NCBI GenBank assembly: GCA_003279455.1
Contig: QCHU01000013.1
Span: 1 to 34,302, forward strand
DNA from: Prochlorococcus sp. AG-402-G19
GTDB lineage: Bacteria > Cyanobacteriota > Cyanobacteriia > PCC-6307 > Cyanobiaceae
Direction of reading: 5' to 3'
DNA: 34,302 bases
This document shows, in pieces, positions 1-34,302 of the stretch. A model generated the notes under the pieces. The model was not told the origin of the DNA and made no database searches. It saw only the letters and a program-made list of their open reading frames with translations. Position 1 is the first letter of the stretch; every line of letters begins with the position of its first letter. The position numbers were made by a program, and so were the translations under genes.

Positions 1-1
1 C

Positions 2-241
2 ATGATAAAAAATTTGAATGATGAAAATTTGTCAGAACTTTGTGAAGAATTCCTTACCAATCATGAGGCTGCGATGAATATATTATTTAAATATTGTAGT
101 GAATTTGGACTAATATTTGATAGCCAAGAAATTAAAGATAACATGACAATTATGCATAAGAATGGCGACTTTGATAATATTGTATGTTTTGGGATTGAAT
201 TATCAGAAAATCAATTATATAAGAAGTTTCATCCTTCTTGA
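2..241 (+). CDS. hypothetical protein, 79 aa
   Basis: A 79-residue acidic, soluble-looking protein with no signal peptide or membrane segment. The first ATG is at the second base of the window, so an upstream start cannot be excluded. I do not recognise the family. The next gene is on the opposite strand and converges on it, leaving 16 bases between the stop codons, so this gene ends its transcription unit here. Confidence 0.55.
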   Translation: MIKNLNDENLSELCEEFLTNHEAAMNILFKYCSEFGLIFDSQEIKDNMTIMHKNGDFDNIVCFGIELSENQLYKKFHPS

Positions 242-257
242 ATAGTTTTCAAGCATT

Positions 258-398
258 TTAAAATGCTGATTTGCCTTTACCTGATCTAAGAAGAAATAAA
301 GTTGGCAATGCTAATAGAACTGTTACTGAAGTAATAAGTATTAGATTGATAGTCAATGAACTCACTCCTAGTTGAGAAGATGATAATGCAAAAAACAT
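258..398 (-). CDS. small single-pass membrane protein, 46 aa
   Basis: Starting at the ATG at 398 gives 46 residues: a short polar N-terminus, one hydrophobic segment of about 22 residues (roughly residues 15-37) and a basic tail ending SGKGKSAF. The frame stays open to an earlier ATG at 473, which would add a very basic 25-residue extension. I prefer the shorter form because the extension does not look like a natural N-terminus. The size and layout resemble small photosystem-associated or stress membrane proteins, but I recognise no family. Confidence 0.5.
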   Translation of the reverse strand: MFFALSSSQLGVSSLTINLILITSVTVLLALPTLFLLRSGKGKSAF

Positions 399-511
399 TG
401 GATTTGAAGTCTGAATTCTTTTATTCTTAACTATATTCTTTTTAAATTTTTTTCTTGTAAAAGGTTGTAGCAATTATTCTCTATTTTTGATTAAGTTTTC
501 ATTATTCTGAT

Positions 512-796
512 TTATGTTTTTGTATTGAGTTCACTTTGTATTTCTTTCTTTTTCTTTAGAGCTTCTTTTTCGATTTCTTTTTTTGCATCTGCTTCTTTTT
601 CAGAAGCTATTTTTGCTGCTAATGCAACTGATTCTTCATGAGCTATCTTTTCCTCTAGTTGTCCTGTTGCTCTCATCCATTCATTCACACTGACTTCCTT
701 ACCTGCCGCTTCGCATTCTTTCTTAAATCTTAGGAAAGGAAACCAATGATGATTTGCTGTCTCAGGGTTGCTTGCATTTAAACTATCTTCAGGCAT
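512..796 (-). CDS. hypothetical protein with charged coiled-coil tail, 94 aa
   Basis: The N-terminal 45 residues hold aromatic and Cys residues (HHWFPFLRFKKECEAAGKEV). The C-terminal half is a run of Ala, Lys and Glu typical of a long amphipathic helix or coiled coil. There is no membrane segment or signal peptide, so it should be cytosolic. The family is not recognised. It is transcribed away from the gene at 1025, so 797-1024 is a divergent promoter region. That region also contains a hairpin with arms at 903-910 and 916-923. Confidence 0.6.
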   Translation of the reverse strand: MPEDSLNASNPETANHHWFPFLRFKKECEAAGKEVSVNEWMRATGQLEEKIAHEESVALAAKIASEKEADAKKEIEKEALKKKKEIQSELNTKT

Positions 797-1024
797 TTAT
801 TGGAATTAAAGGTTTTCGAATTATCTATTATTTTTTGTATTGCATTTCGATTTATTTTACGAGATTAAAGTTCCTTTTATACTTCAAACCTCCATGTGAT
901 TTTTTTACTTCAAAAAAGTAAAATTTTACTAATTTCTTTGAATAAATAGTGATGATAGTTAGTTCCTTTTTGTATGTAGATTTTAATTTTTATCTTAATT
1001 TAGTAGGACTAAGAAACATTAGTT
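797..1024. promoter_or_regulatory. divergent intergenic region with a small hairpin
   Basis: This AT-rich stretch lies between genes that start at 796 (minus) and 1025 (plus), so it must hold both promoters. TTTTACTT at 903-910 and AAGTAAAA at 916-923 form an 8-bp hairpin with a 5-base loop. T-rich bases on both sides make it look like a bidirectional terminator, although no gene ends here. No -10/-35 pair stands out enough to call. Confidence 0.3.
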
Positions 1025-1249
1025 ATGGAATCTTCATTGGCTCTAGCTATTATCTTGACATTTGTAGGGATAATTATTTTCATATTAATTTCAAAAAATG
1101 ATCTCGGAGTGACAACTTTAAAGAAAGATCCTGAGGCTCATACGACTCTGATCGGGTCAGTAGCAAAAGGCATTCCTGGAACTGATATCTTAGAGTCTGG
1201 CAAGGTACAAATCACAAAAGATTCAACTGAAAATGCAGTTCACAACTAA
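1025..1249 (+). CDS. small N-terminally anchored membrane protein, 74 aa
   Basis: Residues 4-22 are a clear hydrophobic helix (ALAIILTFVGIIIFILIS). A polar tail of about 50 residues follows and contains a glycine-rich stretch (GSVAKGIPGTD). This is an N-terminal anchor with a short soluble domain. Its last 17 bases overlap the next frame at 1233, so the two are probably translated together. The family is not recognised. Confidence 0.6.
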   Translation: MESSLALAIILTFVGIIIFILISKNDLGVTTLKKDPEAHTTLIGSVAKGIPGTDILESGKVQITKDSTENAVHN

Positions 1250-1463
1250 TGTAGATTCAAGTGAAGAAGTTATTTGGTCATTGATTTTAAATAATTTGAC
1301 CTCTAAATTATCAACTGAAGCTTCAGCTGCGACATCTAGTTTCTATCGAACTAAGGATGGTATTGAGTGCTCAGGCAGAAAAAAAAATGGAGATTTGATT
1401 GCTAATTGTTATTCCGAATCAGATCGCATGGGTAAACGCCATTGGACTATCGATCTCAAGTGA
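1233..1463 (+). CDS. hypothetical protein, 76 aa, overlapping the gene before it
   Basis: A soluble 76-residue protein with two Cys residues and a C-terminal basic and aromatic stretch (MGKRHWTIDLK). The ATG at 1233 lies inside the end of the preceding gene in another reading frame, a 17-base overlap that suggests translational coupling. The compact alpha/beta-like composition and intact length suggest a real protein, but I cannot name the family. Confidence 0.55.
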   Translation: MQFTTNVDSSEEVIWSLILNNLTSKLSTEASAATSSFYRTKDGIECSGRKKNGDLIANCYSESDRMGKRHWTIDLK

Positions 1464-1663
1464 TTTCATGAAAAGATAGACGTTTATTTTGTAAATTAAA
1501 TCCAATACTTTTTAATGGTTTCATGGCTTAAATTAATCCGTGTATTAATTATTTGAGATACCTTGATGTAAATAGGAAACAAGATTTTGTTTCATTTCTT
1601 CTAGACTGTCTTTAGGTATAGGAGTGAAAATGAAATACATATTTTCCAAGTCTGAGACAGTAT

Positions 1664-1975
1664 ATGTTCATGTCATCTGCTGATTCTATTTTCTTCAAGA
1701 GTCGAGCAGAATGTTTTAGTAATAGTAAGCTTCATTCCTTAGATAAATATTGGAGTATAAACAACTCACACCCTATGCATAACCAAATGCATGAAATAAT
1801 TGAAAACATTTTAAATGCTAGAGGTGAAAAGACTATCAAGCAGTCAAGACTAGATTTGGTTAGGAACCTTGAAAGATCTTTATCAATCTCCACTCCTATG
1901 GGGCGTTTGAGTGCAAATATAATTTCTTTTATTTCAAGTTTAATTATGTCTAAGGTTAAGCCAACTAATTTATGA
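1664..1975 (+). CDS. hypothetical protein, 103 aa
   Basis: A mostly polar protein containing a His/Met-rich stretch (SHPMHNQMHEIIENIL) near residues 36-51. A weakly hydrophobic C-terminal helix (ANIISFISSLIM) follows at about residues 84-95. The start is either the ATG at 1664 or the one two codons later at 1670. A hairpin at 1576-1593 (GAAACAA/TTGTTTC) lies in the 200-base region upstream. The next gene begins 10 bases after the stop, so the pair is probably one operon. No family is recognised. Confidence 0.5.
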   Translation: MFMSSADSIFFKSRAECFSNSKLHSLDKYWSINNSHPMHNQMHEIIENILNARGEKTIKQSRLDLVRNLERSLSISTPMGRLSANIISFISSLIMSKVKPTNL

Positions 1976-1984
1976 ATATCTAAA

Positions 1985-2188
1985 ATGAGTAGTCAATATA
2001 AATCTTTAATTGAAGCCAGAGATCAATGGCAGAGTGATATAAAAATGTACAAGGATTTTCTTAAAGGAGAGTCTAAAACCTTTGAAGGTAGATACGGTGC
2101 AGAAGAATATATTTCAATGGCTGAGAATAGATTGAACGATATCAACCTAAAGTTAAAGGAACTAAAGAAAGAAAATCTATCTGAATAG
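1985..2188 (+). CDS. hypothetical helical protein, 67 aa
   Basis: A highly charged, almost entirely helical 67-residue protein (heptad-like IEARDQWQSDIKMYKDFL, then NRLNDINLKLKELKKEN) with no membrane segment. It follows the 1664 gene by only 9 bases, so the two are likely co-transcribed. Composition suggests a coiled-coil or helical-hairpin protein. The family is not recognised. Its stop faces the convergent membrane operon that ends at 2236. Confidence 0.55.
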   Translation: MSSQYKSLIEARDQWQSDIKMYKDFLKGESKTFEGRYGAEEYISMAENRLNDINLKLKELKKENLSE

Positions 2189-2235
2189 ATCAAAGATGAG
2201 AAGCCCAGCGGTTAGAGCGAGTAGGAAGAGGCGTT

Positions 2236-2625
2236 TCATTTTAAGTCTCTTAAAATAGCTCGTGAAAATTCAAAAATCCCCTGAATGAGCACCCTTGAAT
2301 AGACGGAAGTAATTGCTAATGTCCAATAAACCAATGGAATAACAAGGAGAATCCACCAAATCCTGAAAATATTTGACCAGATAAAATTTAAAGTTGGTAT
2401 AACTCCAACAAATATCAAGCTTAAAAGAAAAACCAATATCAACACAAATTTCTTACCACCTTTCGTCTTAATAAATGTCAGTAAAGGTCTTATAAATTTT
2501 TCAGGTAGCAAATCTGCCCAACGAGATGGTCGATATTTTATCCAAAAGCCCATATCGTTTCTTATCTGTCTGTCATAGGCTGCAAGAATTTCTTTTAGTG
2601 TCTTCTTAGTAGTCAAGCGGTTCAT
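2236..2625 (-). CDS. membrane protein, 129 aa, last gene of a three-gene operon
   Basis: From the ATG at 2625 the protein has about 60 polar N-terminal residues (MNRLTTKKTLKEILAAYDRQ) and then two hydrophobic segments, near residues 62-80 and 88-107. A short C-terminal tail follows. The frame is open to an ATG at 2685, but the start at 2625 overlaps the previous stop as TAATG. That is a classic coupled start, and the extra residues would lie wholly inside the upstream gene. The product is an inner or thylakoid membrane protein of unknown family. Confidence 0.6.
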   Translation of the reverse strand: MNRLTTKKTLKEILAAYDRQIRNDMGFWIKYRPSRWADLLPEKFIRPLLTFIKTKGGKKFVLILVFLLSLIFVGVIPTLNFIWSNIFRIWWILLVIPLVYWTLAITSVYSRVLIQGIFEFSRAILRDLK

Positions 2626-3017
2626 TATTTTCCTTTTAGTAATCCATAAGTACAAAAAACTGGGTTTGCAATTAGAACAATCCAAAACGGTGGTGGTGGA
2701 CCAGCATCAACAATTACTCCTGCATTAAGAGTATTGAATACTGCAACTATTAAGAGGCAAGACATTAATGCCAATTCACCTAGTAAAACTTTCTTGGCAG
2801 ATTCGTGATCTCTGATGGAACTAGAAATTATCAATAAGAAGCCAATACCTATATTTGTTGCTGCAACAACATCTGCTGTTCCTCTAATAAATAACAATGT
2901 CTCTGCTGAGACTGATGGAGCAATGGTATCAACAGAAAAAATCAACATGTTTATTAGCAGTACCCCCAATACCAAATGAAGAGATCCAACAGTTGTTAGG
3001 ATTGTTTTTATTTTCAT
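2625..3017 (-). CDS. four-helix membrane protein, 130 aa
   Basis: Four hydrophobic segments are visible: residues 8-30, about 43-67, about 80-100 and about 108-127. Connectors are short, and the last loop carries a proline run (AGPPPPFW). The size and even spacing resemble small DoxX/DUF-type membrane proteins, but I see no diagnostic motif. Its ATG at 3017 directly follows the previous stop (TAAATG), and its own stop overlaps the next ATG. The three genes are therefore tightly coupled. Confidence 0.65.
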   Translation of the reverse strand: MKIKTILTTVGSLHLVLGVLLINMLIFSVDTIAPSVSAETLLFIRGTADVVAATNIGIGFLLIISSSIRDHESAKKVLLGELALMSCLLIVAVFNTLNAGVIVDAGPPPPFWIVLIANPVFCTYGLLKGK

Positions 3018-3311
3018 TTATTTACCAATAGCTTTTTGACTCGTACAGGTTTGATATGCCAAAGCTTTAGCAAAGTCATTTGTATCAAGTCCAAACTCTT
3101 CTAATTGTTTCGCATTAAATTTTTCAAGAACTTCAGGGACGGTATAAAGCTCTGAATATGTACGAACACACGAATTTTTATTCCTTGATTCTTGAATGAC
3201 AGGATTGACCCAGCATCCAAATAGAACTAAGAATCCACCAAAAGTAACGACTCTTCTATGGTTTCTCCACCATTCATAACTGTTGAGATTTAATGCTTTT
3301 TTTAAATCCAT
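3018..3311 (-). CDS. small membrane-anchored protein, 97 aa, first gene of the operon
   Basis: I chose the ATG at 3311, which gives 97 residues. The in-frame ATG at 3356 would add 15 polar residues with two unusual aromatic pairs. A basic segment (YEWWRNHRRVVTFGG) precedes one membrane helix at about residues 22-36. The rest is a soluble domain with three Cys residues, two of them in the second half (NSCVRTYS and YQTCTSQKA), which could form a disulfide if it faces the lumen or periplasm. The two following membrane genes are translationally coupled to it. Confidence 0.6.
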   Translation of the reverse strand: MDLKKALNLNSYEWWRNHRRVVTFGGFLVLFGCWVNPVIQESRNKNSCVRTYSELYTVPEVLEKFNAKQLEEFGLDTNDFAKALAYQTCTSQKAIGK

Positions 3312-3387
3312 GAAATAAAGTTTTTTGTCGAAGTCGCAGAACTTGTTGGTTCTCACTCGACATTAGCCAAGAATTGTAAAAACTAAA

Positions 3388-3594
3388 ATGACCTCCTTTA
3401 CATGCCTAATGGTGTGGCTTTGTGTCGCAGTGTTGTTACCCCTGATGCTCTTTATCTGGGCGTTAGAAAATAAAGAACAAGAATTAAAAGGTAGAGAAAT
3501 TATGGGTGGAGCTGGAGAAAGATTACAACTATTTATAATGTCTCCCCGACAACAGTTAGAAGGTGGTCTATACCTAAATAAATACTTTATCTAA
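3388..3594 (+). CDS. small membrane protein, 68 aa
   Basis: A strong hydrophobic N-terminal helix (residues 4-26, LMVWLCVAVLLPLMLFIWAL) is followed by a charged tail. The protein is transcribed away from the three-gene membrane operon, with 76 bases between the starts. The tail from about residue 39 (GGAGERLQLFIMSPR) is less convincing than the N-terminus. A sequence change may have lengthened an originally shorter protein. Confidence 0.5.
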   Translation: MTSFTCLMVWLCVAVLLPLMLFIWALENKEQELKGREIMGGAGERLQLFIMSPRQQLEGGLYLNKYFI

Positions 3595-3595
3595 C

Positions 3596-3703
3596 ATGGC
3601 AAAGGCATTTCGTGTTGATGCAGGATTTGATAACCCTGATGTAAGCCGAACATTTTTGTGGATTCAATTTGGTGTCTTTACTGGATTAAATGTTTTTTTC
3701 TAG
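3596..3703 (+). CDS. tiny membrane-like protein, 35 aa
   Basis: The ATG lies one base after the previous stop. The frame encodes 35 residues: a polar N-terminus containing VDAGFDNPDVSRT and a hydrophobic C-terminal stretch (FLWIQFGVFTGLNVFF). No Shine-Dalgarno sequence is evident, so translation would rely on coupling to the gene before. Short membrane proteins of this size are common in picocyanobacteria, but I recognise no family. Confidence 0.4.
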   Translation: MAKAFRVDAGFDNPDVSRTFLWIQFGVFTGLNVFF

Positions 3704-3892
3704 TTATGTTCCTTTTATATAAATTCAATCCTGCTTTTCATAGTGTGATCACTGGAAGACCTCTATAGCCTCTTCTTAAATGGGTGGCCCATAGCCTAAT
3801 AAGTTCCTTTTTTACGACAATTAAAGTAGTGCTTTCCTACTCCCTACAAGTAAAAAGAAGGATTAGAAAAAGGGTGTAAGAAAGGAGGTCTT
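3704..3892. other. intergenic, nothing recognised
   Basis: About 190 bases without a supported gene. The only signal is the purine-rich ribosome-binding site at 3882-3889 belonging to the next small frame. Confidence 0.4.
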
Positions 3893-3982
3893 ATGAGACT
3901 ATTTACTCCCTTCACCATCCCCAAAAAGGATAACTGCGATCTTTGCAGGATTAAAAGGAATAATCAGAAGAGGGGCAAATAG
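3893..3982 (+). CDS. 29-aa peptide with a CxxC motif and a strong ribosome-binding site
   Basis: AAGGAGG at 3882-3888 stands five bases before the ATG, one of the best ribosome-binding sites in the window. The 29-residue product is basic and has Cys-Asp-Leu-Cys at residues 15-18, a possible metal-binding or redox pair. A hairpin with a T-run overlaps the stop and looks like an intrinsic terminator. The frame therefore has both a translation start signal and an end of transcription, which argues for expression despite its length. It could be a leader peptide, but no downstream plus-strand gene depends on it. Confidence 0.5.
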   Translation: MRLFTPFTIPKKDNCDLCRIKRNNQKRGK

Positions 3983-3994
3983 CCTCTCTTTTTT
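3969..3994 (+). terminator. intrinsic terminator after the 29-aa gene
   Basis: AGAGG (3969-3973) pairs with CCTCT (3983-3987) around a nine-base loop and is followed by six T at 3989-3994. The stem begins inside the last codons of the 3893 gene. Confidence 0.55.
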
Positions 3995-4031
3995 ATCGAT
4001 TGCTTGCCTGCTGCCATACAAAATTTTCAAT

Positions 4032-4056
4032 AAAAAAAGCCCTTATACAAAGAGCT
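4032..4056 (-). terminator. intrinsic terminator for the 4193-4375 gene
   Basis: On the minus strand AGCTCTT (4056-4050) pairs with AAGGGCT (4044-4038), seven base pairs including one G-T, with a five-base loop. Seven T follow (A-run 4032-4038 on the plus strand). It lies about 140 bases after the stop of the minus-strand gene at 4193. Confidence 0.65.
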
Positions 4057-4077
4057 CGTAACATCATCTGATTGATC

Positions 4078-4618
4078 CCCATCACTCAGTGATGATAAAA
4101 ACAATAGTCAATGTAATTAATTCAGTCAAGCAATTAGAGCTAATCCAACGCTTTACTAGATTTAATTCTGTTTTTGGTAGTCGAATGAATACTTAATTGT
4201 GACCAATACGACAACCAAGTTGAATTAAGCCTCGATCTAAAAGTCGACCAAGCTTCAAAGCTGTCGCCTCTTCAACTCGTGAAAAATGAGACTGATTTGA
4301 TGTCAGCCAATTCATTTCATCTGAAGTAATCACTCCAGTAGAAATTGATTTAAGAAAAAGTAATCCAAGATTCATAGAATTAATTCGAAAGAAGTAAAGG
4401 TCAAGCCTCAGGTTGTGCTACCGATGCTTGGACTTTATGAACCAAAAAACTGAGACCCATCACCCAGTCATAGAAACCTTAGTAAGGACTCAGATATTTT
4501 CAAGATCCCATAACACCATATAAAGATTCACATAACAAAACTTCACCATTAGACGCCACATGTAGGGGGGTTGCTTCTTTAAAGAAATGGGGCTAGAAAT
4601 AGTATCCCCATCACCCAG
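4078..4618. repeat. three copies of CCCATCACYCAG
   Basis: The 12-mer occurs at 4078-4089 (T variant), 4456-4467 and 4607-4618. The first copy is extended to the palindrome CATCACTCAGTGATG (4079-4093). After the second and third copies the next 25 bases also resemble each other, with ACC and AGG blocks at matching spacing. The third copy is followed by six T (4646-4651). No protein explains the repeats. They could be regulatory sites or parts of a small RNA family. Confidence 0.45.
4193..4375 (-). CDS. conserved-looking hypothetical protein, 60 aa
   Basis: A compact soluble protein. It begins MNLGLLFLKSISTGVIT and ends in a helix containing the LGRLLDRGLIQLGCRI motif with one Cys. The regular pattern and the good terminator downstream (4032-4056) suggest a real, separately transcribed gene. 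From memory, similar short proteins are widespread in marine Synechococcus and Prochlorococcus, but I cannot name the family. The function is unknown. Confidence 0.6.
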   Translation of the reverse strand: MNLGLLFLKSISTGVITSDEMNWLTSNQSHFSRVEEATALKLGRLLDRGLIQLGCRIGHN

Positions 4619-4762
4619 GCCGTAGGACACCATACCTAGGGTCTTTTTTATTGGTTGATGACTTGGATGGATTTGGAAAAAAGTATCTGTCAAAAGTTGC
4701 TCATCTTGACGAGCAACTAAGACAAAATTCGTTTAGAAGAATCACGTCTATAAAAACAATTC
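4376..4762. other. intergenic region with repeats and a hairpin
   Basis: This stretch of 387 bases separates divergent genes. It contains two of the CCCATCACYCAG repeats and, at 4696-4717, a perfect seven-pair hairpin (GTTGCTC/GAGCAAC, eight-base loop) 45 bases before the DUF3303 start. On the plus strand the hairpin would lie in the 5' leader of that gene. On the minus strand it is followed by TTTT. A 67-codon minus-strand frame across 4490-4693 has poor composition and was not called. Confidence 0.4.
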
Positions 4763-5035
4763 ATGCTCTACATTCAGCATTGGAAATTTAAGCCTGGTTA
4801 TCACCAAAAGGGTGCAGAAAAATTCTTAGCAAGTGGAGCTCCATATGCTGGAGCAGAAATGCTTGGTCGGTATCACGCTCCAGGATCACTTGAAGGTTGG
4901 ATTTTAGTTAAAGCAGAAGATCCAAAAGCACTTTATGAGCATGCTGCTGAATGGGCTGAATATTTAGATTGGGAAACCACTCCAGTATTTACAGATGAAG
5001 AAGCAGGTCCAATTTGCGCAAAAATCTACGGTTAA
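4763..5035 (+). CDS. DUF3303 family protein, 90 aa
   Basis: The start MLYIQHWKFKPGYH, the central GWILVKAEDPKALYEHAAEW and the C-terminal TTPVFTDEEAG match the cyanobacterial DUF3303 family. These are small ferredoxin-fold-like alpha/beta proteins of about 90 residues whose biochemical role is not established. The length is typical and there is no signal peptide. A second, more divergent member lies at 14913-15209 (MQLYIVTWKFE). Composition is balanced and the frame is well preserved, which suggests a maintained core gene. Confidence 0.8.
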   Translation: MLYIQHWKFKPGYHQKGAEKFLASGAPYAGAEMLGRYHAPGSLEGWILVKAEDPKALYEHAAEWAEYLDWETTPVFTDEEAGPICAKIYG

Positions 5036-5133
5036 AGTAAAAACCAAATTAATTACACCTGATGGTTAATTGAATCAATGGGACTGGCATAGGTCAGTCC
5101 TTTTACAATGCTTGTATAAGGGAAGAAGGATTA

Positions 5134-5295
5134 ATGGTTCCAATTTTCGCAACTTCGACACAAGCCAACCTTCTGATTTATGTAGGTGGTGGTGGTTTTG
5201 TTTTATTAGGAGCTTTTTACTTTGGCCGTCTGGTTACATTCTTTTTTCCTAAAAATCCATTAATCAGGAAAGGGAAGGAGAAGAACGATGCCTGA
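5134..5295 (+). CDS. small single-pass membrane protein, 53 aa
   Basis: The ATG at 5134 follows the purine-rich GGGAAGAAGGA (5121-5131). The 53-residue product has a glycine-rich membrane helix (LLIYVGGGGFVLLGAFYFG, about residues 13-31) and a basic tail. Its last eight bases overlap the next start at 5288, so the two are translationally coupled. It heads a run of three short membrane-protein genes. The size recalls low-mass photosystem subunits, but I recognise no named subunit. Confidence 0.6.
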   Translation: MVPIFATSTQANLLIYVGGGGFVLLGAFYFGRLVTFFFPKNPLIRKGKEKNDA

Positions 5296-5419
5296 TGTGA
5301 AATTAAATTCTGGATCTGATGATGTAGGACTGAAATTCAAAATCATTGGTATTTCAGTGACTATTGGCTTAAACGCTATTGTTTTTATTTGGTATTTCTT
5401 CTTCTCAGGTCTTACCTAA
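5288..5419 (+). CDS. small single-pass membrane protein, 43 aa
   Basis: Forty-three residues: a polar N-terminus (MPDVKLNSGSDDVGLKFK) and one membrane helix (IIGISVTIGLNAIVFIWYFF). The start overlaps the previous gene by eight bases, and the upstream GGGAAGGAGAAG (5272-5283) is a good ribosome-binding site. The topology suggests a thylakoid or inner-membrane peptide. The family and function are not recognised. Confidence 0.6.
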   Translation: MPDVKLNSGSDDVGLKFKIIGISVTIGLNAIVFIWYFFFSGLT

Positions 5420-5437
5420 AAGAATCATGAGGGAAGA

Positions 5438-5623
5438 ATGAACTTCGCTGATAACTGGGCAAGAGTTTTTGTTGTGATTACTTTTCTTACTTTTGGAGAA
5501 GCACAAATTATTGGTGGCATCGTTCCCAATCTGATTGCTTTTAGCTTGTTTCTTGGAGCAATTGGATATTTTGCTGCAACAGGAAAAATGGCTGAGATGT
5601 TCGGCTGGAAAAACAAGAAATAA
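5438..5623 (+). CDS. small membrane protein, 61 aa
   Basis: Two hydrophobic stretches (about residues 9-33 and 33-48) are followed by a short polar tail ending MFGWKNKK. GAGGGAAGA at 5429-5437 precedes the ATG. The gene starts 18 bases after the previous stop, so 5134, 5288 and 5438 probably form one operon. The family is not recognised. Confidence 0.6.
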   Translation: MNFADNWARVFVVITFLTFGEAQIIGGIVPNLIAFSLFLGAIGYFAATGKMAEMFGWKNKK

Positions 5624-5686
5624 AGCTATTACTAGCGAGTAAAGACTCAGGAGATCCCGCTGAGATCCCAGTCTCACTTTCCCATC

Positions 5687-5713
5687 AAAAAAGACAGGCT
5701 GAGAAACCTGTCT
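5687..5713 (-). terminator. intrinsic terminator of tRNA-Pro
   Basis: On the minus strand AGACAGG (5713-5707) pairs perfectly with CCTGTCT (5698-5692) around an eight-base loop, followed by T residues (A-run 5687-5691). It begins ten bases after the tRNA 3' end. Confidence 0.75.
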
Positions 5714-5722
5714 CTGACTGAT

Positions 5723-5795
5723 CGGGGCGACAGGATTCGAACCTGCGACCTAGTGCTCCCAAAGCACCCGCGCTACCAAGCTGCGCCACGCCCCG
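5723..5795 (-). tRNA. tRNA-Pro(UGG)
   Basis: On the minus strand the gene runs from CGGGGCG (5795-5789) to CGCCCCG (5729-5723), giving a perfect seven-pair acceptor stem. The anticodon arm is GGTGC-TTTGGGA-GCACT, so the anticodon is UGG. The T-arm contains the expected GGTTCGAATCC. The gene does not encode CCA. A -10-like TACAAT lies at 5810-5805 and a strong terminator follows. The 5' half, from the acceptor 5' strand through position 41, is repeated exactly at 6788-6829. Confidence 0.95.
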
Positions 5796-5804
5796 CCAAC
5801 TAAG

Positions 5805-5810
5805 ATTGTA
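5805..5810 (-). promoter_or_regulatory. putative -10 box of tRNA-Pro
   Basis: TACAAT on the minus strand, ten bases upstream of the tRNA 5' end. It is conserved in the second copy at 6839-6844. No clear -35 hexamer is seen at the expected distance. Confidence 0.5.
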
Positions 5811-5887
5811 GCCCCTGATAGCTGCTAAGAAAATATAAATTCCCTAAAGCTTGACTCAATAATGATCAAATAGAATCATTTAGAGCG

Positions 5888-5910
5888 TTTTGTCACTCGT
5901 TTGTCACTCG
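5888..5910 (+). repeat. tandem TTTGTCACTCG pair
   Basis: TTTTGTCACTCG (5888-5899) is followed directly by TTTGTCACTCG (5900-5910). Related pairs occur at 6705-6726 and 6922-6944. Paired short direct repeats near a tRNA-borne recombination point resemble integrase arm-type sites, but that is inference. Confidence 0.5.
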
Positions 5911-5944
5911 CTATGTCCCTAAAGAAATTAATGAATAGCCAATG

Positions 5945-5950
5945 TATAAA
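5945..5950 (+). promoter_or_regulatory. putative -10 box for the 5985 gene
   Basis: TATAAA lies within GTATAAAT, 34 bases before the ATG at 5985. The same GTATAAAT is kept at 6978-6985, 35 bases before the ATG of copy 2. Conservation between diverged copies supports function. Confidence 0.4.
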
Positions 5951-5984
5951 TAAGTAATATTAAAAACATCGCTTAAAGGGGGAA

Positions 5985-6626
5985 ATGAAAAGTTTACTTC
6001 TTACTCCGCTGCTGCTCACTGGTCTTCAAAGTCCTGCAAATGCTTTGCCTTGGAGCGGAGATATTGTTGAGAAAAATAATGTTGGTGAAAAAGTAATTGT
6101 CAAAGAAACAGCCGTGGAGGTTCAGAAAAAAGGCTGGGTTTCTTTAAACCTCCTCCAAGAAGATGCTTTGAAATTCCTTAAAACTCAACTTGATAAGTCA
6201 AATAGAGAAATAAAAGACTTTGCTAGATACTGCGATGGTCCTAATAAAGATTATTGCAATCGAAAATCTTCAAAAGAGGGTTTAAAAAGTATTTATGAAG
6301 AACTTAAAGAAGATGCAAAAAATATAAAAGACAAATTACCCTTAGAATTTAAAACTACTGAACAAATATCTACAGCTCAAAGCTTATTAGAAGAAGTCCA
6401 TTGGTTTACTATCTATTACACTCCGATTTTTGTTGATTTAAATAATAAGAAAACACCAATGAAGAAGCAGACCGCAACGTGTATCAATCCTCAGATGAGT
6501 GATTATGCCAAAGAGCAATGGTCGAGAACAACTCGTTATTGGTATGGGAAAGAGATATTTCAAATGTCAAAATTTGATAACAACCGATTAGATCAAAAAG
6601 TTTGCGATAAATACGTCAAGTTCTAA
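5985..6626 (+). CDS. secreted or lumenal hypothetical protein, 213 aa
   Basis: A ribosome-binding site (AAAGGGGG, 5975-5982) directly precedes the ATG. Residues 1-20 form a signal peptide ending Ala-Asn-Ala, with probable cleavage before LPWSGDIV. The mature protein is hydrophilic with a charged helical middle (about residues 60-125). Four Cys residues are visible (DFARYCDGPN, DYCNRKS, TATCINPQ, KVCDKY), consistent with two disulfides outside the cytosol. The family is not recognised. It lies between the two copies of the tRNA-Pro repeat, and its promoter, ribosome-binding site and first codons are part of the repeat. It may therefore be cargo of a mobile unit. Confidence 0.7.
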   Translation: MKSLLLTPLLLTGLQSPANALPWSGDIVEKNNVGEKVIVKETAVEVQKKGWVSLNLLQEDALKFLKTQLDKSNREIKDFARYCDGPNKDYCNRKSSKEGLKSIYEELKEDAKNIKDKLPLEFKTTEQISTAQSLLEEVHWFTIYYTPIFVDLNNKKTPMKKQTATCINPQMSDYAKEQWSRTTRYWYGKEIFQMSKFDNNRLDQKVCDKYVKF

Positions 6627-6704
6627 ATGCATCTAATAATCGAATTTCAGGGTGGAATATTTTCTTCATACACGATCTTTTTGAAGCACCCCGTTCTATC
6701 AATA

Positions 6705-6726
6705 TTTTGTCACTCGCTGTCACTCC
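6705..6726 (+). repeat. degenerate third TTTGTCACTCG pair
   Basis: TTTTGTCACTCG (6705-6716) followed by CTGTCACTCC (6717-6726). It lies between the two long repeat copies, just after the 5985 gene. It may be what is left of another copy of the module. Confidence 0.4.
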
Positions 6727-6744
6727 TTAAGGTTTTGTTGCATT

Positions 6745-6769
6745 AAAAAAGCCCTGCTATGACAGGACT
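6745..6769 (-). terminator. intrinsic terminator downstream of the tRNA-Pro half
   Basis: On the minus strand AGTCCTG (6769-6763) pairs with CAGGGCT (6756-6750), seven pairs with one T-G, around a six-base loop. It is followed by six T (A-run 6745-6750). Its sequence differs from the terminator of the intact tRNA-Pro. Confidence 0.65.
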
Positions 6770-6787
6770 ATCGCTTGTCTCAAGTTC

Positions 6788-6829
6788 TGCTCCCAAAGCA
6801 CCCGCGCTACCAAGCTGCGCCACGCCCCG
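6788..6829 (-). pseudogene. 5' half of tRNA-Pro(UGG)
   Basis: All 42 bases equal 5754-5795, that is tRNA positions 1 to about 41: acceptor 5' strand, D-arm, anticodon loop and most of the anticodon 3' strand. The variable, T-arm and acceptor 3' parts are absent, so it cannot be a working tRNA. The upstream -10 box (6844-6839) is preserved and a terminator follows at 6769-6745. A short transcript of about 85 bases could therefore be made. Confidence 0.85.
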
Positions 6830-7032
6830 TCAAATAGAATTGTAGACCCTGGTAGCCGCTAAGAAAATATAAATTCTTTAAAACTTGACTCACCCATGAT
6901 CAAATAGGCTAATTAGAGGCATTTTGTCGCTCGTATTTCACTCGCTATCTCCCAAAGAAAATTAATGCATAGCCAAGGTATAAATCAATAATATAAAAAG
7001 AACCTCGCTTAAAGGGGAAATGAAAAATTTAC
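6788..7032. repeat. direct repeat, copy 2
   Basis: Partner of 5754-5997. It holds the tRNA half, the conserved -10 box, a diverged TTTGTCACTCG pair (TTTTGTCGCTCG at 6922-6933, TATTTCACTCG at 6934-6944), GTATAAAT at 6978-6985 and AAAGGGG-AAATG at the end. Beyond the fifth codon it no longer resembles copy 1. Confidence 0.85.
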
Positions 7033-7094
7033 GATGGTATTTAGTTTTGTATAGTTTTAATCATTTGCATGTTAACGGGGGGTTGTGCTTATAA
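7020..7094 (+). pseudogene. 24-codon frame behind repeat copy 2
   Basis: The duplicated ribosome-binding site and ATG open a frame that ends after 24 codons (MKNLRWYLVL...). Only its first four or so codons match the 5985 gene. The remainder shows no signal peptide cleavage site or other pattern. It is probably a truncated cargo gene or a junction artefact, though a short peptide cannot be excluded. Confidence 0.45.
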
Positions 7095-7174
7095 GGCCTA
7101 ATCTTTCACATTAAATCAATGAACTCGTGGGAATCCTTCCAGATGATTAAAATACCTGTAAAAGATTTAAACCA

Positions 7175-7336
7175 TTGGCTCCTCATTTAGAAAACCCTTT
7201 TTTAATATTAATCTGGCACTTACTGGTGGGATACCTTCTTACTGTTAGCTGTGATTGGAACTGGATACCATTGACAAAAGATGAGAAGCAAAGAGGTCCC
7301 TCTCTTGACCAAATCAGAGGTAAGATCTTCGGCTAA
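7175..7336 (+). pseudogene. 53-codon frame lacking ATG, possible gene remnant
   Basis: The frame contains a hydrophobic stretch (PFLILIWHLLVGYLLTV) and then a polar, protein-like tail (WIPLTKDEKQRGPSLDQI) ending before TAA at 7334. No ATG or GTG is in frame; the only plausible start is the TTG at 7175. The tail looks like real coding sequence, so this is either a small membrane protein with a TTG start or the 3' remnant of a larger gene. Confidence 0.4.
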
Positions 7337-7359
7337 TAAAAATGAGATAGTAAAATAAG

Positions 7360-7377
7360 TTTTGATGGGCATCAAAA
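7360..7377. other. hairpin
   Basis: TTTTGAT (7360-7366) and ATCAAAA (7371-7377) enclose GGGC. It lies just after the 7175-7336 frame. There is no T-run, so it is a weak terminator candidate. Confidence 0.3.
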
Positions 7378-7410
7378 TTGAATCATGATAAATTTATTTA
7401 TTAAGAAGAA

Positions 7411-7455
7411 AACTCATAAATAAAGTTGCTTTTAAAGCAAGTAGAGTTCTTTTTT
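7411..7455 (+). terminator. possible terminator with extended stem
   Basis: TTGCTTT (7426-7432) and AAAGCAA (7434-7440) pair around a single base, flanked by AACTC (7411-7415) and GAGTT (7444-7448). C and a T-run follow. The spacing is imperfect, so this is a tentative call. Confidence 0.35.
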
Positions 7456-7578
7456 ATTCACCAAATATAAACTTAAAATAAGTAGAAATTATAAAAGTAC
7501 GGTTAGACGGCTCTCAATACTCCACAACAAAAAAAATTTTGTATTATCTTTTTCTTTTACCTGCGAGTACAAGGTCAA

Positions 7579-7695
7579 ATGGCTCAACGAATTAACGTTG
7601 TATTGAACTCAATCCCCTCGGGCTGTAGAGAACTGGCAGAATTTGCTTTCTTCTGTGGTGTCGGCTTTACTTTTGGGAGCCTGGGCCTAATATGA
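7579..7695 (+). CDS. possible 38-aa small protein
   Basis: An ATG-started frame encodes MAQRINVVLNSIPSGCREL and then a short hydrophobic, Gly/Phe-rich end (EFAFFCGVGFTFGSLGLI). Two Cys residues are present. AAGG at 7571-7574 is a modest ribosome-binding site. Nothing else explains this stretch, but the length makes the call uncertain. Confidence 0.35.
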   Translation: MAQRINVVLNSIPSGCRELAEFAFFCGVGFTFGSLGLI

Positions 7696-8136
7696 CCCGT
7701 AAGATGCCTTAAAACAACACCCTTCTTACTTCTATTTTGATTATTGAGCTATACACAAGACAACCGTGCTCAAAATCAAAAAATAGAAAATCAAGAAATC
7801 CTTTTAAACTAATTCACAATTCAAAACTTGTATTGCTGAATAAGATCCACACAATAGGAATCTTTAAATTGTATTTATAGTGAATAAACATCTCATAAAT
7901 TATTATTTATTGAGGTTCAAGAAAAATTAAAAATCGAATTTTGACTTGTATAAAATGATAATCAAACCTTTTTTTATCTCATATCAAGCTAGCTTCTTTC
8001 CATTATTATTTTAAATATATGAAAATTTTATGAAATTTTAAATACATATATAAAATAATAGCCTTAGCAATATCCCATTATCTTCACGAATAGAATAAAA
8101 ATCTTTCATAATTTACATTTGGATTAGGGTTGGTCA
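7696..8136. other. AT-rich non-coding region with a long inverted repeat
   Basis: About 440 bases without a credible gene. The visible structure is an imperfect inverted repeat: CTATTTTGATTATTGAGC at 7732-7749 pairs with GCTCAAAATCAAAAAATAG at 7768-7786. The arms are 18-19 bases, with small gaps and an 18-base loop. The rest is A/T-rich with no clear signal. Confidence 0.45.
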
Positions 8137-8535
8137 GTGAAACTGGTACCAAATTTTGCTGAGTTACTTCATGAGATTAAATTACCATCTCCAGAAAAAT
8201 GCTTCTTAATTGAGGATGGAGATGAAAAATATATAGGGAAATGGATAAGAAATGGAGAGATAACATGTGAACTTGAACAACTCTTCCATTGGATCAATAT
8301 GAAGTATAAACTCAAAAAAAACAATCTATCCAACGAAGAAAGGCAAATTGCCGAAGATGTAAAAAAAAGATTTCCAACAGAGCAATGGCGTGTGATAAAA
8401 ATTTTTAGCGATCATCAACGAAAATATCGATATTACAAAAAGGCCATAGAAGACGTAAAAAGTAGAACTTCACCTCGCATGAGTGAACAAGCAATTATGA
8501 CCATATTCAGGCCAGGCTGGAGTATAAATACTTAG
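8137..8535 (+). CDS. hypothetical basic protein, 132 aa
   Basis: Uses a GTG start at 8137. The N-terminal part (EIKLPSPEKCFLIEDGDEKYIGKWIRNGEI) looks globular. Residues 65-110 are strongly basic and helical (KKRFPTEQWRVIKIFSDHQRKYRYYKKA), which suggests nucleic-acid contact. There is no signal peptide or membrane segment. I recognise no family. It stands alone in a gene-poor stretch downstream of the tRNA-Pro duplication, so it is probably accessory. Confidence 0.5.
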   Translation: MKLVPNFAELLHEIKLPSPEKCFLIEDGDEKYIGKWIRNGEITCELEQLFHWINMKYKLKKNNLSNEERQIAEDVKKRFPTEQWRVIKIFSDHQRKYRYYKKAIEDVKSRTSPRMSEQAIMTIFRPGWSINT

Positions 8536-8575
8536 TATGGTATAATTACCTATAAGATTTAGGATTTAAATTCTC

Positions 8576-8668
8576 GTGATTGAAAAGTACCCCTTACTTC
8601 CTTTTATTATTTTTGCAGGAGCATTAATAAGCACAGCTACAATCGGTTTACCTGTATTTGCGGGATAA
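8576..8668 (+). CDS. possible 30-aa membrane peptide
   Basis: A GTG-started frame encodes 30 residues with a single hydrophobic helix from residue 7 (LLPFIIFAGALISTATIG) to the end, PVFAG. Size and pattern match low-mass photosystem or cytochrome subunits, but I cannot assign one. The only support is the composition. Confidence 0.35.
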   Translation: MIEKYPLLPFIIFAGALISTATIGLPVFAG

Positions 8669-9036
8669 TCTGAATATAAATTTAATTTACTTCATTTAGC
8701 CTATCTATCAAAGATAAAGATAGATTTAAAATAATATTCCAATATCATAACCAACTTAAAATAGTAAAAAAGCAAAAACAGTTAATTAATTTACATTATC
8801 ATTTTGATAAAATAGTAGACCAATAGTTAAACAAGAAATAAGATGAATATAAAAATATTGAAAGGTAAACCCAGTTAAGCCAGGCTGGACGCTTATTACC
8901 ATTATTCATTGAATCCAATAAATACATCCTCTATATAATATACTTTATAAATATGATATTTGACTATAACCTTGGAAGGCTTAACGTTAATTCTAAAAGT
9001 TGAAAACCAAAAGTAATTACATAAGAGGAGGTATTT
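8669..9036. other. non-coding, AT-rich
   Basis: No gene is seen in 368 bases. GCCAGGCTGGA at 8879-8889 repeats the same 11 bases found at 8511-8521 near the end of the 8137 gene, suggesting a small local duplication. The ribosome-binding site of the next gene (AAGAGGAGG, 9023-9031) closes the region. Confidence 0.4.
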
Positions 9037-9537
9037 ATGAAAAAAAAATACAAGTTTCTAAAAAAACACGTAAATGAATTTACCAAAACATTCGAAAGCC
9101 TAAGAGGAAACAAATGGTCTTTGAATTTTCCAGTTTTTATTTTTGATAGAGATTGGTTTAGACTTAAAAAAGTAAAACTCTATGATTTAGCTAGAGAACT
9201 TCAGCCAGACAACTCACAAGAAGCCCCTGAACTAATTCAATACCAAAAATTACTAAAGGATGGGCACGATCATTTGCTTGCCATTCAAGAATGTTGGAAT
9301 GAATTTGGTATTGAAGACTTTCATCGATCTCTCAGAAACTCTTCTAAATGGAAATCAAAAGGTAATAACGGATGGACTTTTAAAAAATACGTTGAACTTC
9401 TAACAGGATATAGAAATATTATTGAAAAAAAAGAAATCAGCATCCCGATTATTATTCTGGGAAGAAATTCAAAAGAAGATCATAAACTTGAATGGATAAG
9501 CCATGATTTCATTTCAGAACTAACTATCAAAGATTAA
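9037..9537 (+). CDS. hypothetical protein, 166 aa
   Basis: A strong ribosome-binding site (GAGGAGG, 9025-9031) precedes the ATG. The protein is soluble and basic at the N-terminus (MKKKYKFLKKHVNEF). It is rich in aromatic residues and contains a His-Asp-His (KDGHDHLLAIQE) near residues 75-86. There is no signal peptide, membrane helix or recognised catalytic motif. It is the longest intact frame in the gene-poor stretch between the tRNA-Pro duplication and the SulP gene. The function is unknown. Confidence 0.6.
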   Translation: MKKKYKFLKKHVNEFTKTFESLRGNKWSLNFPVFIFDRDWFRLKKVKLYDLARELQPDNSQEAPELIQYQKLLKDGHDHLLAIQECWNEFGIEDFHRSLRNSSKWKSKGNNGWTFKKYVELLTGYRNIIEKKEISIPIIILGRNSKEDHKLEWISHDFISELTIKD

Positions 9538-9568
9538 AACATATAAAAACTAATCTCTCACAGTACAT

Positions 9569-9766
9569 TCAAGCAATAGTTAAGTCGTCAGATCTAGTCC
9601 CCCACTCAGTGTCTTCGAGAAGGTCAGAGTAACAAGAAGCATTTACCAAGTTATATTTCTGAAATTTCCAATCTGAATCTTCAAGGTAATCTGAATACTC
9701 GAATGTTTTGGCAAGAAGAGAGAATTCCTTACTAAAAGGGCACATAAAACTTATGCATTTTTTCAA
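9569..9766 (-). CDS. possible hypothetical protein with an internal repeat, 65 aa
   Basis: The frame shows two similar ten-residue blocks, YSDYLEDSDW (about residues 24-33) and YSDLLEDTEW (about 46-55), separated by 12 residues. Three Cys residues lie in the protein, at about positions 4, 9 and 45. The repeat argues that this is real coding sequence rather than a chance frame. I recognise no family. It converges on the 9037 gene, with 31 bases between the stops. Confidence 0.4.
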   Translation of the reverse strand: MKKCISFMCPFSKEFSLLAKTFEYSDYLEDSDWKFQKYNLVNASCYSDLLEDTEWGTRSDDLTIA

Positions 9767-9909
9767 TCATTCACACTATTTAAGATAAAAGCAACTAAAG
9801 TTTATAATTCCTAAATATTTAAATAGAAGAATTAAGTCCCAATACAGTAGAGAATTTCAACACAGCACCTGGTATACGATATTAAATTGAAAAAACTTTT
9901 TCAAAAAGA

Positions 9910-10194
9910 ATGGTTAATGAAAAAAATGGCGAAATTGACTTCGACAAACTTCCAGAAGGTGTTTATTTCTTTACAGGTCAAGAGGGATTTGTGAAAGTTG
10001 AAGTAGATAATGAAGGTAATCAAGCTTGGGATCTACATAATTGGTTTGCCTCATTAGACCCAGACACAAATGAGGCTCAACATCAAAAAATCATTCAAGA
10101 CATCAAAAGAAGATTAAATGCTGAAACCGGAATGGTTAATCCAACAAAAAAGTTAGCAAAAAGAATTTTCACTAATCCTTTTAAAAACAAGTAA
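9910..10194 (+). CDS. hypothetical protein, 94 aa
   Basis: An acidic N-terminal two-thirds with a beta-rich look (EGVYFFTGQEGFVKVEVDN) is followed by a basic C-terminal tail (KKLAKRIFTNPFKNK). There is no membrane segment. The ATG is the first in frame, and AAAAAGAA just upstream is a weak ribosome-binding site. It converges with the membrane protein gene at 10206, with 11 bases between the stops. The family is not recognised. Confidence 0.55.
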   Translation: MVNEKNGEIDFDKLPEGVYFFTGQEGFVKVEVDNEGNQAWDLHNWFASLDPDTNEAQHQKIIQDIKRRLNAETGMVNPTKKLAKRIFTNPFKNK

Positions 10195-10205
10195 AATACA
10201 TAAAT

Positions 10206-10547
10206 TTATTTAAAAAATAAAAATATTTGATTTACTGCTAATCCAATTAGGAAATATCTCAATAATGTACACCATGCATATAAATAAACACACTCATAAT
10301 CTGACTTAGAAAGTTCATCACCTTTCCGCATTAACAAAAGATTAAAACGATAGTTTGAATTATTTTTAACAATAAATACAAAAGATAATATCAATGTTTT
10401 CAAAATACTTGTGTTTATCAAAAAAATCAGAGCCACAACAAAAGAGAGATTTGAGATGAAGTCAAAAGAGGGAATAATGGCAGCAGGTAAAACAAGCAAA
10501 TTAGATAAAATATAAACGACACTGCTTTGCTTGATCCAAGAAAACAT
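10206..10547 (-). CDS. small polytopic membrane protein, 113 aa
   Basis: Hydrophobic segments occur at about residues 10-27, 30-47, 47-60 and 95-112, giving three or four membrane passes. A basic loop (NNSNYRFNLLLMRKGDELSKS) lies in the middle. There is no motif I can assign. The ATG at 10547 is the first in frame. The 255 bases upstream (10548-10802) are AT-rich and hold the promoters for this gene and the divergent one at 10803. Confidence 0.5.
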   Translation of the reverse strand: MFSWIKQSSVVYILSNLLVLPAAIIPSFDFISNLSFVVALIFLINTSILKTLILSFVFIVKNNSNYRFNLLLMRKGDELSKSDYECVYLYAWCTLLRYFLIGLAVNQIFLFFK

Positions 10548-10802
10548 CTTTAAAAAATATAAATATTTATATCTCTAGCAAACAATCAAAGAGATGGCAA
10601 TTTTTAAATCAAAAATTAATAAAAAGAATTCGATCCTAATAAATAGTATTATCAAAAGCACTAAAGCTTGGCATTATCAAACAATCACACACAATAATCA
10701 GAAATATGATTCAATGATCTGATAAATAATTATATATTTTTTTCTTCATATTTCATAAGAGCATTTCTAAGAAGTTATAATTATAAAACTACAAAATACA
10801 AA

Positions 10803-11051
10803 ATGAGGATATTACTTCTGCTTTCTATATTCATATTAGCTATTTTATTTATTGGGAAAAAAATTTTTTATTCTGCAAAAAGGAATCTGTTCAAAGATCA
10901 AGCTGTATGGTCTGGTAAGGATATAACAATTAAATATAGCAAATCAAAAAAAATAGCAGAATCAAAAGGAGTTGATAACTATTTAAAAATCATTGCTGAC
11001 GAATCAAAAATCTTTTTAGAGGAGCAGTCTATAAAAAATGAGGAAGAATGA
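10803..11051 (+). CDS. N-terminally anchored small protein, 82 aa
   Basis: Residues 2-18 form a membrane anchor or uncleaved signal (RILLLLSIFILAILFIG), followed by a basic linker. The C-terminal region is charged and helical (KGVDNYLKIIADESKIFLEEQ). No lipobox Cys is present. The family is not recognised. It is divergent from the membrane protein at 10206. Confidence 0.5.
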   Translation: MRILLLLSIFILAILFIGKKIFYSAKRNLFKDQAVWSGKDITIKYSKSKKIAESKGVDNYLKIIADESKIFLEEQSIKNEEE

Positions 11052-11215
11052 AAAAATAGAACTCAAAATAGCCGAAAGAATAAAGGGAGGTTAAATAAAA
11101 ATAATTGACTCATATCTTCAACTATAATAGGGTAAATCATTTAATAAATATGTACTATCACTTGTTTTCCATAAATAATTTATATTTCATATCAACAAAG
11201 ACAACTATACTTAAT

Positions 11216-11377
11216 ATGACAATAAATAACCCTCTCTTTATATTTGCACTAATAACAGTAATTTGGTTCATTCCTGGAATTATAGTTAGACGCTTTAATG
11301 AATCAAAGCAGATAAAGATAAAGGAAAAAAATCAAGCTGATGCTATAAGAAAGCTATACCCTAAGTCCAAAGATTGA
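11216..11377 (+). CDS. small single-pass membrane protein, 53 aa
   Basis: I place the start at the ATG at 11216. This gives one membrane helix (NPLFIFALITVIWFIPGIIV, residues 5-24) with a basic, helical tail. The frame is open to an ATG at 11105, but the added 37 residues are Asn/Tyr-rich and unlike a natural N-terminus. From memory, short proteins of this shape with an IPG motif in the helix recur in Prochlorococcus. The function is unknown. Confidence 0.55.
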   Translation: MTINNPLFIFALITVIWFIPGIIVRRFNESKQIKIKEKNQADAIRKLYPKSKD

Positions 11378-11574
11378 TTGGATTAATATTGATAAATACA
11401 TTTGACCTAACAAACCCTCACAACTTTATATATTAATACAAAATTAGAGTTTTATTTATTCAATGAAATAGTATTAATTCTTGATTAATTTCAAAAAGTC
11501 ATAAAACAAATAACTTTTAGTATTACGAGTATGATTTTAGATACAATGAGTTATTATTAAAAAAAAGGCAGTTA

Positions 11575-11850
11575 ATGATGATAAGGAGACTAGGACAATA
11601 TGGTGGGTATTTACTAAGTGGAATATTAATAGCATGGCTAATAAATCCAATAGCAGCTTTAGCATTTATTAAGTTTTTTCTTAAAATGACTTTATTAGTA
11701 ACTATTCCCATTGGAGGGGCTTATCTTCTAGACAAAATTATCCTTTTAAAGCATCAAAAGTTATGGAATATAATTTTCCCAACATGGACAATAATTAGTA
11801 TTTACTTTAGTTTCAGGTTGGTTAAATTAATAGAAAACCATATTAATTAA
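11575..11850 (+). CDS. small polytopic membrane protein, 91 aa
   Basis: Three hydrophobic segments (about residues 10-32, 34-56 and 65-83) are separated by basic loops (KIILLKHQK). The start may be the first or second ATG at 11575/11578. AAAAAAAGGCAG upstream gives a weak ribosome-binding site. No family is recognised. The opposite-strand frame across 11523-11711 is a shadow. Confidence 0.5.
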   Translation: MMIRRLGQYGGYLLSGILIAWLINPIAALAFIKFFLKMTLLVTIPIGGAYLLDKIILLKHQKLWNIIFPTWTIISIYFSFRLVKLIENHIN

Positions 11851-12062
11851 ATATTTATAGATTAATATTTTTAGTAATTATTCTTGTCTAAAGACTAGTT
11901 CAAATAAGAATCCATTCATACCTCAATTTAAAAGCCATAAAATAAAGAACTCAAACTATCCTCTTCAAAATACTTAGCATTTCTAGAAGTTAAAATATCC
12001 AACCATCTCGAAATAATTAATGCTTTATGGATGATGATGAATACAGTTGAAATTTGAACAAC

Positions 12063-12308
12063 ATGGTCCTCCCTTTCCTTACCGCAATATTTTTCCCTGA
12101 TTATGGTTACCAAGGTATCCCTTGGGATTTGTATTTACTTCATTTCTTCTTCTTTGCGATTGTGATTCCATTTCATGTAATTATTTTTGCAGCTCGTAGT
12201 GCTCAGAAGGTCAAGCCTAACGGAGTGAAGGACTGGCTTAAGTGGGAGACCAATGCAACGAAAAACGACTTAACTTCAAGATTTCCAAACAATTTCCCTA
12301 CCGCTTGA
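12063..12308 (+). CDS. membrane protein, 81 aa
   Basis: The ATG at 12063 gives 81 residues; an ATG three codons earlier at 12054 is also possible. One strongly hydrophobic stretch (WDLYLLHFFFFAIVIPFHVIIFAA, about residues 21-44) is followed by a basic, Trp-containing soluble tail (GVKDWLKWETNATK). The tail has a coding-like composition. Topology predicts one long or two short helices. The family is not recognised. Confidence 0.55.
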   Translation: MVLPFLTAIFFPDYGYQGIPWDLYLLHFFFFAIVIPFHVIIFAARSAQKVKPNGVKDWLKWETNATKNDLTSRFPNNFPTA

Positions 12309-12412
12309 CTAAACCAAGAGCCTTTTAAAAATGTCTGAATTTATCAAGGTGCTACAACTTCATTAAATTTGGGCAATTTTAGGTTTATATATATACCTGC
12401 ATCTAAAAAAAA

Positions 12413-12556
12413 ATGCTTCATTTGCCATTCTTAACCTTTGCCTTGGGAGGAGGAAGCCTCTCAGCAACAATTGTCGGTGTTGTATCCCTTGTTCTTTTTG
12501 GACTAGTTGGTGTAATTGCTGGACCTAATCTATCTAAATTTGATTCTGATGCTTAG
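12413..12556 (+). CDS. small membrane protein, 47 aa
   Basis: Forty-seven residues. A Gly/Ser-rich N-terminus (LTFALGGGSLSATIVG) runs into one hydrophobic helix (VVSLVLFGLVGVIAGP), and the tail is acidic (KFDSDA). The layout resembles low-mass photosynthetic membrane subunits. About 100 bases after its stop is a strong terminator (12660-12701), supporting a transcribed gene. No named subunit is recognised. Confidence 0.55.
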   Translation: MLHLPFLTFALGGGSLSATIVGVVSLVLFGLVGVIAGPNLSKFDSDA

Positions 12557-12659
12557 AGAAGTAGATCATAGGTAAATCTATGGGCTACATCTCCTAACAA
12601 AAAGATTTTTAGATTATCAAAATCTATCTAACGAATCAAACTCTTAAATAAAAAGATCT

Positions 12660-12701
12660 AAATCCATCAAGTGTTCATACTCTTGGTGGATTTTCATTTT
12701 T
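12660..12701 (+). terminator. strong intrinsic terminator
   Basis: AAATCCATCAAG (12660-12671) pairs along its whole 12 bases with CTTGGTGGATTT (12682-12693), one G-T included, around a ten-base loop. T residues follow at 12697-12701. It most likely ends the 12413 transcript. Confidence 0.75.
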
Positions 12702-12992
12702 ATCTCAAATGAAATTGAAAAACAAAAAATCAAGAACTAGAAAATCAATGGCTAAATTCAAAAACTATCTATAAAATTTAAATTTAGAGCGATAAAAAGG
12801 TAGAACTTATAAGTAAAACTTATAGCTAGTATGACTATACGATATAATGCTTGATTAGTTATGGCTCTGGCTTATAAGTTTATATGTACAAAATTTACAA
12901 AATCAAGTCAAATGGAAATGAATCCTTATAGGCCTTTGATACAAGCTTTTCAAAAAATCTACAGAAACTTTAAGTAAAGGATTTGCAAAAAA
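12702..12992. other. intergenic, nothing recognised
   Basis: About 290 AT-rich bases between the terminator and the stop of the convergent SulP gene. No gene or clear hairpin is seen. Confidence 0.4.
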
Positions 12993-14564
12993 TTAATGAG
13001 CAGATTTAAATTCTCCTCCTCTTCCTCCAGCTTCTGAAGCTTGTCCTATTCGAGAAAATAAATCTAAGCTTTCATCATTTAAATTAATCACTTCGACATC
13101 AGATCCTCCTAATTTTATTCTCCTAATCACCTGGTCAAGTACCGTTACGCCACTTTGATCCCAAATATGAGCTTCGGCCATATCGATAGTAATTTTTTTA
13201 GGGTGTTCGTGAAGTTCGAACCCTTGCCTAAAGTAAATACTACTGACAAAGAATAATTGGCCTTTAACTTTATAAACCCTGTGGTCCTCGCTATTCAAAG
13301 AAGACTCAACCTTAATAACTTTTGCAACCTTTCGACTGAATAATATTGCGGCAAGTCCTACGCCTGAAAGTAGTCCTAAGGCTAGATTATGAGTGATAAC
13401 AGTTACGAATACAGTTAATAACATAACTGAACTATCACTTCTAGGGATTCGGCGTATATCTTTAATTGAGATCCAATTAGCAGTGTTTATTGCAATCATT
13501 ATCATTACACCAACCAATGTTGCCATTGGTATTTGATTCACCCAATCTTTAGCAGCAAGAATCATTGCTATTAAACAAACCCCCGAACTTAATGTTGAAA
13601 GGCGAGTTCTTCCCCCATATCCAACGTTCATAACCGATTGTCCAACCAAAGCACATCCAGCCATACCTCCAAAAAGAGAACTAACGATATTACCTATACC
13701 CTGCCCTCGAGCCTCAACATTTTTATTTGTAGTTTTATCAGTCATATCATCAAGAATATCTTGAGTAAGAAATGTCTCCATAAGACCTACCAGGGAAATT
13801 GCTAATGCTGTTGGAAGTATCAAACCAAGCGTTTCAAAATTAAGCGGAACTTTTGGTAATCCAAAGCCAGGTAATCCATTTGGAAGGATTCCTAAATTCG
13901 ATACAGTTGGAACATTTAATTTAAATCCAATAGAAATCGCAGTACAAATAAATATGGCTACCAATGCTGAAGGTAAAAGCTTAGAAACTTTTGGCAGCAA
14001 ATATATAATTAACAAGGTAAGTATGGTCAGGCCCCAAACAGCAGGTAGTTGAACGGCAGTAACTACTTTTTCAGAATGTGCCAGTTCAACTCCCAAATGA
14101 GGCAATTGAGCAAGGAAGATCAATATAGCCAAGCCGTTTACAAAACCATCCATAACAGGTTGAGGGACAAATCTCATCTGATGTGCAAGTCTCAAATACC
14201 CCCAAGCGATCTGAAGCACTCCCGTGAGCAATCCAGCAGCCAAAAGATATTGCAGACCAAGGCCAGGGCTAATGTTATCTCCTTGTTGAACAATCCCAGT
14301 CATCAAAAGAGCAGTTGAACCAGTTACTGAAGTGATCATGGCCATTCTGCCCCCAAAAATTGCCAGAGAGACTGAGAGCAAAAAGGCACCAAACAAGCCA
14401 ACTCTTGGATCAACTCCTGCAATACCAGAAAAAGCTATCGCTTCTGGAATCATTGCGAATGCAACTACAAGTCCAGCAAGCACATCGCGTGAAGGAGAGA
14501 CTATTCTCTCCTTTGCTAAAAAATTGTTCAATTTCAAAACTACGCTTTTACCATCCTGCCTCAT
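12993..14564 (-). CDS. SulP family anion transporter with STAS domain (BicA-like)
   Basis: A 523-residue SulP/SLC26 carrier. The N-terminal motif DVLAGLVVAFAMIPEAIAFS (about residues 27-46) is the SulP signature. About ten to twelve membrane segments run to residue 410, including the conserved TGSTALLMTGIV and LVGLMETFLTQDI. The C-terminal 90 residues form a STAS domain (ITIDMAEAHIWDQSGVTVLD). In cyanobacteria this family includes BicA, the low-affinity sodium-dependent bicarbonate carrier, which is the likeliest role in a picocyanobacterium. Sulfate or another anion is possible, since substrate cannot be read from sequence. The length is near that of known BicA proteins. No ribosome-binding site is evident, and a 38-base palindrome lies 11 bases upstream. 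Confidence 0.85.
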   Translation of the reverse strand: MRQDGKSVVLKLNNFLAKERIVSPSRDVLAGLVVAFAMIPEAIAFSGIAGVDPRVGLFGAFLLSVSLAIFGGRMAMITSVTGSTALLMTGIVQQGDNISPGLGLQYLLAAGLLTGVLQIAWGYLRLAHQMRFVPQPVMDGFVNGLAILIFLAQLPHLGVELAHSEKVVTAVQLPAVWGLTILTLLIIYLLPKVSKLLPSALVAIFICTAISIGFKLNVPTVSNLGILPNGLPGFGLPKVPLNFETLGLILPTALAISLVGLMETFLTQDILDDMTDKTTNKNVEARGQGIGNIVSSLFGGMAGCALVGQSVMNVGYGGRTRLSTLSSGVCLIAMILAAKDWVNQIPMATLVGVMIMIAINTANWISIKDIRRIPRSDSSVMLLTVFVTVITHNLALGLLSGVGLAAILFSRKVAKVIKVESSLNSEDHRVYKVKGQLFFVSSIYFRQGFELHEHPKKITIDMAEAHIWDQSGVTVLDQVIRRIKLGGSDVEVINLNDESLDLFSRIGQASEAGGRGGEFKSAH

Positions 14565-14575
14565 TACACATGAGA

Positions 14576-14613
14576 ATTCAGATTAGTTAGAAGATCTTCT
14601 TACTAATCTGAAT
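14576..14613. repeat. 38-base near-perfect palindrome upstream of the SulP gene
   Basis: ATTCAGATTAGT (14576-14587) is matched by ACTAATCTGAAT (14602-14613). The core AGAAGA/TCTTCT (14589-14600) is also palindromic, with a single T-T mismatch pair between. It fills the space between the stop of the 14620 gene and the SulP ATG. There is no T-run on either side, so it is not a typical terminator. It may be an operator, an RNA hairpin in the SulP leader, or a processing site. Confidence 0.7.
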
Positions 14614-14619
14614 AAATAA

Positions 14620-14799
14620 TCAATCAGCTTCCTCTTTCCTTTCAATAAATGAATCCATCAATTTTTTGTATTCATTCTCTCTTGAACTTTTTGCAAAGCC
14701 CACAATAAAAACGACAGAAGATAGTACTATTAAGGCTTGAATTATCGGACTAAGACCCATTTCACTAGCAGTCAATGCAAAGAAAAAATAAGCTATCAT
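14620..14799 (-). CDS. small membrane protein, 59 aa
   Basis: Two hydrophobic helices (about residues 1-12 and 20-38) precede a charged tail (SSRENEYKKLMDSFIERKEEAD). The start is either the ATG at 14799 or one three codons earlier at 14808. The gene lies just upstream of the SulP gene on the same strand, with 55 bases between them, so they may be co-transcribed through the palindrome. No family is recognised. Confidence 0.5.
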   Translation of the reverse strand: MIAYFFFALTASEMGLSPIIQALIVLSSVVFIVGFAKSSRENEYKKLMDSFIERKEEAD

Positions 14800-14912
14800 T
14801 AAATACAAAAATACTTTTAAAAGACTAAGGTGATTAGCACAATCTTGAAAGTTTTTTAGACAGAAGTTTATTTTTTATATAAATCAAAACTAATAAATAC
14901 AAAAGGTTAGAA

Positions 14913-15209
14913 TTATTTTTCTTTTATTAAACTAACAAACTCTTCAGTAGTTAAAGCAGGTTTATACTCCCAAGTCATTCCAAATTTATCTCTCCAGGGT
15001 CCAAAAACCTTAAATAAGACTGATGCACTTGAAGCTCTACAAACAATAACCCCTGTTCCATCTTGTGGCGTATGAGCCCATTCAATTCTCTCATAGCCTT
15101 CAATAGGATCCTCAGATTTTCCACTTTCGACATAATCTACAAATGCTTCAGATGAATAATTTTGATCCTCAGATGATTCGAATTTCCAAGTCACTATATA
15201 AAGCTGCAT
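14913..15209 (-). CDS. DUF3303-like protein, 98 aa
   Basis: The N-terminus MQLYIVTWKFES parallels MLYIQHWKFKP of the 4763 gene. The middle contains GTGVIVCRASSASVLFKVFGPWRD, matching the GW-ILVKAEDPKALYEHAAEW block of the family. The C-terminus, PALTTEEFVSLI, matches the TPVFTDEEA block. I therefore place it in DUF3303, as a divergent paralogue of the other copy. It is soluble, about 100 residues, and of unknown biochemical function. Confidence 0.7.
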   Translation of the reverse strand: MQLYIVTWKFESSEDQNYSSEAFVDYVESGKSEDPIEGYERIEWAHTPQDGTGVIVCRASSASVLFKVFGPWRDKFGMTWEYKPALTTEEFVSLIKEK

Positions 15210-15245
15210 TTTTTGTTTTTAATAGAGATTGTATTCTATCTGAAA

Positions 15246-15569
15246 TTATTTTTTATTCCTAAAACCAGGCTCAAATTGCCTTCGTGCTGCCTGTGTTCTT
15301 AGAATTAATTGTCTTCCAGAACTTGATAGTGTAAACCTTAAAGCTTTGCCAGACTTAAACATCGCTTCTCCAATTGCCTTTGTTCTGGATAATTCAATTT
15401 GGTAAGCACGAGAAACCGCTCTCTCAGCATCTACATTTGCCAACTTTGCTTGTTGAGCTAAACGTTTAGTTTTTGATTTAGGAATTACGGAGAGTTCGCT
15501 TTCTGGCTCTGCCCACCTCCATAGCCAATTAGAATTGGATTTTGTGATAGAAGAAGATTTCTTAACCAT
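15246..15569 (-). CDS. hypothetical basic protein, 107 aa
   Basis: A very basic, Ala/Arg-rich helical protein (QQAKLANVDAERAVSRAYQI, then LILRTQAARRQFEPGFRNKK) with no membrane segment. The Trp pair near residue 15 (SNWLWRWAEPE) is distinctive. The composition suggests a nucleic-acid or ribosome-associated protein, but I recognise no family. It lies 36 bases upstream of the DUF3303 gene on the same strand. Confidence 0.55.
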   Translation of the reverse strand: MVKKSSSITKSNSNWLWRWAEPESELSVIPKSKTKRLAQQAKLANVDAERAVSRAYQIELSRTKAIGEAMFKSGKALRFTLSSSGRQLILRTQAARRQFEPGFRNKK

Positions 15570-15756
15570 ACTCCAATTTCCATAAGAAAAATAGGCGTTT
15601 TTAGCCTCACAATGACCCTAACCGCTACAGGTAAAAAATAAGGATTGAAAATGCAAAAGAAAATGAAAGTTTAAAAAGTAGCTAAGAATACAAAAAAAAT
15701 TATTAGAGATTTGATAAGTCAACCATATTAAGAAAAATTTATACTTTCTTAAATGA

Positions 15757-15843
15757 TTAAAATTTAAAGGGTAGGTCCATTAAAGCCCAAATATACAAAG
15801 ATATATTTAATGCAATAGCAGCACCTACTGTAAGTTTCTTCAT
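15757..15843 (-). CDS. 28-aa membrane peptide
   Basis: The frame from the ATG at 15843 encodes MKKLTVGAAIALNISLYIWA and then LMDLPFKF: a basic start, one hydrophobic helix and a short end. An in-frame ATG at 15858 would give 33 residues. This is the classic layout of single-helix thylakoid or cytoplasmic-membrane peptides in cyanobacteria, but no named subunit is recognised. No ribosome-binding site is seen. Confidence 0.45.
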   Translation of the reverse strand: MKKLTVGAAIALNISLYIWALMDLPFKF

Positions 15844-15936
15844 ACCAAAGTAAAGCATTACATTTTTAATTCAGCAAAAAAATCTCTTTTGAGAAAGTAT
15901 TTATACCCTCATCAACACATAAGTATTTTTAACACT

Positions 15937-16290
15937 TTATGGTGTTTCAGGAAGGAAAAGAAGTCCTGACCTGCAATCATCAAGAAGTTCTTTAATTTTA
16001 ACTAATTTTGAATAAAGCACTTGGTCAGCTTTAACAGTGATCCAACTAGGTTTTATCAATTCATCATTGTGTCCAAGTCTTACCCGAGCTCCAAACCAAT
16101 TTGCATGTGAAGGAATTGAAGCTCTGCATTTTATTTCATTAAGAGTTAAATCAACCTTCCTCTCGATAAGCCAATCTTCAATAAAAATCAAATTAGTAAA
16201 ACTATTCAAACCAGCATTTACTGATAAAAAACTGGAACTCAAAAAAATCAAAAAAAAATAATTCTTCAAAAATTCAGAAGTGGCTATCAC
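15937..16290 (-). CDS. secreted hypothetical protein, 117 aa
   Basis: An N-terminal signal peptide (YFFLIFLSSSFLSVNAG) probably ends at Val-Asn-Ala, around residue 26. The mature part has two Cys residues (NEIKCRASIP and LDDCRSGLLF), suggesting one disulfide in an exported protein. The tail ends LLFLPETP. The family is not recognised. It is divergent or unlinked to trmFO and adjacent to tRNA-Lys on the same strand. Confidence 0.55.
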   Translation of the reverse strand: MIATSEFLKNYFFLIFLSSSFLSVNAGLNSFTNLIFIEDWLIERKVDLTLNEIKCRASIPSHANWFGARVRLGHNDELIKPSWITVKADQVLYSKLVKIKELLDDCRSGLLFLPETP

Positions 16291-16320
16291 TTCAGTGTAT
16301 TAAGTAAAAGTTTTTTAAAA

Positions 16321-16392
16321 TGGGTCGCCTGAGATTCGAACTCAGGACCAGCCGGTTAAAAGCCGGATGCTCTACCACTGAGCTAGCGACCC
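16321..16392 (-). tRNA. tRNA-Lys(UUU)
   Basis: On the minus strand GGGTCGC (16392-16386) pairs with GCGACCC next to the discriminator A at 16321. The anticodon arm is CCGGC-TTTTAAC-GCCGG-like with anticodon TTT, and the T-arm contains GAGTTCGAATCTC. CCA is not encoded. The cloverleaf is complete, so it should be functional. Confidence 0.95.
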
Positions 16393-16606
16393 CTATAAGA
16401 CCAATAGTAATAGTCCAATATGAAAAATATCACGTTGTAGAAGCATTAACCGCTTTAATGTTCCTTTTTGAGGACTAAAAAACAATTTCAAAATCATTTT
16501 TTTCCATCCTCATTGATTTTTAAGATATTTTTGAAGTCTTAATAAATAGTTGAGGGATACGAGAATAATATGTAATTAAGCTTTTAATAGAGAAAAACAC
16601 GACAGC

Positions 16607-18010
16607 TTGACAGCAATCCCATCGGTAACCGTAATAGGCGCTGGTTTAGCAGGCTCGGAAGCCGCATGGCAAATAGCGAGTGCTGGAGTCAAAGTAACTC
16701 TCTTTGAAATGCGTCCAAAGAAGAAATCTCCAGCTCACCACTCACCCGAATTCGCAGAACTTGTTTGCAGCAATAGCTTTGGAGCGATTAGTAGTGATAG
16801 AGCAGCAGGGCTTTTACAAGAAGAGTTAAGAAAATTAAAATCTATTGTCATAGCAAAGGCTGATCAACACTCTGTTCCTGCAGGAGGAGCACTTGCAGTA
16901 GACAGAAGTCAATTCAGCCTATCAATCACAAATGAACTTTCTTCTCACCCACTAATAAAAATCATTAGAGATGAATGTCCTTATCTACCTAATGCTCAAC
17001 AAATAACAATTTTGGCCACAGGTCCTCTAACAAGCGAATCGCTAGCTAAAGACGTCAAAAAATTCACAGGAGAAAATGAATGTCATTTCTTTGATGCTGC
17101 TAGTCCAATAATTACTGGCGAAAGCATTGATCTTTCAAAAGCATTTCGGGCAAGTAGATACGACAAGGGCGATGCTGATTACATCAATTGCCCAATGAAT
17201 CAAGAGTCATATTTGGAATTTCACTCTGAGTTAATTAAAGCCGAACAAGCTGAATTAAAGGATTTTGAAAAAGAATCAGCTCTTTATTTTGAAGGCTGCC
17301 TTCCCATAGAGGAGCTAGCAAAAAGAGGTCTTGAGACAATGCGTTTTGGCCCATTAAAACCAATAGGACTATGGGATCCAAGATGGGGGGATGTAAACGA
17401 CAAAAGTCTCCGAAGGCTGAAAAGAGCTCATGCTGTCGTTCAATTAAGACAAGAAGATAAGGCAGGTAAGTTGTGGAATTTAGTAGGTTTTCAAACAAAT
17501 TTAAAATGGGGCGAACAAAAACGTATATTCAGGATGATTCCTGGCTTGTCAAACGCAGATTTTGTCCGTTTGGGAGTCATGCATAGAAATACTTTTCTCG
17601 AATCTCCAAAGTTATTAGAGCCAACACTTCAGTTCATTAATAGAAAAACTTTATTTGCTGCTGGACAACTCACTGGTACAGAAGGGTATGCTGCTGCTAT
17701 TGCTGGCGGTTGGCTAGCTGGAACTAACGCAGCATTGCTAGCAAAGGGATTAAATACAATTACTTTGCCATCGTCAACCATGATTGGAGCATTGACAAAC
17801 TTTGTCAGTAATAGTCAAGCCAGCTTAAGAGTTCAAAATAAAAAAAACTTTCAACCTATGCCAGCTAATTTTGGATTACTACCTGAACTAGATAATAGAG
17901 TTCACAACAAACGTGAAAGATACAGAAAATATAGAGATAGAGCTCTTAGTCATATAAAAATATTAAAGGAACAATTATTAGATAAAAACTCTTCTTACAC
18001 GACCATCTAA
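16607..18010 (+). CDS. trmFO: TrmFO, folate/FAD-dependent tRNA m5U54 methyltransferase
   Basis: TrmFO transfers a methyl group from methylenetetrahydrofolate to U54 of tRNA, using FAD and reduced NAD(P)H. The 467-residue protein has the N-terminal dinucleotide fold ([16 protein letters not shown]) and the family blocks [28 protein letters not shown] and [16 protein letters not shown]. The length is typical. The start is a TTG at 16607 (product [11 protein letters not shown]); no ATG fits the conserved N-terminus. The next gene begins 15 bases after its stop, so trmFO and crtH are probably co-transcribed. Confidence 0.93.
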
Positions 18011-18025
18011 AATTTCTTGTATGCC

Positions 18026-19588
18026 ATGACACAATTAACAAATAAAACTAAAACTTCTTGCCACTGGGATTCGATAATTATTGGTTCAGGTCTTGGTGGA
18101 TTAGTCACTGCCAGTCAACTAGCAAGCAAGGGGGCTAAAGTTCTTGTACTGGAGCAGTATAAAATCCCTGGTGGAAGTGGTGGTTCATTTAATAGGAAAG
18201 GATATACTTTTGATGTTGGAGCATCTATGATTTTTGGATTTGGGGAAAAGGGGTACACAAATTTACTAACGCGAGCTCTCAAAGATGTTGGACAAGAATG
18301 TGAAACAGTTCCTGACCCAACACAATTGGCATATCATCTACCTAATGATTTAGAAATTACAGTTGATAGAGATTATAAAAAATTCATTACTAAGCTAATT
18401 GATTTATTTCCTCATGAAGAGAAAGGGATAAATCATTTCTACGAAACATGTTGGGATGTATTTAATTGTCTGAATTCGATGCCTTTACTTTCAATAGAGG
18501 ATCCGGGATATCTAATGAAAGTTTTTTTTAAATCACCTTTATCATGCCTAGGATTAGCGAGATGGTTACCAGTTAATGCAGGAGATGTTGCTAGACGATA
18601 TATCAAAGATCCCGCTCTTTTAAAATTTATAGATATTGAATGTTTTTGCTGGTCAGTCATGCCCGCCGACTTAACACCTATGATAAACGCAGGGATGGTC
18701 TTTTCTGATAGACATTATGGAGGCATAAACTATCCAAAAGGAGGTGTTGGAATTATTGCAGAAAAATTAGTGCAAGGAATTCAAAGTTTCAAAGGAGAAA
18801 TTAAATATAAAGCTAAAGTAAAAAAAATAATTTTTGAGAACGGAAAGGCAATTGGTGTTTCATTAGATAATGGTGAAGAATTTTTTGGTAAAACGATAGT
18901 CTCTAATGCAACAAGATGGGATACATTTGGTGGCCAAGGAATCAATGAACCACTTGTGGAACCAGACAAAGTTCCTCCCGCCGAGACAAAATGGAATAAC
19001 AGATACATCCCTTCTCCTTCATTTTTATCTCTACATTTGGGAGTAAGTAAAGACTCCATTCCTTCGACTACACATTGCCATCACTTACTTCTCGATGCAT
19101 GGGAAGAAATGGAAAATGAACAAGGAGTTACTTTTCTATCAATCCCGACTTTGCTAGATCCATCACTAGCACCTTCAGATAGCCATATTGTTCATGCCTT
19201 TACTCCCTCTTCAATGGATTGTTGGGAGGGATTAACCAATAGAGAATATCTTGAGAAAAAGAAGAAAGATGGAGATAAACTTATATCTAAGTTAGAAAAA
19301 TTATTTCCAAATCTTAGTCAAAATATTTTACACAAGGAGATAGGTAGCCCAAGAACACATAAAAGGTTTCTTTCTAGAGCCAAAGGTAGTTATGGGCCAA
19401 TTCCTTCAATGAGATTACCTGGTCTACTTCCAATGCCATTTAATACTACAAAGATAAAAGGACTTTATTGTGTTGGTGATTCTTCTTTCCCAGGTCAAGG
19501 GTTAAATGCGGTGGCTTTTAGCGGGTATGCCTGTGCACATAAGATTGGAACCCAGCTAGGACTGAACAAATGGGAACTTCCAGAATAG
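18026..19588 (+). CDS. crtH: carotenoid isomerase CrtH
   Basis: CrtH/CRTISO converts poly-cis-lycopene intermediates to all-trans-lycopene in the cyanobacterial carotenoid pathway. The protein is about 520 residues. It has an N-terminal FAD-binding motif (IIGSGLGGLVTASQLA) and the VLEQYKIPGGSGGSF block. The C-terminal GLYCVGDSSFPGQGLNAVAF is typical of the phytoene-desaturase-like oxidoreductases. The frame is open to a TTG at 18017, but the ATG at 18026 gives the natural N-terminus. The presence of this gene indicates an oxygenic phototroph. Confidence 0.9.
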   Translation: MTQLTNKTKTSCHWDSIIIGSGLGGLVTASQLASKGAKVLVLEQYKIPGGSGGSFNRKGYTFDVGASMIFGFGEKGYTNLLTRALKDVGQECETVPDPTQLAYHLPNDLEITVDRDYKKFITKLIDLFPHEEKGINHFYETCWDVFNCLNSMPLLSIEDPGYLMKVFFKSPLSCLGLARWLPVNAGDVARRYIKDPALLKFIDIECFCWSVMPADLTPMINAGMVFSDRHYGGINYPKGGVGIIAEKLVQGIQSFKGEIKYKAKVKKIIFENGKAIGVSLDNGEEFFGKTIVSNATRWDTFGGQGINEPLVEPDKVPPAETKWNNRYIPSPSFLSLHLGVSKDSIPSTTHCHHLLLDAWEEMENEQGVTFLSIPTLLDPSLAPSDSHIVHAFTPSSMDCWEGLTNREYLEKKKKDGDKLISKLEKLFPNLSQNILHKEIGSPRTHKRFLSRAKGSYGPIPSMRLPGLLPMPFNTTKIKGLYCVGDSSFPGQGLNAVAFSGYACAHKIGTQLGLNKWELPE

Positions 19589-19610
19589 CTTTTTAATACC
19601 CTAATAAAAT

Positions 19611-20375
19611 TTATGAAGGCAAGTTATCAAGACTGAACCTATACCCCTGCTGACGAACAGTTGTAATTCCTCCGCCATCACCAAGACCAGCTTGCTCTAG
19701 TTTTCTTCTAAGTGTCAAAACCTGAGTATCAACAGATCGTGGCCCACCACTAAATGGTGGCCAAGCCATTCGAAGCAACTCATGCCGGCTCCTTACCATC
19801 CCTGGTGGCATCAACAAAGCACACAACAAAGCAAATTCCCTCGGGCTTAGTTCCACAGGTTTTTCTCTCAATGTGACCTGTCTAAGAAGGAGATGAACCT
19901 CAAGGGGGCCAACTGCGACACGTTCCTGTAAACCAACTCGTCCTCTTTTGAGAAGAGTTCTGCATCTAGCAGCTAATTCTTCAAGACCAAAAGGTTTCCG
20001 TAAAACATCATCAGCCCCATCATCTAAAAGGCCAACAACAGGTTCAACTCCTGTTCTTGCAGTTAGAACAATCACGGAACATCCCAATTGTTGTGCTAGT
20101 CGAAGCGCTGAACTCTTCTCCAAAAGCTCAGCACTAACTAATAAATCTGGTGATTGGTCCCGACAAAGGTCAACTGCCTCCTCAGCAGAACCTACCGCTG
20201 CGGCCAATTGTCCATCTTGCCTTAACCTCTGAACCAAAACAGTTCTGAGAGTTGGATGCGGTTCTACGACGAGCACCTTGGAAGGCGATTGAGTGGTTGC
20301 TTGTATAGGAGAAGAACCTGATGAGGATCCTTGAATTTGCTCAGTAGCAAGCTGATCTGCAGGTATTAATGTCAC
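19611..20375 (-). CDS. atypical OmpR/PhoB-family response regulator
   Basis: A 254-residue protein with a 30-residue Ser/Gln-rich N-terminal extension, a receiver-like domain (about residues 33-148) and a winged-helix DNA-binding domain (about residues 155-250). The latter includes LSPREFALLCALL and SVDTQVLTLRRKLEQ. The receiver keeps the Thr (VIVLTART) and Lys (LRKPFGLEEL) positions. The acidic pair is reduced to Glu-Pro (VVEPHP), and the phospho-acceptor Asp is replaced by Ala at about residue 82 (PDLLVSAELL). It should bind DNA without classical phosphorylation. G+C is higher than in its neighbours, 58% and 45% in two 60-base rows I counted. It is divergent from the 20463 gene. Confidence 0.85.
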   Translation of the reverse strand: MTLIPADQLATEQIQGSSSGSSPIQATTQSPSKVLVVEPHPTLRTVLVQRLRQDGQLAAAVGSAEEAVDLCRDQSPDLLVSAELLEKSSALRLAQQLGCSVIVLTARTGVEPVVGLLDDGADDVLRKPFGLEELAARCRTLLKRGRVGLQERVAVGPLEVHLLLRQVTLREKPVELSPREFALLCALLMPPGMVRSRHELLRMAWPPFSGGPRSVDTQVLTLRRKLEQAGLGDGGGITTVRQQGYRFSLDNLPS

Positions 20376-20462
20376 AAGTCAGAAAAGTAGCCCCTTAGAC
20401 TAGGGAGATATTAAAGCAAACTGTTCACTGACTATCAATAATAGTCTGTGTCTTAGCAAACC
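20376..20462. promoter_or_regulatory. divergent promoter region
   Basis: The 87 bases between the response regulator start (20375) and the 20463 gene must carry both promoters. No operator repeat stands out. Confidence 0.35.
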
Positions 20463-20729
20463 ATGACATCTTTTGATGCTCCAGAAGCAATAAAACATTT
20501 CCAGTCAATTTGTGATGCCTGTCAAGCGCTAACGAGCAGGTATCACAGTCCATCTGAGCTGAGGATCTATGCTGATGGATATTTGCATTCTCTCAGGAAT
20601 TGCAAGAGATTAGGCTCTAGGGATCAAGAGAAGTTAGAAGCATTAATTGATAGATGGATCATGGATCCCTCAAGCTTTATTGGTCCAGATGGTGATATTA
20701 ATAACCTCTTTTTTCAAAAAGAAGCATGA
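20463..20729 (+). CDS. conserved cyanobacterial protein, DUF6761-like, 88 aa
   Basis: A soluble, helical protein containing SELRIYADGYLHSLRNCKRL and EALIDRWIMDPSSFIGPDG. These blocks resemble a family of small cyanobacterial proteins that I associate with DUF6761. The assignment comes from memory of the Asp-Gly-Tyr-Leu block and is not checked. Three Cys residues are present. Function is unknown. The stop is 23 bases from the end of the convergent grxD gene. Confidence 0.6.
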   Translation: MTSFDAPEAIKHFQSICDACQALTSRYHSPSELRIYADGYLHSLRNCKRLGSRDQEKLEALIDRWIMDPSSFIGPDGDINNLFFQKEA

Positions 20730-20752
20730 GAAATGAATCAAAAAGTAACAAG

Positions 20753-21076
20753 TTATGAAGCTAGAGCAATTTCTAATTTTTCTTTCAATTCACCAGAGTT
20801 ATACATGCTTATCAAAATATCGGAGCCACCAATAAATTCTCCTTTCACATAAACTTGTGGAATTGTTGGCCAATTTGAATATTCTTTTATACCTTCTCGG
20901 ATTTCCATATCAGAAAGGACATCAAAAGTATCAAAGCTCATCCCTAATGAATTAAGAATTTGAACAACATTGTTAGAAAAGCCACATTGTGGCATCAACT
21001 TATTACCTTTCATAAAAACAAATATTGGTTTTGAATTAATTAGTTGTTCAATTTTTGAACGAGTGGTGGAATCCAT
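20753..21076 (-). CDS. grxD: monothiol glutaredoxin (Grx4/GrxD type)
   Basis: A 107-residue glutaredoxin with the monothiol active site Cys-Gly-Phe-Ser (MPQCGFSNNVVQIL), the cis-proline block NWPTIPQVYVKGEFIGGSDI and the usual length. CGFS glutaredoxins bind and deliver [2Fe-2S] clusters and pair with BolA proteins in iron sensing and Fe-S trafficking in the cytosol. The bolA gene lies immediately upstream on the same strand, nine bases away. Confidence 0.95.
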   Translation of the reverse strand: MDSTTRSKIEQLINSKPIFVFMKGNKLMPQCGFSNNVVQILNSLGMSFDTFDVLSDMEIREGIKEYSNWPTIPQVYVKGEFIGGSDILISMYNSGELKEKLEIALAS

Positions 21077-21085
21077 TTCGAAAAG

Positions 21086-21316
21086 TTATTGAGGAGTAGA
21101 GGTTTTCAAGGCTAAAGCATGAATTGTTTCTGATCTTAATTCATTTTTCAAGGCACCATAGACAAGTTGATGTTGTTGGACAAGAGATAAGCCAGTGAAT
21201 TCTTCAGATACGACATTTACTTCAAGATGATCACCACCGCCCATATCTTTTACATCAATTTGAGCATCGGGAAGTGTTTGCTTAATGAGAAGAGTAACTT
21301 CTTTGGATGTAATCAT
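21086..21316 (-). CDS. bolA: BolA family protein
   Basis: A 76-residue BolA/IbaG-like protein. It contains the central [20 protein letters not shown] block and the conserved [14 protein letters not shown] with [10 protein letters not shown] at the end, which includes the cluster-ligand His. It is predicted to form a [2Fe-2S]-bridged heterodimer with the adjacent CGFS glutaredoxin. The two-gene order bolA-grxD with a nine-base gap is typical of cyanobacteria and indicates co-expression. Confidence 0.93.
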
Positions 21317-21393
21317 TTCAAATAGGGAATTAAAGAGAATTAGAGGAAAATAAATTTAATCTGAGTTCTAAAGAATCAATTAAGTAAATCATA

Positions 21394-22128
21394 TTATCTT
21401 CTATCAACAGCAAACAATGCAGATTCTTCAGCACTTCTCATACTTTTGGAAAGCGCAATATTGAAGTCATTTGCAGATTGATTAAAATCACTAGAAATAG
21501 TAATTGGTTTAGAGAAACAAATTGATGCCGATCCATAAAATTTAGGAATAACATCACTGTAGGCCAAACCAACTGGAACAATTTTAATTTCTAAACCTTT
21601 GTTAGATGCTAGTTGAGCCAACCGAATTAAGCCCTTTTTTAACTTTACAGGTTCGCCAAATCGATTTATCTTTCCTTCTGGGAATACAACTAATTGCTGA
21701 CTTGAAACCAATAAATCCACAGCATATCTAAGAGTAGTTAAAGAAGGTCTTCCTTGATCAACGGGGAAACAACCCAACCTGTTTAAAAACCATCCTTGCA
21801 ATCCTCTCATTTCTGAGCGAGTGACCATGTATCTGCAGTCTCTATGTGTGATCCTTCTTCCAGCAGCCATAGTTAACATCAAAGCATCCCATCTTGATCT
21901 ATGAGTAGGTGCAAGTACAACAGAACCACTTAAAGGTAAATTCTCTGCTCCAATAACTATTCTTCTTCGAAAAAAATTGTTCAATGCAAAATCTTGCGTA
22001 GCAAACATAGCCAATCGACTCCAGAAAGGATCAACACCACGGCATATTTTTTTTTCTCTATGAAGAAAGGGCAAAAATTCCCTCTTTAACAAACTATGTA
22101 TTGAAGTTAACTCCGAAAGCTTTATCAT
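21394..22128 (-). CDS. PlsC-type acyltransferase (1-acylglycerol-3-phosphate O-acyltransferase)
   Basis: The acyltransferase motif HRSRWDAL (H-x4-D) and the downstream FPEGKINRFGEPVKLKKGLIRLA block are the PlsC family signature, so it likely acylates lysophosphatidic acid at the membrane. Starting at the ATG at 22128 gives 244 residues, the usual size. The frame extends to 22242, but that would overlap the divergent pdxJ start and add a Tyr/Ile-rich non-conserved N-terminus. The basic N-terminal region includes FAMF-like aromatic residues that could associate with the membrane. Confidence 0.85.
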   Translation of the reverse strand: MIKLSELTSIHSLLKREFLPFLHREKKICRGVDPFWSRLAMFATQDFALNNFFRRRIVIGAENLPLSGSVVLAPTHRSRWDALMLTMAAGRRITHRDCRYMVTRSEMRGLQGWFLNRLGCFPVDQGRPSLTTLRYAVDLLVSSQQLVVFPEGKINRFGEPVKLKKGLIRLAQLASNKGLEIKIVPVGLAYSDVIPKFYGSASICFSKPITISSDFNQSANDFNIALSKSMRSAEESALFAVDRR

Positions 22129-22212
22129 TAACGATGGGACAGGGCAGTTACTCCAGCGGCTAAACCTTATTTTGCTTTTGATGAATACAATCAATGTATA
22201 TTCAAAATACTT

Positions 22213-22950
22213 ATGGCAAGTCTTGGCGTAAACATTGATCACATAGCAAATGTCCGAGAAGCACGTAAGACATTTGAACCTGACCCAGTAAAAATGGTTC
22301 TTTTAGCAGAATTAGGTGGTGCTGACGGCATAACAGTTCATCTAAGAGAAGATAGAAGGCATATACAAGATAGAGATCTAAATCTTCTAAAAGAGACTGT
22401 GCATACTCGACTAAATCTGGAAATGGCTGCAACTGAAGAAATGACTTCAATAGCTGTTAATCTCAAGCCAGAGATGGTTACATTAGTTCCTGAAAAAAGG
22501 GAAGAGGTCACTACAGAAGGAGGACTCGATGTCATAAAACACAAAAACAAATTAAAGGAAATAATCCAACGTCTATCAGATGAGAATATTCCAGTTAGTC
22601 TTTTTGTTGATCCAGTTCAAGCTCAATTAGAAAAATGTGCTGAAGTAAAAGCCGCCTGGATTGAACTACACACGGGTAAATATGCAATCAAAAAAAACAA
22701 GGCAAGAGGTATGGAATTATCCATTCTTAAAGAAAGCGCAGCCAAAGCAAAATCATATGGTTTGAGAGTAAACGCAGGGCATGGGTTGACATATCAAAAC
22801 GTTGAGCCGATTGCAGCTATTGAAGGGATTGAAGAATTAAATATTGGCCATACAATTATTTCTAGAGCCCTTTCAGTAGGTCTCTCTCAGGCAGTCAAAG
22901 AAATGAAAAGCCTTATCATCAATCCAAGAAAAGACAACTTCTTACTTTAA
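22213..22950 (+). CDS. pdxJ: pyridoxine 5'-phosphate synthase PdxJ
   Basis: PdxJ condenses 1-deoxy-D-xylulose 5-phosphate with 3-amino-2-oxopropyl phosphate to pyridoxine 5'-phosphate, the last ring-forming step of de novo vitamin B6 synthesis. The 245-residue protein has the family blocks [60 protein letters not shown] and [12 protein letters not shown]. It is divergent from the PlsC gene, and recC follows 27 bases after its stop. Confidence 0.95.
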
Positions 22951-22977
22951 AAATATCTTTAAATCGCATTTTGACTC

Positions 22978-25900
22978 TTGCTAACAATTTATCGAAGTAA
23001 TAAAGCTGAATGGTTAGCAGAAATACTAGGACAGGAACTCCGATTAAATCCTCCTGAAATAACTGAAGAAGTTAATATTATTGTTAGTACATGGCCATCA
23101 AGCAGATGGTTAAGTGAAGAACTTTCAATAATTAATAATATCAATGCATTAATTAAATACCCGTTTCCTGGTACATATTTAAAAAGGTTAGTCAAGAGAA
23201 TTATTGGTATTGATCCTAATGAAAAAGATCCATGGGAAAAGAATCATCTTGTTTGGATTATTTTAGAATTATTACCAGAATTAATGAAAGAGGAAGAAGC
23301 AAAAGTAGTTCGATCCTGGCTAAAGAAAAGCGAGAAAGAAAAAGATCTAGTTGATCAAAATTTATGGGAAATAGCAAATAATATTGCAGAAATATTTGAT
23401 GACTACATACTTTATAGGCCTGAAATTATCAAGCAGTGGTTAAGCAAGAAAACAAATAAAACTTTAAAAGGTGTTAGTGTTAATAACAATACCCTTTGGC
23501 AAGAAATATTATTTACTTTATTATATAAAAAGATCAAAAAAGATCCTTTCTGCATCCAAGTTGAAAAAGCTATTGAACGTTTAAAAAAAGATGAGGTTTC
23601 AAAACAAGATTATCCAAAAAATTTATACATCTATGGAATAAGCAGTCTTGCACCATTGCAAATAGATTTAATTCAAGCATTTTCAAAAGTCATAAATATA
23701 AAAATTTATCTAATTTCTCCTTGCAATGATCTTTGGCAAAGATGTGAAGCAAGAAGACTGAATTTTAGAAACACATGGAATACTCCTCCTGATAGGCAAT
23801 GGTTACTAGAATCTCCAAGGCTTGAAGCCTTCCTTGGACGGATGGGGGCTGAATTTCAACAGTTGCTAGAGGGGAGTGGTGAATATCAATTGGGAGATAG
23901 AAATGAGGAAGATATTTTTTCTCTTACAGCAAATATCGCCACTAATAAAGGGAACAAACCAAATTTATTAGAACAACTACAACAAGAATTGTTATCCACA
24001 AAAAATGAAAGTATTTTAACTAAAGAAAAATCTGACAAATCACTTCTTTTCCTTAAAGCCCCAGGGAAGTATCGACAAGTGGAATTAATACGGGACCATA
24101 TATTACAGCTTTTTAGCAATAACAAGAAACTTCAACCCAGAGACATTCTTATAATGACACCACAAGTTGATAGCTATGCGTCAATATTTGCCTCAGTGTT
24201 TAACAATATAGATCAAAACAGTACTCCGCTACCTTGGATAATCACAGACAGAAGTCAAGAAGATAAAGTAGGTTTGATACATTTTGTGTTAAACCTATTA
24301 GAGATTTCCGCTTCTCGTTTAACCGCATCAATTTTTGAAAACTTACTATCCAATCCAGCATTACAAGCACAACAGAAAATAAGTATTGACGAGGTGACTA
24401 ACATAACCAAAAACCTTCAATCCGCTGGCTTTACTTGGGGACTGGATTCTTCAGAAAGATTTGGGGAAGAAGCTCATAGTCTATGTTGGTGTCTAGAAAG
24501 ATTTTTACTTGGTCTTGTTTTACCAGATAATCCAATTAATGGAATAAGCAAAATCTCCCCTTATTCCGAGAATGTTTCAAGTTCTGAGCTTATAAAAGCT
24601 TGGGGTATACTTTCAAAACTTTGCAATTATGTCGATGCGATTCGCAGTAAACGTTCATGTAAAGAATGGATAAAACTTATAACATCACTCGTAAAAGATT
24701 TATTTGGGGATGGTGGAGAATGGGCTTGGGAAGAGCAACAATTACTAACTATTGTTAATGATTGGGATCTAATAACAGAAAATTGTGAACTAGAAATTGA
24801 TTGTTTAGTAGTTAAAGACATTATCACCAAAGCATTAAGTTCTACAAATAGTAAGTTTGGTCATAGGACAGGGAAAATCACGATCAGTGCCTTAGAACCA
24901 ATGAGAGCAATACCTCATCAAATCATCATCGTCATGGGATTAGAAAGTAGAAATTTCCCAAGAATAAATAATAGAAGAAGCTTTAATCTCCTAGAAAGAA
25001 AAAGAGAACTTGGGGACCCTAACCAATATGACAAAGATCGCTACTCATTGTTAGAAGCTTTAATCTCAACTCGTCAAAATCTTTTAGTTTCTTGGAATTC
25101 CAAAGATGAAAAAACCGGAGAAGAGCTTGAACCTCCAAGTCCTGTACAACAATGGCTCAATTATTTAAAAATAAAATTAGGAGCATATGCCTTTCAAGAT
25201 ATTCTCATTGAGCCACCAGCCAATCCGCTTGATCAATTCAACTTTATAAAATCTGAAAATTCACAGATCTTGAGTTGTGATAAGAAGAATCTAGAAGCTA
25301 GAGAATGGATTGAGAAAGCAATACCTACTAAAAAAGTCTCACTAGCATTACCGCTAAAATGGAAAGAAATAAACTTAAGCGCATTAAAATCATATTCCTT
25401 CGAGAAAACCAAAGAATGGCTACTCAATCCACAAAGAACATGGTTAAAATATAATGAAATCCAATCAAAAGAATTTGTCAATCTTATTGAGGACAATGAT
25501 TCACTCGAGCTTTCAGAATTAGAGAGATATAAACTTCTTAAGCATCGACTAGAAAATAGTGATCTAAGAAAAATTAATGTAAGTAAATCTAATTATAACT
25601 ACTGGGAAGAGACCTATTCAGGTAGAGGGGTTTTTCCGCCAAAAGGCTCTGGATTAATAGAGGAGGATCTTCTTGAGGAGCGATGGGGTAATTTAATATC
25701 AGCAATATGCGCTACTGGTCAAATAACGAAAAGAAATATTCAGATGCAAGGGATAGAGGGTGAATTTTACTTTGGAGGGAAGAATTTAATACAAATTGAA
25801 ATTGGAACATTAAAATATAAAGCTCTGATGAATGGATGGCTAAATCATTTATATTTATCCGCATATAGTTCTTTTAATTATAAAACACTGATAATTTCGA

Positions 25901-26271
25901 AAAAAATAGACTATCGCAAAAAAATAAATTTCAATGTAAGCAAAGAGATTTTACCAATCGATCCCAAAGAGGCGGCTGAAATTCTAAGGCAAATACATCA
26001 ATTAGCAGCCGCAGGAAGGAACAATTGTTGGCCCATCCCACCAGAGAGTGGCATGACTTATGCCCTTGCTACAAAAGAGAAGAATAAGAATGAACAAGAT
26101 TTATTTAAAAAGAAATGGGAAGGTGATTTATATATGCAAGGTGAAAGAGATACTCTAACGATGGAACTTTGCTTTGGCAAAAAATGCAAAGCCTCTACTT
26201 TTTTAGACCTTAAATCATTTAATGATGTATTAATGAGTCTCTATGAACCACTCCTAAAAAAAACCAACTAA
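22978..26271 (+). CDS. recC: exodeoxyribonuclease V gamma subunit RecC
   Basis: RecC is the non-catalytic subunit of RecBCD that splits the duplex and recognises Chi. The 1,097 residues are close to the E. coli length. The N-terminal LTIYRSNKAEWLAEILGQEL and VSTWPSSRWLSEELS blocks fit the UvrD-like inactive helicase fold. The middle ALEPMRAIPHQIIIVMGLES resembles the family helicase-like domain. No Walker A motif is present, as expected. Translation starts at TTG 22978; no upstream ATG fits. The start lies 27 bases after pdxJ and the stop 13 bases before the methyltransferase gene, so co-transcription is likely. Confidence 0.9.
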   Translation: MLTIYRSNKAEWLAEILGQELRLNPPEITEEVNIIVSTWPSSRWLSEELSIINNINALIKYPFPGTYLKRLVKRIIGIDPNEKDPWEKNHLVWIILELLPELMKEEEAKVVRSWLKKSEKEKDLVDQNLWEIANNIAEIFDDYILYRPEIIKQWLSKKTNKTLKGVSVNNNTLWQEILFTLLYKKIKKDPFCIQVEKAIERLKKDEVSKQDYPKNLYIYGISSLAPLQIDLIQAFSKVINIKIYLISPCNDLWQRCEARRLNFRNTWNTPPDRQWLLESPRLEAFLGRMGAEFQQLLEGSGEYQLGDRNEEDIFSLTANIATNKGNKPNLLEQLQQELLSTKNESILTKEKSDKSLLFLKAPGKYRQVELIRDHILQLFSNNKKLQPRDILIMTPQVDSYASIFASVFNNIDQNSTPLPWIITDRSQEDKVGLIHFVLNLLEISASRLTASIFENLLSNPALQAQQKISIDEVTNITKNLQSAGFTWGLDSSERFGEEAHSLCWCLERFLLGLVLPDNPINGISKISPYSENVSSSELIKAWGILSKLCNYVDAIRSKRSCKEWIKLITSLVKDLFGDGGEWAWEEQQLLTIVNDWDLITENCELEIDCLVVKDIITKALSSTNSKFGHRTGKITISALEPMRAIPHQIIIVMGLESRNFPRINNRRSFNLLERKRELGDPNQYDKDRYSLLEALISTRQNLLVSWNSKDEKTGEELEPPSPVQQWLNYLKIKLGAYAFQDILIEPPANPLDQFNFIKSENSQILSCDKKNLEAREWIEKAIPTKKVSLALPLKWKEINLSALKSYSFEKTKEWLLNPQRTWLKYNEIQSKEFVNLIEDNDSLELSELERYKLLKHRLENSDLRKINVSKSNYNYWEETYSGRGVFPPKGSGLIEEDLLEERWGNLISAICATGQITKRNIQMQGIEGEFYFGGKNLIQIEIGTLKYKALMNGWLNHLYLSAYSSFNYKTLIISKKIDYRKKINFNVSKEILPIDPKEAAEILRQIHQLAAAGRNNCWPIPPESGMTYALATKEKNKNEQDLFKKKWEGDLYMQGERDTLTMELCFGKKCKASTFLDLKSFNDVLMSLYEPLLKKTN

Positions 26272-26284
26272 TCTAGCAATTAAA

Positions 26285-26845
26285 ATGAAACGAAATAAAA
26301 GCAATCTCTTTAAGGATATCAAAACTCTTTTCTCAAAATGGGGGTTTAGCAAGCAGGGGCTATTTAATAATTCAAAAGGAGAATGGTATTTATTTGCTCA
26401 AATATTTTTAATCCTTCTACATTTAATACCTCCCTTACCAAAAATAAAGTATCTAGCATTTTCAATAAAAACTTTTTGTATAATTATTGGATTAGCAATT
26501 TCAATTCTAGGTCTCTTTACTGTAATTAAAGCACTCATAGATTTAGGGGAAAACCTTACACCACTTCCTTATCCAATGAATAAATCTAATCTGATAAAAA
26601 ATTATTCATACCAAAACACTCGACACCCACTTTATAAGGGAATATTATTTATTTCATTTGGGATATGTATTTTTTCATTGAGTCTAATCCATCTTTTTCT
26701 ACTCATATCATTAGCTTACATTTTAAGAATAAAAGCCATAAAAGAAGAAGAAATGCTGAAAATTAAATTTCCTGAATACAAAATATATATCAAAGAAGTT
26801 CCAGCCATCATAAAACAAATAAAATATTTAGATTGGAGATCCTGA
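26285..26845 (+). CDS. ICMT/PEMT-like membrane methyltransferase
   Basis: A 186-residue protein with four or five hydrophobic segments (about residues 33-50, 58-85, 120-145). The motif TRHPLYKGILFISFG followed by KEEEMLKIKFPEYKIYIKEV is the hallmark of isoprenylcysteine carboxyl methyltransferase and phospholipid-methyltransferase-like proteins. The substrate cannot be told from sequence. It sits between recC and recB with a 13-base gap before it and 95 bases after it, an unusual neighbour for a recombination operon. Whether this order is conserved I cannot verify. Confidence 0.8.
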   Translation: MKRNKSNLFKDIKTLFSKWGFSKQGLFNNSKGEWYLFAQIFLILLHLIPPLPKIKYLAFSIKTFCIIIGLAISILGLFTVIKALIDLGENLTPLPYPMNKSNLIKNYSYQNTRHPLYKGILFISFGICIFSLSLIHLFLLISLAYILRIKAIKEEEMLKIKFPEYKIYIKEVPAIIKQIKYLDWRS

Positions 26846-26940
26846 AATGTTGCTTATAAGTAATTTTAAAAACCAAAATCAAAAGATAATAGATAGCAGA
26901 AGAATTGGTTTTTATTTTTCATTATAACTATGAGAAAAAT

Positions 26941-29900
26941 ATGACTAATATTGAATTATTTCAACCTAACAAATATCCTTTGACGAATGGAATGCGTTTA
27001 ATAGAAGCAAGTGCTGGAACAGGAAAAACATTCTCTCTTGCTCATCTTGTTTTAAGGTTATTGACTGAAAAAGAATATTCAATAAATGAAATACTAGTTG
27101 TTAGCTTTACAGAAGCAACGGCATCAGAAATAAAAGGAAGAATTATTGAAAGATTAATTTTGGCATTAAAAGTAATTGAATCAATGAATGCAAATATAGA
27201 ACGATCTCAAATTGACAATGTATTAAATGAATGGGTCAGTTTAAATATCACATCTAAAAAAAGAGCCTTACATATAGCCTCCCTACTTTTAAAAGCATTG
27301 GAAAGAATTGATAATGCTGACATAACAACAATTCATGGATTTTGCAGTAAAACACTTCATAGAGATGCAATTGAGAACGAAACTAATTTAAACACTACTA
27401 TCGAAAAGGATTCCAAAACACTAATAAATGAAATTGTTGAAGAATATTGGAAGAAAGAAATATTAGAAATAGAAATTTCAGAATTAAAAGGTATATTTAA
27501 AACTAATTTCAATCGAAAAAATTTAATTCAAGTTCTTAGTTCATTAGATAATGATACAAATTATTCTTTCAAACAAACATTTAATGATTTAAAAATAGAA
27601 GAAAGTCTTTCAAATCAATTAAATAACTATATTGAAAAATTATGGATAAAATTTACTGCCATATGGGAAGAGCAGGGCCAGGATCTTGAAGATGGCTTAA
27701 TAGAGATTGCGAAGGGTCTAAAATCAAAGGGTATTACAGATACAAAGCCATACTCATCCAAGCCTAGAAAAAATCGTTATGAGCTTTTAATTAAATGGAT
27801 TGCAGAATATAAAGAGAAAAAGAGACCATCATATGAAGATATTCAAAATCAAACTCTTATAAATAAGTATTTTCATCCTAAGAATATTTACCAATTAGAT
27901 ATCAAGTATAAAATTGATTCTTTTTCAGAAGAAATGAAATCGATTTTTAATATTACAGCAGATTTATATGATAGTCCAGCTGAATTAGTTTGGGAACATG
28001 CTTTATTATGGACAAAGAGAGAGCTTGAAAAAAGAAAATCTAAAAAGGGTTTGATAAATTATTCTGATCTACTTAAATTATTAGATCCCAAAAACCTAAA
28101 TATAAGTCGAGTTAAAGATGAAGTTAAACCTAATAATATCTATAAGAACTTAAAACATAGATATAAAGTAGCATTAATCGATGAGTTCCAAGATACTGAT
28201 CCAGCTCAGTTAAGATTACTAAAAGAAGCCTTTGGCAATCGTTCAACACATTTATTACTAATGATTGGAGATCCAAAGCAAGCAATCTATAGTTTCAGAG
28301 GTGGAAGCTTAAATACATATATGAAAGCAAGAGAAGCTTGTGATCAAATTCATTTAATGAATTCTAATTATAGAAGTACAAAACCTCTAATTTTAATACT
28401 CAATAAATTATTTCTTGATGGTTTAATAAGATCAAATCTATCAACTCAAGAACTTAACCCATGTTCACAAGAAGATCTACTAAAGCTGAATGGAATAAAA
28501 GAACCATTTAAAATATTAAATCTAATAGGAAATAATCAAAAAGAAAAAACACAAAAAATAAAATTAGAATCAAAAAGCAAACTCGAGGATAAAATTCCGA
28601 AAGTTATTGGATCTTACTTGTTAGAGCTATTAAGCAATAATCCCAAAGATTTAACTCCCTCAGATATTTGCATACTAGTCAATAGACACGATCAAGCTAA
28701 AAACATCCATAGCTATTTATCAAAAATAAAAATCCCCTCACAACTCCTAAGCAATGAAAATATATTTACTAGTGAGGGTGCTCAAATCCTACAGATTTTC
28801 ATGAACTGTATCGTCAGTCCATATAACCAACAAAAACTTGCCCTACTAGCTTGTTCAGAGCTTATGCAATGGAGCAAGGAAAAACTTATTGAATCAAAAA
28901 TTAATGGCGATTTTGATACATTATCTTCGAAGTTCTACGAACTTGCAAAACTATTCCCAAAGATTGGATTATTAGGCTGTCTATCAAACTTTCTAGAAGG
29001 TAAATCAATTGCTGATCTTTCATATAGAGGAACTTTATTAGGTGATCTTTATCAAAGCTCTCAGTTAGTAGACGAACAGATCTATAGACAGAAATTTAAT
29101 GCTTTAAGAGCATCACAATGGCTTAGTAGTCAACGGTTCCAGGTCACCGAGCCAACACCAGAAGAATATCAACCTAACAGTTCTATTAGTAATAGCTCAG
29201 TAAATATAATTACAATCCACAAAAGTAAAGGACTTCAATTTAAAATAGTAATTTGTCCATACTTGTGGCAAAAGCCTCTAGATCAAAAAACTCAGTTATG
29301 GAGAGATAATCAAAATCTATTGATTTCTAAAAAGTATAAATTATATAAAAAATATATTTCATATCAAGATTTTATTAAAAAAGAATCATTAAATGAAGCA
29401 GAACGCTTAGCTTATGTTGCTTTTACAAGAGCTAAAAAACAATTAATAGTTCTGTGGACTAAGGCGGCCGCTCAAGAAGGAAACCCTCTTTCAGGCTTTT
29501 TATTTGGATCTGAATCTATAAATCTAAATATAGAAGACCATACAAAAGAAATGATGGAGAAGTCATTCAAGAAAAGAAAACTAAAAGTTCATATTCAAGA
29601 TATAAAAGTAATTGAAACTAATAAAACATGGATTCAACCTAAGAGTGAAGTCAAATTATCACTTGGAGCAATTCCAAAACATCAGTTTGAGAATAGTTGG
29701 GGAAGGTATAGTTTTTCAAAATGGATAACACAAAAGAATGACGAATTATCTCTAAAAGACTTTTCAGATGAGTTAAATGAAGATCATACATTTAAAAATG
29801 AGGTTGAGGATTTATCAATCCAAAAATCCGATCAGATATTTATAGAAAAAGATCAACTTATAGACAGTCTAGAAGATAACAGATGGGATAAAGAAAGTCC

Positions 29901-30726
29901 TATTAGTAATTTTCCAAAAGGTCCTATAGCAGGAACATGTCTTCATAAAATACTTGAAAGAATAGATTTCAATGATATTGAAAATCAACTAAAAGTTTCC
30001 ACTATAATTGAAGAAGAATTAAATATAGTTAATATAAGCAATTCATTTATTGAACCAATTAATATTTTATTAAAGAGAATTGCAAATATACCTTTAGGTG
30101 GTCCTTTAGGTAAATTTAAAATGAAAAATTTAAATTCTAAAACCTCTATCAAAGAATTAAAATTTGATATTCCAATTTGTCATGCAGATAATCCAATTAA
30201 TACTCTCGAATTATCATCAATTTTCAGAGAAGATTCTCAAAACAAATATGGCTCAGACTATATAAATAAACTGATGAATCTCAATATCTATAGCAGCGGT
30301 TTCCTAAGCGGATCCATAGACCAAGTTTTTGCAGACAACTCAAATCATGAAGTTGCTAAATGGTGGGTTTTAGATTGGAAAAGTAACTGGATAGGAAGTC
30401 CGCTATCAAAAGAGGATAGTTCTTCTTGTAGTCCCTCAAATTATTCAATTACCAGAATGGATGAAGAAATGTACCATCATCACTATCCATTACAAGCCCA
30501 TATATATTTACTTGCTTTACATAGATTTTTAAATTGGAGGCTCCCCGATTATTCACCTCAAAAACACCTTGGAGGTTACATTTACGTGTTTTTGAGAGGG
30601 CTTCCAGATATTGGAGATTTAGATGAAATGAATTTTCCTCAAAGGACTCCAGGATTAATAGTCGAACCTGCTCCTATTGAAAGAATTAAAAAATTAGACT
30701 TATTGATTCAAAGAAACGTTAGATGA
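26941..30726 (+). CDS. recB: exodeoxyribonuclease V beta subunit RecB
   Basis: RecB is the 3'-5' helicase and nuclease of RecBCD. The start is the ATG at 26941, giving 1,261 residues; the frame is open to 26905 but the extra residues are not conserved-looking. Walker A is ASAGTGKT (residues 23-30). The helicase Walker B block is ALIDEFQDTDPAQ, and motif VI is AYVAFTRAKKQ. The C-terminal nuclease domain keeps GTCLHKILERID, GSIDQVFAD and LDWKSNW, corresponding to E. coli H956, D1067, D1080 and K1082. The nuclease should be active. Its TGA overlaps the recD ATG by four bases (ATGA). Confidence 0.94.
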   Translation: MTNIELFQPNKYPLTNGMRLIEASAGTGKTFSLAHLVLRLLTEKEYSINEILVVSFTEATASEIKGRIIERLILALKVIESMNANIERSQIDNVLNEWVSLNITSKKRALHIASLLLKALERIDNADITTIHGFCSKTLHRDAIENETNLNTTIEKDSKTLINEIVEEYWKKEILEIEISELKGIFKTNFNRKNLIQVLSSLDNDTNYSFKQTFNDLKIEESLSNQLNNYIEKLWIKFTAIWEEQGQDLEDGLIEIAKGLKSKGITDTKPYSSKPRKNRYELLIKWIAEYKEKKRPSYEDIQNQTLINKYFHPKNIYQLDIKYKIDSFSEEMKSIFNITADLYDSPAELVWEHALLWTKRELEKRKSKKGLINYSDLLKLLDPKNLNISRVKDEVKPNNIYKNLKHRYKVALIDEFQDTDPAQLRLLKEAFGNRSTHLLLMIGDPKQAIYSFRGGSLNTYMKAREACDQIHLMNSNYRSTKPLILILNKLFLDGLIRSNLSTQELNPCSQEDLLKLNGIKEPFKILNLIGNNQKEKTQKIKLESKSKLEDKIPKVIGSYLLELLSNNPKDLTPSDICILVNRHDQAKNIHSYLSKIKIPSQLLSNENIFTSEGAQILQIFMNCIVSPYNQQKLALLACSELMQWSKEKLIESKINGDFDTLSSKFYELAKLFPKIGLLGCLSNFLEGKSIADLSYRGTLLGDLYQSSQLVDEQIYRQKFNALRASQWLSSQRFQVTEPTPEEYQPNSSISNSSVNIITIHKSKGLQFKIVICPYLWQKPLDQKTQLWRDNQNLLISKKYKLYKKYISYQDFIKKESLNEAERLAYVAFTRAKKQLIVLWTKAAAQEGNPLSGFLFGSESINLNIEDHTKEMMEKSFKKRKLKVHIQDIKVIETNKTWIQPKSEVKLSLGAIPKHQFENSWGRYSFSKWITQKNDELSLKDFSDELNEDHTFKNEVEDLSIQKSDQIFIEKDQLIDSLEDNRWDKESPISNFPKGPIAGTCLHKILERIDFNDIENQLKVSTIIEEELNIVNISNSFIEPINILLKRIANIPLGGPLGKFKMKNLNSKTSIKELKFDIPICHADNPINTLELSSIFREDSQNKYGSDYINKLMNLNIYSSGFLSGSIDQVFADNSNHEVAKWWVLDWKSNWIGSPLSKEDSSSCSPSNYSITRMDEEMYHHHYPLQAHIYLLALHRFLNWRLPDYSPQKHLGGYIYVFLRGLPDIGDLDEMNFPQRTPGLIVEPAPIERIKKLDLLIQRNVR

Positions 30727-32444
30727 GAGAGCACTTGAAAAAAAAATTTTCAACTGATTTAAATAAATCATTATTAGCTACTCTAATTCGCTATTTCCCA
30801 CCCAAAAAATTTAATGAAGTTTTAATTGATGTCGTAAATGTATTAATGGATGGATTATCAAGAGGTGATGTTTATATAAATTTTAAGGAGATCCCTAAAA
30901 ATCTTGAAATTAAACATGAAGGTTGGCCCAGCTATCATATTAAAGCTTTATTAGACAGTGGCTGGACTAAAGGAGATAACTCCCCAATTGTTTTAAATGG
31001 GGATCTGATCAGTTGGCGTCGAACACACAATGAGATAGTTGACACCATAAATAAATTACTCGCAAGGAATCAACCTATTAATCAGCCATCTCAAGAATTA
31101 CATACTCAAATTGATGCTATAAATCTAGAGCGTCTAAATATTCAACAAATAGAAGCTGTTAACCTTGTAAAAAGTGAACGAATCATCTTATTGAGTGGTG
31201 GCCCAGGTACAGGCAAGACAACTACCATTCTTCAAATGCTTTTACAAGCGCTAATAATAAATCCAACTCATGCTATTGGGATGGCTGCTCCTACAGGAAA
31301 AGCCGCAAAAAGACTAAAAGATACTATTCAGGCTGGTATTGTAGATTTTGAAGATCCTATAAAAGATAAGCTTGCTAATATTCCTTCTAAAACATTACAT
31401 AAATGGTTAGAATCAGGACCATATGGCTTCAGAAGAAACTCTAAACGTCTATTAAACTTAGATCTAATAGTCATAGATGAGATGTCAATGGTAGACATGT
31501 CAACAATTAATGGGTTGCTCGATGCATTAACAAGTTCATGTCAAATAATCTTGGTTGGGGATCCTGACCAATTATTACCAATAGGAAGTGCTGGTATATG
31601 GCAAATATTACAAGAGAAAGAAACAACAACAAACTTTCAATCAAACTCAGTCAAACTAACAGAGTCTTACCGAAACAAAGGAGATATCGCTTTATTAAGA
31701 AATACACTAAAAGATAAAGGAGTAGACGCCTTTTGGAAACTGCTTGCAATAAAAGAAGATTCATCAAATACACGTCAGTACTTTTCATCCTTAAAAAGTA
31801 TTCCAGAACCCGTAGTAAGGACTCTTTTAAACTATAAAAAAAAGCTTAAAAAGTTAACAGAAACTTGTAATAATATTATTCCTGATGAAGCATGGCAATC
31901 AAGTATGATTGAGGTCTCACAATCAGTTGAGATACTAAAACTCTTCAAATTCATAGAGAATCTTCTTATACTTTGTCCGCAAAGATATGGGCCCTGGGGT
32001 GTAAAAAAAATCCACGAGTTCCTTTTAGGAAAGAGATTTGAGGAGGAAGTACACAGATGGGGGGAAGGAACACCTATTATGGCAAGGAGTAATCAACCTG
32101 AAATAGGTTTAGCAAATGGAGACGTTGGGATAATTATTGGCAACGGTGAGAAAAGACGTTTTCTATTTAATGTCTTTTCTGAAGAACAAAGACTCGTAAC
32201 TCGATTAATAAACCCATCAAGGTTAAACATGTATGATGCTGCATATGCAATGACAATACATAAATCACAAGGAAGTGAAGCTGACAAAGTTCTTTTACTT
32301 TGGCCTAGTACCTTTAGAGTTTCAAAAGATAATAATCTCACAAAGTTTAATTCTGATGATTATGAAAAAAGAATGCTCTATACAGCAATCACTCGTGCAA
32401 AAAAACAATTATTGGTAATAACCAATAAAGAACAAGACTTTTAA
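30723..32444 (+). CDS. recD: exodeoxyribonuclease V alpha subunit RecD
   Basis: RecD is the 5'-3' helicase of RecBCD. The 573-residue protein has Walker A (SGGPGTGKTTT), Walker B (VIDEMSMVD), GDPDQLLPIGSAG, AYAMTIHKSQGSEADKVLLL and TAITRAKKQLLV, all expected of RecD-type superfamily 1 helicases. The ATG at 30723 overlaps the recB stop, indicating coupled translation and equal subunit supply. The length is near the E. coli protein (608). Confidence 0.94.
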   Translation: MREHLKKKFSTDLNKSLLATLIRYFPPKKFNEVLIDVVNVLMDGLSRGDVYINFKEIPKNLEIKHEGWPSYHIKALLDSGWTKGDNSPIVLNGDLISWRRTHNEIVDTINKLLARNQPINQPSQELHTQIDAINLERLNIQQIEAVNLVKSERIILLSGGPGTGKTTTILQMLLQALIINPTHAIGMAAPTGKAAKRLKDTIQAGIVDFEDPIKDKLANIPSKTLHKWLESGPYGFRRNSKRLLNLDLIVIDEMSMVDMSTINGLLDALTSSCQIILVGDPDQLLPIGSAGIWQILQEKETTTNFQSNSVKLTESYRNKGDIALLRNTLKDKGVDAFWKLLAIKEDSSNTRQYFSSLKSIPEPVVRTLLNYKKKLKKLTETCNNIIPDEAWQSSMIEVSQSVEILKLFKFIENLLILCPQRYGPWGVKKIHEFLLGKRFEEEVHRWGEGTPIMARSNQPEIGLANGDVGIIIGNGEKRRFLFNVFSEEQRLVTRLINPSRLNMYDAAYAMTIHKSQGSEADKVLLLWPSTFRVSKDNNLTKFNSDDYEKRMLYTAITRAKKQLLVITNKEQDF

Positions 32445-32593
32445 AGATGTGGTCAACTTATTCCTAAAAGGATTTTCGAGATGATAAAATTAGATTTACA
32501 ATCCCTTTAACAAGGCGAGCCAGCAAAGCACGGTTATATACCGATCGGAAGTTGTTTGCCTAATTTGAAGGACAAAAAGGCAACCATTATTAG
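32445..32593 (+). promoter_or_regulatory. leader and promoter region of the DEAD-box helicase gene
   Basis: A 149-base gap. GTTTGCC (32554-32560) can pair with GGCAAC (32579-32584) with one bulge around an 18-base loop, just before the ATG at 32594. TATATACC at 32536-32543 may be part of a -10 region. DEAD-box genes of this type often have structured 5' leaders; here that is only inference. Confidence 0.4.
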
Positions 32594-34302
32594 ATGAAAA
32601 GTACAAATCCACATGAGGATTCCTCATGTCCAATAGATCAAGATGTTTATGAAGCGTCTACACAGGAGATCGTAGATGAAGGTGATCAAAATCCAGAAAA
32701 CGGATTTTCAGAATTTAATTTTAGTAAAGAACTTATTCAAACACTCTCAGATAAAGGTTACTCATCACCCACTCCGATACAAAAAGCGGCTATTCCGGAA
32801 TTACTTCTTGGTAGAGATTTAGTTGGACAAGCTCAAACCGGTACAGGAAAAACAGCCGCTTTTGCTTTACCAATTCTAGAAAGACTTAAGAAAAACGTTA
32901 AACATCCACAAGTCTTAGTTCTAGCTCCAACTCGCGAGTTGGCTATGCAGGTTGCTGAATCATTTCGCTCCTATGCTGCTGGTCATCCTCATTTAAATGT
33001 ACTTGCCATATATGGTGGCTCTGATTTCCGACATCAAATCAACACCCTTAAAAGAGGAGTTGATGTCGTTGTAGGGACACCTGGGCGAGTCATGGATCAC
33101 ATGCGCCAAGGGACACTAAATACGAGCCATCTGAGTTGTTTGGTTTTAGATGAGGCCGATGAAATGTTAAGGATGGGTTTCATTGATGATGTGGAGTGGA
33201 TTTTAGAACAATTGCCGGATGAGAGACAACTAGTTTTATTCTCAGCAACAATGCCATCTGAGATAAGAAGATTATCAAAAAAATATTTAAATAGTCCTGC
33301 AGAAATAACTATAAAAGCAACTGAATTGAAGGAAAGACTTATTAGGCAAAGGTATATAACTGTTCAAAATATTTACAAAGTTAATGCACTTCAAAGAGTA
33401 CTTGAAGCAGTATCAGAAGAAGGTGTAATAATATTTGCCAGAACTAAAGCCATTACAATTGTAGTAGCTGAAAAATTAGAATCATTTGGATATAATGTAG
33501 CCATCTTGAATGGAGATATCCCTCAAAATCAAAGGGAACGAACTGTTGAAAGATTAAGACAGGGTTCTATCAATATTTTAGTAGCTACAGACGTCGCAGC
33601 AAGAGGTCTTGATGTGGATCGAATAGGTTTAGTAGTTAATTATGATATGCCATTTGATAGAGAAGCATATGTTCATAGGATTGGAAGAACTGGACGAGCA
33701 GGAAGAAATGGTGAGGCAATTCTTTTTGTTAATCCTAGAGAAAGATCATTTTTAAGTAATCTTGAAAGAGCTGTAGGTCAACCAATTGAGAAGATGGATA
33801 TACCAGATAATGAGCTTATCAACAGCAATAGAATTAAGAAGCTACAAGCAAAATTAATAAAAGCAGCCTCAACACAAAGAGACAATCCAGATGAGTCTAA
33901 TATTTTAGAAGATTTAATAAGGAATGTTGAAACTGAATTAGATATAGAACCAAAAGAATTAACACTTGCTGCATTAAATTTAGCGATTGGGTTTAATGCA
34001 CTGCTTGAGCATGGAAATGAAGATTGGATTAAGCAATCAGCTCAAAGGAACACAAGAAATGATCGGAGAGATAATAAATTCAAGCAACGTCGAAGAGGTG
34101 AATTTGATAACAACAGACTTGAAGATGAGATGGAGAGATTCAGAGTAGAAGTTGGACACCGAGATAGAGTTAAGCCCGGAAATTTAGTGGGGGCAATTGC
34201 TAACGAAGCAGGGTTAAAAGGAAGGTCTATCGGTAGAATAAGAATCTTTGAAAACTACAGTCTTGTTGATTTGCCAAAACAAATGCCTGATAATGTTTTT
34301 CA
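32594..34302 (+). CDS. DEAD-box RNA helicase, DeaD/CsdA type (3' end cut by window)
   Basis: A partial CDS of 569 codons plus two bases with no stop before the window edge. After an acidic 40-residue N-terminus come the Q motif (YSSPTPIQ), Walker A (AQTGTGKT), PTREL, GTPGR, DEAD (VLDEADEML), SAT, ARGLDVD and HRIGRTGRAGR in order. The C-terminal part after about residue 500 (VGHRDRVKPGNLVGAIANEAG, then SIGRIRIFENYSLVDLP) matches the DbpA/DeaD RNA-binding domain. It is predicted to unwind structured RNA in ribosome assembly, mRNA decay and cold growth. In cyanobacteria the related CrhR responds to cold and redox. Confidence 0.92.
   Translation, partial: MKSTNPHEDSSCPIDQDVYEASTQEIVDEGDQNPENGFSEFNFSKELIQTLSDKGYSSPTPIQKAAIPELLLGRDLVGQAQTGTGKTAAFALPILERLKKNVKHPQVLVLAPTRELAMQVAESFRSYAAGHPHLNVLAIYGGSDFRHQINTLKRGVDVVVGTPGRVMDHMRQGTLNTSHLSCLVLDEADEMLRMGFIDDVEWILEQLPDERQLVLFSATMPSEIRRLSKKYLNSPAEITIKATELKERLIRQRYITVQNIYKVNALQRVLEAVSEEGVIIFARTKAITIVVAEKLESFGYNVAILNGDIPQNQRERTVERLRQGSINILVATDVAARGLDVDRIGLVVNYDMPFDREAYVHRIGRTGRAGRNGEAILFVNPRERSFLSNLERAVGQPIEKMDIPDNELINSNRIKKLQAKLIKAASTQRDNPDESNILEDLIRNVETELDIEPKELTLAALNLAIGFNALLEHGNEDWIKQSAQRNTRNDRRDNKFKQRRRGEFDNNRLEDEMERFRVEVGHRDRVKPGNLVGAIANEAGLKGRSIGRIRIFENYSLVDLPKQMPDNVF

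Follow-up and report, generated by a model that had tools for sequence, protein, structure and literature searches.

Integron cassettes are one-gene mobile units that lack a recombinase of their own, form arrays at a fixed site and are moved by a recombinase acting in trans. Tycheposons carry a deep-branching tyrosine recombinase next to their att site and insert at one of seven tRNA genes. These elements of Prochlorococcus were reportedly described by Hackl et al. (Cell 2023). Tycheposon lengths of 4-200 kb are given in the excerpts of PMC10872708 used here, which also list a tRNA-Lys island spanning 330 bp-42 kb. In other marine bacteria, small cassettes at tRNAs are treated as additive flexible genomic islands in the excerpted text of PMC7771536 and PMC10872708. 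For tRNA-anchored islands in general, the Islander account, as excerpted, reports that 159 of 3919 islands leave a 5' tDNA fragment, and that candidates shorter than 2 kb are rejected (PMC4383910).

We analyzed a stretch of 34,302 nucleotides from Prochlorococcus sp. AG-402-G19 (contig QCHU01000013.1, hereafter the window). An earlier note, made from the sequence alone, had pointed to two direct repeats that begin inside the anticodon arm of tRNA-Pro, and had proposed that they bound a mobile unit of about 1,034 bases. The repeats are as described: the copies are 85.4% identical over 247 aligned columns (E 5.9e-75; ungapped, positions 5754-5965 and 6788-6999 agree at 84% over 212 nt), and tRNA positions 1-42 are the same in both. 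The unit so delimited is window 5754-6787, 1034 bp, and its features and surroundings are as follows.

5722..5795, minus strand: intact tRNA-Pro(UGG), called by ARAGORN as tRNA-Pro(TGG), with Rfam in agreement
5754..5767, no strand assigned: crossover core in the anticodon stem-loop, defined by the overlap of relatives' 3'-half and 5'-half copies
5754..5795, minus strand: unit-borne tRNA 5' half, 42 nt identical to 6788-6829
5796..5880, minus strand: right arm including the tRNA promoter region; element-type flank that differs from the flank of empty-site genomes
5889..5910, plus strand: right-arm boxes, two tandem TTTGTCACTCG with period 11, putative integrase arm sites
5985..6626, plus strand: cargo, a 213-aa protein with a signal-peptide-like start (by eye) and no Pfam or PHROG match
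6690..6787, plus strand: left arm of the unit, common to units of relatives
6706..6726, plus strand: left-arm boxes TTTGTCACTCG and CTGTCACTCC, 81 and 71 bp from the core
6750..6769, minus strand: terminator-like hairpin in the left arm
6788..6829, minus strand: tRNA 5' half displaced to the far end of the unit, matching 5754-5795
6830..7032, plus strand: right arm belonging to another unit, now decayed; an element-type flank that includes degenerate boxes (6923 and 6934), a ribosome-binding site and a start codon
7020..7094, plus strand: 24-codon remnant frame of the decayed unit (by eye)
7115..7340, plus strand: conserved chromosomal backbone; all 20 relatives fetched have it on the 5' side of the tRNA

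As in a tRNA island, an intact tRNA lies at one end and a displaced fragment at the other, with the crossover within the tRNA (cores at 5754 and 6788). The 3' part of the intact tRNA is chromosomal, and its 5' half comes from the unit. The content that the earlier note had listed for the repeats can be read in both copies: on the tRNA strand a -10-like TACAAT, then the box pair, and after the boxes GTATAAAT, a G-rich ribosome-binding site and ATGAAAA. The two boxes are perfect in copy 1 (5889 and 5900) and degenerate in copy 2. Copy 1 leads into the 213-aa frame of secreted type and copy 2 into the 24-codon frame, again as the note had it. Copy 2 is no empty target site; it forms the right end of another unit, one that has decayed, and an element-type flank follows there. 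The note had also missed the left arm, whose TTTGTCACTCG and CTGTCACTCC pair means that in a 1034-bp circle boxes would flank the core on both sides.

The left-arm hairpin would stop transcripts from the displaced tRNA promoter, a suggestion that is weak alone; 2 terminator-like sites were found against 1.4 in shuffled sequence. As an RNA the hairpin is unsupported and was set aside, folding no better than shuffles (z 0.50). By eye, stems resembling it are present in other left arms of the window's genus (g1).

An AlphaFold model of the cargo, built from two input sequences, had a mean pLDDT of 58 and was set aside. Homologs were found in 4 other genomes among 300 of the family. In one of these (G051) the frame is broken and lies ~1.1 kb from tRNA-Pro(TGG), on its 3' side; the stretches fetched for the remaining three genomes contain no tRNA.

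A search of the window's genus returned matches in 38 of 41 genomes. Additional 3' halves of the tRNA are found to one side of the gene, up to ~90 kb off, and additional 5' halves to the other side. Copies of the two types share ~14 bases of the anticodon loop, and 3'-half-only copies end near 5767; this overlap places the crossover in the anticodon loop, where the earlier note had put it. We fetched the locus from 20 relatives in g1. All 20 keep the backbone gene, at 79 to ~5,600 bp from the tRNA, and their inserts differ or are absent, so that a uniform two-copy state, which would have spoken against a mobile unit, is not what the genus has. The backbone lies 79-170 bp from the tRNA in four relatives (L042, L047, L049 and L053), and seven have at least one distal 5' half (L034 with two, L035, L036, L038, L039, L043 and L044), with core-to-core lengths of 636 to 2714 bp. 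The units of the window and L035 align over 1-230 (89%) and 907-1034 (84%), with nothing aligning between.

In six empty-site genomes (L045-L049 and L053) a native flank adjoins the tRNA. That flank recurs behind the second distal 5' half of L034 and behind those of L036 and L038; the scores are 31, 25 and 22, respectively, against a maximum of 12 for 300 random 90-mers. This is what insertion at the core would predict. The earlier proposal that the unit rebuilds the tRNA 5' half is upheld. Behind the distal halves of L035, L043, L034 (first copy) and the window an element-type flank follows, which indicates that these halves belong to units that are stacked or decayed. A third type of flank is present at both copies of L044 and again at L050 and L051; L039, with an indel in its distal half, was left out of the scoring. 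Besides window copy 2, decayed units occur in L037, L041 and L042.

We conclude that window 5754-6787 is very probably a non-autonomous integrative cassette mobilized in trans by a tycheposon-like integrase. This reading draws, at the level of sequence, on conserved ends, exchanged cargo, empty sites, the distal native flank, spaced matching boxes and integrase-bearing elements at the same site. In the mechanism we propose, a circle made of left arm, core, tRNA 5' half, right arm and cargo would recombine with the anticodon-loop core of tRNA-Pro(UGG), catalyzed in trans by a tycheposon-like tyrosine recombinase bound to the boxes of both arms. On integration, the chromosomal 3' half would receive the 5' half and promoter of the cassette, so the tRNA would stay whole, and the old 5' half with its promoter would be pushed to the far end. 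Repeated integration would build tandem arrays. The side of the tRNA used by the cassettes is the 5' side, the rarer one. That the window unit has moved in its own genome we infer from its relatives, and it may still be movable.

Similar units occur well beyond g1. With up to 3 mismatches allowed, the box pair was located at 19 sites, spread over 16 of the 400 family genomes searched, against 2 sites for a reversed control. ARAGORN placed a tRNA-Pro(TGG) at 11 of the 13 box-pair loci tested; L110 has no whole tRNA, and the box pair of L121, inside a transporter gene, looks like a chance match. In g18, a second genus, which includes high-light type Prochlorococcus, the 40-nt 5' half is present in 173 of 266 genomes and in at least two copies in 42 of the 173, at least five of these having the copies split over contigs. 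The 24 g18 loci that we read contain 28 intervals between successive halves, from 585 to 8566 bp, with 23 of the 28 below 3 kb. The intervals of L201 and L208 come after other intervals, and the stretch fetched for them includes no intact tRNA. The unit of L166 measures 1154 bp. Units stand in tandem at five loci (L204, L206, L208, L210 and, in g1, L034), and L287 has an 8612-bp element with a 1044-bp unit behind it. In L162 there are two 5' halves, no whole tRNA within the stretch and an integrase split over two frames. The arms of L214 are unlike each other, so this locus may be two fused elements.

The genes carried between these ends are varied. In g1 they include a 58-aa protein, a prepilin with a C-type lectin, a TPR protein and several of unknown family. 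Together with those of g1, the ORFs of the units fall into 30 BLASTP clusters, some of which are element genes or frames over the arms; named families include a YadA anchor, an inverse autotransporter, a phosphoribosyltransferase, a helicase and a mannosyltransferase. A sulfotransferase-like unit occupies the first position in L208 and the second in L204. Cargo faces either way, and its orientation and start differ among units, so the shared start-codon region of the window is not general. The earlier idea of a ready expression cassette for cargo therefore holds in part only, and the boxes that it had included are better read as integrase arm sites.

The earlier note had taken the unit to be non-autonomous or a remnant. 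In line with non-autonomy, the cargo has no Pfam match, and a PF00589 search of the window's own assembly (67% complete) gave three matches, none on the window contig; the unit thus lacks the integrase of its own that a tRNA island would carry. Related integrases and integrase-bearing elements do exist at tRNA-Pro in relatives, on both sides of the gene. At five Synechococcus-like loci (L107-L109, L119 and L120) an ORF of 395-429 aa directly follows the boxes, and an integrase-like ORF is found directly after such boxes also in L257, L259, L264 and L267. The Pfam integrase model matches the Synechococcus-like ORFs below its cut-off (best E 3.4e-4), PHROG integrase models match the three tested at 5.3e-18 to 8.1e-16, and the aligned ORFs have the R, R-H, G-H and Y positions of tyrosine recombinases.

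In g18, 59 of 266 genomes match the Synechococcus-like integrase at 1e-20. Among 30 integrase loci there, 18 have a whole tRNA-Pro with the integrase 5' of it, 9 adjoin a 3' half and 3 do neither. Elements between two 5' halves measure 8612 bp (L287), 8388 bp (L288) and 8451 bp (L289), and further integrase-bearing elements measure 8340 bp (L215) and 8566 bp (L210). These 8.3-8.6 kb elements encode an integrase with a DUF3987 or VapE helicase, and that of L210 also a capsid-protease fusion. The integrase of L288 is 413 aa long. The last 100 bases of L288 have 79-92 in common with 15 small units. When small units were compared with the left ends of all five integrase-bearing elements, 21 of 26 reached 69/100 or better with one of these, against a random maximum of 45. 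For the first unit of L204 and the second of L210, no autonomous left end matched above background. Because small units and integrase-bearing elements have left ends in common, the small units look like derivatives served in trans, and they probably borrow the integration enzyme of larger relatives at the same site.

In the 41 genomes of g1, no integrase with TTTGTCACTCG boxes was found; the TTTGTCACTCG pair occurs only in integrase-less units. The integrases of g1 adjoin 3' halves and have at most about 40% identity to the Synechococcus-like integrase. By eye, the right ends of L044 and L050 retain an apparent integrase start. A second integrase in L160 is on the 3' side. We rejected the idea that the 5'-side integrases form one clade: a tree of 25 rows, with long branches that leave single positions unsure and with 2 of its 18 3'-side rows (L129 and L140) labelled without a checked adjoining tRNA half, mixes 5'-side and 3'-side integrases and requires at least two switches of the side used.

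Another reading is that the window unit is a degraded remnant: an autonomous element of 8-13 kb that shrank to its two ends and a captured gene and is now immobile. The decayed units named above, window copy 2 among them, lend it some support, as do the apparent integrase starts in L044 and L050 and several same-cargo pairs that are no more alike than rpoB. It has to contend with the recurrence of the small size, seen in 23 of 28 g18 intervals with both arms at fixed spacing, with the many cargo clusters and tandem arrays, and with a unit that is 99.7% identical in two genomes with unlike flanks. We consider the remnant reading unlikely.

Comparison of unit pairs with rpoB and with the flanks bears on how recently units have moved. 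L199 and L203 carry a unit with 99.7% identity across 2579 bp (unit and tRNA), and their fetched flanks do not align. Between L165 and L212 the unit is 98.6% identical, the rpoB region 96.05% and the right flank 77.5%. Two other pairs with the same cargo are 91.4% (L034/L039, rpoB 92.1%) and 90.4% (L202/L205, rpoB 94.6%) identical; L202 and L207 have left flanks at 99.2% and units at 85.1%. Recent transfer is thus shown for some units only, not for that of the window. With the patterns used, no circular or free copies turned up in viral contig collections, whose contigs are long and seldom likely to include 1-kb circles. Phage records gave no copy among the matches listed (20 of 723 and 20 of 22), all of which were phage tRNA-Pro genes.

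Some of these patterns would also arise if cargo were exchanged by homologous recombination between conserved ends, in the style of replacement islands, with no present role for an integrase. The window and L035, with ends at 84-89% and unrelated middles, look like such a pair, and so do L202 and L207, with left flanks at 99% and units at 85%. Exchange of this kind leaves unexplained the empty sites, the distal native flank, the arrays of two or three halves and the spaced, matched boxes. It may act in addition to integration, and as the whole explanation we give it little credence.

A lambda-type attP has integrase arm repeats on both sides of its core, and as a sequence pattern the boxes are arranged in this way. 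Of 37 units measured across three lineages, 30 have a left box at 80-82 bp from the core (23 of 28 in g18, 5 of 7 in g1 and 2 of 2 Synechococcus-like), with a pattern that allows mismatch, so that a few matches may be chance; 5 of 28 g18 units and 2 of 7 g1 units lack it. L036, with no boxes at its ends, did not enter this count. The far end of L161 lacks a tRNA half and has just a core-like ACTCCCAAAG, which was chosen after the box, so that the 81 bp of L161 is less independent. Right boxes usually lie at 135 and 146 in g18, and at 137 and 148 in g1. The box sequence varies, from TTTGTCACTCG to TTTGTCRCTA and CTCACTAA, with TTTGCGTACA in L210 and TAGGCCGCAA in L044. The two arms of the same unit have a mean best 10-mer identity of 9.41, against 8.72 when arms are permuted among all units and 8.91 within genus; 0 of 5000 permutations reached the observed value overall and 0 of 5000 within genus, a comparison that controls the relatedness of units in part and in which the best shared word of one unit is not a box. 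Some 3'-side integrases of g1 (L035, L044 and L048) have 11-bp tandem boxes of their own ~100 bp from the core.

The best reading of the boxes in the units is as putative integrase arm sites. They might instead be transcription-factor sites or sites of cargo regulation, a view that fits their place upstream of the window cargo start and of the integrase start in larger elements. The matching left-arm pair, 71 and 81 bp from the core, is far from start codons, each box variant recurs on both arms of one unit, and the 3'-side elements of g1 have their own tandem boxes; a purely regulatory role is accordingly improbable.

A simple tandem duplication of the tRNA-Pro flank by homologous recombination, with later divergence and no mobile element, would look adequate if the two direct copies, 1034 bp apart and 85% identical, were seen without relatives, and is scarcely credible given that copies start in the anticodon loop in several genera, that the left arm is not part of the tRNA flank, that cargo differs between identical ends and that the native flank is displaced behind the distal half; for the family as a whole, empty sites and cargo exchange already refute it.

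The earlier proposal of a mobile unit of about 1,034 bases is thus upheld by the empty sites, exchanged cargo, displaced native flank and tandem arrays of relatives. Most flexible genes of Prochlorococcus sit in islands, and the smallest steps of gain and loss are hard to see. With units of ~1 kb that have defined ends and a crossover point, gain and loss become countable in single-cell genomes, and a test of the system would take a single integrase and two short DNA sites. As insertion is on the 5' side, the tRNA-Pro promoter is replaced repeatedly, with a cost or benefit that is measurable.

Several components of this picture are already known: tRNA-anchored islands, crossover in the anticodon and 5' fragments. 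Tycheposons, in the excerpts of PMC10872708 and PMC11389934, resemble the units described here in their site-specific tyrosine recombinase, tRNA target, cargo and satellite-like larger forms, and occur in the same bacteria. They differ in length, since most units here measure 0.6-2.6 kb (1034 bp in the window) and fall short of the 4-200 kb range in the excerpted text. Most units here also lack an integrase or other element gene, and they rebuild the tRNA 5' half. A tycheposon-type recombinase is absent from the window unit; the integrases of relatives at the tRNA have sub-cut-off Pfam matches and PHROG integrase matches.

Additive islands, as excerpted, are likewise small cassettes at tRNAs; they occur in streamlined marine bacteria and are marked by partial direct repeats of the tRNA. 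The repeats of Methylophilaceae are the last 20 nt of the tRNA in the excerpted text (PMC7771536), whereas the units here bring the 5' half and its promoter. Compared with the accounts in those excerpts, both attP-like arms are mapped here and integrase-bearing elements with the same ends are identified. Islander includes the 5' fragment, as here, and an anticodon-centred crossover is a known class in the excerpts of PMC4383910; its model, as excerpted, has no tandem integrase-less units. With candidates below 2 kb rejected there, most units here lie outside Islander, and tools requiring an integrase or at least 2 kb will miss them. PICMI and other phage satellites, in the excerpts of PMC10803314, are small, integrated and helper-dependent. 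Our 8.3-8.6 kb elements resemble them, with an integrase, a DUF3987 or VapE helicase and in one case capsid genes; unlike satellites as described there, the small units have no replication or packaging genes.

Integron cassettes are similar in having one gene and no recombinase, in forming fixed-site arrays and in being acted on in trans. In contrast to integrons, neither an attC hairpin nor IntI was noticed among the features described here, and the units imply a lambda-like, double-stranded att with arms and a tRNA core. We tentatively raise the possibility, which we do not favor strongly, of an integron-like cassette system of picocyanobacteria, in which tRNA-Pro(UGG) would be the fixed site, integrases of 8-13 kb satellite-like elements would act in trans, and many tiny one- or two-gene units would each, on insertion, swap the promoter of this essential tRNA and add a secreted or surface protein. 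In the open literature searched, a scope outside which the original tycheposon paper lies, we recognized no description of such units. What seems new is the combination: integrase-less units from below 1 kb to a few kb, inserted on the 5' side with a two-armed att, forming arrays, and accompanied by integrase-bearing partners at the same tRNA in several genera.

Among the small integrase-less units on the 5' side of tRNA-Pro, the cargo proteins of five loci (L197, L204, L206, L208 and L209) share a near-identical signal-like N-terminal peptide (MKRLLLPL..ALPTAVNA) while their mature portions are unlike one another, as if the secretion start had been retained and the remainder swapped. At locus L211 (genome G482), an intact phosphoribosyltransferase gene lies inside the unit (oriented positions 525-1569) and a broken copy lies behind it (2083-2280). 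The intact gene resembles a gene located just behind the distal half, the displaced tRNA 5' half, in the second-genus integrase-bearing elements L287 and L289. Capture of a chromosomal neighbour by the L211 unit is a possible explanation.

In two loci of the window's genus, L044 and L050, the frames that follow the boxes (putative integrase arm sites) at the right ends resemble an integrase start (W..L...RSLARGW.VQE), as if these units had been derived by deletion from integrase-bearing elements. Elsewhere in the window's own genome (G000) lie the integrase-family fragments listed here, and in the window itself a second tRNA:

G000:C22:2379-2774, integrase-family fragment
G000:C9:18047-18211, integrase-family fragment
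window 16321-16392, minus strand, tRNA-Lys(TTT)

The 3' side of tRNA-Pro is also occupied in the window's genus. In G007, G005, G003, G016 and other genomes the tRNA 3' half recurs many times there, at distances reaching about 90 kb, and several of these copies have an integrase no more than about 1 kb off. This side constitutes a second, larger island stack at the same tRNA as the 5'-side units.

A large and a small element stand together in one array at L287 (G543, oriented 3098-12754): an 8612-bp element with an integrase and class I-type boxes, and immediately after it a class II cassette of 1044 bp. At L291 (G359) and L290, two tRNA 5' halves stand 27.7 kb apart at tRNA-Pro, with an L210-type integrase and boxes at the interval ends. 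L210 itself (G480), an 8566-bp interval at tRNA-Pro, encodes an integrase, a VapE-like helicase and a capsid-protease fusion; in appearance it is either a phage satellite of small size or what is left of a prophage.
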